From contig VWRR01000011.1 in assembly GCA_013995675.1 (NCBI GenBank), positions 62,001 to 126,000 of the forward strand: DNA of 64,000 nucleotides. Reading direction: 5' to 3'. This document shows, piece after piece, positions 1 to 64,000 of this stretch. This DNA comes from Cyanidiococcus yangmingshanensis (Eukaryota > Rhodophyta > Bangiophyceae > Cyanidiales > Cyanidiaceae). A model generated the notes under the pieces. The model was not told the origin of the DNA. It did no database searches and saw only the letters and a list, made by a program, of their open reading frames with translations. The number at the start of each line of letters is the position of its first letter. Position 1 is the stretch's first letter. A program made the position numbers and the translations under genes.

Positions 1-266
1 CATGTCCAGATCGCGCGAATGGCGATCGCATCCATTCTGTCCACTCTTGTACTATGATGGGCAGGTCGCGCACTGGCGCGCCATGCAGTTCAAATCGGCA
101 TGATGTTGCGGATCACGCATGCGCTCGCGTAGGCACGCATCGCTAGACCGGGTGCGTGTCCTCCTTTCAGCACGAAACTGCATCGCGTCTAGGCTAGCAC
201 TGGAACCGAGTGCTGGGAGACATACCGGAAGTCGGCATTGCGCACTGGAGGCTCGTGGCGTGTGGT

Positions 267-488
267 ATGATTCCAAGGCAGCCGCTCTCGCCTTTCGCTT
301 CCGTTGTGTTGTTTCTAGGCTGGAACATCGTTTTATGCGTCACGGCCATCCCTGTGGCGCGGTTTGTGTACGAGCTTCCGGTGTGGGATAGGCGCGCAGA
401 GCGTCAGTTGGCTAAAGAAACGCGCGCGGCTTTGCTTGCCCGGCTACAAGAATCGAGTTCAGTGCCGATACAGGAGCGAGACAGATAG
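267..488 (+). CDS. small single-pass membrane protein, unknown
   Basis: A 73-residue frame opens at the ATG at 267; the frame continues upstream only with non-ATG codons. Residues about 11-32 form one hydrophobic helix, followed by a strongly charged tail (motif ELPVWDRRAERQLAKE). This is the shape of a small tail-anchored or mitochondrial inner-membrane protein. It ends 46 bases before the MUS81-like gene on the same strand. I do not recognise a family. It could be a chance frame, though the helix and charge pattern argue mildly for a real protein. Confidence 0.4.
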   Translation: MIPRQPLSPFASVVLFLGWNIVLCVTAIPVARFVYELPVWDRRAERQLAKETRAALLARLQESSSVPIQERDR

Positions 489-534
489 TCGAGATCGAAC
501 GAGCAGTGTGTAGCGTCCGTCCCCTGACAAGGTT

Positions 535-2394
535 ATGTCTCCCAGCGACAACGACGAACTTGTCGACCATCTTCGTCGTTGCGCCGAGCAGGCACGTGTT
601 GGTGGTGCAAGGCGCGACGCAGGCGCTCTCGAACGGGCCGCTGCTGCGCTCCAAACGTTCCCAGTTATCGTTCGCGATCGTCGAACTGCGCGCCAAGTGC
701 CCGGCGTGGGCGCCGTGGCTCTCCGATACCTCGAGCGCTTTTCGACGGAATTTGCGACCGACACCGCCCCGTGCGGTACGCGCAAGAAAGATATGATCTC
801 AACGGGGCCCGTCACAGACCGACAGCGAACCGGCCGAGGCGAAGCGTCGAGCGCTGCAACGGTCGAAACAGTGCTCTCGGGCTCCAGAATAGGGCCAACC
901 CCCGAGCACGGAGTGACCTCTGCACGAAACGTATCGAGTCTCGATCGCTTGCATGAGAGCAGCTCAGAGTGTCCTGCGGCCGCTCGAACGTACCGCCCGC
1001 GCCGCGGCTCCGCCGCAGCCGCACTGCTTATCGGCCTCTGGGAGCTGGGCGGGGGACCCTGCACCAAGTCGGAAATTGTCAATGCAGCGCAGCGCTACAC
1101 CATGGTGCCTCTGGTGCGCCTCCATCGAGGTTGGAATACTTATCGCCAGCGCCAAGTTCCGAACACCTCATCGACTGCATCGTTCTCGTTGTACGACGGC
1201 TGGTCGACCATGAACGGCACCCTTTTGTGCCACGACCTGGTATCTTATAATCGGACGCGTCCTCGGAAATATGCGCTAACGTGCACAGGAAGAGAGCTTG
1301 CAGAGTCCTTGGCCCTCGAGTCGCAAGTGCACCCCAGCGATCGCCTTTTCGCGCCTAGCTCGGAAATTGCTACATCCGATCGTGCCGACGCAAGGGAATG
1401 CCGACACAAAACGTCTCCATGCGGTTCCCCCGCGATGCATTGCTCCATCCAATCCGGCGATGATTTGCGGGCCGTGGCGCCTCTGACCTGTCGAGCGAGT
1501 CCAAGCGCGACATCAAGCAATGAAGCGTTGGTCTCAGTGAAGGCATTTCAGATTCGTCTCGTCATTGATTACCGCGAGAAGCCCGAATTCCAAACTCTTT
1601 TGCGGCAACTTGATGTAGCGTTTTGGGTGCGAGCCTTGCCAGCAGGCGATGCGCTTTGGGTTGCCACCACCGAATCGACTGTGTCTAGCACTGCCTCAAA
1701 TGCAACGACCACTGCTCTCGATGAGCAGGCGTACGTGCTAAACGTACTTGTGGAGCGCAAACTTGTCCCGGACTTGATCGCCTCCATCCGGGATCAGCGA
1801 TACCGAATGCAAAAGGCTCGAATGCGTCAATCAGGTCTTGAACGCCTCGTTTACCTCATCGAAGGTGACGCGCTGCTGAGTCAGTCCGCACTGCCGGCTG
1901 AGCGCACCCGCCTGGAGCAGACCATTCAGAACGCTCAACTGCGCACCAAGCTGCGGGATGGTTTTCATGTCGTTCGTGTCGCGAATGCGGTCGTGACTGC
2001 ACACTGGTACCAACACATGACGTCACAATTTCAACGTCGTCTCGCAGCCGACGATCGATCGATGTTGGTCGCCTCGTCCGACGCAAGCACGCCCTGGCTG
2101 ACACTAGGCGCCTGGCGGCGTCATATCCAACGACGAGAGCAGATTTTGCCCATCCGAGCGATTCTGTGCCGGCAGCTACAGGCGTTGCCGGGAATACGGG
2201 AGCGAATCGCGCTCGCAGTCCTCCAGTGCACGGGTGCAACAAGTTCGCACGAGCTTTACGAATGGTTTCAACAACATGCCTCTGCAGCAGCGGCAGCCGC
2301 AAAACTAACGGCAGAATCCAAGCTTCGTCGAGAAAACGGAATGCGGCCGATACCATCCACGGTATCGGCGCTGCTCTGGCAGCTATTTACGTAA
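535..2394 (+). CDS. MUS81: MUS81-like structure-specific endonuclease subunit
   Basis: The 619-residue product matches the order of MUS81: an N-terminal helix-hairpin-helix region (about 1-75), a winged-helix region (about 160-260), an ERCC4/XPF nuclease domain (about 335-480) and C-terminal helix-hairpin-helix motifs (about 545-580, with LPGIRERIA). The nuclease signature is visible: Asp in VIDYRE, GD in LPAGD, and the ERKxxxD motif as VERKLVPD near residues 406-413. MUS81 with an EME-type partner cleaves 3' flaps, stalled forks and nicked Holliday junctions in the nucleus. The partner is not in this window. The ATG at 535 is the first in frame. Residues about 75-150 and 260-335 are low-complexity spacers. 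Confidence 0.85.
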   Translation: MSPSDNDELVDHLRRCAEQARVGGARRDAGALERAAAALQTFPVIVRDRRTARQVPGVGAVALRYLERFSTEFATDTAPCGTRKKDMISTGPVTDRQRTGRGEASSAATVETVLSGSRIGPTPEHGVTSARNVSSLDRLHESSSECPAAARTYRPRRGSAAAALLIGLWELGGGPCTKSEIVNAAQRYTMVPLVRLHRGWNTYRQRQVPNTSSTASFSLYDGWSTMNGTLLCHDLVSYNRTRPRKYALTCTGRELAESLALESQVHPSDRLFAPSSEIATSDRADARECRHKTSPCGSPAMHCSIQSGDDLRAVAPLTCRASPSATSSNEALVSVKAFQIRLVIDYREKPEFQTLLRQLDVAFWVRALPAGDALWVATTESTVSSTASNATTTALDEQAYVLNVLVERKLVPDLIASIRDQRYRMQKARMRQSGLERLVYLIEGDALLSQSALPAERTRLEQTIQNAQLRTKLRDGFHVVRVANAVVTAHWYQHMTSQFQRRLAADDRSMLVASSDASTPWLTLGAWRRHIQRREQILPIRAILCRQLQALPGIRERIALAVLQCTGATSSHELYEWFQQHASAAAAAAKLTAESKLRRENGMRPIPSTVSALLWQLFT

Positions 2395-2489
2395 AAATAC
2401 CCGGACGAGAGCAGTTACATAGATCTCTCCAAGAGGGAAGATCACTCTACCGAGTACAACCGAAACGACGTTTGAGCCATGGTGGCCAC

Positions 2490-3428
2490 TCAAACACGCG
2501 GCTCAGTGAGCGCCGCCAGTTCCTGCAGTTCACGGCTCACCGAAGTGTCAAGCGCGCTCGGAGAAACAGTCGGCTCTGTTGTCCTCGATGCGCCCGCCGA
2601 AACCTGGATCGAGTGTGGCGGTTTCGGCAACTGTGCAGCAATACGGTCCGCGCGACCAACTGTTGGTGCCGGTTCGCTCTGGAGTTCGACCAATGCCCGA
2701 TTCGCAGGTACCTTTCGTGATACCGGCACCTGCATCTGCCGAGGAATCGCGGGCGCCCGTTGTGCTGTATGCACAGGGATGTCGTGAATAAGTCGCTGTT
2801 CATCTAACTCGAACTCGAGCTCCACCATATGCCGCTCAATCTCGGTCTCATCCACAATATCGGTGGTGATAGGCTGCTGCAGGGCCATGGTGATCTCATC
2901 CACGTGACCAGTGAGCTCCTGCATGTCCAGCATGGTTCGATCCACCTGTTCAATCGTGAGCTGCTGGGTCATTTGCTGGAGAACCCCATTACCCAATCGA
3001 AGCGCTTCATAAGTTTCGCGATTATTCCGCGCCGACTCGATCGCCAGGATCTGCTCTTCGATCTTCTCTCGAGCAGCCATGGTCGCTCGAAGCTGCGACT
3101 CCAACCGCGCCCGTCGACGAAGAGAGAGCATCGCCCCTTCTCGATTCTTTCGTTGCAGTTCCTGTCGCGCACGCTCCGTATCCTCATCGATGCGACCACT
3201 GAGCACCTGTTCCCGCATATTCAGCAAGTTAATGTGCTCGCGCAGTTGCAGAATGACGTGCCTGACGTCGCCACCAGCTCGGTTCCCGCTGAGGACGCCG
3301 CGAGATGCCGAGGAGCCTCCCTGACTTGTGCCGGCCGACGACGGCGCCGTGGCAAGTACATTAGAGCCATTGTTGGAAGCGGTGCGTCGACCACGACGCT
3401 GTATCCAGGAGAAAAACGAGCTAACCAT
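2490..3428 (-). CDS. ESCRT-III subunit, VPS20/CHMP6 type (Snf7 family)
   Basis: The product has 312 residues from the ATG at 3428; an in-frame ATG at 3467 would add 13. Residues about 55-185 form the charged, strongly helical Snf7 core. The segments VILQLREHINLL and YEALRLGNGVLQQM followed by TIEQVDRTMLDMQE resemble CHMP6/VPS20 more than CHMP4. CHMP6 nucleates ESCRT-III filaments on endosomes and division membranes. The N-terminus (MVSSFF) lacks the MG myristoylation start of many CHMP6 proteins. The protein is longer than the usual 200-220 residues because of a Ser/Gly-rich N-terminal insert and a Pro-rich C-terminal tail. The tail ends in a short Leu-rich helix (SRELQELAALTE) that could act as a MIT-interacting motif. 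It is convergent with MUS81. Confidence 0.75.
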   Translation of the reverse strand: MVSSFFSWIQRRGRRTASNNGSNVLATAPSSAGTSQGGSSASRGVLSGNRAGGDVRHVILQLREHINLLNMREQVLSGRIDEDTERARQELQRKNREGAMLSLRRRARLESQLRATMAAREKIEEQILAIESARNNRETYEALRLGNGVLQQMTQQLTIEQVDRTMLDMQELTGHVDEITMALQQPITTDIVDETEIERHMVELEFELDEQRLIHDIPVHTAQRAPAIPRQMQVPVSRKVPANRALVELQSEPAPTVGRADRIAAQLPKPPHSIQVSAGASRTTEPTVSPSALDTSVSRELQELAALTEPRV

Positions 3429-3567
3429 ATCAAAAACGGACCGTACACACGCTTGTTTGAACCACAAACAACCAAGGAGAAAGCGGCGCCAATCCCGTTA
3501 AAAACGTCGCAATCCTACCAACGAAGCCCCTGTCGTGTTTTTAGTGCGTGCACCCAGAACGCTAACG

Positions 3568-3598
<31 letters not shown>

Positions 3599-4589
3599 TC
3601 GAACGACCAACAGCCTTGTAACCGCCAGGCGTTCACGCACGCTTCGGCGTTGATGCCTTTGCTCACTCCCAAACCCCGATAAGCGAGCCCGAAAAACGCA
3701 CGCAAACACCCACTGAAGACAAGAGTCTACAGCAGAGAGAAACAATCAGTAGCAAGTGTCACGAACGAGCTTTTATCGAGAGACAGCACACACGCATCCA
3801 CAGACAGACTCGTTGTGACGGCTGGCCAGAGGCGACGGAACGCAGCCAAATTGAACGATGGCTGGCGCGCGTACCAGCCAGCTGCCAGCCCCTGGGCCTC
3901 CTCGAAGCGCAACGCCGCCTCGCCTGCCTTGCGCGGCGCGCAGCCCCAGGATGGATAGGCACACCGATGCTGCCGCCGCTGGCGCGCGATGGAATCTCTC
4001 CAACAGCCCCAGAGGCGTTACGACTGTCCCAGGGCCCGATCTGGCTGCCGGTCGCTAACGGCGTCCGCCGAGACCGCGTGTCCCAGGGGCGTGGACGGCG
4101 GGTGCCACCCATCCATGGTGCGGCCACGCGCCGGCGGGGATGTACGCGCGGGACAGTTGCGATGGACGATCGCGATTGCAGGAACAAACTGTATATGATT
4201 GGACATGATGGTCTGTGGCGTCTTTGCCGATGCGTCTTGTCGTCGTCACTGCAGTCACGGATATGCGTGTCGTTCTGTTTATGGACACGTGTCATCGTGA
4301 TATTCACCAATATGCGTGCACGCTTCCACTCGGATGCGTGATCTCAGATGCACGGGCGGGGTGTCTGGCGTTCGCGATCGCGATTGGCGTTGTTCGATAC
4401 ACTTGCTCGGATGTCTGGACGGGCGCTGATGATGTCGGCGAGAGGCAGTGTTTCCGGATGTCTCTGGATGCGTTTTGGTCGCTGCGGGTTCATGGATCAT
4501 GCAGATGCATGTGCGCCACAGATGTCGTTGTTGACGCCGGTGTCTACAAAGCGATGGGTGGGCTCGATGACGGCAGGTCCAGGTGCCAG
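3429..4589. other. intergenic, GC-rich structured stretch
   Basis: No convincing gene. Frames up to 183 codons occur on both strands, but they overlap each other and have no recognisable composition or motif. The part from about 3855 to 4160 is very GC-rich and full of short inverted repeats, for example a perfect 7-bp hairpin (TGGCTGG, 8-base loop, CCAGCCA) at 3859-3880. The remainder looks like ordinary flanking DNA. Confidence 0.6.
3566..3598. repeat. (CGTG)n microsatellite
   Basis: About eight uninterrupted CGTG units lie about 140 bases upstream of the ESCRT-III gene start. Alternating purine-pyrimidine DNA of this kind can adopt Z-form; no function is shown. Confidence 0.9.
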
Positions 4590-7007
4590 TCATCGATCCG
4601 CGTTGACCAGAGATGTGTCTGTGGTTGGCGATGCGGCTACGAGTGAGGCGATGTAGGCGCTGATATGGTCCAAGGCGAGCGCCTGGCTGCGACTCGGATC
4701 TTCTAGTCCATTAAGTAGCGCATGCAATGTTGCGAGCTGAGCCTGGCGTTTGGGATCTGTGGTGCGCTGGCGAAGCAAATCAACATAGTGCCGCAGCTGA
4801 CGTAATCGTCGATGCGGTGATTCTATCGCAGACTCGACGTCATGCGTCGTCAGTTGGTCTCTGTCGGTACCAGCTACACTGAAGATTCCAGTTGGCGCGG
4901 CCTCGGGGATGGGGTCTCGATGACGTCCAATAGACTTGGTTGTCATCCACGGTGAAACGGCCAGCGCATCGGGTGGTCGCCCCTCAACTGTCGAAATGTC
5001 GCCACGGTTCACGGTGTCTTTGGCAGTCGAGTCCCGCGCCATCGCAGTTCCGATCCCATTGTCGCGCCCGGCGAGAGACCAATGAACACTGCTCGATGGG
5101 GCTTGTGACTGCCCTGCCACGGCAGTGCGCGCAGTGGCAGCGCCTAGGTCTGCGGTCGTTGCCGATTGCGTCCCTCGCTGTGATGGCCAGCTGCTTGATA
5201 TTTGCACCGGTTCGCTGACGGCGTTTGTAACAGGCGACAAGCCCCGCTTGCTGTTTCTACAACGTTCATGCTGGTCTTGCATCGAACGCAAACTCCTGTA
5301 TTCGTTCCCGGTCGTTGGGGCTCCATCGAACATGTTCGCCTCTGGTGTGACTCGATCGCCTCGATCAGTGATCTCGGTGATCCCAATGCACCCATGAGGC
5401 GTCAGCGACGACGCCTGGATACATGATCGCCTCGCTGTTGAAGACCTCAGCGTGGTCGATGCGGTAACTGGCGCTTGTCTCTGCATATCGGAGGAGTCTT
5501 CCGCTAGTTGCTGACGCAGCCCAAGAAGCTCTTGCTGAAGCCACACGAACCGTCGCATCCAGCGTTGCTCGGCATCAGGCAGCTCGTGCTGTTCCGAGAG
5601 ATTCCACGAGCCGGCATCTCGCCCTGCGGTACTCACAATGTCAGGTACACGCGGAGCATCGGGTGCGGTCGACGGGGCCATCCCAGCCGTGAGCCGGTCG
5701 TTGTACGCATTCGACTTGAGCTGCATACTGGCTGCTGCCAACTGTCCATTCTGAAATAGCTGTGCCTGGTCTCCGGGAAAGGGCCCTGATGAGCGCCGCG
5801 TCAGCTCTTGCTGCCAGACATCCACACAACGATGGAATCGCTCCTCCAGTTGCTGCATAGTTCGCACCGCATGGCGCTGCATGGATGTGGTGAATTCACG
5901 AAAAATCTGGGCGTCGCGCTCCAGATCTGCACGAGCCTGTGCCAGCGCACGGGTCTCGCTTTCGAGGTGGAGCCACCACTGGCGACAACCGGAGACGATG
6001 GCGAGCGCATCGCGTGCGAGTCGTTCTCGGTCGCTGCGTGCCTGTTCGATTTCTAGTTCTAATGAACTGAGCTCGTGCTGCATCTGGCGATGCAGCGTAT
6101 GCCATTCCAGCGCCAGACAAATGGTCTGTGGCACCGCTCGCGTTGGACTGCTCGGTGATAGATGCACACGGTCGCCGAGGGCACTTCTGGGGCCAGCGAT
6201 CTTTGCATGACATTCGTTTGTTTGCAGGGAAGCTGCTTGCTCAGAGGGATTCCGGACGTCATCCTGGTTCAGATCCCGACAGACGTTTGCCCGTCGGGTA
6301 TTCGACGATAGAGCAGACACTGCTTCGAGGGGCGCATAATCAGTTCTGTCGCTGGAATCACGCGCATGATCTGCTCTTGAGGCGCCAGCGACGTTCGCAA
6401 GCACGCCCCTGTAGCTCTTGCGCGACGAAGGCTCTGGGTCCACTGCAACTAGAGGCGCACGAACCGCTTCCTGGTTCGAGTTGCGTCGTGGTGATGCGCC
6501 AGAAGCACCGGGCAGAACAGTCGCAGATGGCGGTATATTTTCCTTGACTGGACGGGTGAAGACTAGCTGCGGACCAGCCGGGTACCACTCGTTCGAGAGT
6601 GCTCCGCCACGAACGACGTCGCCGGAGACCAGAGACGCCGAGCCCCCGAGTCTCGTCTCAGAGAGATCGGTCTCGTCCTCTGGCGGTAGCAACGGACCGA
6701 CCTCACTCGCCGGCGCCTCCGCTGGAAAAGCTGCCCACAGCGTCTCTCGAGTCCCCTTTCCGGCAAGCTCGAAGCTGCGGCCTCGCCTCAGTGTCGCTGG
6801 TGACTCGTTCGTCGGTCGTCGTTGACGCACGGGCTGAGGGCTCGGCTCGCCTCGACTTGCAACGACTTTTGGCTCCAGTGCCAAGTCCTCTCGTCGAATC
6901 AAGGCCTGTTGTCGGCGAAGTAACTCAGCCTCCCATTCTGTGCAAGCCTCAATGACGCTTGCTCCCATCGACTGCACCAAGGGCTGACCGCTGGGCGCCC
7001 GTTGCAT
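4590..7007 (-). CDS. unrecognised 805-residue coiled-coil protein with a KEN-like motif
   Basis: The frame runs from an ATG at 7007 (a second ATG is at 6968). Three parts are visible: a Pro/Ser/Arg-rich N-terminal third, a charged coiled-coil (about 300-420, Glu/Arg/Gln heptads including LELEIEQARSDRERLARDAL), and another short helical segment near the C-terminus (RRLRQLRHYVDLLRQR). Residues about 155-157 spell KEN followed by IPP, which resembles a KEN-box degron used by the anaphase-promoting complex; in a disordered region this is weak evidence. No membrane segment or signal peptide. It is divergent from the GT90 gene with under 100 bases between the two ATGs. A scaffold or cell-division role is possible but not shown. 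Confidence 0.65.
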   Translation of the reverse strand: MQRAPSGQPLVQSMGASVIEACTEWEAELLRRQQALIRREDLALEPKVVASRGEPSPQPVRQRRPTNESPATLRRGRSFELAGKGTRETLWAAFPAEAPASEVGPLLPPEDETDLSETRLGGSASLVSGDVVRGGALSNEWYPAGPQLVFTRPVKENIPPSATVLPGASGASPRRNSNQEAVRAPLVAVDPEPSSRKSYRGVLANVAGASRADHARDSSDRTDYAPLEAVSALSSNTRRANVCRDLNQDDVRNPSEQAASLQTNECHAKIAGPRSALGDRVHLSPSSPTRAVPQTICLALEWHTLHRQMQHELSSLELEIEQARSDRERLARDALAIVSGCRQWWLHLESETRALAQARADLERDAQIFREFTTSMQRHAVRTMQQLEERFHRCVDVWQQELTRRSSGPFPGDQAQLFQNGQLAAASMQLKSNAYNDRLTAGMAPSTAPDAPRVPDIVSTAGRDAGSWNLSEQHELPDAEQRWMRRFVWLQQELLGLRQQLAEDSSDMQRQAPVTASTTLRSSTARRSCIQASSLTPHGCIGITEITDRGDRVTPEANMFDGAPTTGNEYRSLRSMQDQHERCRNSKRGLSPVTNAVSEPVQISSSWPSQRGTQSATTADLGAATARTAVAGQSQAPSSSVHWSLAGRDNGIGTAMARDSTAKDTVNRGDISTVEGRPPDALAVSPWMTTKSIGRHRDPIPEAAPTGIFSVAGTDRDQLTTHDVESAIESPHRRLRQLRHYVDLLRQRTTDPKRQAQLATLHALLNGLEDPSRSQALALDHISAYIASLVAASPTTDTSLVNADR

Positions 7008-7100
7008 GGCCCAACGCCGTCATTTGGAGACGAGCGTGCCCGACGCGCCGTGGCTTTCGACGTTTCGCGCCAAACGCGCGTACCTGAACTGCAGACCCGG

Positions 7101-8762
7101 ATGCGGCTCGGGGGTGCTCAACCGCGAGCGCACTGGATAATTCTCTTCCTTGGTTTGGGTGTTGTGGGAATCCTCTTCTGGGACTGGTGGTGGCAGTTAT
7201 CTTTTATATCGGGATACTCCAGCCAGGGAGGGTTCGTGGCCGAGCCGATTCCCCGGAGACGCTTTCAGCGCACGCGCACAGCACAGTTACGATCGCTGGC
7301 GCACTCGTACCTTGCACCATGGCAGGCGTTTGGCATCCCACGACACGCACTGGATGCCATCGAGGTTCCTTTCCATGGAGCTGGTGTACATATTCGTATT
7401 CCAAGTGAGCACACTGGTCAGTCGCGCGATACGCACCTTCTCTATCGGGTACTGGACCATTTTCCGCAAACTTACCGCGACCAGCGACTGCGTTGGATCC
7501 TAGAGCTGACACTCGACGCCATGCCTCTGCCTCCCGGAACTGAGTTCTACGTCAATTTGGGCGACGGCCCTCGAGCGACCGCAGACTCCTCCGGGCGGGC
7601 TGAGTTTGCTGGTATGCCGATTTTCTCCTTTCGTACCGCCGCGCCATACATTGACATCCCTATTCCGGACCCGGCCGAGTATGGGGCATATGGCAATTAT
7701 CAGTTGAACGACGACGACGACGACGACAGTGATGGTGACGGTACCGCCCAGGAGGAGCACGGGGATGAAGACTCCGACGTCTCGCTCTACGCTCGCGACA
7801 GTGTCGCGATCACCACAGCTGGGGATATCCGTCGAGCGCCCTACGCTGATTGGGGACAACGCGAGCCTCGTGCTTTCTTCCGGGGGGTCACCTCTGCATT
7901 CGAACATCACGACGGGAACCATGTCGCTGACGTGCGTATTCAGTTGCATATGTTGTCTGCGCGGAATCCGAATTTGCTTGATGCCGGTGTCGTGGCGTAC
8001 CGCAAATTCCGGAATACATCGCAGAGGCACCAGGGGGCCAGCAAGGACGGGACCGGCGCCAGCGAATCGACTCCAGAACAAGGGCTGGCGCCGCCGCTTC
8101 CGCGGACTCCCCTGTCCCACATGCGGCGCTATCGATATGTGCTCGATGTAGACGGTGGATTGGGATCTTCTCGCAAACGCGCCATTCTACGCTCGAGCGG
8201 CGCGATGCCGCTCTTCCAGCAATCGCCATGGCGGCAGTGGTATGAGTCGCTGCTTGTTCCCTACGTCCACTACGTGCCCGTGGACCGATGGTTGCGCGAT
8301 CTAACCCATATCGTTCGCTGGTACCGAACACGGGACGCTGAAGCGAAACGAATCGCAGCACAAGCACATGAATTTGCACGTCAATATCTGAGCTATTCGG
8401 TTGCTGTCTCGTACTATCGCATTCTGCTACTCGAGTATGCGCAGCTGTTACGGCCGCGTCAGGAGCAGGACGGAGGTGCGCGCGATGCGCGTGTGCCCTG
8501 GAACCACTGTGAGGCACGTCCAAGTTTGCGGCATGGTCCAGCTGGGTGCTGGCGCGGTTGGTTCGTCTACCGCCGCGGTGATTCGCTCCCCTTTGGTTGC
8601 ACGCACCGGCGAGGACGCACGCCACCACATCATTGTTGGCGAACGTTGCCGCGCAATGAGAGCACATCAACGCTGCGCTCGCCACGAAATGCCTCGGAAA
8701 CATGGTGGATTCGACAAGAGAAAATCGGTATCGACACTGCGTACGAATCAAAGGCATCGTGA
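7101..8762 (+). CDS. GT90 (CAP10/POGLUT-like) glycosyltransferase, type II membrane protein
   Basis: From the ATG at 7101 the product has 553 residues. A single hydrophobic helix at about residues 12-33 (beginning WIILFLGLGVVGIL) acts as signal anchor, as in Golgi or ER enzymes. The lumenal part carries GT90 signatures: ADWGQREPRAFFRG and the segment RYRYVLDVDGGLGSSRK, followed by SPWRQWYESLLVPYVHYVPV and an SYYRILLLEYAQLL end. GT90 enzymes transfer xylose or glucose to proteins or glycans. An acidic Asp-rich insert (about 200-225, from repeated GAC codons near 7710) sits between the conserved blocks. The last 80 residues are unlike the family and may be a divergent tail. Confidence 0.8.
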   Translation: MRLGGAQPRAHWIILFLGLGVVGILFWDWWWQLSFISGYSSQGGFVAEPIPRRRFQRTRTAQLRSLAHSYLAPWQAFGIPRHALDAIEVPFHGAGVHIRIPSEHTGQSRDTHLLYRVLDHFPQTYRDQRLRWILELTLDAMPLPPGTEFYVNLGDGPRATADSSGRAEFAGMPIFSFRTAAPYIDIPIPDPAEYGAYGNYQLNDDDDDDSDGDGTAQEEHGDEDSDVSLYARDSVAITTAGDIRRAPYADWGQREPRAFFRGVTSAFEHHDGNHVADVRIQLHMLSARNPNLLDAGVVAYRKFRNTSQRHQGASKDGTGASESTPEQGLAPPLPRTPLSHMRRYRYVLDVDGGLGSSRKRAILRSSGAMPLFQQSPWRQWYESLLVPYVHYVPVDRWLRDLTHIVRWYRTRDAEAKRIAAQAHEFARQYLSYSVAVSYYRILLLEYAQLLRPRQEQDGGARDARVPWNHCEARPSLRHGPAGCWRGWFVYRRGDSLPFGCTHRRGRTPPHHCWRTLPRNESTSTLRSPRNASETWWIRQEKIGIDTAYESKAS

Positions 8763-9549
8763 AGGTCACCGTGCATTTCGGTATACACCCAAAAACGAGA
8801 TCGAAAGGTTGATGTGCCTCCTGGTGGCGAGGTTGGAATGGAAGCATGATCTATGCTGCAGTGCTTAGCGTCATCGTTCGAACGTTGAGGGAACGTGAGT
8901 GCAACGCAAACCGTCGCGCTTGCCATTGCCGTGCTTGCGCGCCGATGCTCGGCGACCCCACTTGTATTCTATGTCCGCCTGGGAAGCGTACGCAACTTGA
9001 GGCAGGACCACACACCGTCCTGTTTCAGATGCGAACACGACAACCGCAGCGTGGCCTCCAGACTCGCGCTTGAGATCACCGAGGAGGTGAGTCGCACCAT
9101 CGTTTAGTCGCCAATTCCGCGAGTCCATCAGTGAGCGTTTTTCCGCACACACCCCAATCCGTCGCTGGACAAGACCAGTGTCAGTAGACCCATATGGAGA
9201 GGGTGTCGAATGGGGAATTCATATCACGGCGACCATGCGCCAGCTTTCAGATGCAAAGACGCCCACCGCGACGAGTTCGTGCGCTACGGACGAGGACAAG
9301 AACTCGTGTCCGCTCGATTACCGGTCGGGACGGTGATCGTCGCCGGGATGATGAAATCCCGTCCTTCTGTAGCGAAACAAACGTAAAGTACGGAACCATC
9401 TCCGCTTGAGAACGTACTGGACTCACAGACAGAAGAGGGATAACGGGTTCATCTTCCTGTCTGTTCCCGATTCATCAACTAGAATCTGCTTTATTCGATT
9501 CGACATCAAACACCCGCGACCCTTCACTCCAAAACTTACCCCCATCCAT
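8763..9549. other. intergenic between convergent genes
   Basis: This lies between the 3' ends of the GT90 and aldolase genes. Only short unrelated frames are present (up to about 85 codons from an ATG). I see no RNA gene or repeat of note. Confidence 0.6.
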
Positions 9550-10773
9550 TTAGTATTTGTAGCCAGCCTCGAATGTGCCAGTCACATCCAGCGTCGGCTC
9601 CGAGCCCGGAACGTACTTGCCGAGGTTTGCCTTGCTATTGGCACGGGCCCGGGCCAGCAGTGCCTCTTGAGCCGCCCGCACATTCTCGTCCTTGCCCATC
9701 CACGACTTGAGGCAGGACTGCTGCAGCGCGCGGCCGTACGAGAAGGAGAGCGACCATGGTCCCTTACGCGGCCGATTGTTCAGCGCGTTCAGGTTGACGG
9801 TGGCCTCTTCCTCGGTCATACCGCCGGACAAGAACATGATGCCCGGCACCGCAGCCGGAATTGTCCGCTCCAGGGTGCGAATCGTCATCTCTGCGATCGT
9901 ATCCGGACTGACACGCTGTTTGCTATCCGCACCTGGCAGTGTCATCGATGGCTTGAGGAGTGAGCCCTCAAGGAACACGCCCTGCTGCTGACAAAGGTTG
10001 TAGAGGATAGAGTAGACCTCCTCCTGGACTTCAGCGCAGCGCTCAATCGTATGGTCACCATCCAGCAACACCTCCGGCTCGATAATCGGCACCAGACCCT
10101 GATCCTGAACAGTACGTGCGTACCGCGCGAGACCATAGCAGTTCTCCACAACCGCCTGGCGCGTAGGGCCACCGGGCGCAATCTGAATCACCGCCCGCCA
10201 CTTGGCGAAACGAGCACCCTGAGCGTAGTAGGCAGCTGCACGCTCGGAGAGCCCGTCCAGACCCGTGCACCACGTCTCGTGTGCAAGCGTTGCACCGGGA
10301 AGCGGCGCCAGACCCTTGTCGACCTTGATACCAGGGATAACTCCAATGTTTTTCAGACAGTCCACAAACGGACGCCCATCACGAGTGCTCTGGTACAACG
10401 TTTCCTCATAGAGGATAGCGCCGCTGATGTACTCGCCCAGACCCTTACAGGTGAAGAGCAACTCGCGATACGCTCGCCGATTGGTTTCCGTGTTCTCCAC
10501 CCCAATCGTCGACAAGCGCTTGCCAATGGTCTTGGTGCTCTCGTCAACCGCAAGAATGCCATGACCAGGCGAAGCAATCTTGTTGGCGGTCTGCACAAGC
10601 TCCTCGGCGAACTTCTCCACGCCGCCGGGGCGCAAACCCCAAGCCCGCATCCGCAACGTCAGGGAGCGTGCCACCCGCGCGCGCGGAGCGTAAAGTGTTG
10701 GCTGCCGTAAATTCAACTTGACATTGTGTTGGACGAAAGATGACTGCAGTGGAACCTGAATAAATGCCTCCAT
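9550..10773 (-). CDS. FBA: fructose-bisphosphate aldolase, class I, plastid form
   Basis: From the ATG at 10773 the product has 407 residues; an upstream in-frame ATG at 10980 would add a 69-residue Arg-rich stretch that looks non-coding. Residues about 1-50 are hydroxylated and basic with few acids, consistent with a plastid transit peptide. The rest is a full class I aldolase: [18 protein letters not shown], the substrate lysine in [10 protein letters not shown], and the Schiff-base lysine in [11 protein letters not shown] (K274). The C-terminus ends in Tyr (AGYKY), as expected for activity on fructose-1,6-bisphosphate. Role: interconversion of fructose-1,6-bisphosphate (and sedoheptulose-1,7-bisphosphate) with triose phosphates in the Calvin cycle. 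It is divergent from catalase. Confidence 0.93.
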
Positions 10774-11021
10774 GTTCGAGAGAGTTGCCGAGTACCTTGT
10801 GTCGCGTAGACAACGCCAACGCTGCGGCGTTCTATGTGTGTGGCGTAGAATGCACACCGTCGCTACTGTCACGGCGACGCCGACGAGGGCGCACGACGCG
10901 CACGGATGCCCTGGATCGGTCGCTCGCGATCGACGACGACGCCGGACCAGATCAGACGAAGGGAGCGACGACGACGCCATCGCGTCGGTGATCCGTAGGG
11001 AACCCTTCGGGCGATCGTGTT

Positions 11022-11106
11022 GATCATACTAGATTGGATTCGGGGTATACTTCTTCGGATCCATGTAGAACCGATCATACTAGATTGGATTCGGGGTATA
11101 CTTCTT
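11022..11106. repeat. two 34-bp direct repeats, 51-bp period
   Basis: A 34-base unit beginning GATCATACTAGATTGG is present identically at 11022-11055 and 11073-11106. It lies between the divergent aldolase and catalase genes, so it may hold regulatory sites for either. Confidence 0.9.
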
Positions 11107-11299
11107 GAGGTGCCGATAACGGGTACCAGTCGATGAGACACTGGGTATGGCCCATCGAGCTGTTCGGGACAGAGCCAGGACAATGTATCACGGAAACGGG
11201 AGCGCCATGGAGTCTATTGTCGACACGCCATGAGTATTGGGAGCGTACGCGAGCGCCAGAGGACCGAACGCGGTCGCCGGGCGGCGGGATCGGCGCAGA

Positions 11300-11372
11300 T
11301 GACGTCAATTTCCCTTAACGTAAGGGAATGGATGAAGGCGTCTCTGGAGATCGAATGTCACGGACGTGACAT
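11300..11372. promoter_or_regulatory. palindromic cluster upstream of catalase
   Basis: Three perfect inverted repeats fall within 73 bases. They are TGACGTCA at 11300-11307 (the consensus of CREB/ATF-type bZIP sites), TTCCCTTA-ACG-TAAGGGAA at 11310-11328, and ATGTCACG-GA-CGTGACAT at 11355-11372. They end about 105 bases before the catalase ATG. bZIP control of catalase is known in other eukaryotes; binding here is inferred. Confidence 0.5.
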
Positions 11373-11476
11373 CTCTGGTACACCTTTACCAAAGCCATTC
11401 GATCACCATTTATCACTACACTGAACTTTAGCGGTGTTGCGCTGCGTGTTCGTGAACGCTCGTTATCGCTCAAGTA

Positions 11477-12967
11477 ATGGACCCAACCAAGTACACTCCA
11501 CGTGATGCCTTTGACGCGAACTTGTTGACGACGAATGCCGGACAACCAGTGACGAATAACCAGTCGTCACGCACGGTTGGCCCGCGCGGCCCTGTACTCC
11601 TCGAGGACTACCACCTGCTGGAGAAGCTGGCAAACTTTGACCGAGAGCGTCAACCGGAGCGCGTTGTGCATGCGCGCGGTGTCGTGGCGAAAGGCTATTT
11701 TGAGGTCACGCATGATATTACGGACCTCACTTGTGCGGACATGTTTGCCGAGGTCGGTCGTCGTACCCCGTTAGCGGTGCGTTTCTCGACGGTAATTCAC
11801 TCTCGCCACTCGCCGGAGACGTTGCGCGACCCACGCGGTTTCGCGGTCAAGTTCTACACACGAGAGGGTGTTTGGGACCTGGTCGGGAACAACTTGCCAG
11901 TCTTCTTTATTCGAGACTCGATCAAGTTTCCGGATTTAATTCACGCTTTCAAGCCGAACCCGCGGACCGAGGCCCAGGAATCTTGGAGAATTCTGGACTT
12001 TTTGAGCAACCAGCCGGAAAGCTTGAATATGCTCACGTTCTTGTTCGATGATGAGGGCATTCCGAAGGATTACCGGCATATGCGTGGTAGTGGCGTGCAC
12101 GCGTTCCGTCTGGTGACTCGGGATGGACGCTCGACATACGTACGGTTTCATTGGCGTCCCAAGTGCGGTATGGCGAACCTGCTTGACGAAGAGGCGGCAG
12201 TGGTCTGTGGACAGGACTTTTCCCATGCAACCCATGATCTCATCCAAGCAATAGACAGAGGCGACTACCCCGAATGGACGCTCTATATCCAAACCATGGA
12301 CCCGGCGATGCTGGAGAACCATGTCTTTCCGTGGGGCGATCCGCTTGATGCCACCAGAGAGTGGCCGGAGAAAGATTTTCCGATGCGTCCAGTCGGTCGC
12401 ATGGTACTCAACCAAAACTGTGACAATCAGTTCCTGGAGAATGAGCAAATCGCTTTCTCCCCAGCGCTTGTCGTCCCCGGCATTTACTACTCAGATGACA
12501 AACTGCTCCAGGGTCGCCTCTTCAGCTACGCAGATACGCAGCGATACCGCATTGGCGCCAACTACTTGCAACTACCAATTAACGCGCCGAAGAATCCATA
12601 TCACAACAATCACTACGACGGACAGCAAAACTGGATGCTACGCCAGGGCGAAGTCAACTATTATCCGAGTCGTGTCGAACCCGTTCCCGAAGCACCACCA
12701 GCTGCATTCCCCACGCCACGCGACCAAGTTCATGGTCAGCGCGTCAAGCAGTTGATCCCCAACCCGTGTGATTTCGTGCAGCCGGGAGAACGTTATCGAT
12801 CCTTTGATCCGGCTCGTCGCGAGCGTTTCGTGAATCGGATCGCGAAGCTTTTGACGGATGACCGAGTGACACCCGAGTTGCGCGCCATCTGGCTGGAGCT
12901 CTGGAGCAAGTGTGATGCGGAACTAGGCGCCGCACTCGCCACTCGTGTCAAGCAGTGTACGATGTGA
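11477..12967 (+). CDS. CAT: monofunctional heme catalase
   Basis: The 496-residue protein is a small-subunit clade catalase, decomposing hydrogen peroxide to water and oxygen. Catalytic His is in VVHARG (H65), catalytic Asn in [12 protein letters not shown] (N138), and the proximal heme ligand Tyr in [12 protein letters not shown] (Y351). [20 protein letters not shown] is the family signature. No N-terminal targeting peptide is visible. The last residues (VKQCTM) are not a canonical SKL-type peroxisomal signal, so import, if it occurs, must use a non-canonical or internal signal. The first in-frame ATG is at 11477. It is divergent from plastid aldolase. Confidence 0.95.
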
Positions 12968-13296
12968 ATGGGTTACGGTCGGGGACTCGATCATCGCCGG
13001 ACTCGCGCGAGACACCATATGGGTAACCAGAGACCATACGATGCTTGGGCGCGACCAAGGCGCAGACCAGGACATCCCCAGAGCGTCTGATGACCAGACA
13101 CTCGCTGAGTGGTGCCATCGGCGATACGAGAAAGCACGAACGGGATGAGCAGGAGTACATGGAATTGAGGGCTGAGTATATCTTTTCGGTTAAAACGGAT
13201 CTCCAACGGACATCGTACGATATTCGCACGCAAATTGATTTCGGTGACCGTGCGCCCAACAAACGTCCCACGGGGCCACCGTTTGTGCCTAGTCGC
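12968..13296. other. intergenic between convergent genes
   Basis: A 329-base stretch between the stops of catalase and the 895-residue protein; nothing recognisable. Confidence 0.6.
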
Positions 13297-15984
13297 TCAC
13301 CAGTCCGCATTCGGATAGAGAAGACTGTCCTCTTGACTGGCTTCACGGCCCATGATCGAGTCGACCGGCTCCATCTCAAACGAGTTGCCCATCGAACGAC
13401 GCTGCTCGACGTCGTCGCTCTCGGAGACAGACTCGGAGTCAGAGAGCAGCGCCTCCGATGCAGTCAGACGGTGTCGAGACTGCAGCGCCTGCGCCACGGA
13501 ACGTCGCGTCTCCCGGGCCGAGCGCCGCGGGCTCTTCACCAACGCACCTACATGCGCTGCCGTTGCACTGCGCGAGACACCCGTGTTCCCTCCAGTGCTC
13601 GGCGCTTGGCGTCGAATCGGTCGACTAATGCCGCGCATTCCGCTGCGAACATGGGGGTTCTGACGACGCATGACAAGTGGCCCATCGGCCGCCGCATCGA
13701 TCGGCTCCGAACGACGTGCAGCAGAGGATTTTGCCCCACGACCAGCATCTGCAGCCAATCCCACAGATGTCGCATCGTCATCGGGCCGAACCTCGTCCTC
13801 TGCAACCAGTACTGTATCCATGGCCTGAAGCCGATGTACCAACGACCGAAGCTGCTGTTCAAGCTCAAGCAGTGCCGTCTTTGGAAGATGCTCGCATTCC
13901 TCAGAACTGTCCACGCAAGCATCGCCGGCCTCGTTGCTCAGCGCAGCCGCCATCGTCTCGGATGGGATCATGGCGCGCGCACGCATGCCAGCCGGTCGAC
14001 GGCCTGCGTGCATCCGATCCGGGTCACGTGACACAGACGGTGCCGATCGAGGGGCGCGCTCCCGCGAACGCCTCGCCTGCTGCTGCTGCTGACGCAGACG
14101 ACGGGTGCGATCGGCGACGGCCTCGGGGCGGTGGCCGCGCCTCGAGCGACGCTGGCCATCGGGACGCGCATCGCCAACGGAGGCGTAGGCCCAGTCATCA
14201 ACGTCGCTGTCGTCGTCGTCGAATAAGGGGATCGCCGAGTCGTCGATGCTGCGAGGCGCGATGAAGAGTTTGCGCCACCAGCGGCCGAGTCGAACGCCCA
14301 CCTCCCGCAGGCTCTCATTGAGCGGTCGATGTTGTCGTCGGAGACGTCGTTCAGGGGCGCGAAGCGAACGTTGGCGACGTCTGCTGGGTCTCGATAGCTC
14401 TTCATCGGACCATGCGGCGCGGTTCTGGCGTCGACGATGGGTTTCCGGTTTGGCATGTGGCCCTCTTGGGCGATGAATGGGCTCTTCAGCGGAGGCCTGC
14501 TGTTTGATGAGCTGACGAAGGCGCATCACGCGAGCAACCAGCGCGTCACGGTCGCGCGCAAGGGCAGCACGCTCGTTCTGCAACTGGGCGCGTTCTGCGC
14601 GCACCGAGTCCCGCTCTCGCTCGATGCCGGTGAGTTTCTTGAGCAAGAGCCGATGTTCACGACGAGCCTCTTCCAACTCTGAGCGAATCTGAACGACTTG
14701 GAGTGGCGTACGGTGCCCGCTGCTCATGCGGGAAGTGCTCTGGTTTCGTGCCGTGTTGATGGCCTCTTTGGCCGGCTCGCTCGATGGTGCACCCTGTTGA
14801 TCGGTTGCTGCCGGCAAGTCGGGCGACTCTTGAGGCGTTTCCATTCGGTCTTCTGTGTTAACACCGGTTGGTATCGGCACTGTCATGCTTGGTGCCGTGT
14901 TCGCGGATGCTGTGTTCACAGCGATATTGCTGGATGGCGGCTCAACAGAAGCTGTTTGTGGTTGTATCGTGGCCTGAGCTGTCGTCGCAACGGGGATCAT
15001 GTTTGGCACAGGCTGCGTAGACGCCGCCACGCCCTGAAGACGCATTGGCGGGGCGAGACTCGAATGAGTCGACGGTGTCGAGAGACCATCCTCAGATCGC
15101 ATCGGTGCCGACGACACTGCAGGCGTCGATGGTGCCCCACTGGTCGAGTCGGCTGCGAACGCCTGAAACTTGCGGATGAAAGGGCCGCTGCCCGACAAAA
15201 CCTGCCCTGCAGCAGCAGCAGCGGCAGCAGTGGACACACCCTCCGAAGCGTTGAGCGGTTGCTGCGGAACCGTGGGCGGTTTTCGTGACGTTGCGCGAGG
15301 CTCTGACTCCGCTGGCGCTGTTGCCTCAATCGCTTGGAAGCGCCGCCGAAACATTTCTTCTCCCTTGCCGCCACCGAAAACATGACCTGCCGATGCATCT
15401 TGCGGTGCAGTTACCGTATTCGCATCCGGTCCAGTTGCGGCGGATGCTTTCGCCCGCGCCGTCTCATTACTGCCGGGCGGCCAGCGTGAGCGCACGTTCC
15501 GGGCCGGCGGCTCGGGCGCAACCCCGACCGTTGACCGCGGCGCGCTCGGACGCTCACGCTGCGACATCATACTCTGCTCTGGTGCCGGTTCACTGCTCTC
15601 CGAAGCGATTCCAAGCTTTTGGTTATGCCGCTCCACTGCCCGTTTCCAACGCTGCATCGGGTTCATGTTCTCCTGCTCGAACGAGTCGTCCGCTTTGCCA
15701 ATATTCGTCGTGGTTGTCGCTGCGATCACCTCCGCGGTCGGACGAATCGCTGATATATTCCCCGCATTGAATGGACGTAGGGGTGCGGTATGTGGGGCAG
15801 CCGTTGGAGCAGAGACGCCTGCAACCGATCCTGGCTTGCGAAACACTGACTGAGCAGTTGTCGCCGTTCCCGTCCTGCTCATAGAGAGATCTTTCACGGC
15901 TCCCGATCCCAAAACACCTGCCTTCTGCACAGGCGGTTTGTTGGTACTGTTCGAAGTCGTAAGTGTACTATATATCGGCCTCAT
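13297..15984 (-). CDS. unrecognised 895-residue low-complexity protein
   Basis: The frame runs from an ATG at 15984. The N-terminal half is Ala/Thr/Ser/Pro-rich and probably disordered. A heptad-rich coiled coil lies at about residues 440-510 (IRSELEEARREHRLLLKKL, RAERAQLQNERAALARDRD). The C-terminal half is dominated by Arg and Ser, with short acidic clusters. There is no signal peptide or membrane helix. The composition fits a nuclear or cytoskeletal scaffold, but I recognise no domain. A short block, ENMNPMQRWKRAVERHNQKL, near residue 104 looks ordered and could be a conserved docking motif. The upstream gap to the ThTPase-like gene is under 300 bases. Confidence 0.65.
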   Translation of the reverse strand: MRPIYSTLTTSNSTNKPPVQKAGVLGSGAVKDLSMSRTGTATTAQSVFRKPGSVAGVSAPTAAPHTAPLRPFNAGNISAIRPTAEVIAATTTTNIGKADDSFEQENMNPMQRWKRAVERHNQKLGIASESSEPAPEQSMMSQRERPSAPRSTVGVAPEPPARNVRSRWPPGSNETARAKASAATGPDANTVTAPQDASAGHVFGGGKGEEMFRRRFQAIEATAPAESEPRATSRKPPTVPQQPLNASEGVSTAAAAAAAGQVLSGSGPFIRKFQAFAADSTSGAPSTPAVSSAPMRSEDGLSTPSTHSSLAPPMRLQGVAASTQPVPNMIPVATTAQATIQPQTASVEPPSSNIAVNTASANTAPSMTVPIPTGVNTEDRMETPQESPDLPAATDQQGAPSSEPAKEAINTARNQSTSRMSSGHRTPLQVVQIRSELEEARREHRLLLKKLTGIERERDSVRAERAQLQNERAALARDRDALVARVMRLRQLIKQQASAEEPIHRPRGPHAKPETHRRRQNRAAWSDEELSRPSRRRQRSLRAPERRLRRQHRPLNESLREVGVRLGRWWRKLFIAPRSIDDSAIPLFDDDDSDVDDWAYASVGDARPDGQRRSRRGHRPEAVADRTRRLRQQQQQARRSRERAPRSAPSVSRDPDRMHAGRRPAGMRARAMIPSETMAAALSNEAGDACVDSSEECEHLPKTALLELEQQLRSLVHRLQAMDTVLVAEDEVRPDDDATSVGLAADAGRGAKSSAARRSEPIDAAADGPLVMRRQNPHVRSGMRGISRPIRRQAPSTGGNTGVSRSATAAHVGALVKSPRRSARETRRSVAQALQSRHRLTASEALLSDSESVSESDDVEQRRSMGNSFEMEPVDSIMGREASQEDSLLYPNADW

Positions 15985-15985
15985 A

Positions 15986-16267
15986 TTACTGAGTGAACGA
16001 AAAATAGCCGGTTAGAAGCGCCAAGCCCAACGCGAACTCGTTCAAAAATTCAAATCGGAGGAGGAACTCGGTTTCGGCCATCAGCGCGGGATCGATCGCA
16101 TGCGTGACAGCCTTCGTGTCACGGAACGCCCATGCGGTTCCCGCAAGCAGCCGGCCAGCGCGTGCGGGCCGATCGATGACCCGCGCCCCGCGCAGGATGC
16201 TGCGCGGATCGCCCAGGACGTCTGCGGGCATATGCCCTGGACGGATCCGTCTCGGTGGCCACCACAT
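15986..16267 (-). CDS. possible 93-residue protein, unknown
   Basis: An ATG frame occupies almost the whole gap between the CYTH gene and the 895-residue gene, on the same strand as both. It ends in a hydrophobic stretch (EFALGLALLTGYFSF). I find no family resemblance, and the frame may simply be open by chance in the promoter of the downstream gene. Confidence 0.25.
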   Translation of the reverse strand: MWWPPRRIRPGHMPADVLGDPRSILRGARVIDRPARAGRLLAGTAWAFRDTKAVTHAIDPALMAETEFLLRFEFLNEFALGLALLTGYFSFTQ

Positions 16268-16273
16268 GCTTGT

Positions 16274-17167
16274 TTACAAAACGTTCTCGTCCGGGTTTAG
16301 ATCAAGCTGGTTATCGGGCGATGCGTCTCCCGCATCAAGGATGTGATGACGCACGAGTGCCGCGTAATGCTCGGGTCGGAAACGGCGGATGTACTCGGCG
16401 AGTTTTCCGCGAACGGCTGCCGCAGGCTCTGCAATGTCCATCTCCTTCGCAAACAAGCGGATCGTTTGTTCCGCCGAGGAGACGGCTACCGCTGTTGATG
16501 GAGCGTTTTTCAAAGCATCATGTTCTCCTTCGTTGTCTTTGACAAGGGCTTCGATTTCGCCGACTGCATAACCAAAGTCGGCGCGATCCAAGTCTATGCG
16601 AAGTACATGTCCACGGTAGGTTACCTGGAACGTGTCGCGCTCGGTCGCGATCTGCGCAAACGGCTGAATGTGGCCATCGCGAAGCGCTGCGTCGGGGCAC
16701 CACCCGAGCGTCGCCTCCAGCTCCGCCAGCTGTTCCAACTCGCGATATGTATCGAGTGCGGATGCGCGCGGTCCGTCCCTCCAAGGCACTTTTAGTTGCC
16801 ATTGAGCTTGACGCTGGCGCAGCCACCAGTCACGGAGCGTCAGCGCCCACGTAGCCGGCGTGTCGTAGTAAACGTCCGTAAAACGTGTCGATCGGAGTCG
16901 ACGCGCCTCGAACGGTCTCGTCTCTGACTCCAGCACAGTCACTAGACGTCGCGCCAGCTCTGGTGAGAGCACAAACTTGCGCTCCACTTCAATGTTTACG
17001 GTCATGATAAGGGCGGCGGGTGTATGAACCAGCGCCAGTCGATGCTGGAGCGCGTCCGCACCAGGCCGAGCGCTGTACAATCGCTTGGGTGGCGATAAAG
17101 TCCGCTGATTCGACCTGAGGCCGTTCGAGCTCAGGCTGCACCTTGTCGCTGGACTACAAACGAGCAT
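16274..17167 (-). CDS. CYTH-domain triphosphatase, thiamine-triphosphatase-like
   Basis: The product has 297 residues. The first about 55 are basic and Ser/Arg-rich, resembling an organelle-targeting leader, and a second ATG (MTVNIEVERKF) could give a leaderless form. The CYTH domain begins with the ExExK signature (IEVERK) and continues with FTDVYYDTPATWALTLRDWWLRQR, then QWQLKVPW and YRELEQLAEL. Its later blocks, RIDLDRADFGYAVGEIEALV and the C-terminal EYIRRFRPEHYAALV, fit animal THTPA-type enzymes better than inorganic triphosphate tunnel enzymes. Such enzymes hydrolyse thiamine triphosphate using Mg2+. The substrate is inferred from the pattern. Confidence 0.75.
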   Translation of the reverse strand: MLVCSPATRCSLSSNGLRSNQRTLSPPKRLYSARPGADALQHRLALVHTPAALIMTVNIEVERKFVLSPELARRLVTVLESETRPFEARRLRSTRFTDVYYDTPATWALTLRDWWLRQRQAQWQLKVPWRDGPRASALDTYRELEQLAELEATLGWCPDAALRDGHIQPFAQIATERDTFQVTYRGHVLRIDLDRADFGYAVGEIEALVKDNEGEHDALKNAPSTAVAVSSAEQTIRLFAKEMDIAEPAAAVRGKLAEYIRRFRPEHYAALVRHHILDAGDASPDNQLDLNPDENVL

Positions 17168-17936
17168 CCAGTGAAACCCCGTTTCAGACGAAAAGTTACC
17201 ACGGCAACGTGGAGGCTACGCTAGAGCGAGCTCCCGCCTGCACCCAGGCGCGGGCGTAGATAGAGCCAAATCGGCCTGCCTTTGGAACACGTGCGCGCAT
17301 CGTTCGGGCGCGCAGCGTCGTCAGCGGGCACACGCGTGTGTTGTAGACCATCCGCCGATTCCACGCTGTACCGACTCGGACAGGATTCCATGAATCTATA
17401 ACGGAAATGTATGAAAAGAACTTGGATCCATGTTTCGGTCAGTAACGCTACGCGCTACCATAACCTCTCCGGTGATAAGTACTGCCCTTGCATTGTACGG
17501 GTAGTCTATTCGCTTGGACAAAATTCCACGAATCTATAACGGAAATGTATGAAAAGTACTCGGATCCATGTTTCGGTCAGTAACGCTACGTGCTACCATA
17601 ACCTCTCCGGTGATAAGTACTGCCCTTGCATTCTATCCGAGAGCGTCTCTGCAGACTGCGCTGGATGATTTCGCAGACACGGCCAGCCACCGGATCATTA
17701 TCGGCCATCGAGCGTTCGCGGGCGATGCGTGCGCGCGCGCCAAAATCACATGACCATGCGTGCACAGGCACATGGGCGCGTTCGAACGATTCCATTTGAA
17801 CATTGCGTGACGCTATTCCCTTGTCTCGGGGAGATCAACAAGGACACATCAGCTTCGCTGACACCACCTGGACCTTGGAACAGATAGGTTTGAAGTGGGT
17901 GGTACGTCGGCGAGGTTTTGTGAGCAGAACGCGCTG
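17168..17936. other. divergent intergenic region
   Basis: Apart from the 138-bp-period tandem repeat there is nothing recognisable. It must hold promoters for the CYTH gene (minus) and the RCC2-like gene (plus). Confidence 0.6.
17385..17632. repeat. 110-bp unit duplicated in tandem, 138-bp period
   Basis: Copies at 17385-17494 and 17523-17632 differ at only a few positions. They lie between the ThTPase-like and RCC2-like genes, which are divergent, about 300 bases before the RCC2 ATG. Confidence 0.9.
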
Positions 17937-19541
17937 ATGGTGCGACCTGCAGCAGCTGCGGAGGGCGCTGAGCTTCTTTTCTGCGGCTCGTATAAATGGG
18001 ACACTCAAGGTCGTGACCGTAAAGTCGCTGAGGAGTTTGGCGAGGAGGTCTTGGCACCACACCGACTTACTGGCTCGATTACGCTGGGTGGTCTCTCGAC
18101 AGCGTCCGACCGGAACCTCGTCCGTCGCGTGATCAGTGGTCCAGTAGCAGCGCACGCCGTGCTGGTGCTTGCTGACGGGCGAGCGCTGGCGATAGGGCGA
18201 AACACGTGCGGCGAACTGGGTATAGGCACTCCTCGGCGTTTTGCACCGGTGTTTATGCCCGTGGTGTTCAGCAAGGGCGGCAGGTGTGTCGGCGCAGCTT
18301 GCGGGCGCACGCACACGCTCTTTCTTATGGAGAACGGGGATGTGTACGCTAGCGGAGCGAACGATGCTGGGCAGTTGGGCATTGGTTCGCGGGGTACTGG
18401 CAGCAGTGGCAGCACGGTGCCAGCAGCGGTAACACCGATTCGCTTGACGCACTTGGTGGAAATCATGGGCGTGCGCGCCATTCAAGTGGCCTGTGGAGAG
18501 CAGTTCTCTCTCGTGCTCGCAGACGACGGATCGCTCTACGCGTTCGGAACCCATCGAGATGGTGTTCTGGGTTTGGGCACCACCGGCGAAGTCATCGGTA
18601 AACAACGCATGGAAGTGGAGAGCGAACCACTTCCCCGTCGAATTATTCGTTTCATTCGCGCCGACGGCACGTTGATTGCCCTCGATGAGTCAAAGAGTAT
18701 GGCCGAACAGCATGAAGATATTCCCCGTTTCATGCAGGTCGTCTGCGGGCAACGTCACGTGGTTGCGCTGGACTCTCAAAATCGGGTTTGGTCGTGGGGA
18801 TTCGGCGGATACGGTCGACTGGGTCATCGAACTCCAAACGACGAGCTCCGTCCTCGTAGCATTGAGTTTTTTGAGCGCTTGCGCGGGGACCGACGACGAT
18901 GTATCCAGCTGTTTGCGGGCGCATCTTGTTGTTACGCCCTGACCGAAATGGGTGCCGTCTATTTCTGGGGGATCACCAAAATGACCGGTGAAGCGACCGT
19001 GTCGCCTCAGATGCTCTACGATCTCCATGGCTGGAAAATCCGTGATATCGCTGTGGGTATCTCCTCGACCATGGTTGCGTGCGATGAATGTGCCACCATC
19101 GCCTGGGGACCATCGCCTGCTTACGGCGAGATGGGCTTTGGTGAGACCATTGTTGGTCGCACTTTTGGTGGCAAGACTGGTGTGCTAAAGAGCAGCACCC
19201 AGCCGCGATTGGTCGAGACGCTCAAAGGTGTCCAGGTAAGTCAGCTCGCCATGGGTGCATTCTTTACGTTCCTTCTGATCCTTCCCGAGGATGTGCAGGC
19301 CTCGGAGGGTCAAGGTGCAGCTGTGCGGGCGCTTCCGACCCTCTCCTGGGACAAACATGCCGGCGCTGGATCACAACGCACTTCAGGCCTGATGATTCTT
19401 GACTCAAACTCCTTGAGTTCTCGGCGCGGACGAAAGCCAGGCAAGCTAAAAAGTCGAGGGACAAGCGCGGCGATGACGACGGGAGCACGACCTGACTCAG
19501 AACCTTCGGTCGGCGCTTCTGGAAAAAAACGCCGAATCTGA
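17937..19541 (+). CDS. RCC2/TD-60-like RCC1-repeat protein
   Basis: From the first ATG at 17937 the product has 534 residues. RCC1 beta-propeller repeats are clear: CGELGIGTPRR, CGRTHTLFLMENGDVYASG, CGEQFSLVLADDGSLYAFG, SQNRVWSWGFGGYGRLGHRT and CDECATIAWGPSPAYGEMG. The phrase SWGFGGYGRLGH, the long insert before it, and a final WGPSPxxGE blade are typical of RCC2 rather than RCC1. RCC2 associates with centromeres and the spindle midzone and regulates small GTPases such as Rac and Arf. The C-terminal tail (about 490-534) is basic and Ser-rich, ending KKRRI, and could be a nuclear localisation signal. Confidence 0.8.
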   Translation: MVRPAAAAEGAELLFCGSYKWDTQGRDRKVAEEFGEEVLAPHRLTGSITLGGLSTASDRNLVRRVISGPVAAHAVLVLADGRALAIGRNTCGELGIGTPRRFAPVFMPVVFSKGGRCVGAACGRTHTLFLMENGDVYASGANDAGQLGIGSRGTGSSGSTVPAAVTPIRLTHLVEIMGVRAIQVACGEQFSLVLADDGSLYAFGTHRDGVLGLGTTGEVIGKQRMEVESEPLPRRIIRFIRADGTLIALDESKSMAEQHEDIPRFMQVVCGQRHVVALDSQNRVWSWGFGGYGRLGHRTPNDELRPRSIEFFERLRGDRRRCIQLFAGASCCYALTEMGAVYFWGITKMTGEATVSPQMLYDLHGWKIRDIAVGISSTMVACDECATIAWGPSPAYGEMGFGETIVGRTFGGKTGVLKSSTQPRLVETLKGVQVSQLAMGAFFTFLLILPEDVQASEGQGAAVRALPTLSWDKHAGAGSQRTSGLMILDSNSLSSRRGRKPGKLKSRGTSAAMTTGARPDSEPSVGASGKKRRI

Positions 19542-20154
19542 GCCTGCACTTGACGCTGATGGCCTCGGCACCGCATCATAAGCAATACTCAGCGCCAGCG
19601 GCTGCCCCATATTCTGCAGGCGTTTTCATTCCAAGATCGCTGCCTAAATCCAACGTTTATGGACTAGAAAGCCTATCCAAGATGACCGTCTTCTATGGCG
19701 GACCGGGACGGATGCCACCAGTCCCTCTCTTCGCGCTCGCGAAACGGAACATACCAGTGACAGGGCAGGCGTCTCTCTTCAATTCATTCAGGAAGGACGA
19801 CGTCTGCAGAGTGACACCGTCGGTTGTGGTTTGACGCTCGCACCCAACCAACAAGTGCTTATCGAATGAGACGCTTCGCCCGACAGGGGTCCGTACAAGA
19901 CTCCCTGTCGGCTTCCAAGAGAAATCGAGAGAAATCACCTCTACGGGATCGAGCAGGATTCCTTCATTTTTTCATCGTTTGCGCGCTCTATGGGAACAAG
20001 TCCGTTCTCAGCTGGGCGCCATTCCCCGACTCGTCATCACCGATGTCGCTGCAGTGGCCAGTTCTGCAAACCAGGAAACCTATCTGATGCAATCTACTGG
20101 GACGAGCCATGGCTTGTATGGAGGTCGTCTGCTGGCGGGTCCTGCACTATTCGA
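19542..20154. other. intergenic between convergent genes
   Basis: Nothing beyond short unrelated frames. Confidence 0.6.
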
Positions 20155-20886
20155 TCAAGAGGATCCGTCTTCAGGCAGTAGCGTTGGACGCAAAGCCTCC
20201 TGGACACTTGTCACATGGGCTTCAAGAACGTGCCCCTGAAAAGGACGCGGTGTCCGTCGTTGTCGCAGGATCTCGGGGCGTGGGATAATAGCCCCACTGC
20301 GCTTGCTGATCCGCACCCGGGTCCCATCTTCGAGCCATCGAATGCCGACCCGGGTCGGTAGGCCAGTCTCGGGGCATACGATGGCTACATTGCTGACGTG
20401 CAGAGGACCCTCAGTGATGAGCACTCGTTTCGGCTGGGAGGCGTCGACAGTGGCACTTGGAGCAGGGACGTACTTTTTCACATAGTTGACTCCCTCTACA
20501 ACGACCCGATTGTTTTTTCGGATGACCTCCAATATCCGGCCCTTTTTGCCGATGTCAGCAGGCGGTCCGCCGATGACCTGAACCAGGTCACCTCGAAGGA
20601 TCTTCCACTGCCGCGGCGGGATAGGCTCCTCCCGCTTCGGAGGCCGCGGAGTACGAATACTGTCCAAAACCGATTCAAAACGACCACGCATCTCTGCTGA
20701 CGGAACGCCGACACTTCGACGAGGTGGTCGAAGTGGCTGCTTTCGCGCCAACCCGCGTCGCTGTACTTGACTCGGGTACACTTCTCGAAACGGGTGCTCC
20801 ACCGCCGCTGACCAGAGCTGGCCACTGCGTCTCGAGCACGCGGTAATTGCCCTCGCTAGGCCAGGGTGCACGATTGTGCGCTGCAT
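20155..20886 (-). CDS. mitochondrial ribosomal protein uL24m
   Basis: The 243-residue product has a KOW motif (WKILRGDLVQVIGGPPADIGKKGRI) near residues 95-120, followed by NRVVVEGVNYVKKYV. This is the bacterial L24 RNA-binding core that helps initiate large-subunit assembly. The N-terminal about 75 residues are Arg-rich with almost no acids, fitting mitochondrial import. The long C-terminal extension, with IPRPEILRQRRTPRPF and TSVQEALRPTLLP, resembles mitochondrial MRPL24, which ends similarly. A plastid location is less likely, because red algae usually keep rpl24 in the plastid genome. Confidence 0.8.
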   Translation of the reverse strand: MQRTIVHPGLARAITACSRRSGQLWSAAVEHPFREVYPSQVQRRGLARKQPLRPPRRSVGVPSAEMRGRFESVLDSIRTPRPPKREEPIPPRQWKILRGDLVQVIGGPPADIGKKGRILEVIRKNNRVVVEGVNYVKKYVPAPSATVDASQPKRVLITEGPLHVSNVAIVCPETGLPTRVGIRWLEDGTRVRISKRSGAIIPRPEILRQRRTPRPFQGHVLEAHVTSVQEALRPTLLPEDGSS

Positions 20887-22417
20887 GTGGCCGACCAGGT
20901 GTACTTCAAGCGACTAGCACTAGGAACGTTCCGTTGCACCGGCGAGCCGTCCAATAGCGACCGCCTCCCTGACCAAGAACGCACCCAGGCGTCAATAACT
21001 CGCAAGTCGGTGTGCTCGGTACGAATCTCTAGGCCCGTGGAGCGAGCGAGCGAGCGTTGGTCACAAACCCAAAGACCGAGTTGAGGTTGACCGGTTCATG
21101 GGAATGGCATCACGTTTCGGAAATAAAGCCTTCGAATGGATGAAAGCGAAGGATGAGAGCATGGTTGATGAGAAACTTGGAGGCGCGAGCTCGGTACTGG
21201 GCCGTAAGGCACGCAGCGCTGCGCGACCAGCTGGGACTCGTTCGCGACTCGCTACCGCTCATTGACTGGAGAAACAGGAGAGCGCCCTGTTTTCGGTGCG
21301 ACAGAACGATGGTCGACAGGGTATAGAGCACGATTATCGAAACTCGTTTTTCTGGTCTTGATCGCGAAGATTATGACCCAGATGATTGAGGAAGATGCTG
21401 ATATCATCTATTCTAGCGCGAGCGGGAGCGGAGGTGCCTCCGATACTTGATCCGTTCGAATTTGCTGGTCACTACCCAGAGTAGCATGCACTGGAAACGC
21501 CACGAAGATCGACTTGGTCGGTATGCCTACCTGAAAAAGGAACCTTAAAATGCGTCCTGAATCGGCGCAAGCCGTTTTCGCCGACTGTATGTAGGAATCA
21601 AACCTTTCGGACTCGAGGCCGAGTCCCAGTCATACAGATCTCATCCGCCATGGATTTCTGTACGGCTCTTTCATTTGCTGGTTCAGTACAGACGCGAACC
21701 TGTCGTACGTTCCAGTCCAAGCTCGTACGCAATAGGAACATGTCCAAAAATACCTCGCAAACGAATCATGAACTGTGCCGCAGGAATGCAGTTCAATAGT
21801 GTCGTTGGTGTCCACACTGATCGACTCCAAGCTCGTACGCAATAGGAACATGTCCAAAAATACCTCGCAAACGAATCATGAACCAGACATCACCTAGCCA
21901 CCCGTGAACCAACAGTCAACATGCGTCCAATCGAGATCATCCCGAGAACAGCTCGTCTCGCCATCGAAGACAAGCCACCATCCACAACAAACCATTCATC
22001 AACATCCGCCCCGACGCAACCCAGTCATGAGCTGAAGAAAACCATACTGCCCTGAATCATCCAACATCCGATGTCCATGCCATCCATGTACGCTGCATGA
22101 ATAATGCAGCCGCGACTGACATCGCGATTCATGCCCGTCGAACAGGAGACCTGAAACGTAACCCGCACACGCACGCATGCACGCCCGGTCCCAAAATTGG
22201 ATCGACAGGAATCGCGCCGTACCTGTGGCTTTGGTGGCGGTCCGGATGCCGTGCCTCCCGGGGCCCAGGTCCTGGCGACCCGGGCCTCGGTGGCCGTTCG
22301 GCGATTGGCATGCGCGCTGTCACGTAGCGAGCATGCACGCATTGGGTTTTTCTCTCTCTATACAGCATCAGGTGGGTCCTTCTTGTACAGCTCGTTCCCG
22401 GGCGAGTGACTGGTCGC
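20887..22417. other. long intergenic region with direct repeat and GC-rich island
   Basis: No convincing gene in 1.5 kb. It contains a 58-bp direct repeat (listed separately) and a GC-rich, inverted-repeat-rich stretch at about 22170-22320, shortly upstream of the fucosyltransferase-like gene. I saw no tRNA-like A and B boxes. Confidence 0.6.
21716..21883. repeat. 58-bp direct repeat, 110-bp period
   Basis: Identical 58-base copies, beginning TCCAAGCTCGTACGCAATAG, lie at 21716-21773 and 21826-21883, separated by 52 unrelated bases. Identity without decay suggests recent duplication or gene conversion. Confidence 0.92.
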
Positions 22418-23941
22418 ATGTCGCGGCCAGCTCAGAACCATGCTCGATGGGACTCGAAACTGTATGGCCCTTACGGTTTTCGTCGCGTGCTGACTGGAAG
22501 TCGTCGGGGTAGTCTGTGGCTTTTGGCGTTGTTGGTGTTCGGCGTTGGTTTTGTGTTGGGATTTCTGTGCGCATCATGGGAGTTGTTTCCCGCGACCTGG
22601 CACGAGGCAGCAAGAGGCTCGGGTTTCTCGGCTGATGGCGGTGCGGAGTTGCCGAAACGCGCACCCGAGTCGCCGCCGTTGTCGTCACGAGGACGCTCCG
22701 TGCTAGACGTTGTGGCTGCAGGTCTGCTAGAGGGCCAGAACCCACCTGACTGCGGCACTGCGCGCTATCTTATTTTGGACGAGTTGACGGACGATCACGG
22801 GCTTGGCTTCAGTTTGATTACGTTGTTCAAGTTTCTTTACGTGGCGCACCTGGAGCAACGGGTGCTGTTGTTTCTGCCTTCGTTCACGGCGTTTCCTTGG
22901 CGATGGTGTCATCAGGCGCCCTCTTCCTATGCATGTTTCTTCGAAGAGTCATCCTACTGTGCCTCGCTGTTACGTTTCGATCAGTCGCTGCGGCAGCGTG
23001 TTTTACCAGCCAACTGGGATGCCATTCCCGACTGGAAAGGTCTCCGATCTATCGACGACCAGGTGGTGGTTTTCCGTCAAAAATACCTGTCACGAGGCGC
23101 GATCAAACGTCCAGCGCACTATCAAGCATGGGATCTATTTGAGCGCAAGTTTCAAGGCGGATTAGCAAAGTACGGGCGCTTCTTCTACTACGCGATTGCA
23201 CAACGCGTGTTGGTTCGGCCTCTTGCTTGGCTGGAACAGGCCGCCCAGGCTCAACGAGAGCGTTGGGGCCTGGCACCCAACGAGTCCCTTGTGGTGGTCC
23301 ATGCCCGCCATGGCAGCAAGCATACCGAGCAACAGCATATTCCGGTCGCTCAGTTGGCAGCAAGTGCTCTCGCTTTCTGCGATTGTCTTGGTATCCGCAA
23401 TATTCTCCTCATTACAGAGACGCAAGAGGTTATCACTGAGTTTGAGAGCGTACTCGCTCATGCGCCCGTGCGGGTACTCTACACAGAATACTGGCGCCCC
23501 GAAGGCGATGTTTGGAACAGGGATCTGGTCGACCGGCTCAAACTGCGGCGTGTGAATGACTCTGTGATCGATACGATCGCCTACCATTCAGTGCTGAACC
23601 TCTTCCTGGCACGGAGCGGGGTCGCCTTTGTCGGGACGATCCAGTCGGCCTTTTTGAAGCTTCTGGTGAGTACGGCATATAGCTGGCGACAGGCACCCGT
23701 CAGTATCCATAGCTTGCGCGCCGGTTGGCGCATCCGAGACGGATACACGAGAGCGAACGTGAAATATTGGAGTTTCGATCCATCGCGTTTACCGTACCCC
23801 TGTGCGCATGTACCCATCCAGCATCTGGAGTCGACCGAGCACCACCAAAACCGTGCATACGGAGTGTTCACGAGTGTGCAACCGCAGCCAATGCCAATGC
23901 AGGGCGAGCAAACCCCTCTAAGCAGCGAAAGCCCAGATTGA
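22418..23941 (+). CDS. fucosyltransferase-like (GT23/NodZ-like) type II membrane protein
   Basis: From the first ATG at 22418 the protein has 507 residues. A single signal-anchor helix lies at about residues 32-52 (within LWLLALLVFGVGFVLGFLCA), preceded by basic residues, giving Golgi-type topology. The lumenal part has CGTARYLILDEL, then VVVHARHGSKHTEQ. The latter resembles the HVRRTDKxxTEA GDP-fucose site of alpha-1,6-fucosyltransferases, and GVAFVGTIQSAFLKLL resembles the later FVxTxSSxxxR block. The Arg-Arg of the usual HVRRTD motif is replaced by ARHG, so activity or donor may differ. Family assignment is by pattern only. Confidence 0.6.
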   Translation: MSRPAQNHARWDSKLYGPYGFRRVLTGSRRGSLWLLALLVFGVGFVLGFLCASWELFPATWHEAARGSGFSADGGAELPKRAPESPPLSSRGRSVLDVVAAGLLEGQNPPDCGTARYLILDELTDDHGLGFSLITLFKFLYVAHLEQRVLLFLPSFTAFPWRWCHQAPSSYACFFEESSYCASLLRFDQSLRQRVLPANWDAIPDWKGLRSIDDQVVVFRQKYLSRGAIKRPAHYQAWDLFERKFQGGLAKYGRFFYYAIAQRVLVRPLAWLEQAAQAQRERWGLAPNESLVVVHARHGSKHTEQQHIPVAQLAASALAFCDCLGIRNILLITETQEVITEFESVLAHAPVRVLYTEYWRPEGDVWNRDLVDRLKLRRVNDSVIDTIAYHSVLNLFLARSGVAFVGTIQSAFLKLLVSTAYSWRQAPVSIHSLRAGWRIRDGYTRANVKYWSFDPSRLPYPCAHVPIQHLESTEHHQNRAYGVFTSVQPQPMPMQGEQTPLSSESPD

Positions 23942-24680
23942 GTGCGGACGGGAGTCGCAGGTAGGACGACGACCTCTGAGCATCGTCAGCAGCATCCCTG
24001 GAGACCGAGCTGAACGCTGGCCAGCGCGTTCATGGTTGCCACGAATGGCCAACGTTCGTGTCTTATCGAATGGATGAGTCCTTAAGCACGATCGCCCCGT
24101 CGAGATGTGCACCTGCACGGCCAGACAGGAGCCAGGGGCGCTCGCGAACAGTTCGAATACCGGTGACACATCGAGAACGGTGATCGTGCCGGGGGCTACG
24201 AAGCACATGAGGAGCTCGAGTCGACTATAATAATCAGTTTCCTCGGCCGCCAAGTAGATGTTTTTCGGCGATATGTAGTCAACGCGAAGCATTGAACGTT
24301 TCTTTTCTGCGATATCAAGCCAGGGATGGATCGCATTGAATGAATCTGACGTTCCTTACTGTGAGCAGATGGCGTCGCGGCAGCAACGCCGCCAGCACAC
24401 CTGAATCCCACGTAAAAGAGAGCGCTTTTCACATCCGTCGAGCATTCAGAGCAATTCACTTGGCGCTCGCATTGCGAAATTCCGTCTCACTACAAGTCAT
24501 CTCGAAATGATCTGAAACCATTTGACCATGTTTCTGGTCGGTATCCGATGAACGCCCGGCGAGCGTCGAGTACGGGCCTAATGCAGTCACCTCGACAAAG
24601 ATTGTGTCACCGGCGCTGTCTTCTCGACCGAGCGCTTTTTCCCCTGGGATAATGGTGGCTCAACCACGAGGCTGACGTGT
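23942..24680. other. intergenic between convergent genes
   Basis: One minus-strand ATG frame (23918-24292, 124 codons) begins with a protein-like stretch (MLRVDYISPKNIYLAAEETD). It then becomes Arg/Ser-rich and overlaps the neighbouring gene's end; I do not accept it as a gene. Nothing else is seen. Confidence 0.5.
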
Positions 24681-26639
24681 TCAGTCATCGTCCTCATGGT
24701 GATCCGTGTCCGAGGCTTTGCCCTTGCGCTTCGCTCTGCGATCCTTGTCGTCGGACCTGGCCAGCTCTGCAAAGAAGTAATTCCCACTAGCCTTCTGTTC
24801 CTGATCTTTCACCGAACCATGCTTGTTGATTCTTGGTCGTAGGTTTGTCGGATCACGTCGAAAAGTGATATCCAACGCGCTGAGGAAACGATTCATGCCG
24901 CTCACCAGTGGCTCTGGCGACCGGGCCACGGCCTTTCTGGCCGGCTCACCTTCGTACACAATCACCCGATCAGCCAGATAAGTGGCCATGATAAAGTCGT
25001 GCTCAACGATGAACGCTGTCTTTTTCGAATGCAAAATAAACCGCTTGATCACTTTGGCGGCGATGATGCGTTGCTCCGAGTCCAGATAGGCAGACGGTTC
25101 ATCCAGCAGATAGAGATCAGCGGGTTTTCCCAGGGCCAGTACCAGCGCCACTCGCTGCAGCTCACCGCCCGAAAGATGTTTCACCTCCTGGTCATAGAGC
25201 GAATCCACAGAAAGCGGTTTCACGACATCGGTCTGGAACTGCGGATGAGTATACGAGCTCTGGATGCGTTTGTGCAGGAGTTGCTGCACGGTTCCCTCAA
25301 ATGATGGCGATATTTTCTGGGGCTTGTAGGACACATTCAACTGTGGAATCTCGATGCGCTGCTCGGGATCCGCCGGGTCCGGATCCGGTTGCAACAGACC
25401 AGCCAGAATTCGGACCAGCGTTGTCTTGCCAGTACCGTTGCGTCCTAGAGCGAGCACGATCTCCGAGTCAGTGAATTCGCCCCGTTCGACTTGCAGTACA
25501 AAATCGCCGAGCGTCTTCCGAAAAGCAGGATACGCATAGCGTCGTTTTTTCTCGGCATCGGCGGCAGCGTCTGGAGCTTCAGCGCCCTCGGCCAGCTTGA
25601 ACGTGAGTTCGGTCTCCCGAAAGCGCATGTTCTCCGTCGGCACAAACCCGGCCAGAAAAACATTGATCCCTTCGCGAACGGAGAAGGGATACGTCACCAC
25701 ACCGTATGCACCTGGCATCCCGTACAGAACACAGATATAATCAGAGAGATAGTCCAGAACAGCTAGGTCGTGCTCCACCACCAAAACGTAATTGTCGGGA
25801 CGGCAGAGCGAACGGATGGCCCGAGCAGCCCGTAACCGCTGCCGTACGTCGAGATAGGAGGATGGCTCATCGAACATATAGGCATCGGCTCTCTGCAAAC
25901 ACACCATTGCGATGGCGAAACGTTGGAGCTCACCACCGGACAGTTGCGTGATGTCACGGTCAAGCACTTCGTCCAGGTCCAGCATCTCAACGATCTCTGT
26001 GAGACGCTCCGTCTCGTTGCGTGCTTTGAGAAGATCGCGTACGCTTCCTTTCACCGCTTTCGGAATGTGATCAACGTATTGTGGCTTGATGACTGCCCGT
26101 AGCTCGTCACGGAGAATCTTCTCGAAATAGTTCTGTAGTTCGCTACCCCGAAAGTAGCGAAGAATCTCCGGCCAGTCGGGTGGGCTCTTGTACTGGCCAA
26201 GGTTCGGTTTGAGTTTCGCAGCCAAAATTTTCAGCGCCGTGGACTTGCCCTGTCCGTTGCCACCAACAAGCCCGAGAACCTGGCCCGGTCTGGGCATGGG
26301 CAAGCGGTGCAGCTTGAACGAGTTCGCCGAGTAGCGATGTGTTGTCTGCGACTCCAGGTCAGTTGGCAGGTTGATGATTTGAATCGCTCCGAAGGGGCAC
26401 TTGCGAACGCAGATGCCACATCCGATGCAGAGCGACTCTGAAATTGTCGCGATCGTTGACGTAGACGTTACTTCGATGCATAGCTTTCCTATGCGGTTTA
26501 CCGGACAGGAGCGTTTGCACTCTAGACCGCACTTGCGAGGTTTGCAGCGGTCCGCCGAAACGATCGCGATTCGAGTGAGCTTCTCCTCACCGTTGGAGGC
26601 TGTGCCACCACCGCTCGCTCCACGCTTTCCCGCTGGCAT
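24681..26639 (-). CDS. RLI1: ABCE1/RLI1 ribosome-recycling ATPase
   Basis: The 652-residue protein has the full ABCE1 architecture. An N-terminal pair of [4Fe-4S] clusters ([16 protein letters not shown] and [16 protein letters not shown]) is followed by NBD1 (Walker [10 protein letters not shown], signature [12 protein letters not shown], Walker B YMFDEPSS) and NBD2 ([29 protein letters not shown]). It splits ribosomes after termination and acts in initiation and ribosome biogenesis in the cytosol and nucleus. It is about 50 residues longer than yeast Rli1, mainly from an insert before NBD2 and a basic-acidic tail ([14 protein letters not shown]). No membrane segments, as expected. Confidence 0.96.
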
Positions 26640-27787
26640 GAGTTACTCCCGGCTCGCAGAACAAGCTCAGCTGGAACAGCAGCAAAGGTTTGCGACCGAA
26701 CAGGGCGAGGACACAATAGAACTCCGTCGGCAGCACGGCCTCTGGCCGCGGACATTGGCGTTGGGCGCCGCCTCGCCAGCCCTCGGAGCCGACACCAGCC
26801 GAATTCCCTCGCATACTTGGTTATTCGAGGAACAAGACCACGAATGCAGCGAGGAACAAACATGATGAGTGCATGACTTGAACATTTCGCCCTCGCAGAA
26901 TCCTCGTCGACGATATGGGCGCTCGTCACAGCGAGGCGTCGCTCGATGGAAGGCTGAACGGTCACTTTGGATCCGCGACTGAACAGCGCTTTAGACCTAT
27001 TCGTGGCTCCTGCATACACCGTGATGGTGTGCTTCCTGAATATCGTGACGCCGTGTCTCAGCGCTCAAGACCCCGGACGAATCGCTAGCTGCATGGCCTT
27101 CAATGCCCGACGGGGAGCACGCGCGACGAGAAGCGACCGCGAACGCTCGTGTGTCTCCATAACGTCCCAGGACAGGCACATTCGTTCCATTCATCTCCGG
27201 TCCATCATTGCATGCAGCGAAGACTGAAGTAGACATGAAGCTCAGCGTTCTGTAAAAGGGTCGCATCATCCGTATCTATCGCGCTGGACACGACTCGTTC
27301 GCGTTCAGGAATAGCGCTCCGCTCAAAGACAACATCAACTCGGAAGGCTGTCCTCAGTTCGCGGCAACGCTTGTAGTTCCAAAACCATTGGTATCCTCGG
27401 TATTTAAGAACTCTACAGCGAATGCCAGCGGTCAGCAGGGTCCCAGCCAATACGCCCCATGGCCGAACCAAGACATGGAACGCGTGTCTCGCCCATGGCC
27501 AGCGAGGGGTCATCGCAGCGGGCCTCGAAACGCCACGTCCCATGGATTCCATAGTTGTACCAATTCGCGTCATGCTGATCGGCGTCGGTGACCGCCGCGT
27601 GCCTGCCAGCTCGTCGACGGCAGGCAGGGACGAGCAAACGCGTTTGTAGGCGAACGTAACCCAGGCTGTATTGTTATAGCGCTGACGCGTTGCGGGACCC
27701 GCCTTGCCATTACCGAACTGCGTCTCCGCAAGCAACTAAATAGAAGGTTGAGATCGCATACTACTTCGGTGATTGAAACGAGAACAA
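26640..27787. other. divergent intergenic region between ABCE1 and RPS23
   Basis: It contains a possible small minus-strand gene (27205-27573, listed separately) and otherwise only short frames. Both flanking genes are translation factors transcribed outwards, so at least two promoters lie here. Confidence 0.55.
27205..27573 (-). CDS. possible 122-residue basic membrane-associated protein
   Basis: From an ATG at 27573 the frame encodes a basic N-terminus, one moderately hydrophobic helix (FHVLVRPWGVLAGTLLTAGI) and an Arg-rich, Trp/Tyr-rich block (KYRGYQWFWNYKRCRELR). The shape would suit a small mitochondrial inner-membrane protein. I recognise no family, and the downstream end is uncertain. 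Confidence 0.3.
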   Translation of the reverse strand: MTRIGTTMESMGRGVSRPAAMTPRWPWARHAFHVLVRPWGVLAGTLLTAGIRCRVLKYRGYQWFWNYKRCRELRTAFRVDVVFERSAIPERERVVSSAIDTDDATLLQNAELHVYFSLRCMQ

Positions 27788-28225
27788 ATGGGTGGTGGCT
27801 TTCCGAGAGGTATTCGCGCAGCGAGAAAGCTTCGCAATCGTCATAAACTTAATCGATGGGCCGACAAGAAGTACGCTCGATCCATGTCGGCGTCGGCATT
27901 AAAGGCCAACCCGCTTGGTGGGGCGTCCCACGCCAAGGGCATCGTTTTGGAGCGGATCGGTGTAGAGGCAAAACAGCCGAACTCGGCGATTCGCAAGTGC
28001 GTGCGTGTGCAGCTGATCAAGAACGGCAAGCGGGTGGCCGCTTTTGTGCCGCGTGATGGTTGCTTGAACTTTATCGACGAAAACGACGAGGTACTAATCA
28101 GTGGTTTTGGACGAAAAGGCCATAGTGTTGGCGATATTCCAGGTGTGCGGTTCAAGGTAGTGAAGGTGCAAGGAGTCTCGTTGTTGGCGCTCTTCAAAGG
28201 GAAAAAAGAAAAGCCGCGAACTTGA
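27788..28225 (+). CDS. RPS23: cytosolic ribosomal protein uS12 (RPS23)
   Basis: From the ATG at 27788 the product has 145 residues, close to the usual 143 of eukaryotic RPS23. It starts [18 protein letters not shown] and has the decoding-site loop [19 protein letters not shown] with the proline that is hydroxylated in many eukaryotes, followed by [17 protein letters not shown] and [20 protein letters not shown]. It sits at the decoding centre of the small subunit and governs accuracy. There is no intron. Confidence 0.97.
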
Positions 28226-28935
28226 GCCTTTGAACCAGCTCGATGGGCGTTGATTGGATAGGGCGCCGCCGCCGCTGCTGCCGCCTGCTCGAGATACACC
28301 GGCGTGCATACAGAGCGTAGACCGCAGCGTTTTGCGCGTGTCGCGTGCGAGTAACCGACGAGTTCGGCTGGGGCTCGTTTGGTACCTCCGCGATCTCGGC
28401 TGCTGTCATGGACACCGTGGTTATGAAACAGGGGGGGAGCTGCTACTGGCCCGCGCGGGAACCGCGCAAGTTGGAGACGCTTCGATCGCTCAACCGTTCA
28501 TTTTGAGGGTCATATGTGTTCGTGGACCAGAGAGAATTTGATCGGAGTTGGAAACTGCCACCGGCAGGCGCTCGAATTTCTCCTGACAAAAGGTGCGATG
28601 GGTTATTTTGCGAATGGCATCTGAGATACGACACCCGGGTACATTGATATGCATGTTCGTCTCGAATCTATCCCTGAATCCTAGTAAGGAATTCACCTGG
28701 CCATGGTCGCGGCGTCCGCGTGGCGCGGTGTGTCTCATCATCACGGGCATCTCATGCGATGGCGATGTTTCAAAGCAGCTGCAAGCGAGCGCTTTCCAGA
28801 TTTCCCTTCACCAGCGAAAAACGGTTCACCGACCCGATCGACTTTCTGCGGACCAAAGGATGATCCATAACGCCTTGAATGACTACATCTGCCTTGGCGC
28901 TGATGATCGTGCGTACCCCAACTAGCCATCCAGTG
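28226..28935. other. intergenic between convergent genes
   Basis: A 710-base stretch between RPS23 and the minus-strand four-helix protein. It has a GC-rich beginning with GCCGCC-type triplets (about 28262-28285), otherwise nothing. Confidence 0.6.
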
Positions 28936-29610
28936 TTATACGTTTGCGAATGGGGTGGACGAATCCAGTCTTTCAACCGTCTGCACGACGAGTACGCGCA
29001 CCCCAGCCATGTTCGGCTTAGCGAACTGTGTATCGCTCTCCAAACGCTCGGGCTCCATCGGTCGTCGTGAACACGGATCGCGAGTCGCCACTGGTCTACG
29101 GGCATCGTTGGCGTCGTGCGTAACGGGCCGTCGCTTACGCACATCTACAAGCACGCCCAAGAGCGCACTGAGTAGAAGCGTACCCAGGATGGTCCAGCTT
29201 AAAGCGATCAGGGCCCGCGCTCGCAAACACGTGTCCGAAACCGATGCGGAACAAAACGCTAACCCGACACTCGTAGCCGACGTCATCACGCAAAGCGAGA
29301 ACCAGGGCGGAATCATAAACACGTGACCGACCAGATCAAGAAGCGCCACTCGGGACTCGCTCGGAGTCCACCGGAAACACCTCATCAGGACCAGTAATGT
29401 CGATGCAGCTAAGAAGGATATAATCGGCACAGTCACAATTCCTGCCACTTCAGCAAACGGACATACCACTGACACCGAAAACATTCGACAAGTCGTATCC
29501 GTTGCGTCGCGCGAGTGCTGCGCAATCATCACCGTCAACGCCAATGCGAGCCCATCGACCAACAAGTATAGCAGAACTTTGAAACCATAGCACCACGTAA
29601 ATACATCCAT
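28936..29610 (-). CDS. four-helix membrane protein, MARVEL-like
   Basis: From the ATG at 29610 the product has 224 residues. Four hydrophobic segments are visible at roughly 10-30, 50-75, 88-110 and 125-150, the last ending ILGTLLLSALLGVLVDVRKRR. They are followed by a basic, Ser/Arg-rich C-terminal tail of about 70 residues. Cys pairs lie in the loop after helix 1 (DTTCRMFSVSVVC). This layout resembles MARVEL/tetraspan vesicle proteins with both ends in the cytosol, but sequence signatures are too weak to name a family. It faces a second four-helix gene (30187) across a shared promoter region. Confidence 0.6.
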   Translation of the reverse strand: MDVFTWCYGFKVLLYLLVDGLALALTVMIAQHSRDATDTTCRMFSVSVVCPFAEVAGIVTVPIISFLAASTLLVLMRCFRWTPSESRVALLDLVGHVFMIPPWFSLCVMTSATSVGLAFCSASVSDTCLRARALIALSWTILGTLLLSALLGVLVDVRKRRPVTHDANDARRPVATRDPCSRRPMEPERLESDTQFAKPNMAGVRVLVVQTVERLDSSTPFANV

Positions 29611-30186
29611 CTTGTCAGAGAGTTTCAATCATATCCATCATTCGTGCCAGCGTGCTCCTCCAAGAACAACGTCATAGACTGCACGGCTGCTGCGCTCCAG
29701 TAACGGACTCGGACAGCGGAACCGACCTGCATGTAACGCCAGCGCTGCAGATCGAGATCGACCGCGGATTCCAAGACGGCGGCGGCGAATCAAATGGCCA
29801 ATCCACGTCTGCCAGAGAGAGCGAAACGGCCGACCGTGTCGCCGCCTTGATGATCGATGGATGCATTCGCCGCTCGGGCGCATCGCAGGGCCGCCGCCGT
29901 CGCCGCCGCCGCCGCCGAGAGACGCATGACGGGGGGACACCAGACCTGCCATCCGAGATCGCCCTCGTCGAGCGATTTCAAAAAGCCCGCCATGGGCGCT
30001 TGACGTGTTCGGCGAAGAACAGCGACACGTTGCTTGGACGGTGTGCGTGTCGAGCGCCGACAGCAACGCATGCGTGCGCGGAACACCGTCGTCGAACAGG
30101 CGCGCGCGGGATGTTGGTTGCGAACGATTTGTTTCTCACTCAACAAGGTTTGAGCTCGTGTCCTCACTGTCTCTATCAACGTCACC
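29611..30186. promoter_or_regulatory. shared divergent promoter region with CCG triplet run
   Basis: This 576-base interval separates two divergent four-helix membrane protein genes and must hold both promoters. It contains an interrupted (CCG)n run at about 29891-29917. No clear TATA box or named site. Confidence 0.4.
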
Positions 30187-30678
30187 ATGGAAGGAATGGA
30201 AGGAAAATCGAGGGTTTGGACGGGTGTCCGTTGGATCTTTTATCTGACTGTGATGACGCTCTCTATTGTGGTTTTCTCTTGCATCACGAATCGTTTGTTC
30301 TCGGCCGACGGTGGTTGCAACGGCTTTACAGAGCGCGACGGCTGTAACTACGCTGTAGCGACGGGAATCATTTCCTTTGTTTTCTTACTTTTTTGGTTAA
30401 TTTGGACGAGTATGGAATGTTTTGATGCGGCACCGGATGCTTTCGGGCCGCTGCGTGTCGTTGGAATCGAGCTCGTCACCAACTTTATCCTAATGTTGCT
30501 ATGGTTCGTATCGGGGGTGGTGCTCAGCGCGCAGCAGAACGGCATCAACTCTTGTACGACGATCCAGGGAGTGACTTGTGGTTGTGCACGGGCGGCGCTG
30601 GGCATATCCTGGATAAACTGGGTGCTGGAACTGGGTCTGAGTATTGCGTTGCTGGTAGTAGCGTTGAAAGGCTCCTGA
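30187..30678 (+). CDS. four-helix membrane protein, MARVEL-like
   Basis: The 163-residue product starts at the ATG at 30187. Four membrane helices are clear: RWIFYLTVMTLSIVVFSCI, then GIISFVFLLFWLIW, VTNFILMLLWFVSGVVLSA and WVLELGLSIALLVVAL. The first loop has CNGFTERDGCNY and the second TSMECFDAAPD; the third has CTTIQGVTCGCARA. Paired cysteines in the outer loops and short cytosolic ends are typical of MARVEL-domain proteins of fungi and animals, which organise membrane microdomains. It differs from its divergent neighbour in length and sequence, so an origin by duplication is not evident. Confidence 0.65.
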   Translation: MEGMEGKSRVWTGVRWIFYLTVMTLSIVVFSCITNRLFSADGGCNGFTERDGCNYAVATGIISFVFLLFWLIWTSMECFDAAPDAFGPLRVVGIELVTNFILMLLWFVSGVVLSAQQNGINSCTTIQGVTCGCARAALGISWINWVLELGLSIALLVVALKGS

Positions 30679-31447
30679 AAGCACACCGCGGATGCGCTAG
30701 GTTCTCGGGTGCGCGCGAAGCGCCCCATTCTTTAGTGTCGTCGCGTAAAGAGTGAGGGTTTCGTCCTCGTGCGGTAATCATACAGGGACATGGAGTATCG
30801 TATACACACGCGAAGTTGGTCCAATCGACCTGCAGGCGATACGATCATCGCCCGGGCCAGCCTCGACACGCCATTGCGCATGGCTCGCGTCACCTGCGTA
30901 TCTAAGCGAGCGAGAGGGCGTATCCCGGGTCACGGGTCTGAGCACGCCAGCTCGTGATGACGGGGACCTGAGCAATGTTGCTTCCTGGTGCTCCGGTTTG
31001 GCTCGAGGGCGCGGCCATGCCTGTGTCCCAGGTACCGATTGGACTCGAACCGTGAAATGCCATCAAACGCACAACGTACGGTGAAGGTATCCCGACATGT
31101 CTACGCCATGGACCCGAACGCCTGGCACGGGTCCTTGACGATTCTAGCTTTTTCGCCGAACAGTTTAGGGGCGTTTGCATATGAGTACTGCGCACGACCA
31201 TGCCTCCTGATGTGTTCCGCGAGGGCGCTCGGTCGCTGCTCGCTGCACAACGAGTTTAGAACGTCTTCATGGTAGAGAGCTGGATCGCGTGCCTTAAAAT
31301 CGACCTAGACCTGGTGCTCTGTTGTTCTCGCTGGAGATCGGACCAACGCGCTCATTGCCTTCCGTATGAATCGCCTTCCCGGGGGTGATCCAGCGACAGT
31401 CCACGCTCCCGTGCCCCGTCTCAGCATCGCGTTCGTCGCTTGACCTG
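30679..31447. other. intergenic
   Basis: A stretch between convergent genes. A T-loop-like word (GGACTCGAACC, 31042-31052) prompted a tRNA check, but no 5-bp T-stem or other arms form. Nothing else is recognisable. Confidence 0.6.
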
Positions 31448-34400
31448 CTATCGGGACGTAGCGGTTGGCGATCCTATCGATGGCGACGCAACCAACTCAT
31501 TGGAAGTATCATCAAGCAGCCCAGCTCGTACAATACGAACGGACTTTTTGGGCGTGTTGCGTGGTCGAGTGCTCCCAACTTGCGCAATGCGTTGAAGAAT
31601 ATCGATGCCTTCAGTGACCTGTCCAAAGGGTACGTACTTGCCATCCAAGTAACCTGCTTCCGGGCTGATGGTGATAAAGAACCTTCCATCCCCTTGATTG
31701 CGATCATTGTGGACCAAGGCGACAAGGCCTGCTCGGTCGAAACGCAGACGTGGCGACTCCAACTGCCACCGTTCCGTTCGAGGCACAGAATCGCCCGCCT
31801 GTAGTGTTAGACCTGGGACAATGCGGTAAACCGCTGTACTGGAGTAGCGATGCACGCAACCATCTATGAAATGAGCGCTCGACACGGGCGCAATATCGCC
31901 AAAGACGCCAACCACAATCCGACCGGCTGGTTGTCCATCGATTTCGATATCCAGATAGCAACGACTCGTGATTCGTGGTGCTAACGCTGCAAGCGAGTCC
32001 AGCGCGGACGCTTTCTTCTCTGCTGCGGTTTCGTTGGCTGCTGGCATCATCCCGGCAGACGGGATTGAATCAGCTAGGCGCTCATTCCACAGCTGCACAG
32101 CGCTCGAACTGACCCGAATCTGCTGCGGCGGCAGGCCCCATTCGGAAGCGAGCGCAAACACTTGTGGCTGGGTCAAGTTCGCCGGCTGTGCAGACCCCGA
32201 CCGGGTTGACTGCTGCCCAGCATCTTGCCTGGCATGCGAATCTGTTTCAACCGAATGTGATAGAGTCGAAGACGCAGTCGCTATCGGTAGATTCGACCAG
32301 ATGCTCATTGCGGTCCACACTGCGGCGAGGAAGAATACGCCGAGTCGCGACGCCGAACTCGAGGTGCCACCCTTGGACGAGCGTTCTGTGTCGATAAAAC
32401 TTCGAGGGCCATCCCCATGGTGCTTGCCTTGCGGTCGCCGCACAGGCGCACAAGCTCGTTCCAGCCATGCGATGACATCGTGTTCGTGTCTGGCCTCCAA
32501 GCACGGAGCAATACGATCGTACACCTCGCGGTGATACTTGTTCAGCCACGCAATCTCGTCGTCAGTCATTTGATCCAAGTCGAGCAAGTTCGTTGCGATC
32601 GGAACAAAGGTCAGTCGCTCGAAGCCAAGAAAACGCTGACCGCCAAAATTTCGTTCGGTCTCGACAGGACACACGACAAGCAAATTCTCGATCCGAATTC
32701 CAAATTGACCTTCTTCGTAGTAACCGGGTTCATTGCTCACGATCATTCCCGCTCGCAAGCCCACATTCGTCTGACTCATCCGCGGCGTAATGCCCTGCGG
32801 TCCCTCGTGGACATTCAACGCGGCACCAACACCGTGACCAGTACCGTGGCGATAGTCGAGGCCATGCCTCCAGAGCGAGCGTCGAGCGAAGCTATCCAGA
32901 AGAATTCCAGGCGTGTTCTCGGGAAACACTGCAGTATCGACTGCGATATGGCCGCGAAGCACGCTCGTATAGCAAGTTCGCAGGTACGCACTGGGTGTCG
33001 AGGTCGCGGATCCCCCCAGAAACATGGTACGCGTTACATCAGTGGTGCCGTTGACGTACTGTCCGCCTGAATCCAGCAGAAGCACTGTGTCTGGCTCGAG
33101 AGCTCGACAGTCGCTCGGGTCTGCACGATAATGGATGATTGCGCCGTTTGGACCGACCCCAGCAATGGTGTCGAACGATGTGAAAAGGAAACCTGACTCT
33201 TGAGCACGGAATTCAGCCAGCTTTCGGGCAATCGTGTCCTCCTTCAGATCGGTGTATTTGGAGATATCGTTACCACGCGCTTCGATCTGCACATCGAGCC
33301 AGTGGAGAAACCGACAAAGTGCAACGCCATCGCGAATGTGGGCAGCGCGCATGCCGGCCAGCTCAGCCTCATTTTTCACTGCCTTCATCAATGCAAGTGG
33401 CGTGGGTTGCAGACGGACTGCCTCGAAGCGACGTCGCAGATTTGGGAGATCCGCTTGACCGGCAGCAAAGTCCTCGGCGTCGACGCCAGCTGCACAGAGG
33501 ACCATCGCCAGCGACGAGCTGGCTGGATCCATCCAGAGACGCTGTTTTCCAGGCCCAAAATGCGTCCGCAGATGCAGTTCACATTCTTCATAGGAGCGCA
33601 CTCGAACGCCGTTGCTTGCCAACTGCTGTTGTATTGAGACACCGTCCTTTCCATCAAGTTTCCGTGGGTCCACAAACAGCAGTGCCTCGCCGTGACGTGG
33701 CACCAGACCATAAGCGAGCACCACTGGACAATGGGGTATGTCAGCGCCACGTATATTAAAGAGCCACGCAACTTCATCCAGCATCGAGACGAACACTCCG
33801 TCGACATCGTCTGGCATACACTGACGGATAGCGGCAATTTTCTCCAGCGTCGAGCGACCGGCATACTCGGCGGGATGGATTCGTATCGCTGCGGTCGGGA
33901 GCTGTGGTCGGGCGTCTCCCCAGATCTGATCGACTGGATTCAACGTTTCTGCAGAGCCAGATAAAGGAACCAAATGAATGTTCATATCGAGCGCACGTGA
34001 GACCCATGCGTAGCTGTGAACAAACGGGTCAATGCCGACACGGTAACGACCACTGCGCTCGCGGTTGCGTTCCCGTGAACGTTCTGCGAGAAACTCCTCC
34101 AGCGTCGGAGTGCCAGGAGTGCCAGCCTTCATCAGGCGCCAGCCCTTGGGAAGCTGTTGTTCTGCCTGGAGAAAGTATCGCCCATCGGTCCAGAGAAACG
34201 CTTCTGAGTCAGCGGTGGTCACAAGCGCAGTGCCTGCTGAGCCAGTGAACCTGGTTAGAAACTCTCGTCGAGCGTAGTGTCGAGGAGGATATTCTGATTG
34301 ATGCGGGTCTGACGTAGGGACAATAAACGCATCAAGACGCTGGCTGCGAAGCCATTCACGTAACGAGTCGAGCACGCGATCAGCAGCAACGAGCCAAGTA

Positions 34401-34648
34401 TGCCGTCGGCGTGGAGCGTGTAACGGCGCGATGGGCAGAGGTTGGTACCCGCTCTTCCAACTTTTTCGTGAACTCTTCTTATGCCCCACGCCCGCGGACG
34501 CGTGGCGCGAGCGAGTCCCCAGGTTGAATGCACCGCGACGCACTGAGGTGAGACGAGTCACTGGCCAACGCCCGGTGGCCTGCCCCGCCCTCACGTGGCC
34601 AGGATAAACCCACATGAAACCACCGTTATGCATCTTCAAGACATTCAT
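31448..34648 (-). CDS. Xaa-Pro aminopeptidase P fused to a cyclophilin-type prolyl isomerase
   Basis: One uninterrupted frame, 1,066 residues from the ATG at 34648; ATGs at 34633 and 34615 are alternative starts. The frame stays open to 35029, but that part looks non-coding. The first about 80 residues are basic, like an organelle transit peptide. Residues about 90-700 are a complete M24B aminopeptidase P: metal ligands in LLLDSGGQYVNGTTDVTRT, HGTGHGVGAALNVHEGP and SNEPGYYEEGQFGIRIEN. The family's usual end (DVIAWLERACAP) is followed by about 35 linker residues and a hydrophobic segment (LGVFFLAAVWTAMSIW then LPIATASS). Then comes a divergent cyclophilin domain (VYRIVPGLTLQAGDS with catalytic Arg, GRFFITISPE, LDGKYVPFG). 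The hydrophobic segment with ATA resembles a thylakoid-lumen signal, so a plastid precursor cleaved into two enzymes is possible. Confidence 0.8.
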   Translation of the reverse strand: MNVLKMHNGGFMWVYPGHVRAGQATGRWPVTRLTSVRRGAFNLGTRSRHASAGVGHKKSSRKSWKSGYQPLPIAPLHAPRRRHTWLVAADRVLDSLREWLRSQRLDAFIVPTSDPHQSEYPPRHYARREFLTRFTGSAGTALVTTADSEAFLWTDGRYFLQAEQQLPKGWRLMKAGTPGTPTLEEFLAERSRERNRERSGRYRVGIDPFVHSYAWVSRALDMNIHLVPLSGSAETLNPVDQIWGDARPQLPTAAIRIHPAEYAGRSTLEKIAAIRQCMPDDVDGVFVSMLDEVAWLFNIRGADIPHCPVVLAYGLVPRHGEALLFVDPRKLDGKDGVSIQQQLASNGVRVRSYEECELHLRTHFGPGKQRLWMDPASSSLAMVLCAAGVDAEDFAAGQADLPNLRRRFEAVRLQPTPLALMKAVKNEAELAGMRAAHIRDGVALCRFLHWLDVQIEARGNDISKYTDLKEDTIARKLAEFRAQESGFLFTSFDTIAGVGPNGAIIHYRADPSDCRALEPDTVLLLDSGGQYVNGTTDVTRTMFLGGSATSTPSAYLRTCYTSVLRGHIAVDTAVFPENTPGILLDSFARRSLWRHGLDYRHGTGHGVGAALNVHEGPQGITPRMSQTNVGLRAGMIVSNEPGYYEEGQFGIRIENLLVVCPVETERNFGGQRFLGFERLTFVPIATNLLDLDQMTDDEIAWLNKYHREVYDRIAPCLEARHEHDVIAWLERACAPVRRPQGKHHGDGPRSFIDTERSSKGGTSSSASRLGVFFLAAVWTAMSIWSNLPIATASSTLSHSVETDSHARQDAGQQSTRSGSAQPANLTQPQVFALASEWGLPPQQIRVSSSAVQLWNERLADSIPSAGMMPAANETAAEKKASALDSLAALAPRITSRCYLDIEIDGQPAGRIVVGVFGDIAPVSSAHFIDGCVHRYSSTAVYRIVPGLTLQAGDSVPRTERWQLESPRLRFDRAGLVALVHNDRNQGDGRFFITISPEAGYLDGKYVPFGQVTEGIDILQRIAQVGSTRPRNTPKKSVRIVRAGLLDDTSNELVASPSIGSPTATSR

Positions 34649-35721
34649 CACCCGCGAACACGAAAGTAAGTGAAAGTGCACCAAACCGAACCAGCAACCG
34701 ACGTTTCCAGTCGCTCCAGAACAATATACGGGACGTTCGCTCCCTGGCCGGCTCGTCGTACCGGCACGAGGCCCGGTTGCATGGCGAGCCCTCAGAGCTG
34801 CGTTGCTGGTTCGCCTCGATGTGCACGGCCAGCATGGTCCTATCGCCAAAGCTGTGCTACTTGCCGATATGGCGGAGCACTCACCAAGACGAAGCATGGT
34901 ACGCCAGACTGCTAACGTTAGCCGGGAATCATCCGAAAGCGTATTCGGCATGTATCGGCCTCGTTGGACTGTTCCTGCTTGTGTTCGGAGAGACACAGCA
35001 CGCTCTCTTTGATCCCTGCTTTTCTCCATCGGTTTCGAAAAGTCAAGAAGACACGGCCATGAACAAGCATGTCTTGTGTAGCGGGTTTGGACTTTGCATG
35101 GACGCAGTGTCTAGAGCTGGCCAATGAATCTCCCCGAACGAGAGCCAGCGCTTCGATAGAGACCTATTCTTGAATGCGCTCTGGAGACTCGTTGACAGAC
35201 ACCTGCAGACATGAGCATACGAACACGCCACTGAAATACCATCGACCAACTTGATGAACCCGAGATATTCAGGCGCGAAAAAGACGACCCCTTTCCGAGT
35301 GATCGTCCGGGCCATCGGGTGTGTCGTGGTGGAGCGAGCCACGCTGCGGTCCAATGGTACGCTTGTTGGGAACGGTTGCTGGTACTCGTTCGATCTCTCG
35401 TTTGGGTCCGGTCGGAGAGATACTTCTTTCTGCAGAGTGGTTTAAAACTCTTGGTTGGACGAACGAAATTCTTCCAGGAGTTTGAAAGGGTTTGCCTTCT
35501 GCGTACTACTTGGAGGGGGCGTGTCCTTGAAGCGGCAGGTCCGCGCTTTCGATTGACGTGCGATTCGGCTGAGACGAGCTTGGCCGGAGTACTGACTTGC
35601 GCACGACGACCTCAACGGAGAGCGCTGATCCAGCGGTCAACTCTACTCGCTTGGCGGAGCAAGCTCGATTACGGGATAGATCATCGGCTTGGGTCCGGGT
35701 GCTTTCCGGGCACGAGCAGGG
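34649..35721. other. divergent intergenic region
   Basis: Frames here are open on the minus strand (continuing the aminopeptidase frame) and the plus strand, but have shadow-like composition. Promoters of the fused aminopeptidase and the DxD glycosyltransferase must lie here. Confidence 0.5.
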
Positions 35722-36936
35722 ATGCAGGCCAGAGAGGTGCGAGACTGGTGGTCGTCACTCTCTGGCGAGACGGCCGCCGGACAGGCCGCTTGGCCCGCGG
35801 TCTCCCATTTCTGTGCTTTATTTAAAAAGACGAAACGGAATCGCCCTTCGGGAAGTAAGTTTGGCGGTGTCGATCGAACGAAGCGACGCGTTGCGTGCGA
35901 GTCGAGCTTTCGGCTACTCTGCTTGAAGCTGCTATGCAAGTGCGTGCTGGTGCTCGCCTGCTTGGTGCTTTTTGTCCCATATGATTGGTGGTATCGGTAT
36001 ATCACTGGCCCACAACCGATTGCAGACTTCCCGCCCAACATTTACACCGAGTGCGCTCCCGATGATGCACCCGTTCGACTCGCCCTGGTGATGCCGATGA
36101 CCGCACACGAACTGCCCCGTGCGGTGGCCAACATGTACAGCTGGGCCTGGGACCCTAAGCTTGTCCCATGTGAAGAGCATCCTCTCGGCATCGCCGCGAA
36201 CTCATTAGCAGACTTTTATTTCTATTTTGATCTTCCGCTAGACGAGAACGACGAAATCATCGAGGCGGTAGCAATGCTTGAGCGGATGGTCCATGAATTG
36301 CCACCATCGACACGTCGCTGTTTCGGCACCATTGGCTTCTTGTCAGCCAACATGACGCCAGCAGAGTCCCGGAATGCTTATCGCCATAGTCTGGTGACAA
36401 CACAGGTCTCCACGCGAGGCACCGTAACCCAATTCTACCGATTGATGTTGGAGAACTCCCTCTTGGAGAATCGATATACGCACGCGTTCTATATGGAAAC
36501 GGATACACGACCGGTTCGCGCGGGCTGGCTCGAGGCCCTGCACCGCCACGCAGACCCATCGGTCTGGATGAAAGGCAGCATCATGCGCTACCCGAAACCC
36601 ACCGTGTTGGGCTTTGAACCGTACCGCTCAATCTATCTTTATCATATCAATGGGAACGCCATCTACCGGCTCGGGTGTCCGTGTTTCAAAGCCTTCCTTC
36701 GGGCGGTGATGGCCACGTATCGTGACTACGCCTTCGATACGAGCATGGCCTTTTACCGCCTCGAAATGCGACGTTATGCGCTCTTCCAGCGCATCGCTCA
36801 CCGATTCGCCTTTACCGATGTTGTTGCAGACTGGTGCGACCATGCGTACTCGTCGTCAGAACTAGGCCGTACGTACCTTGTCCACGGCAAGGCAAATATA
36901 ACCCGATTTGACTGGCGCAAACTAGGTCGATACTGA
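35722..36936 (+). CDS. DxD-motif glycosyltransferase-like type II membrane protein
   Basis: From the ATG at 35722 the product has 404 residues. After a basic cytosolic stretch, one hydrophobic helix (about 61-85, LLCKCVLVLACLVLFVPYDW) anchors the protein. The lumenal part has a GT-A-like core: LALVMPMTAHELPRAVANMY at its start, then THAFYMETDTRPVRAGWLEAL, where ETDTRP supplies the DxD-type metal/nucleotide-sugar site. WMKGSIMRYP, HINGNAIYRLG and a downstream YAFDTSMAFYRLE follow. No named GT family is certain. It is likely a Golgi enzyme acting on glycoproteins or surface glycans. No paralogue is visible in the window. Confidence 0.65.
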   Translation: MQAREVRDWWSSLSGETAAGQAAWPAVSHFCALFKKTKRNRPSGSKFGGVDRTKRRVACESSFRLLCLKLLCKCVLVLACLVLFVPYDWWYRYITGPQPIADFPPNIYTECAPDDAPVRLALVMPMTAHELPRAVANMYSWAWDPKLVPCEEHPLGIAANSLADFYFYFDLPLDENDEIIEAVAMLERMVHELPPSTRRCFGTIGFLSANMTPAESRNAYRHSLVTTQVSTRGTVTQFYRLMLENSLLENRYTHAFYMETDTRPVRAGWLEALHRHADPSVWMKGSIMRYPKPTVLGFEPYRSIYLYHINGNAIYRLGCPCFKAFLRAVMATYRDYAFDTSMAFYRLEMRRYALFQRIAHRFAFTDVVADWCDHAYSSSELGRTYLVHGKANITRFDWRKLGRY

Positions 36937-37429
36937 CGCTGCCTGCAAGACGTGTCAGCGAGTGCGCATCTCGACAATTCGCGATCCTGCATCGAACGGA
37001 ATCATCGACGAAGCATTCCGTTCGATAGGAACATGTCCCGGAGAGAAAACAGACAACAGTATGAACACGTCGACAAGTTCAGCAGCAGCACCGACGATGC
37101 ATCGCACTGGTTATTCATGCTTCGCAGGAGCATTCCTTCGAAACGATGGTGATCGCGCGACGTGTTGAAACCGACGAGCCGCATGCGCGGCCACGGGTGC
37201 GTCGCCTGCAAGCATCGACGATGCGTGCGTGCGTGCGGTGCCAAAGTGGGGGGCGTCACGCCATCGATCTCGATAAACACGATTGTCCCTATTGATTTCA
37301 GTTAGTCCAGGATTGTCTAGGGCATGCGATCGTGTTTGTTCCTGCGGCCTTTTGGCGGAGATCGAGGCTGCCGTTCTGGACGACTGCAGCAGCACGTCCA
37401 ACGCTATCTCGTTCGCTTGGGCGACTTGT
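36937..37429. other. intergenic
   Basis: A 493-base interval between two plus-strand genes. From 37283 it is open in frame with the HPPD gene but lacks an ATG until 37430. It has a short (GCGT)n run near 37211. Presumably the HPPD promoter and leader. Confidence 0.5.
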
Positions 37430-38602
37430 ATGGTCGAGACACTGTCCACGGAGCAAGTACAATCTGTAGCACCTTTGTACCTGGGCTTCGATCACCTCCA
37501 TCTCTATGTGGGGAACTCGTTACAAGCGGCCGTGTTTTATGTGACGCGTTTTGGTTTCCGCATCGTCGGCTACCGCGGGCTGGAGACGGGTTCACGGCGT
37601 CTCACCAGTTACGTCCTACAACAGGGTCGTATCGTGCTTGTTCTTTCTGCAGCATTAAATCCAGATGATTCAGAGTTTGCCGCTTTCCTGGCGAAACACG
37701 GTGATGGAGTCAAAGATGTTGCGTTTGAAGTGCAGGACGCTCGCGCAGCGTTCGCGTTTGCCGTGGCACGAGGCGCACAACCGGTGCAGGCGCCAGTTGA
37801 ACTCACAGACGAGCACGGCACGGTAACTGTCGCCACGGTGTCGGCTGGTTACGGTGACCTGGAGCACTCGTTCGTAGAACGGCGCAACTGGCGTGGAGCT
37901 CGCTTTTTGCCTGGCTTTGCCCCGCCTCAGCTCGACATGGCGGCCGAATCAGCGCTCATTCAGGAGGCGTTGCCAGACTGTCTCTTGTCGCACATTGATC
38001 ACTGCGTCTCGAATCAGCCGGACCAGGGCATGGAACCAGTTGTCGAGTGGTATACAGAGAAATTGGGATTCCATCGATTTTGGTCAGTCGATGATCGGCA
38101 AATCCATACCGAGTACTCGTCGCTGCGTTCGATCGTGGTGACCGACGCCAACGAGCGCATCAAGATGCCTGTGAATGAACCAGCAGCGGGCAAACGCAAA
38201 TCTCAAATTCAAGAGTACGTCGAGTATTATGGAGGCCCCGGTATCCAGCACGTCGCCTTGTATACATCGGATATTCTCCGCAGCGTGGCGGCACTCAAGG
38301 GTCGCGGCGTATCGTTCATTCAGGTGCCGTCGACGTACTACACCCTGTTGCGCGAACGGCTCCGTACCCAGCAGGTGCAGCTGAAGGAAGACCTGGACGT
38401 CATCCAACAACTCGAGATTCTCGTCGATATCGACGAAGAGGGCGGATATCTCTTGCAGACGTTTACGAAACCGGTGAGTAATCGCCCGACGCTGTTCTAC
38501 GAAATCATTCAGAGACATCGAAACACAGGTTTCGGAGTAGGCAATTTCAAGGCGCTTTTCGAGGCTATCGAACGCGATCAAGCGAGACGGGGTAACCTTT
38601 AA
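37430..38602 (+). CDS. HPPD: 4-hydroxyphenylpyruvate dioxygenase
   Basis: The 390-residue product from the first ATG (37430) is a complete HPPD with two vicinal-oxygen-chelate halves. The Fe(II) ligands are His188 (LLSHIDHC), His274 (PGIQHVALYT) and Glu358 (LFYEIIQR). The C-terminal FGVGNFKALFEAIERDQ is the gating helix. It converts 4-hydroxyphenylpyruvate to homogentisate, feeding tyrosine breakdown and tocopherol/plastoquinone synthesis. No transit peptide follows the ATG, suggesting a cytosolic enzyme, though 49 in-frame non-ATG codons precede it. Confidence 0.96.
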   Translation: MVETLSTEQVQSVAPLYLGFDHLHLYVGNSLQAAVFYVTRFGFRIVGYRGLETGSRRLTSYVLQQGRIVLVLSAALNPDDSEFAAFLAKHGDGVKDVAFEVQDARAAFAFAVARGAQPVQAPVELTDEHGTVTVATVSAGYGDLEHSFVERRNWRGARFLPGFAPPQLDMAAESALIQEALPDCLLSHIDHCVSNQPDQGMEPVVEWYTEKLGFHRFWSVDDRQIHTEYSSLRSIVVTDANERIKMPVNEPAAGKRKSQIQEYVEYYGGPGIQHVALYTSDILRSVAALKGRGVSFIQVPSTYYTLLRERLRTQQVQLKEDLDVIQQLEILVDIDEEGGYLLQTFTKPVSNRPTLFYEIIQRHRNTGFGVGNFKALFEAIERDQARRGNL

Positions 38603-39084
38603 TAGTGATGATCATGGCATAAAAGCCAATCTTGGTCCAAGGAAAAGATTAGGTTGGTGACGATAGCTGACGATCGGATAGCAGCCGTCGTGTCCTACAA
38701 CCGAGCGGCAACCATCAAGTCGCCTGATTCGACAAGGCATGTAGCGCGCCCTCGCGACGCCTCCAAGTAGTCGCATGCCTTGAGCTAGGAACAGCAGCGG
38801 CTGTTTTTCCCTACCGCTGACACATATGCATTGTCTGAGAACGCGAACGTCGCTCGGGTCCGTGAACAACCCGGCCACGTCTTTAGGATAAAACGCCCGA
38901 GATTCAGTCAGTCTGCGGCTTGACTCAAGCTTCCGCGTCCTTGTCCGACACGTGTGCCGAACGCAGACGACGATGAGAGGCACGTTGGGCAGCCCTCTGA
39001 CGCCGCGACGCGAACGGTGAGAACGATACGCTCGTTTCGTTTCAGGAGTGTGGACCGATCACTATCAATCAGCTGGGTCATCGA
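38603..39084. other. intergenic between convergent genes
   Basis: Nothing recognisable in 482 bases. Confidence 0.6.
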
Positions 39085-40830
39085 TTACCAGAAGAACCAC
39101 TGCGGTGCATCCAGCGGCGGTCGCAACGCTTCTGTCGACTGCTGTAGCGTCGTGCACGCGCTGAGCAGCAGGCGCTTGATCGTAGTTCGGATGAGTTTCT
39201 CTACGGCTTGGAGTGGCACCGTGGAAAACGAGTGCGGAAGCGCACCGATGGGCGGGATTCTATAAGCTGCGGTCGAGGACGCGTCGCTAAGGGTATGCCC
39301 CAGCCGACGAGACGGGTTCCCTGTTGGGATTCGCGCTGAAGCGGCCCTCGTCGAGCCACTGTCGAGGGCCTCATGATCAGCGATTGGTTTGACCAGCGGT
39401 GACGAATGCTCTCGCTGCTGTTGCTCTTGACGAATATGCATTTCATTCACGGTTAATAGATAAGAGCGAACTGCTTCCGAAGCCGCCGCAGAGGCTACCT
39501 CCTTCAGCACCTCCTTCTCTCGTAACGCTAGACGAGCGATCCGTTCCAGAAACGGCGTTGCTGGAACGTTCGAGCCTGGCGCTGCCGTTCCAGAAGCAGC
39601 GCTCATAGGAGAGTGCGGCTCGCTGAATGGAGCCAGTCCATGACCCATTCGGTCCAGTGCCGGTGATTCATCACTTGATCCCTTCCCCACCTGGATAGGC
39701 GTTCGGGGAGTTTGGCCCCCTCCAGAGGACGATGCGGTCGACACGGACAAGTCCAGTACACCCGACCCAGGCGCTTGTCCCAGTGATGCATCTGGGCCTA
39801 TCCGGCGAGTTGTGTCGCAGCGGGCCTGGCGATCTTGTCCGTCCTCGAGAAGAATTGGCATGGCACTGGCGACGGCGGCCGCAACGCTCTCGCTCATTAG
39901 TCGACGTCCTGCCTCTGTTGCTGCAAAATTTAACAGCACGGAGAGAATGCGAAACCGTGCACCGTCGACATGACCGCCGTTCGCTCGCCTTTGACGCTCT
40001 TCGCATTGGTTTTCGATACACAGAGTCCGGGCAGCTTCATGGACGGCAGTTGAGACGACAACCTGGGCAAGGCGCAGTCCCGGGTCGCCGCTCTCTATGA
40101 GCAGCCGCATCCATTCCGTGGACCAGTGAGCATTTGCGCGAGATGGCGAAGGGTAACCAGGCTCGCAACGAGCCGCCAACTCCCTTGACGATTCCGTTGA
40201 CCTAGACGGTCGCTTTCTACCCATGCAGTGTTCTCGAAACAGCGTCGCCAACGATGGACGCTGCGACAGCGTTGGCAGTGGCGATACTCGGCGAGTTTCC
40301 GACCAGCTACGCTCTTCCTCGAGTCGACGTGACTCTCGAAGCGCCACCCGAACTAGGTCTCTCATAAGCTCTCGTGCCGGCTCCGTACAGAGTAGCGCCA
40401 ACACGCGCTCCAAGCGTCTCAAAACGGCGGTATCAGCTGTCTCCGCTGACACAAAGGCGCGCAAGTCCTGGGCAGTATCCCGTGTGACTTGGCTCAGGTC
40501 CGAAACAGCGTGAGCAAGCTGTTGTGCCCGCTGACGCTGAGTCTTGAACCACCGAAAGAACACCTCTCCTTGTCCAAGTCCGATGCGCACACCCTCATAC
40601 ACGAGTAGAGCGCGCAACGCTCGTGAGAGCTGCCAAAGCCATCGTGGAGACGCTCGTCCCCCCAGTGGAGCGTGCTGGCGCCTCCCGGTCAACCAGAAAA
40701 CGACCAGTGAGGTCACAGCTGCAAACAACTCGGTCTTTAGCCTTAAAAATACCCGAAGACGTTCCGACACCGCCGAAAAGTCACCTTCCGACTGCGTCTC
40801 TGTTTCAAACCAAGCGGCGGTTTGCGGCAT
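39085..40830 (-). CDS. unrecognised 581-residue helical protein, weakly like plant PP2-A10-type proteins
   Basis: From the first ATG at 40830 the product has 581 residues. Near residues 35-75 two short hydrophobic segments occur (FAAVTSLVVFWLTG and LRALLVYEGVRIGLG). They are followed by LSQVTRDTAQDLRAFVSAE and repeated amphipathic helices ending in REL or RRL (CTEPARELMRDLVRVALRES, LNFAATEAGRRLMSESVAAA). The phrase around RDTAQDLRAFV recalls plant PHLOEM PROTEIN 2-LIKE A10 proteins, which have a similar layout. This is a memory-based resemblance, not an alignment. The C-terminal third is Ser/Pro-rich, with a final helix (AVEKLIRTTIKRLLLSACTT). It is divergent from the MRS2 gene. Confidence 0.6.
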   Translation of the reverse strand: MPQTAAWFETETQSEGDFSAVSERLRVFLRLKTELFAAVTSLVVFWLTGRRQHAPLGGRASPRWLWQLSRALRALLVYEGVRIGLGQGEVFFRWFKTQRQRAQQLAHAVSDLSQVTRDTAQDLRAFVSAETADTAVLRRLERVLALLCTEPARELMRDLVRVALRESRRLEEERSWSETRRVSPLPTLSQRPSLATLFREHCMGRKRPSRSTESSRELAARCEPGYPSPSRANAHWSTEWMRLLIESGDPGLRLAQVVVSTAVHEAARTLCIENQCEERQRRANGGHVDGARFRILSVLLNFAATEAGRRLMSESVAAAVASAMPILLEDGQDRQARCDTTRRIGPDASLGQAPGSGVLDLSVSTASSSGGGQTPRTPIQVGKGSSDESPALDRMGHGLAPFSEPHSPMSAASGTAAPGSNVPATPFLERIARLALREKEVLKEVASAAASEAVRSYLLTVNEMHIRQEQQQREHSSPLVKPIADHEALDSGSTRAASARIPTGNPSRRLGHTLSDASSTAAYRIPPIGALPHSFSTVPLQAVEKLIRTTIKRLLLSACTTLQQSTEALRPPLDAPQWFFW

Positions 40831-41206
40831 CAATTCAGAGGCCAATCTTGCGCAGTGAACCTCCGAAGGCGAAGAGTCATGAGTATCCGCAGACCTTACC
40901 CAATGGTCCGAAGAAACGTGGCCCAAGAAAGAAAACCCAGAGGCTTGTTCCGTCACGAGACAACGAAAAAGAACAAATAGTCGGTAGAGAGAAACAGCTC
41001 GTCGGTGACGCACCACCACGGCAGGTTTCCGTTTCGGTTCGGCGCCCTGGGAGAGACGCCCTGCCGGGTAGGCCGCTGAACAAGGCTGCCAGCACCTGCT
41101 GACACTTGCGTGATAGCGACCACGAGGATACTTGGTTATGGTCCGAAACAGGTTCTGGTTTATAGAAAAGACTACTGGGTGTGTGTTGGGCGTTTTTTTG
41201 TTCTGA
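40831..41206. promoter_or_regulatory. divergent promoter region
   Basis: A 376-base interval between the minus-strand helical protein and the plus-strand magnesium transporter. No named site is seen. Confidence 0.4.
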
Positions 41207-42631
41207 ATGTTTCACAACTTGCAACCTTGTCGGTGGTATCGCGTGAGCCAGATTCTGGGGCGCTGCGTATGGCGACTCGCTACGCCTGCTCCTGAACTGC
41301 GGGTGAAACGTTTCGATCTGGTTGGAGCGAGCTGTCAGATTCGGTCCTCGCATCAAGCCTATAGTCTAGTTCGAATAGATCTCGGTTTGCAGTCGACTGG
41401 ACGACAAGGGTGGTGTCGTCAGGCCTTACTCTTTGGTCGCTGTTGGAGCAGCGTTTCATCGGAGCGCGAAGCACCCATCATCGCCAAGACGCTGCAACCT
41501 CTATCACAAGGCGGGTCTGTGGCAGAGTCCGGCAAGTCGGCGCAGGACGGGGAGTCTTCGAGCGGGTTTGTTGGGTCCAGTGCGCCATCAGCGGAGCTGG
41601 TGGCGCTCGAGATACGCGCTGACGCTCCGCATGCCTTTATTCAGCGTCGGCTCTCCAAGGCGGCGCTTGCCGCTCGGCTTCGTCTGCCGCTTCGTGACTT
41701 GCGTGTCGTAGATCCAGCTTTTCGGAATGAAGCGCCAGTCATTTTGGCCCGCCAAGGGGCCATCGTGATCCACCTTGAGCATATTCGGGCGGTTGTCGAG
41801 GCAGACCGAGTGACGCTGTTCGATCCCGAGCAGCCTGCAGTGGAGGCTTTTCTGCCCCAACTGCATGCTCGCTTAGCAACATCGAACATGCGTCCTGTAT
41901 TGCCCTTTGAGTTGCGAGCGCTGGAATCCATCCTCGTAGATGTCTGCAATGGTCTCATGCGGGAAATGCGGTATCTCGTTCCTGCGATTGAGTCGATGTT
42001 GCATGCGCTCTCCAGCGATACCACGGCCGGGACGGCAACATCTGCTGCTGCTGCTGCTACTGCTGCTAGCGGTGCCAACACTGGTGCTGAGGCCTCGCAT
42101 TCCATCCCGCCGGATGCGATCATGTTGGACCGCCTCCTGGGCGCAAAGAACAAACTCAACGAGCTACAGAATCGGGCGACGCAGCTTCGAAGTGCTTTGA
42201 ATGAAGTGCTTCTGAGCGACGAAGACATGTCTGAGATGTATTTGAGCATAAAAGCGGAGAGCGGCCATCGACGACGCGTTGACCAACACGAAGAGGTGGA
42301 AATGATGTTTGAGAACTACCTGAAACAGGTCGACAGCATGGTGTCGGAGATTTTGTCGCGCGCTCACGCAATCCAGAGTACAGAGGATTTTGTGCAGATC
42401 AAACTCGATGCCTTGCGTAACCGCATTCTACGACTGGATCTGGTTTTGAAGCTAGGCTCGGTTTCTCTGAGCTCCGGGGCGCTCGTTGCAGCAATTTTTG
42501 GCATGAACCTGCACAGCACGCTCGAAGAGAGCGAATTGGCTTTCTTGAGCATCACCGGCGGTCTAGTCGGTCTCAGCGGTCTTGTGTTCCTGGGCGGTGC
42601 AGCGTACTGTCGCTACAAGCGACTCTTGTGA
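41207..42631 (+). CDS. MRS2: MRS2/CorA-type magnesium channel, mitochondrial
   Basis: The 474-residue product begins with about 85 residues rich in Arg, Ser, Cys and Leu and poor in acids, fitting mitochondrial import. The soluble domain has the MRS2 pattern RDLRVVDPAF, then VILARQGAIVIHLEHIRAVV, LPFELRALESILVDVC and a long helix ending LDALRNRILRLDLVLKLGS. Two membrane helices close the protein, and the first ends in the essential GMN pore motif (AAIFGMNLHS). An Ala-rich insert (about 282-300) interrupts the helical domain. It conducts Mg2+ into the mitochondrial matrix. Confidence 0.88.
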   Translation: MFHNLQPCRWYRVSQILGRCVWRLATPAPELRVKRFDLVGASCQIRSSHQAYSLVRIDLGLQSTGRQGWCRQALLFGRCWSSVSSEREAPIIAKTLQPLSQGGSVAESGKSAQDGESSSGFVGSSAPSAELVALEIRADAPHAFIQRRLSKAALAARLRLPLRDLRVVDPAFRNEAPVILARQGAIVIHLEHIRAVVEADRVTLFDPEQPAVEAFLPQLHARLATSNMRPVLPFELRALESILVDVCNGLMREMRYLVPAIESMLHALSSDTTAGTATSAAAAATAASGANTGAEASHSIPPDAIMLDRLLGAKNKLNELQNRATQLRSALNEVLLSDEDMSEMYLSIKAESGHRRRVDQHEEVEMMFENYLKQVDSMVSEILSRAHAIQSTEDFVQIKLDALRNRILRLDLVLKLGSVSLSSGALVAAIFGMNLHSTLEESELAFLSITGGLVGLSGLVFLGGAAYCRYKRLL

Positions 42632-44184
42632 GCATGCCAGACCGTGCACACAATCTGTCCGAGTTCGATACGAATATTTGTTGGGCCCGGATGATGAAGA
42701 ATCCAGCGAGACACCGCTCGTCTCCTGTGAATGTGCATCCGTGCTGTCTCGAGCACGAAAACGCATTCTACAAGCATCGGCCGGCCTCGCTTGAGCACGT
42801 GAAAAAATCCCCAGTTTCCCGCTCTATTCTGGCTCGTAGCCCTTCGAGGCGCCTGCACGCTTGCTCTGGATTGAGACACACGCTCATGACGAGTGGCTTG
42901 TTGCATGGATGCAGCGCACCGACCTCGCGATGCTTTGAACTGCGGGAATGAAGGCATGTGGCGCGGACGCTTTCTCCACATGATCCTGACATCGCATTCG
43001 GTGTTCGCCTCAGCGTTTTCATAGATTCACGCCACTGAATTCCCGTTCATTTCAAAGACGTTGCGATGCGTCATTGGATCTGTTGTAAAATCCGGCGCAT
43101 TGTTGAGCTGACTGACGCTGTGGCGGCGGACGTGCCCCGAGGCGAGCCTATACCAGAGATGGCCCTACCGTAGGGGGCCCGAGGCAATGGCGTATCGCGC
43201 CGGGCTTTGCCGAGTCCTCAGGAGCGAGGCGCGAAACCCCAACGGGTGCCTCCACAGGGATGCGATCTCGGTGCGGTGCCGGCGCTGAACAGCAGCCGCC
43301 GGAGCCCCCGCCCCGGATATGCGCACGATATCGCCGCCAGGCCCGATATTCTTCAGCGGTTGTTGCATCGCTGCGGGCGTCGGATCACACAACATCGCTG
43401 CTTTTGCTGCTTGGTTCATCGCCAGAGGGGATGCGGCCCAGGGATTTTGTCGTCTCATTCGAAGCGATAGGTACTTGTTTCAGCAGCGTATGGCACAGAG
43501 GGCGCGATACTCACCTAGAGCCGAGCGGAGCGCTGCACCAACTTGGGGCAGCGCTCGACACGCTCTCGATCGGGCGCGATCGTATCGCTCACGTTTCGTG
43601 CCTGGGGAACCAACTTTCCGTCCTTTCTCGAATCCGCGAGAGCAATCGATAGTCATGATCGTCGTTGTAGCGAAACGGCTGCAGCCCTTTGTACGACGCG
43701 AACGATATACGTTCTCGCTGCATCGATCGAGCTCAGCGACGGCACCGGGAGTGGCCTGAATATAACCTGCTATTCAGTTGACCGTGCAAGTAGCTGATTC
43801 AAGAAAAAGATCGGTTCAGAAACGGTTACCATTTAGGATTCCGCTCCCTGGTCATCAAGTCTTCATCGATAGGGAATCGATGACAATCGGTGCTGTATGA
43901 TGCTCGCGTTGCTGCATCCATCCCATCCGGGTTCGTCGTGTCCCTGCGCGCGTCCGTTGATGAGCGGGCGCGATGACCCCTGGATCCGACGGCCTGGCGC
44001 AGCGCTAGATAGCGTCTCTGGGTCTCCCGCCGTGGAGCGCGCATGGAGACACGTCTGCACGCCGCTCTCCGATGAATCGCGATGGTGTGGCGCGATTTGT
44101 CGTGACGCGACGCTTACCGGAATCTTCGTGACGCGCTCGATTGGGCACTTGTTGGTCTCCTCAGCAGCAGCAGCAGCAGCAGCC
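42632..44184. other. long intergenic region with GC-rich structured stretch
   Basis: About 1.5 kb without a firm gene. Between about 43100 and 43620 it is GC-rich with many short inverted repeats (for instance GGCCCTACCGTAGGGGGCC near 43159). It carries an ATG frame at 43319-43759 (146 codons) that has no recognisable features. A structural RNA is possible. The frame from 43897 runs into the next gene. Confidence 0.5.
44162..44183. repeat. (CAG)7 microsatellite at a start codon
   Basis: Seven CAG units lie directly before the preferred ATG at 44185. If translation begins at an upstream in-frame ATG instead, they encode alanine (GCA frame). Confidence 0.9.
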
Positions 44185-44898
44185 ATGACGACTGCGACCC
44201 CAGAACCGAACATGTCGGAGACCCAGCACGAAACATCGAGTTTACCCGAGAATGGGGTTCGAATGAAGGCGAAGGAAGTCATACAACGTATTGATGAGGA
44301 GGTTTCGCGTTTTCCGCGCATCGAGCCAGCGTACACAACGGTCAAACGTCGCGTTCAGCTTGTGGTGGACGATCCTCGCGTCAGAGCGACGTATGAGTCT
44401 GAGGTGAAGCCGCGTGTTGAAGCAGCTGCCACGCGTCTAGAGGGTCTGGAGCTTCTGACACTGCGTGTGCTGGTGGCGCTGCTCTATCAACTAGAGACAG
44501 TGCTTGACGGGCTGCGACGTCGCCTCGGGGAACCGACCCACCCGTCGGGCGCGGCCGCAAAGACCGAGGGAAACAAGGACACGGACGGGGACTTGCAACC
44601 AGTCACTGCAGCGGACTCGCTGAGCACTGCTGTGCGGAAGCTGCGAGCTCGAGCGCGTCGAATCCGTATTCAACTCGTCGGGCTGTTGAGCGTCTCAGTG
44701 GCGAGTGCTCGTCGCGTCGGTGACCAGGCGGGTACTTTTCTGGCGGATGAGCGCACAAGCTTGTACGAATATGCAAAACGGCTTATCACGCGCCTCCTTG
44801 GTATGTTGAAGGACCTGGCAGACTACGGGTTGAATGCGCTCGGAAAGGAAGACAAACCGCTCGTCGCAGCGGCCGCGCAAACATCAGGGACGCGCTGA
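44185..44898 (+). CDS. amphipathic-helix protein, unknown (possible lipid-droplet type)
   Basis: The preferred ATG at 44185 (context GCCATGA) gives 237 residues; the frame is open from an ATG at 43897, giving 333. The body is almost all amphipathic helix (RIDEEVSRFPRIEPAYTTVK, VVDDPRVRATYESEVKPRVE, LELLTLRVLVALLYQLETVL). A second block, ARARRIRIQLVGLLSVSVAS, is followed by YEYAKRLITRLLGMLKDLAD. There is no true transmembrane span. The pattern recalls perilipin or REF/SRPP-type lipid-droplet coat proteins, but I cannot confirm a family. Confidence 0.6.
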   Translation: MTTATPEPNMSETQHETSSLPENGVRMKAKEVIQRIDEEVSRFPRIEPAYTTVKRRVQLVVDDPRVRATYESEVKPRVEAAATRLEGLELLTLRVLVALLYQLETVLDGLRRRLGEPTHPSGAAAKTEGNKDTDGDLQPVTAADSLSTAVRKLRARARRIRIQLVGLLSVSVASARRVGDQAGTFLADERTSLYEYAKRLITRLLGMLKDLADYGLNALGKEDKPLVAAAAQTSGTR

Positions 44899-45330
44899 GA
44901 CATCCCTCTTTGTACAACTTGGCCGTTTCTGTATCCATGAGTAGACGTGGCAACCTTGTGAACGATTGCGAATATTATCCTGTCTCAAATGTATTCTTTA
45001 GCAAGATCATCGATATCTTCCCGTGCGCGCTCTGTTGAGCAGAAAGCATGTAAAATATGGGACACCCTGAACAGGACGATCTCCTATCCAGCTCGAGAAC
45101 CGAGAGCGACAATCAACACTGAAACAGGCCCTGGACGCCTGGATGCTTGCCTGCCTGAATCGCGTCTCGATCCGCGCATCGACGCCGGGTGTGACACCAA
45201 CAGAGGCGCCCCAACAAACGTCACGTGTGACATGCGCGCGACGACGTCGCCACCGCGCGATGGCTCGCGCCCCTCGTTGCTCGTATCAACAAGAGCGTTC
45301 CTGCTGGGAAGCGAGTTCGTGCGTTCAAGG
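44899..45330. other. intergenic upstream of RPS29
   Basis: A 432-base interval, open in the RPS29 frame from 44989 but with non-gene-like composition. Presumably the RPS29 promoter and leader. Confidence 0.5.
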
Positions 45331-45501
45331 ATGGGCCATAGCGATATTTGGAACAGTCATCCCAAGGATCATTGTAAGGGATCTCGCCGTTGTCGGGTTT
45401 GCAAGGCCCACCAGGGGCTCATCCGTAAGTACGGCTTGAATATCTGCAGGCGATGTTTCCGCGAACACGCCAACAAGATCGGTTTCCAAAAGTATCGGTA
45501 A
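45331..45501 (+). CDS. RPS29: cytosolic ribosomal protein uS14 (RPS29)
   Basis: The product has 56 residues from the ATG at 45331, matching the usual size. [20 protein letters not shown] begins the protein. The zinc finger is CRVC then CRRC, with the C-terminus GFQKYR typical of eukaryotic RPS29. It binds the small-subunit head near the mRNA channel. The frame runs further upstream but is not part of the protein. Confidence 0.96.
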
Positions 45502-46040
45502 CTGGAGCTGGTGTGACGTTCCCGGTTAGACCCGTTTCGAGAGGAGCGCTTGGTGGTCAGAGTGCGCGTCGTGGACAGCGTTTAAGCTGAAGAGACGTTG
45601 CTTACGTTCGAGTGCTGACGTTTCCCGATGGCGCTCGGGTGTGTCCCTGCGAGCTTGCTTGTTTCGTATTGGATTTCAGGTCCGAAGTGCAAAGTTTTCA
45701 GTCTTTGTGTGAAAGAAACGCGACATGTATTGAACAAGGTTAAGCGCGAGTGCCTCAAAGGCGAAATACTGAGCACATCGTCGGTCCGCAGGCGGTCCGA
45801 ACTGTCGCAGGTGTTCGAATGATGCTCGCGAGGACGTCCGCTGCTCCACACGGCGGTGACGATCAGAGAAGCCACTCGATTACCAGCCGAGTTTCGCCAT
45901 CGACTCCTCCGCGGCGCTCGAGATTATCCACAAGCCTACCATTCGTAAAGTCAAAGCGTTTACGGCTCCAATGTTGCTTTCCTATGGCCTACAGACCTAG
46001 TTTCATCTCTGTGTAGACCCGCCTTTTGTTTCATTGGGGC
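45502..46040. other. intergenic between convergent genes
   Basis: Nothing recognisable in 539 bases. Confidence 0.6.
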
Positions 46041-49000
46041 TTAGGAGGCGCTAGCGTTGACGACGCGGTTCACGGCCACTGCGGTCACAGTACCGTTAGG
46101 TGGAAACTCGGCACGCACAACGCCGAAAACAAAGAGGACGCTCATGAGGTTCTCAATGGGTTGTGTGTTGTTTGGCAAGGTCACCAGCTGGACTGCACCT
46201 GTGGTCGTGACGTTGAGCGGCACGCGTAGTGTATAAGGCAGTGTTCCATTCGCACTCTCCGCTTGGGTTATGTTCACGTCCATGATACCTGTGACGTTAC
46301 GAACCGCAGACAAGAACTGCTGGCGGAAGAGCGCGTTACGGGTTGTGTTCGCGAAATCCTCCGTCGAGACACCCTCCATCTGGAAAGCAACGTTGACGGC
46401 AGCCTTGCCGGCTGGTGGGGATGGGAAACTCGCCAAGTTCGCCGGCGTGGGCACAGGCGATGCTGCCGGTGTCGGTGTCGTCTCGCACAAAAGACCCGTA
46501 AAGCCAGGCACACAGTAACACACGCCGTTGACGCATGCGCCATTGCCATTGCAGCAAGTGGCTGTTGTTGCGTTCTCCGCTGATATTCCGGCGGGTCGAC
46601 AAGAGCTGACGCAGAGGGTCCCGTTCAAATCATAGAGCCGATTTGGTTGAACCAGCGAATAGAGAGGTGGCAATTCCGAAGGCGTGCCCAAAAAGTCGAG
46701 TGATGTGATGTTTTTCGCCGGCGAGACCCGAACGGTAATGTTCGGGCTTGCCGCCCGAGCCACGCTGATAAATGTACCCGAAGATACCGTCGTACTTGTC
46801 TGAATGCGGGTGTACTCGCTCGTTACAAGTTGCTCGAAGGCACCAGATTGTACCGTGGTTTGTAGCGACGAATAAACCGAGAGCGAGTTCACCACCGTCG
46901 TTGCCACGCGTACAGAGATGCGATTCGAGTGCCAACGCACGCGATCGCCCGTGGATACGCTACTCGTGTAGCTCACGAGTCCGTTATTCTGGGTGTAAAC
47001 ACCGCTGCAACCTGTAGGAACAGTCGCTCCAGTCGTGGATGGGAGGCAGTCACAGCCTGTGATCTCCACAGCGTTCGATACCAGACCGCACGACGTCGCC
47101 AGGGAATTCTGAACGATATAGGAGATCTGATCACAGGTCCAGACCTGAACCTGATCAACCACTTGGACATCCAATTGCCAGTCGTACCAGACGATACAAA
47201 TCGGTGGTCGGTTCACAACTACTTCGACCCATTTCACGGGTGCTGGGGCTACAGCTGACACGTACTCAGCGCTTGACGTCACCAGCTGCGAGTATTGAAT
47301 AATATCCGAATATAATTCGCCACCACCGCATATCGGTTCGTAGAGCTGAACGCGCTGCCAGAAATAATTGTTCACAAAGTTGTCCCGAATCGCGTACGTG
47401 TACTGAATCGTGTACGATGAGAAGGTATCAAGACGGATATGCACCACGGCATTCCACGTATCGATCTGCTCACACGAGCGAATCGTCACAATTTCACTAG
47501 GTATGCCAATGTCGTTGCATGAATTCAATATCGCAACCTTGATGGAATCACAGGTGAGTACCTCAGTTCCAAATGAGGCGGACCGGCAGTAGAACGAGGT
47601 ATCGAGGAAAACCCGTCGTGGGTAGATTTGAACCGGAACATAAATAATGCTCGTCGTCTGTTCCAGGAACACAGACGTGACCTGCTCATAGACGACAGTG
47701 CTCACAGAAAGCGAGGGCGAAACCACCGTTGTGGTCTCGGTACTGCTCACGTACAAGCTCTGTAAGTATACATAGGCCTGGTACATCCGCTGCTGCCAAT
47801 TGGCTGGCGCCACGTCCGGAGTTATTGAGCAGGCAACGTATATAGAGCATTCGGTCTCGACAGAAAAACGCAAACTTCCCTTCCTTGGCTGGCTGGAGAC
47901 CAAGCTCTGACGCCCGTCATCCGCTACCATGAGCAAAGACTGTGCCGGACGCATAGATGTACCGGAGCCCGAACTCGCCAAGCTAACGACGACATCGGTT
48001 TCCGTGAATGACTCCACATCTGAAAACGCGTAGTAGTAGACGCGTTGCGCCGTCGACACCACTTCGGAGCAACTAACGCTCACGCCGACAGCGATACGGA
48101 TCGTCGGATTGTCCGGAAGGACAATCTTGTTTGTTGGCAGCGGACTACCATTCGGTAGCGCGGACAATTTCGGTGTCGGCGTCGGCGGTGGCATCGGTTT
48201 CCCAGCGCCGCTCGGCAGATGCAAGCTACTGATACTCTCCACAGAAAGCAGCGTTGCAAGTTTGACCTGGACGGTGCTCGCATCTGATACAGCAACAACC
48301 ACGAATACTGTGAATTGAATATTCACAGTCACGGTCGTGGACGTGCTGGCACGTAACGCTGCTGCATTCAGACCACGTGCGCGAGCCCATGCCCGTCGCA
48401 CAGGTGACACAAGCCCGAGACGAGATGTTCCTGAGGATCCCGGCACTGTGCCGCAGTTGTTGGAAACGGTTACGTTCGATACGGGCACAGACAATGCGGA
48501 TGCGATCGCAGAGGCCAGTGCTGACGCGGCAGACTGGCACACCTCTTCTGATGTTACCGAGAGATACGTGCTCTGCGCGACAGTGGTTATCGCTGGCGTC
48601 GGAGGCGGTGTGGGCATCGGAGTCGGTGTGGCCGATGCTGACACGCTTGGCGACGGGCTCGGTGTTGTCGTCGCATTTGTCGAAGATGTCGGTGTATGCG
48701 AAACACTTGGCGACGGGCTCGGTGCAGCTGTCGTATTTGTCGAAGATGTCGGTGTATGCGATGCGCTCGGTGATGCCACAGGGGTTAACGTTGGTGCCAC
48801 AGAAGGTGAGTGCGTTGCACTCGGTGATGGCAGCACTGTGGTGCTCGGCGTTGAAAGCGAGGTCGTGCTATTCACCATTGAAGGTGACGGTGTCAAACTC
48901 ATGACGTGTGACGGCACAATGGTTGTCGACGGACTTGCAGTCGATGACATCGTCTGCGATGGTGATGGGAACGCGCCAGGCGTGGATGTTATTCCGCTCG

Positions 49001-49820
49001 TCGAAGTCGGTGAAAAAGTTGCTGTTCTCGAGGGAGACGCTCCAAGAGATGGCGATGGTGTCGGCGTCGGTGTTGGTGACAGCGGCGTCGCCATTGTTGT
49101 CGTCGGTGTTAGCGTCGGTGTTAGCGTCGGTGTTGGCGTAGGCGTAGGGGTAGGCGTAGGCGTCGGTGTTGGCGTAGGCGTCGGTGTTGGTGTTGGCGTC
49201 GGTGTTGGCGTCGGTGTTGGTGTTGGCGTTGGCGTTGGCGTTGGCGTCGGTGTTGGCGTAGGCGTCGGCGTTGGTGTTGGTGTTGGTGTTGGCGTAGGCG
49301 TTGGCGTAGGCGTAGGCGTTGGTGTTGGTGTTGGCGTTGGCGTAGGCGTTGGCGTTGGTGTTGGTGTTGGTGTTGGTGTTGGCGTAGGCGTTGGCGTAGG
49401 CGTTGGCGTAGGCGTCGGCGTTGGTGTTGGTGTTGGTGTTGGCGTAGGCGTTGGCGTAGGCGTAGGCGTTGGTGTTGGTGTTGGTGTTGGCGTTGGCGTA
49501 GGCGTTGGCGTTGGTGTTGGTGTTGGTGTTGGTGTTGGCGTAGGCGTTGGCGTAGGCGTTGGCGTAGGCGTTGGCGTAGGCGTAGGCGTTGGCGTCCCAG
49601 ACGGGGACGGTGCCGGTCTCAGTGCAGCTGGAATTTCAGGGACATCAGAATCTCTATTGGCTAACCCAGATCCAGCCACGGCAACAATAAACTCACCTCC
49701 GTTCAGCCAGTACCCTGCGCCCGCGCGTTTCCCGGTAAACGACACAGAGTTGCCAAGCACAACGAAAACCAAAAGGATTACCAAAAGTTTTCGGAGATGC
49801 AGCAGTCCAACTGGTTGCAT
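46041..49820 (-). CDS. large secreted Thr-Pro-repeat surface glycoprotein with EGF-like motif
   Basis: From the ATG at 49820 the product has 1,259 residues. A signal peptide ([20 protein letters not shown]) is followed by a short leader ([10 protein letters not shown]) shared with two tandem small paralogues, then about 80 consecutive Thr-Pro dipeptides (about 75-240). A Ser/Thr/Pro-rich, Asn-Thr-rich mucin-like spacer reaches residue 420. The remaining about 800 residues are an ordered, Cys-containing ectodomain homologous to that of the giant 52988-59842 protein (shared blocks: [58 protein letters not shown]). An EGF-like segment, [19 protein letters not shown], lies near residue 1090. No C-terminal transmembrane helix, so secreted or tethered by partners. 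A cell-surface coat role is inferred. Confidence 0.8.
49103..49591. repeat. GGNGTN hexamer minisatellite encoding (Thr-Pro)n
   Basis: About 80 units of GGCGTA, GGCGTT, GGTGTT and similar, read on the minus strand as Thr-Pro. The plus strand is also open and would read Val-Gly, so long open frames on that strand are artefacts. Third-position variation keeps the dipeptide while units differ, arguing for selection on the protein. Confidence 0.95.
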
Positions 49821-50124
49821 CTTCTCCAAAACTTTTGTAGTGATAACTTGAGATATATGAACTATACTCGCTACGAGTTTCTCTCTGTCTTCAGTGCTTC
49901 AACAAGCACAGAGATGCACTTGCATAAAAAAAAATTCGCCACACAATGTACATACATCCGTGACCATTCGTTCGCTTCCAAATCTGGATCGGGGGGACAC
50001 GTGTACGCCTGCGATCAAGCAGGTGGCACCACCATCGCCCGGCGCGCCAGGCTCACGTCGTTCTCATTTTCGCCATTCGGTGCGCGTTCCTGAGCGTGGC
50101 CGAATCGAGTGGCTCTCGCCGCGA
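49821..50124. other. upstream region of the large surface-protein gene
   Basis: This stretch resembles, with many differences, the segments upstream of the two small paralogues, showing that promoter and coding parts duplicated together. Confidence 0.5.
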
Positions 50125-50727
50125 TTAAACAATATAGGAGCGACTTCGCTGGAGACGCCTGCGAACACCAATACATACGCCAACACATACGCCAACACAT
50201 ACGCCAACAATCAGAATACCAACACCAACACCAACACCAACACCAACACCAACACCAACACCTACAGCTATACGGGTCCCAACTACACCGAATTCAACAA
50301 CTTCGCCAGAAGATGGCGCTGGTGTGGTTAGAGGCGTTCGCGTTGGCGTTCGCGTCGGCGTTCGCGTCGGCGTTCGCGTTGGTGTTGACGTTGGTGTTGG
50401 CGGTGGCGGTGGCGTTGGCGGTGGCGTTGGTGGTGGTATTGGTGTCGGTATTCCAACCGGGGACCCACTAAGTAAAGGAGGAGGATAAGGTACTGGAGCA
50501 CCCAGAAAGTGAGCGACTTCCTGTCTCAGCGCCACTGGGAATTCAGGGGCACTAGACTCTCTATCGGCTGACTCAGATCCAGCCACGGCAACAATAAACT
50601 CACCTCCGCTCAGCCAGTGTCCTGCGCCCGCGCGTTCCCCAGTAAGCGACACAGAGTTGCCCAGCACAACGAAAACTAAAAAGATTACCAAATATTTTCG
50701 GAGATACGGCAGTCCAAATGGTTCCAT
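50125..50727 (-). CDS. small type I membrane protein of the Thr-Pro surface family (tandem copy 1)
   Basis: A product of 200 residues from the ATG at 50727. It has the family signal peptide (MEPFGLPYLRKYLVIFLVFV), the leader [17 protein letters not shown], and a Pro/Thr-rich spacer that includes TPTRTP repeats. After the stretch LTTPAPSSGEVVEF comes one unusual membrane helix built of Val-Gly pairs, ILIVGVCVGVCVGVCIGV. A basic stop-transfer tail, RRRLQRSRSYIV, ends the protein. The ectodomain of the large neighbours is missing: it is a stalk plus anchor. The (Val-Gly) run is encoded by the opposite strand of the same hexamer type that encodes Thr-Pro elsewhere in the cluster. Confidence 0.7.
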   Translation of the reverse strand: MEPFGLPYLRKYLVIFLVFVVLGNSVSLTGERAGAGHWLSGGEFIVAVAGSESADRESSAPEFPVALRQEVAHFLGAPVPYPPPLLSGSPVGIPTPIPPPTPPPTPPPPPTPTSTPTRTPTRTPTRTPTRTPLTTPAPSSGEVVEFGVVGTRIAVGVGVGVGVGVGVGVGILIVGVCVGVCVGVCIGVRRRLQRSRSYIV

Positions 50728-51067
50728 CTTCTCCAAAACTTTTATTGTGATACCCCAAGATATATGACCTACCCTTTCGAAGAGATTTTTTCGCTGACCT
50801 CAGTGCCTCAACAGGCGGGTGCATGCGCTCGCGTGCGGTAAAGATTCGCCACGCAACGCACATGCATCCGCGACCATTTGCTCGCCTCCCAATCTGGATC
50901 GGGGCGGGACACGTGTACGCCTGCGATCAAGCCGGCGGCACCTCCATCGCCTGGTGCGCCAGGTTCACATCGTTCGCACTCCCGCCATTTGCTGCGTGTT
51001 CCTTAGCCCAGCCTGGTGAATCGAGTGGCTTTCGCTGCGACTGAACAGTGCCAGAGCGATTTCGCTG
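50523..51067. repeat. 545-bp segmental tandem duplication, unit A
   Basis: This segment is repeated at 51235-51779, offset 712 bases, with only a handful of substitutions. It spans the N-terminal coding part of small copy 1, the gap upstream of it, and the C-terminal coding end of small copy 2. Confidence 0.95.
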
Positions 51068-51439
51068 GAGACGCCTGCGAACACCAATGCAGATGCCAAT
51101 ACATACGCCAACAATTAGAACTCCAACACTAACTCCAACGCCTATAGCTGCACGGGTCCCAACACCGATTTCAACAACTTCGCCAGAAGATGGCGCTGGT
51201 GTAGTTAGGGGCGTTCCAAACGGAGTCGGTGCCAGTCTCAGCGCCGCTGGGAATTCAGGGGCACTAGACTCTCTATCGGCTGACTCAGATCCAGCCACGG
51301 CAACAATAAACTCACCTCCGCTCAGCCAGTGTCCTGCGCCCGCGCGTTCCCCAGTAAGCGACACAGAGTTGCCCAGCACAACGAAAACTAAAAAGATTAC
51401 CAAATATTTTCGGAGATACGGCAGTCCAAATGGTTCCAT
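50927..51439 (-). CDS. small type I membrane protein of the Thr-Pro surface family (tandem copy 2)
   Basis: A product of 170 residues from the ATG at 51439. The first about 65 residues are identical to those of copy 1, including signal peptide and leader. The spacer is much shorter (LAPTPFGTPLTTPAPSSGE), and the membrane helix is GVGVSVGVLIVGVCIGICIG, followed by RRRLQRNRS and a 40-residue cytosolic tail absent from copy 1. Near-identity of N-terminus and upstream DNA with copy 1 shows very recent duplication, while spacer length has already diverged. Confidence 0.68.
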   Translation of the reverse strand: MEPFGLPYLRKYLVIFLVFVVLGNSVSLTGERAGAGHWLSGGEFIVAVAGSESADRESSAPEFPAALRLAPTPFGTPLTTPAPSSGEVVEIGVGTRAAIGVGVSVGVLIVGVCIGICIGVRRRLQRNRSGTVQSQRKPLDSPGWAKEHAANGGSANDVNLAHQAMEVPPA

Positions 51440-51779
51440 CTTCTCCAAAACTTTTATTGTGATACCCCAAGATATATGACCTACCCTTTCGAAGAGATTT
51501 TTTCGCTGACCTCAGTGCCTCAACAGGCGGGTGCATGCGCTCGCGTGCGGTAAAGATTCGCCACGCAACGCACATGCATCCGCGACCATTTGCTCGCCTC
51601 CCAATCTGGATCGGGGCGGGACACGTGTACGCCTGCGATCAAGCCGGCGGCACCTCCATCGCCTGGTGCGCCAGGTTCACATCGTTCGCACTCCCGCCAT
51701 TTGCTGCGTGTTCCTTAGCCCAGCCTGGTGAATCGAGTGGTTTTCGCTGCGACTGAACAGTGCGAGAGCGATTTCGCCG
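51235..51779. repeat. 545-bp segmental tandem duplication, unit B
   Basis: Second copy of the 50523-51067 segment. Its upstream end (51639-51779) contains an orphan copy of the C-terminal coding tail of small copy 2, a remnant of a further family member lost in an unequal exchange. Confidence 0.9.
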
Positions 51780-52987
51780 GATACGCGATCGCATCGATTG
51801 ATCACGTTTCCTTTCAGATCGAGAGAGCGCTGATAATGTTTGCGCGTGCGCTGCGACAGACACATGCGGCTGCGACGGGAATCGCTAACAACGTCCAGAG
51901 ATGCATTCATTCTAATGGCGAAAACCGGGTCTCGGAATCGAGTCGAGATGTTCCAAAACTTGGCGGCGTCCTGTTGGCGTAGGGTAAGAGAGCGTTTGGA
52001 TCATCTTTCACGCTACATGCGAACTCATGTTTCTGATGCATGGCAGGATACGCCATAACCAATTTGTCTGTACACATCACTTGATAGTCTCTGTCGGCGG
52101 AAGGTTCCGTGAATGCTCTTGCGCCTCCAGTACAGCCGATGCAGAGCTGCGCCTGTCTCGCTCAAACCTTACATACGATAGATGCCACGTGATAGGACGC
52201 TATCCGGCCAGTTACCCCGCCTAGTTTCTGATCAGACTGGGACGACAGGTACGATTCATTCGAACAACGCGAGCGCGCCCCGCCTGAGGAAAGGAAACTC
52301 GCGGGTATGCAGCCATCGAACCGAAACGAGCCTGCACTGCCAAAGCGGACGTGACTCGAAGTGGGTGCATTTATGTCGTTGTCCGGGAAACGGTTTACTA
52401 GAGCGAAGTGCAAGGGTGCGCAAGCTGCAGCCTAGTTCTGGCTTTCTTCCAAGAGAGGGATCCGCTGCCTGCGCGGCACAGCTCTGGATTCAAAAATGAA
52501 GCGTTTCTTTTGGGGTTGTTTCTCGCGACTTCTCGACGAGGATGCTAGCAGGTATCGTGCACAAGATCCCCAATCGTGGCTTGTGTCTGATCCTTTAAAT
52601 CCAAGGTTTCCAATAAGAAGTTTACGCCACTCGACGTGCTTTGCCACCAACTACTTTCGAATGGGTCGAAAAAAGACAACGACGCTTGCATCCATGCACT
52701 TGAGTGAATCCTTTAAAGTAAAGATAATTTCAGGAAGGAACTAGGATTGTAAATAAAGGTCTCCCCGCTAGCGCATACGAGTACCCCCGTGCTCCTCGCT
52801 TTGCTCTAGACGGGGATTGGTTTTCAGAGACCGTCCTCCGCGAACGCTCGTCTTCCCATTCGACGAGCCTTTTCAGGTTTCTCGCCCGACGGATCATGTC
52901 TTATGCTCTCCCAAAACGGGTTCTGCAGGGATAAAACGTTTATGCAACAACGTCCTCTGTACTTTCTGAGATGTTCCTGGCTTCCGT
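51440..52987. other. intergenic region with duplicated flank and gene remnant
   Basis: The part up to 51779 belongs to duplicated unit B. The rest, to 52987, has no convincing gene; an 82-codon ATG frame at 52496-52744 has no recognisable features. Confidence 0.55.
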
Positions 52988-55900
52988 TTAACGCGTGCGC
53001 GAGGCGCTACGTGAGCGTGAGCGTTTGCGTTGTGACAAGACGCTCAGCGCCGCCGCAGAACCGGAACGCACGAGTTTCGGAGTCGATACCAGCGCTCCAG
53101 TCGGGCCGGATTCCCTCGCGGACGGGCCCGATACCCGTTCAGAATCAGGGCGCAGAAGAGATTCTATGAAATTTCGCGCATCAAGCATCGATGTTCCGCC
53201 AAAGAAGACCTGAGTTCCACTTGATGCCGATAGATCATACGCAATGCGAGCTTCGTTCCAGGAGAGACCTCCAATCACAAAGACAATCACTCGCCGGGTT
53301 GGAGCGGCATCTACACTGCCCACAGATGACGATGATGAGCGCCGTCGGCGGCTCAACGACGACTCGCGGATCGCTGAAGATGAGCGTCGCCTCCGCAGGC
53401 TTCGGCTTCGACTTCGGATGCCACTCTCTTCATCATCCGTCGAGAAATCTGAATATTCACCAGCGGACGAGTCTTCCGACAAGTATTCCCGATCTGGTCT
53501 GCGACCTTCGCCAATATACGGGAAGGCTGACTCGCCCAGACGACGCTCGACGAGCAGCGTAGCTAGCTTCTCCAGACGTCCTTCTGCCTGCTGCGAAGCC
53601 TGCATCTCCGCATTGGTTTTGTGCAACGAGACTCCATACTTGTCGCAGAGCGTTTCAACCAGATTCATTACCTGCTGGATGAGCCTTGAATCAGCAGCAG
53701 CAGAACTCCCCGAAGAGATCGACTTGCTCGTGGCGCTGGAAACGGATGTGCTTTGTGAGGAGCTCGTCGATCGTGACTCGGTGAACGAGGAGCGCGCTGC
53801 TACCATTGCCACGAACTCATGGATTTCGGCCACGCTGGTGTTCTGGGTCAGAACGAAAAGCAAGATCAGCCGGATCTTGTCCAGCGTCCGGATGCCATCT
53901 TCATCAAGCAACTGTCGCAGCTGCTCGCGCACTCTGGTCTCTGCATCAGTCCCCACAACACGTTGCGCATGGAGCATTTCAAGCTCCAATGCAGCTATCG
54001 TGCCCAGCTGTGCACTGGCCCAAAGGCTCTGTGCACGCTGTGCCAAACGCTGATGACGCTGAAGGGACTTGGGATCCGCCTCGGGCGGCAAAAGCTCATT
54101 GGCATCCGCCACGTTCGTTCCGAACGCACCTCGTTTCGCAATTCGCAAACGAACCACATCTGGCAGAGGGCGATAACGCACGAGACTCCACACGTCGTCT
54201 GCGTACTCATCGAGCACAACAGCGGATTCGCGCTGACTCTCTGGCTCCAGCAAATTAGGGAACTCCTGCCTCAGCATCATTTGGTAGGTATCATCGTGCA
54301 GCAGCGGGGTGATCAAATCGCAGTCTCTGTCGACAATGAGGAGAACCGTGCGCGAGGCCGATCGTCGCTGGGAACCCGCCCCAGACGAGGGTAAGATAAG
54401 TGGCCCGTAATCGTTGAGAATGCGTGCAAGTTCCTCCGCAACAGCCGCCGGGGCACCAGTACAGGAATCCCGTGCGTAGCGGATACGAGGTCGTTCTTGA
54501 AGGACAGAACAGAGCGTGAGCAATGACTCTGCGATTGTCTGCGCCTTCGTAGGCACCAACTCTGCCGGATAGAGACCTAGGTGGAATAAGCGCTGCTCAA
54601 AGGCACAAAAGTCGATGTTCAGCTCCGTGAACTGCGCGAGTCGCTCAACGAGATGCGGTGCCGTGCGCACTCGGTCCAGGTACTTCTCCTCGACACGCGA
54701 TGTTGCGTAAACTTCGATCGAGGTGCCAGCACCGCTGCTCCTCGCTCCCGTGATACCGTCCTCTACATCGACATCTGCTTCTTCTGAGGTTTTTGTCGCC
54801 TTTGCGAGAGATGTGACGAGCGCGTCAACCGTGCTCGACGTCGGCTTGAAGAGGTAGATCGCTCGATGGCCTTGACTGCTCTGGGGAAGCGCGGCAAACG
54901 AGGGCGGCTCCAGAGTCAACTCCTCCACAAGGTACACTCCGCTTCCAATGAGGTCGCTCATGCGACACGCTGCTGAGAGGACTTGAATTCCTCTTTCGTC
55001 TGCAACGAGAATGCCTGGCGCTCGGTTCCGGTGCTCTTCGACTCCAGGTGAGGGTTCGGCTGCAGTCTGAGCTGTCCTCGCCGTCCCGGCCAGCATTCCG
55101 TAAAGCAGACGCTCGCGTGCCAGCTCACGCAGGGTCGCATTTGGCCCCACGACAAGTGGCATCGTGACCATCGTGGCTCCGTCCACTGCGCCGTACACAG
55201 CCCCATTGGAGTCGGCTTTCAGCGCTCCCACGTCAACAGTATCATTTCTCGGGGGCAACGTTCCCGATGCGGCTCCAGCCAATGCCGCTGCCGGGGTGGA
55301 TGTAGCAGCTTGGCGATGCTGTCTTCGACGTCTCCGCCAGAGGAGCAGCGCCAAGACAGCGAGAATGAGCACTGCGGCACCAGCGACTGCACCGCCAACA
55401 ATAGCGCCTATAGACGCACTCGAGCCGGAGCCATTACCGGAAATTTGTGACGGGTCATTTGAGGCAACACGACGAACAGCAACAGATACGACAGATCCGT
55501 TAGGCGGAAACACTTGGCGTACCTGTTCGTACAGGAATACCGTGCTCAGGAGGCGCAAGACGACATTCGCGTCACTCGGTTTCAGAATCAGTTGCACAGC
55601 ACCCAGAGTGGTGACATTCATCGGTGCTCTCAGTACATGTCGAACGGTGTAGTTATCTTGGCTGCCGTAAACGTCTCTCACGCGAACAGATGAGATCTGC
55701 GCAATCGACTGGATGCTTTGCAGAAGCAAATCTCGGAATCGGGCGTTGTTCGTTGGGTTATAGAACTCAGCGTAGGAAACACCGCGCAACTCCAGAAGCA
55801 CATCCACCGCATCATAGCCGGAGGGTGGCGCTGGGAAACTCGGTGCTGCCGCACTCGACGGTGACGCTGACGCCGACGGTGAGGGTGTCGGTGTCGAGGG

Positions 55901-58900
55901 CGCACGCTGACAGAGCAGGCCCTTGTATCCGCCGACACAGTAACAGACGCCACTCACACAAACACCATTCCCGCTGCAACAAGTCGCCGGCGAAACCTCG
56001 GACTCGTTCAGACCAGGCGGCTGACATGAACTCGCGCAGAGTTTGCCACTGAGATCATAGAGACGCCCAGGTTGGACGACAGAGTACAGTGGCTCTAGTG
56101 TGGAGGGCTTGCCCAAAAAGTCCAATGAAACAAGACTGCTATTCTGCGAAACGTGAATGCTCACATTCGAGGATGAAGAAGATGAATGATGGCGTTGTTG
56201 GCGCAGCTCTCGAAGCTTTCGGGCGAAGGTGTTCCGGAGGTGAGCGGAATGGAAGGACGTCGTCAGATTCGTGCTGACATTCTGTGCTTGGAAAGCATTC
56301 GTTAGGACACGACCCGAGATTCGGTTGTAGTGCCAGCGAACATTCCCGCCAGAAGTGCTTGTCCCACTCGGTGTTGTTGAGGTGCGCGTTCCCGAGCTTG
56401 ATGGAACCGGGCTTGGCGTAGCGCTCGCCGGTGGCGAACTTGGACTGCTCGCTGAGCCAGTGAGCGTCTGTGGTGATGCGCTGGTTGAGCTCACTGGAAC
56501 ACTTGAGCTACTCGTACCCGTTGTCGAGCTCTGGCTGCTTTCGAGGACGACTTGACCACTGCTCGTTGTTGAGAAGCCGCTGCAGCCTGACGGAACTGAA
56601 CCCCCCGGGCCGATAGCCAGACAATCGCAACTCTTGACTAGAATGTCAGTGGTGATGACACCGCAGACCTCCGCGAGTGTCTCCTGCATGACATACGCCA
56701 CCTCGGAGCATGTCCAGTACTCGATGACATCCACTGCCTCGCAGATGTATTCCCACTCGATCCAGACACCACCTACCGATGGACGCTGAGTGACTACCTC
56801 CACCCACTGCACTGGCGTTGGCGTCGGCGTCGGCGTCGGCGTCGCTGTGACTACAGTGCTCTCCACGACGTCAACTGAAGAGTATTGGACAACGTCAGAG
56901 TACAGTTCACCACCTCCGCAGGATGGTTCGTAAACATTCACTTGTTCCCAGAAATAATAGTTTTGAAGATTATCTCGCAGCGCATAGATATACTGATTCG
57001 CATATGAAGAGAATGTGGAGATTCGCACGTGAACAACCACATCCCACACGTTCACTTGTTCACAGGTACGAATCGTCACAATCTCCGTCGGAATGCCAAT
57101 GTTATCGCAGGCATTCAGGACGGCTGTGCGCATGGAACTGCAACTGAGTCGGATCGTTCCCGGCGAGGCCGACTCGCAATACAACGACGTTTCGAGATAG
57201 GCACGGCGTGGGTACACTGGCACCGGTTGGTAGACAAGACTATCGCTATTTCCGAAGAGTGCCGTCACCACCTCCTCCTGCTGAGTGTACGACAATGATG
57301 TCACTGTCGTTGTGGTGGACGATGAGGTCGTTGTCGTTGTCGTTGTGGTCGTCGTGAACGTTTCCGTCTGTACAATGATTTCGCTCTGCAGTGTATATGC
57401 CGCTTGATACATTCGCTGCTGCCAATTCGCTGGTGCGTAGCGGGGATTGAAGGAGCACGCCACGCTGAACGTGTAACTCGTAGAGAAACTCAGGTGGATC
57501 GTGCCCTTGCCGATGCGCAGAGACTTGACAAATTTTGGATCACTTTTCTTCGTGGCGAAATTCCACGGCTCAGCGAACCGCATCCCGCTTGCCAAGGCAC
57601 AAGGACTGAACGATACATCTGATGGGGAAAATCCAGGTATATCGGCAAAGGCGTTGTAGTAGGCGCTCCTTGCCACCGCGAGAATCGCAGAACAAGATAC
57701 ATTGGCCCCGCTCGGAATCATCACGGTCGGTTGATCAGCGAGCACAATTTGTTGAGTCGGCAATGTACTACCGTTCGGCAACGTGTTCAGAAGTGGTGTT
57801 GGAGTTGGCGGTGGAGATGGCAGTCCAGCACCGGAAGGGAAATGTTGATTGCGTAGTGACGACGCACTCAGAAGCTTGTTCAGCGCTTGTTGGGCCTGTG
57901 ATGAATCCGGTTCCGGGACCGTCGCAAATACAGTAAACGCCACGAGACCTGCGGTGCCTCCAGTAGACTGACGGAAAAGCGTAGTAAAGAAGGGCAGATC
58001 AAGAGACTCTCCAGTGGTCAGGAGCCGTAAGATACGACTGTGCATGAGTGCTTGACGATTCAGCGGCAAGCCTGCCGACGCACATCCATCATTCACGGCG
58101 ACTGCGCTCGATGGAATTCCCAGTGCAGCGGCGACCGCTGATGTGAGCGTCATCGATGCAGCCGAGCATGCAGACTCTGTCTGAGCTGAGAGAAACGTTC
58201 GACCAACAATTGTCGTCATCTGTGGTGTTGGAGACGGTGTTGCTGTTGGCGTCGATGATGGTGACGGTGCAGGTGTGGGCGTTCGAGTTGTGTTGCTCAC
58301 AACAGGTGTCGTTGATGGCGACGGTGCAGGTGTGGGCGTTCGAGTTGTGTTGCTCACAACAGGTGTCGTTGATGGCGACGGTGCAGGTGTGGGCGTTCGA
58401 GTTGTGTTGCTCACAACAGGTGTCGTTGATGGCGACGGTGCAGGTGTGGGCGTTCGAGTTGTGTTGCTCACAACTGGCGTCGTTGATGGCGACGGTGCAG
58501 GTGTGGGCGTTCGAGTTGTGTTGCTCACAACAGGTGTCGATGATGGCGACGGTGCAGGTGTGGGTGTTCGAGTTGTGTTGCTCACAACTGGCGTCAATGA
58601 TGGTGACGGTGCAGGTGTTGCTGTTGGTGTCGATGATGGCGACGGTGCAGGTGTGGGTGTTCGAGTCGTGTTGCTCACAACTGGCGTCGTTGATGGCGAC
58701 GGTGCAGGTGTCGGTGTTGGCGTGGGCGTAGGCGTGGGCGTAGGCGTTGGTGTAGGCGTAGGCGTAGGCGTCGGTGTCGGTGTCGGTGTTGGCGTAGGCG
58801 TAGGCGTAGGCGTGGGCGTAGGTGTAGGCGTAGGCGTTGGTGTAGGCGTAGGTGTAGGCGTTGGTGTAGGCGTTGATGTTGGTGTTGGTGTCGGTGTTGG

Positions 58901-59842
58901 TGTCGGTGTCGGTGTCGGTGTAGGCGTTGGTGTAGGCGTTGGTGTAGGCGTAGGCGTAGGCGTAGGCGTAGGCGTAGGCGTTGGTGTTGGTGTTGGTGTC
59001 GGTGTTGGCGTGGGCGTTGGTGTAGGCGTAGGCGTAGGCGTAGGCGTAGGCGTAGGCGTTGGTGTTGGTGTCGGTGTTGGCGTGGGCGTTGGTGTTGGCG
59101 TCGACGGGTCTGACGCGAATAAACTGCTGCCGCCGTGAATGTAGCTGTCGCCTGCTGTGGGCGATGGTGTTGCAGATTGTGTTGCACTTCCGCTTGCTCC
59201 TGCTGAAGGAGAAATAGATCCCGTGCCTGCAATGGTGCTTGAGGCACCTGTCGAGGTACTCGCTGGAGAGGCGGTAGAGCTCAAACTCTCGCTCGGTATG
59301 GGCTGCAAAATCGGTGTCACTGTCGGGCTTGCGGTTAAATGAAGTGAAGGTGATGGGGACGGTGACGGTGTCGGTGTTGGTGTCGGCGTCGGTGTCGGCG
59401 TCGGTGTCGGTGTTGGTGTCGGCGTTACTGAGGGAGTGCTCACAGCCGGAGTAGGTGTTGTTGGTGTCGTTGATCCCACCGCACCACCGGTTGTTGTTGT
59501 TCCAGATCCGAACCCAGTGCCAGAAGTCGTCGACGAGTCCGTCCCTCCCGAGGACGTCGTCGTCGAGCTCGTGTCTGGTGAAGTCGGCCCCGTGGGACCT
59601 GTGCCGGGACCGCCCGTAGAACCTCCAGGTCCAGTTGTCCCACCGGGACCTGTTCCACCTACCGCAGGCCGTTCGACTTGCCACCACCGTCGCTCAAGTA
59701 GCGAAGGTAGTTCCGAGGGTTCATTCGCCGCTCGCGCACTTGCGTCTACGTCACGTGCGCGAACAGCCCCCAAACCAATGTTCAGCAATAACAAAACTAG
59801 GACAATAATAGAATAAAACTTTTTGAACTTTGATGTTCCCAT
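52988..59842 (-). CDS. giant transmembrane protein: Thr-Pro/EGF-like ectodomain fused to a Sec1/Munc18 domain
   Basis: One uninterrupted 2,284-residue frame from the ATG at 59842. In order: signal peptide ([18 protein letters not shown]); Gly/Thr-rich stretch; (Thr-Pro)n runs, about 150-165 and 247-380; a 19-residue repeat array, each copy with an NTT glycosylation sequon, to about 535; an ectodomain homologous to the 46041-49820 protein; an EGF-like segment ([19 protein letters not shown]) near 1290. One transmembrane helix (about 1479-1502, ending [11 protein letters not shown]) follows. After about 65 linker residues comes a complete Sec1/Munc18 domain (about 1568-2230): [56 protein letters not shown] and [20 protein letters not shown]. 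The domain resembles the exocytic Sec1/Munc18 branch, with an Arg/Ser-rich insert and tail. Predicted topology puts it in the cytosol. An ATG at 55171 could start a separate 727-residue SM protein. Confidence 0.82.
58252..58712. repeat. 57-bp (19-residue) tandem repeat array
   Basis: About seven nearly identical in-frame units encode [19 protein letters not shown], with one shortened unit. Each carries an N-glycosylation sequon (NTT) and many possible O-glycosylation sites. Confidence 0.95.
58707..59103. repeat. GGNGTN hexamer minisatellite encoding (Thr-Pro)n
   Basis: About 65 hexamers, read on the minus strand as Thr-Pro; a shorter tract of the same type lies at about 59357-59425. Opposite-strand Val-Gly frames here are artefacts. 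Confidence 0.95.
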
Positions 59843-61161
59843 GGCATCGAAAATCCACCTTTCCAGGTGTCACTAAAGCACGCAATAATATGAACTCAAT
59901 GAAGGAAAATATTTACGAAACGAGCCGCCGTACGCATCGCAGAGAGAACACGGTCCGCCGATGCGCATGCCAAATTTGGCGCGAACACGTGTGGTACACG
60001 GATCGCGCGTTCACCGGGCGGACACGTGGCGCGGCGGTGCATGCACGCGACGGTCGCCGCGTGTCGTCTCGCGGGTCCCGGTGCCTTTCGCTTGCGCGCT
60101 GCCAGCGATCATGCTGCCGAGGCACGATTCTGCTGATTCGGTAGACTGGGTCGTGACTCGGATGGCGTCGCTCCGCGAAGTGCATTGCAATCGCAGAGAC
60201 GCTGAACTCTGTTCGCTGATCTCGGTCCTCATGCAGCGTCCTAGTCGAAATCTAGTGTACCGAAGAGAAAACGGGGTGCATTCTATAGTGTTCAATGTTC
60301 GATAATAGTGCGTACAGGAGACGAATGGTCAATCATGCTGCATCGTTTTACAGTGATCGAATACGTTCGATGCAGATGATAGAGAGTCGTTGTCGAACGG
60401 AAACATACTCTTCTCGATTTTGATCACCTTTGGTTCTATGATCTGCCTCTAGGCGGGCCATGTAACGCCAATATCGCAATGCTCGTGGGCAGGCCAGCTT
60501 CCCGATACGCCGTTCTGGTCCTTGCTCAAAAGACGCCTGAACTGGAGTCGTGTTGGGCAACGTCTTTCGTGCTCTCTCATTCTTCGTAGCTGTTGCATTT
60601 AAGCCAGTGTTCGGAGGCCAAATGGAAGAGCAGATGCAAGGTGGCAATAGACCAGTGTGCTGCTCGCGGAGCGCGTGCAAAGAGGCTGCCTAGATTGAAT
60701 CTCTCTAGAATTGGCGGGAAAAGGCGTTCCTGGTGAACCGGAAATACACAAGTAATCAGGCGTGACTTTCTCACACGTTCACAACTTGTTTTACTCAAGC
60801 ACCATGATGTTTTGAGACTTTCCGTGATCAAGCAAACGCTCGCCTCCATCAGAACGTGCGTGTGTGCGGCATAAGATACAGGATTTGAATAGACAACCAT
60901 TCAAAAAAGAAAAGAGAAAAATCCTCTTACGACCTGAGCGTTTCGGCTCTGTTGCTGTCCAGACACTCTCGGTGTCGTTGACGTGGCGCCAGGGACAAGA
61001 TTTCGGATTGAGCAACGAACCATTGGCGGCGAGCTCTACATGCCAAAATCCTTCCGACCCGATCAGCATGGGGCGCTATGCATCCGGCATCCCGCCATGC
61101 TCACTTAGCTACCCAAGTAGGCGTCACAGTCGCAGCGTTCGGCATCAGACTTACACTGAAC
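59843..61161. other. long intergenic region
   Basis: Upstream of the giant surface gene and downstream of AOX (both minus). Only short unrelated frames; no RNA gene seen. The promoter of the giant gene is expected in the first few hundred bases. Confidence 0.55.
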
Positions 61162-62286
61162 TCAGGCACCAAACTTGTGCGGATCAACGTCGCCATGCTT
61201 CAGGGCAGCATATGGCGCTGGGTCGCCACGTCGAGCCTTAATCAGGTTGGCGCGCAAATGGTTCACATCGCGATGGTGTGCTTCATCCGCGCGGGTAGCA
61301 AGCACGACCTCTCGCAGGTGAGCGTCTGGACCCAGTTGCCAGTAATCGATTGCAAGCGGTGGCGCGGGAATGTTTGGCGTACGGCCCTCGTCGATCTCTT
61401 TCAAATATTCTGTATAAGATACAATCGCTTCCTCCTCCAAATAACCCACCATTCGATGTGCTGTTTTGGGAGATATTGTATAGAGCAGGGTGTAGAAGCT
61501 GAAAAAGCCAGCTTGTGCGGTGATCACCAAAGCGCGCTCCAGCCAGGTTGGTTGTGCAATGCTCATGTAAACCATCAAGTGCATGCGTTCATTCTCTGCT
61601 TCCTCGAGCAGCACACGGATCCAGCCGCCGGACTGTTGAAACCGACGAAGACATTGGAGATGGAGCATCATGCCACCGACCATCCCAGGAACAGCAGCGA
61701 CAGTCTCCAGAACAACTGCTCGGTGGCCGTAACGCTTTCGAAAGAAACTGTCCGCAAAGAACCGCAGAAACTTGACGGTGTAGTACGCAAAGCGATCGCT
61801 CAAACCGGTTGGTTGCACATGCCGCTTCAAGTTGACATTCAGATTCGGTTTGTACGTGTGCTCTGGCAGGAAGCTGTTCCATTTCCAGGGGTAGTTCGGA
61901 TCGCTCTTCGGTGGCGCATCTTTGACCGGCTGGTACGGAGTCTCAGCTGAACCTTCAGCAGTATCCTGTATCGGGGTTTCTCGTGCTGTTTGCGATTGCG
62001 TGTTCAGAGCCCGTAAACCAAAATAAGTGCTCCGCGTTGTCACTAGAGCAGGTGCAACCGATGAGGGCCCCCAAGCCTGCAACGCTCCCAAAGACTTACG
62101 CCCGATACTGCCTGTTTTCGACCGAAGACACCAGTCCGAGGCAACTGGTTTTTGCTGGTGCCCTAGTGCCTGCAACTGCCCCCGCAAGCGTCCCCCTGCG
62201 ACCCGCTGACGACCTGAGGCGACACTTGACGAGGCGCACCGCGCGATGACCGAAAGAACTTGGCGCAAACGGCCTGTAGCTTCCAT
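61162..62286 (-). CDS. AOX: mitochondrial alternative oxidase
   Basis: From the ATG at 62286 the product has 374 residues. The first about 100 are Arg/Ser/Ala-rich, typical of a mitochondrial presequence. The catalytic half is a canonical AOX: Glu194 in [10 protein letters not shown], the ExxH pair Glu233/His236 in ENERMHLM, then [15 protein letters not shown] and [12 protein letters not shown] completing the di-iron site. Two membrane-associated hydrophobic helices ([12 protein letters not shown] and [18 protein letters not shown]) lie between. It oxidises ubiquinol with oxygen without proton pumping, relieving over-reduction. No conserved regulatory Cys as in plant AOX1 is apparent near the N-terminus of the mature protein. 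Confidence 0.96.
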
Positions 62287-63144
62287 AATACCTTGCAAAT
62301 GAAAAATCCTTCCCTAACTGATAGTGAGCGCGAGGAAATTGCGAGTTTCGGTGGTTGCGTGCCGAAGCACGTCGCGTCTTGTTCCAGCCAAGGATATTTC
62401 GATCAAAACGAAAGCATTCGATGGCATCTGGACGCGCGATGCCCTCGCGCGAGCCCTGCCGAGTACCCATCGACGGAACACAGACGCCCCTAGTCTGGTG
62501 ACCGCGTTGCAGCTACGTGTAACAACATCCCTGCTTTTGGACTGATCAACAGTGAATCAAGGACGTCATTGCGAAGACCGATACGGCATAACGATGAATA
62601 GCGCACCCGCGTGGGTATTAAGAAAGGCTGGCGCAGGCACACCAAGATCTGCTTTTATGCGTGCTGGTCGGAGAACTGCCAGCTGGTGTGCATCCATCCG
62701 AGCTTGTTCCCCGAATGTTCAGTATCTGTCGTTGCAGCCAAAACCGCCATGCCGAAAGAGACCAAACCACCCGTTTCAGACGTTCTCTAAAGGGGGTTAT
62801 GCAGCCAACTCGATACCTGGAGTCCATTTTGATAAGATTCTATCAGAAAGATCCCTAATGCCGATCTCCGGCAGAGCCCCGTGGGCTTGCGGTCAACCTC
62901 CGCGCGTCTTTCGTCTGCCAATCCTTCCAATCAGGGGTACCATCAGTTTCGGCACGGAAGCCGCGCCACTTTTCGCCACCGGATGCGAAAAGAGGCACGA
63001 GGGACAATTACCAGCGCGTCATCGGACCTCGGTAGCTCGAAGAAGAGAACGACGCGTTCGTGTACGCGATTCAATGAGGGAAGCGAAGCAGCTGTCCTCG
63101 CGCTTGCGTTCGCTTCAGCCACTGGCTTAAAGCCTTTCGTGAAG
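62287..63144. other. divergent region between AOX and the NblA-like gene
   Basis: It holds promoters for both. The frame of the NblA-like gene stays open upstream (ATG at 62983), so part of this interval could be coding. No repeats or RNA genes are seen. Confidence 0.5.
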
Positions 63145-63654
63145 ATGCCCACGAAGGAATATGCGTCGCTAGGGGTTGTCACTTCGAGGAGAGCTTGTAG
63201 CATACCTCGACCGTGGGATAGGCTTACAGGATTATGCCGAACAAGGGCGAACAATCGCGTTCGGCTGCACTGCAACTATGGGGGTAGGGCTAGACCCGGG
63301 GATCCTGAGCCGCCCGAGAGCGGAAAAGGACCGGCCGGTCCGAGTGGGAGCTCAGCTCGTGGCGGCGGCAGACCTGAAGAGCTCCCCGAAGAAGATCGCC
63401 CTCCGAGTCTGGAGGAGCAGTCGCCATATGAGCTAACACTGTCGCAGCAACTGCTACTGCAGCAGTACATTGCTGAAATTGAGCAGACGAGTGCGGAGGC
63501 TTGTCGGGAGATGTGCGTAGCCCTCATGTCTCAAATGATGATGAAAGAGAACTTGATCAAGGAACTTCTAGGAAGAGACGACATTGAGTTTCCGTCGATG
63601 CCACCTGTACCAGGTTCAGAGGATGAACCCCCCGAGGGCCGTCCCCAGCGGTAA
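63145..63654 (+). CDS. nuclear-encoded NblA-like (Ycf18) phycobilisome-degradation protein
   Basis: From the ATG at 63145 the product has 169 residues; an ATG at 62983 would add 54. The first about 45 residues (MPTKEYASLGVVTSRRACSI) are basic and hydroxylated, like a red-algal plastid transit peptide. A Gly/Pro/Glu-rich spacer follows to about residue 90. Residues about 94-142 match cyanobacterial NblA without gaps: YELTLSQQLLLQQY aligns with the IELSLEQQ start, and SQMMMKENLIKELL with the YxQMxVREATYQELL end. NblA is a small helical adaptor that binds phycobiliproteins and the Clp protease to trigger phycobilisome breakdown in starvation. In red algae it is usually plastid-encoded (ycf18); here it is nuclear and extended. 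The family call is by pattern recognition. Confidence 0.68.
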   Translation: MPTKEYASLGVVTSRRACSIPRPWDRLTGLCRTRANNRVRLHCNYGGRARPGDPEPPESGKGPAGPSGSSARGGGRPEELPEEDRPPSLEEQSPYELTLSQQLLLQQYIAEIEQTSAEACREMCVALMSQMMMKENLIKELLGRDDIEFPSMPPVPGSEDEPPEGRPQR

Positions 63655-64000
63655 GAGGATCGCACCTAGTGTAGAACTCTGTCTTTCCTAGGCCATACAT
63701 GGCAGACGAACATCTGGCCGACAGAAGCGACCTTGGTCCTGTGCCGAGGAACACGCCGACAATACATCCGCGCGGCACCCGCGTGAGCAGTATCAAATCC
63801 GGATAAAGGCGTTTATTGCTCACGATTGATATACGCACAACGACACCTCTCCAGCATTCAGTGACAACTTTCAGCGCGAGACCGAATACCGTCCATATTC
63901 CGCCTTGACCCTAAAGAGTCCAACAGCGACTGGTGAAACGACTCATAAACGCAAATGACATACTTCCCCGCTCATGCGATTGTGCGACTCGTCGACCAGG
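63655..64000. other. intergenic to window end
   Basis: Nothing recognisable in the last 346 bases. Confidence 0.5.

What the first reader, a model, noticed from the sequence alone, without database searches (positions are those of the whole stretch)
52988..59842. A transmembrane surface protein carrying a full Sec1/Munc18 domain
SM proteins are normally soluble chaperones of SNARE assembly. Here one open frame runs from a signal peptide through a mucin-like, EGF-bearing ectodomain and a single transmembrane helix into a complete Sec1/Munc18 domain of about 660 residues. The predicted topology is coherent: ectodomain outside, SM domain in the cytosol. The roughly 65-residue juxtamembrane linker has no stop. 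If real, it would tether the exocytic fusion machinery to the surface coat and make the SM protein an obligate membrane protein. I know of no described SM protein of this architecture. A chance read-through between two adjacent genes (second start at 55171) must be excluded.
Basis: partly seen in the sequence, partly recalled or inferred. Interest (0 to 1): 0.92.

Follow-up and report, generated by a model that had tools for sequence, protein, structure and literature searches.

The report
Transmembrane Sec1/Munc18 proteins in red algae
A hot-spring red alga makes cell-surface proteins whose inner half is the membrane-fusion helper Sec1/Munc18, normally a free-floating protein; related species have the same fusion, which suggests that their secretion machinery is wired directly to the cell surface.

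Summary
One frame at 52988-59842(-) encodes 2284 aa: signal peptide, Pro/Thr-rich ectodomain with an EGF-like motif, one transmembrane helix, a 68-aa linker and a Sec1 domain spanning the Pfam profile. The genome is Cyanidiococcus yangmingshanensis by contig-length match. Conservation rules out read-through of two genes: two metagenome homologues carry helix, linker and SM domain in frame, linker identity 34/59 and 33/59. Named proteins of Cyanidium caldarium, Galdieria partita and a second Cyanidiococcus strain have the same architecture. In this genome 4 of 6 Sec1-type SM loci have ectodomain and helix; a fifth starts with a myristoylation-like motif; the sixth has neither. Linkers are 66-76 aa in 10 of 10 proteins measured. 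So it is a family, probably older than the Galdieria/Cyanidium split. No paper I found reports the architecture. Likely mechanism (inferred): an SM protein held beside the plasma-membrane syntaxin, its ectodomain in the wall. The window copy has a shortened SNARE-templating region and may be a regulatory form. There were no transcript, localisation or binding data.

The parts
52988..59842 (-). whole ORF, 2284 aa, transmembrane Sec1/Munc18 protein
59753..59842 (-). signal peptide region, residues 1-30 (hydrophobic core 9-27)
   Evidence: hydropathy; cleavage site not predicted
58251..59422 (-). mucin-like repeats: period-6 arrays (Pro-Thr) and a 57-bp, 19-aa repeat, with a non-repeat stretch 59102-59359
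55412..59752 (-). ectodomain, residues 31-1477; S+T+P 47%, 18 N-glycosylation sequons and 24 Cys counted over residues 28-1477
55451..56359 (-). membrane-proximal part of the ectodomain (residues 1162-1464), 44% identical to the tandem paralogue at 46041-49820
55907..55978 (-). EGF-like motif, residues 1289-1312 (below the Pfam cut-off)
55340..55411 (-). transmembrane helix, residues 1478-1501
55133..55336 (-). cytosolic linker, residues 1503-1570, basic at its start, 68 aa; residues 1502-1560 are 34/59 and 33/59 identical in P0001 and P0005
55160..55171 (-). Met1558 (55171) and Met1561 (55162), possible internal starts; only Met1561 is conserved in P0001 and P0005
53159..55012 (-). Sec1/Munc18 domain by Pfam, residues 1611-2228 (similarity to other SM proteins starts near 1571)
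54053..54178 (-). shortened domain-3a region, residues 1889-1930 (42 aa)
53303..53542 (-). Arg/Ser-rich and acidic insert, residues 2101-2180, 74/80 identical in P0001
46041..49820 (-). tandem paralogue of the ectodomain, 1259 aa, with signal-peptide-like start but no transmembrane helix before its stop and no SM domain

Best explanation
A genuine type I membrane protein whose cytosolic domain is a Sec1-clade SM protein, one of a family of receptor-like SM proteins found in Cyanidiophyceae. The signal peptide takes the mucin-like ectodomain across the ER and the protein travels to the plasma membrane (inferred). The flexible 66-76 aa linker places the SM domain on the cytosolic face beside the plasma-membrane syntaxins (SYP1), which are anchored in the same membrane, so the SM domain need not be recruited from the cytosol (inferred). 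There it promotes or gates SNARE assembly for wall- or matrix-directed secretion, and the ectodomain, held in the proteinaceous wall, localises or regulates it (inferred). Shown: open frame, conservation of the fusion, clade, linker length, presence of syntaxins with syntaxin-1-like N-termini. Not shown: transcript, protein size, location, binding, direction of effect. The architecture I hold at about 0.95; the cis-SNARE function at about 0.5.
For: Single ORF and full Sec1 profile. P0001 aligns over 925 residues through helix, linker and SM at 79%; P0005 is 66% identical over 99% of residues 1280-2284; linker identity 34/59 and 33/59. Hydrophobic N-terminus, one helix and Sec1 domain in named proteins of G. 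partita (P0004), Cc. yangmingshanensis (P0006, P0007) and Cd. caldarium (P0009). A second uninterrupted fusion in this genome at C20, 1253 aa. Linker 66-76 aa in 10 of 10 proteins measured. Sec1-type by best solved structure and by the tree, where the 20 Sec1-type rows stand apart from the Sly1 and Vps45 rows at 95/96. Two syntaxin-domain loci over the cut-off, each with a C-terminal anchor and an Asp-Arg-Leu N-terminus (MDRLEELRKG, MQDRLSEVKG); Asp, Arg and a Leu/Phe of the syntaxin N-peptide make the key contacts with SM domain 1 (PMC4224468, passage). A Munc18c fragment with an engineered transmembrane anchor stimulated fusion on the t-SNARE membrane but not on the vesicle (PMC9547204, passages). 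Four of 10 SM genes by mRNA and 5 SM proteins are higher in walled diploid cells of this species (PMC13353863, section 17).
Against: The window's SM domain is diverged: its 3a region is 42 residues against 56-96 in the 10 aligned rows outside its own three-row group, and the YRAAHVFFT motif of domain 1 is replaced, so fusion-promoting activity of this copy is doubtful. Nothing I saw says which SM genes are diploid-enriched. Ectodomain homology between subfamilies is weak, so a single origin of the fusion is not proven; the AU test only fails to reject it (p 0.28). No structure model could be made.
Confidence: 0.6

Rival explanations
1. A receptor with a repurposed SM domain: the window copy binds syntaxin as a brake or scaffold rather than promoting fusion, and the ectodomain relieves or imposes the block.
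For: Shortened 3a region in 3 of 3 members of the window's group (42 residues), lost YRAAHVFFT motif, long stem branch of the group (1.82 changes per column). The SNARE-like peptide in domain 3a was essential for Munc18c stimulation (PMC9547204, passages).
Against: The SM sequence is still 150/200 and 279/340 identical to P0001 in its two main parts, so it is under constraint; other family members keep longer 3a regions.
Confidence: 0.25
2. Regulated cleavage or an internal start releases a soluble SM domain, so that the fused form is a precursor or one of two isoforms.
For: Met1561 lies 10 residues before the SM start and is conserved in 3 of 3 close members.
Against: Positions of linker Met differ across the family; in P0006 and P0008 the only linker Met is 43-44 residues upstream of the SM start. 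The upstream linker is conserved as protein.
Confidence: 0.12
3. The protein resides on secretory vesicles or Golgi rather than the plasma membrane and acts in trans.
For: A signal peptide and helix do not fix the destination; no localisation data (no call bears on it).
Against: Sec1-clade SMs serve the plasma membrane (established knowledge); in the engineered precedent vesicle anchoring did not work.
Confidence: 0.1
4. Artefact: two adjacent genes read through, or an assembly join.
For: The linker alone is short enough to be open by chance (2952 of 20000 shuffles) and its codon score is not distinctive; several other SM loci in this assembly have frame breaks.
Against: Same fusion in independent assemblies and species, with conserved linker and linker length.
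Confidence: 0.02

Closest known systems
Sec1/Munc18 (SM) proteins of the exocytic Sec1 clade (Munc18-1/2/3, yeast Sec1, plant KEULE/SEC11)
   Same: Full-length Sec1 domain; closest solved structures are Munc18-2 and Munc18-1; in the Sec1 part of the tree.
   Different: Known members are cytosolic or peripheral (established knowledge); here a signal peptide, ectodomain and transmembrane helix precede the domain. The window copy also has a shorter 3a region and an Arg/Ser-rich insert.
Fungal wall sensors (Wsc1, Mid2 type)
   Same: Ser/Thr-rich glycoprotein-like ectodomain, one helix, cytosolic effector part (comparison recalled; Wsc1 papers seen in a search listing only).
   Different: No WSC domain among the Pfam matches; the cytosolic part is an SM protein, not a short signalling tail.
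Engineered membrane-anchored Munc18c SLP peptide (PMC9547204, passages)
   Same: An SM-derived fusion activator held by a transmembrane domain in the t-SNARE membrane.
   Different: Artificial peptide fragment; here a natural full-length SM domain with an ectodomain.

Membership tests
Sec1/Munc18 protein, Sec1 clade | full-length Sec1 domain | tested here: met
   PF00995 2-575/575, E 1.3e-58
Sec1/Munc18 protein, Sec1 clade | closer to Sec1/Munc18 than to Sly1, Vps45, Vps33 | tested here: met
   best PDB hit Munc18-2 E 2.6e-24, best Vps45 1.1e-9, Sly1 0.0015, no Vps33 among the 14 hits; tree split from Sly1 and Vps45 95/96; Vps33 was not a row in the tree
Sec1/Munc18 protein, Sec1 clade | domain-3a hairpin that templates SNARE assembly | tested here: inconclusive
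   42 residues between anchors against 56 in P0012; 3 of 3 in the window's group short, 10 of 10 other aligned rows 56-96 (13 of the 22 tree rows were aligned); no structure model
Sec1/Munc18 protein, Sec1 clade | domain-1 pocket for the syntaxin N-peptide | tested here: inconclusive
   motif of P0012 largely kept in P0006 and P0009, changed in the window group; pocket residues not mapped on a structure
Sec1/Munc18 protein, Sec1 clade | soluble or peripheral, without its own membrane span (usual, not strictly defining) | tested here: not met
   signal peptide and one helix at 1481-1499. None of the 8 retrieved Sec1 proteins P0011-P0018 shows a helix, but only 4 of these (P0012-P0015) start at a normal SM N-terminus; the other 4 begin later and say little
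Sec1/Munc18 protein, Sec1 clade | binds a cognate syntaxin and regulates SNARE assembly | not testable with these tools
   needs biochemistry
WSC-type wall sensor | cysteine-rich WSC domain | tested here: not met
   not among the 7 Pfam families matched up to E 1
WSC-type wall sensor | Ser/Thr-rich ectodomain with one transmembrane helix | tested here: met
   S+T+P 47% of 1450 residues, one helix

The most novel reading that the evidence does not exclude
In Cyanidiophyceae the exocytic SM repertoire has been turned into membrane-anchored, receptor-like proteins: different ectodomains (mucin/EGF, a sugar-hydrolase-like domain, Ser/Thr-rich) sit on a Sec1-type SM domain by a linker of nearly constant length, so that contact with wall or matrix gates SNARE assembly directly, without an intervening signalling cascade. 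Other Sec1-type members may use lipid anchors instead (an MGNVCSS N-terminus at C8:61; a C-terminal FCGACFC at C8:390).
Probability: 0.3. Interest if true: 0.93.

Novelty: new variant of a known kind. Interest (0 to 1): 0.85.

Why it matters
SM proteins are among the most conserved parts of membrane fusion and are thought of as soluble partners recruited by syntaxin. A lineage that welded them to surface ectodomains, kept the weld across deeply separated genera and multiplied it, would be a natural experiment on whether SM proteins act in cis on the target membrane, and a direct route from wall state to secretion. Genetic manipulation of wall-less haploids of Cyanidioschyzon, Cyanidiococcus and Cyanidium is reported (PMC13353863 abstract), so it can be tested.

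Tried and rejected
Codon-bias scoring of the linker did not discriminate: linker score 1.8, and 12% of 606 non-genic frames score at least as high; 2952 of 20000 shuffles stay open. I therefore rest on conservation.

Exocyst-loss rationale (anchoring replaces exocyst recruitment of Sec1): not supported. Sec6 is present at C16:103188. Exo70, Sec10 and Sec15 gave no match, but the tool's 14 control genomes were silent for these and also for Sec1, Sec6 and TRAPP, so the misses do not show absence. TRAPP was found at three places in this genome. The syntaxin model also rang below cut-off in 2 of the 14 controls; both matches here are over the cut-off.

A shared membrane-proximal ectodomain across subfamilies: profile comparison gave 53.9% probability for C20 with C1 and 19.01% or less for the other 9 of 10 pairs. 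Not established beyond C20/C1, which also match by BLASTP at 9e-8.

Single origin of the fusion by tree: unresolved. AU p 0.28 for the transmembrane rows and 0.399 for all cyanidiophyte Sec1 rows; long branches (C20 with C1, C8:61) limit it. The tree used 22 rows; left out were P0007 (same gene as P0006), P0010 (fragment with a shifted tail), P0018 (448 aa), the C10 copy and C13.

Sensitivity of the protein searches is limited: each scored only about 8000 candidates sharing most words, and the third did not return P0001 or P0004, known relatives in its length range. Absence from these lists means little.

Structure prediction: the job failed and new jobs were not accepted. NCBIfam gave nothing.
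Full report
THE OBSERVATION. The reverse strand at 52988-59842 holds one ATG-to-stop frame of 2284 codons. Hydropathy shows two segments only at the threshold used, residues 9-27 and 1481-1499. Pfam finds the Sec1 family over residues 1611-2228, profile 2-575 of 575, E 1.3e-58, and a weak EGF-like motif at 1289-1312, below cut-off. The ectodomain is 47% Ser, Thr and Pro with 18 N-glycosylation sequons and 24 cysteines, and carries period-6 repeats (Pro-Thr) and a 19-residue repeat. A run of arginines follows the helix, so the positive-inside rule puts the SM domain in the cytosol (inference).

THE GENOME. The window is part of a 12.07-Mb genome in 20 contigs. Contig C4 is 546,605 bases, the same length as the contig of P0007, a Cyanidiococcus yangmingshanensis protein. 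Size and number of contigs agree with published assemblies of that species (12.0-12.1 Mb, 20 contigs; PMC13353863 Table 1, passage seen). P0006 belongs to the CCYA assembly, strain 8.1.23 F7 (name; code in PMC9812998, passage); since its contig has another length, the window's genome is probably a different strain.

READ-THROUGH RULED OUT BY CONSERVATION. Three database searches were made. The SM part found 4 proteins, the full protein scored on residues 1280-2284 found 3, and an alignment of SM domains found 15, of which 4 had been seen before. P0001 aligns with the window protein over 925 residues, 79% identical, from the membrane-proximal ectodomain through helix and linker to near the C-terminus. 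P0005 (1677 aa) is 66% identical over 99% of the scored region. Over linker residues 1502-1560 identity is 34/59 and 33/59, with insertions that keep frame. Three named proteins from other assemblies have a hydrophobic N-terminus, one helix and a Sec1 domain: P0004 (Galdieria partita GpartN1_g1423.t1), P0006 (Cc. yangmingshanensis) and P0009 (Cyanidium caldarium CDCA12G3433). P0007, the P0006 gene of the assembly with the window's contig length, has them too. P0001, P0003, P0005 and P0008 begin inside the ectodomain, and P0002 lacks a hydrophobic start, so their signal peptides are not seen. The codon-bias test was not informative.

A FAMILY. The Sec1 model finds ten loci in the genome (16 matches, one locus below cut-off there), which agrees with the 10 SM genes that Hirooka et al. 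count for this species (PMC13353863 section 17). By best solved structure, six are Sec1/Munc18-type: the window, C20, C8:390, C4:330 judged by its intact orthologue P0006, C8:61 and C1. C5 is Sly1, C4:383 is Vps45, C10 looks by eye like a near-copy of C5 (not searched). C13 matched no SM structure but passes the Sec1 cut-off as a whole frame; Vps33 is my guess. Of the six Sec1-type loci, four have ectodomain and helix: the window, C20 (1253 aa in one frame), C4:330 and C1. Their signal peptides were scored for the window, C20 and P0006/P0007; for C1 a hydrophobic stretch near residue 30-48 is judged by eye. C4:330 and C1 have frame breaks in this assembly; P0006 from the other strain is intact. 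C8:61 starts MGNVCSSG, which resembles an N-myristoylation and palmitoylation signal (motif recalled). C8:390 has no helix; it ends in a cysteine cluster, FCGACFC. In 10 of 10 transmembrane SM proteins measured the linker is 66-76 residues (C1 not measured because of its frame break, P0007 because it is the P0006 gene). C1's ectodomain matches PF06439, a sugar-hydrolase-like family, over its cut-off (E 2.3e-6), and C20's ectodomain is related to it (BLASTP 9e-8).

PHYLOGENY. In a 22-row tree the 20 Sec1-type rows are apart from Sly1 and Vps45 at 95/96; the window's group is 100/100 and stands next to the P0006/P0009 group at 92/94; seven retrieved Sec1 rows that I take to lie outside the cyanidiophytes form a branch at 89/98. 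One clade of all transmembrane rows is not rejected (p 0.28), nor is one clade of all cyanidiophyte Sec1 rows (p 0.399). The simplest reading is one fusion before Galdieria and the Cyanidiales parted, but this is not proven. None of the 8 retrieved Sec1 proteins P0011-P0018 shows a helix, but P0011, P0016, P0017 and P0018 start past the normal SM N-terminus, so only 4 are informative (one fish, two named fungi, one unnamed). No non-cyanidiophyte red alga was among the named hits, and Cz. merolae was not retrieved.

THE NEIGHBOUR. At 46041-49820(-) lies a tandem paralogue of the ectodomain (52% over residues 249-1105, 44% over 1162-1464) that ends just before where the helix would start; the SM part has no match next to it in the genome. 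So the ectodomain also exists as a presumably secreted protein.

MECHANISM. The genome has two syntaxin-domain loci; both proteins have a C-terminal hydrophobic anchor and begin MDRLEELRKG and MQDRLSEVKG, like the syntaxin-1 N-peptide (recalled); Asp, Arg and Leu/Phe of that peptide contact SM domain 1 (PMC4224468, passage). Hirooka et al. report two SYP1 genes, one per life-cycle phase, and SM genes enriched in the walled diploid, and propose a role in wall construction; the wall of an alga then called Cd. caldarium is 50-55% protein (section 16 part 1). A Munc18c fragment with an engineered transmembrane domain stimulated fusion from the t-SNARE membrane and not from the vesicle (PMC9547204, passages). 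I therefore propose that these proteins keep an SM domain in cis with SYP1 and couple its action to the wall through the ectodomain. Against this for the window copy: its 3a region, where the SNARE-like peptide lies in Munc18, has 42 residues against 56 in a fish Munc18-1 and 63-67 in P0004, P0006 and P0009, and its domain-1 motif is changed. It may be a regulatory or inhibitory member.

IN PRINT. Ten searches of the held library listed no title or abstract start that describes a transmembrane SM protein; two returned nothing, and searches listed only part of what they found (15 of 6,589, 10 of 28, 6 of 8). PMC13353863 (sections 16 part 1 and 17, abstract, and all passages with the terms) counts the SM genes; its main text holds the word transmembrane twice, in a methods sentence and a reference title, never on SM proteins. 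PMC1810245 (section 14 and passages) classifies the most canonical Cz. merolae sequences and has no occurrence of transmembrane. PMC9812998 has no occurrence of Sec1, Munc18 or syntaxin. PMC10377500 and PMC5634486 were seen in listings only. Subscription papers and supplements were not searched. Databases already hold such proteins under names such as syntaxin binding protein (P0007).

Noticed in passing
window 46041-51840(-): Tandem array of related surface-protein genes: the 1259-aa ectodomain paralogue and two short genes (50125-50727, 50927-51439) with a similar signal peptide, plus a repeat of the end of the short gene near 51640-51800 (by eye).
   Followed up: partly
window 31448-35029(-): One ORF of 1193 aa joins an X-prolyl aminopeptidase-like part (creatinase-N, M24) to a cyclophilin-type prolyl isomerase domain; an unusual but sensible pairing.
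   Followed up: no
L027 1995-5110(-) (C8:61): Sec1-type SM gene whose protein would begin MGNVCSSG, a myristoylation/palmitoylation-like start; it is split over two frames here.
   Followed up: partly
L030 2050-5031(+) (C8:390): The Sec1-type locus with neither a helix nor a myristoylation-like start ends in a cysteine cluster (FCGACFC) that might be S-acylated.
   Followed up: no
L025, L026, L027, L028, L029: Several SM loci have frame breaks in this assembly; C4:330 is intact in the other strain's protein P0006, which suggests sequence errors or strain differences.
   Followed up: partly
L031 and L028 (C5:308889, C10:32286): Two Sly1-type loci that look near-identical by eye, upstream sequence included, on two contigs; one is split in two frames.
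   Followed up: no
L029 3590-5029(-) (C1): Ectodomain of the C1 transmembrane SM gene matches PF06439 (3-keto-disaccharide hydrolase), a possible glycan-binding module.
   Followed up: partly
window 53303-53542(-): Arg/Ser-rich insert in the SM domain, more conserved than its surroundings (74/80 in P0001) and with counterparts in P0004, P0006 and P0002; function unknown, perhaps phosphorylated.
   Followed up: no
P0004 residues 381-442: The region around the helix of the Galdieria protein weakly matches PF03302, a Giardia variant-specific surface protein family (E 9.6e-5, 21.9 bits, below the 31.4 cut-off).
   Followed up: no
window 61162-62286(-): Alternative oxidase gene, the nearest gene I could assign upstream of the SM gene.
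   Followed up: no
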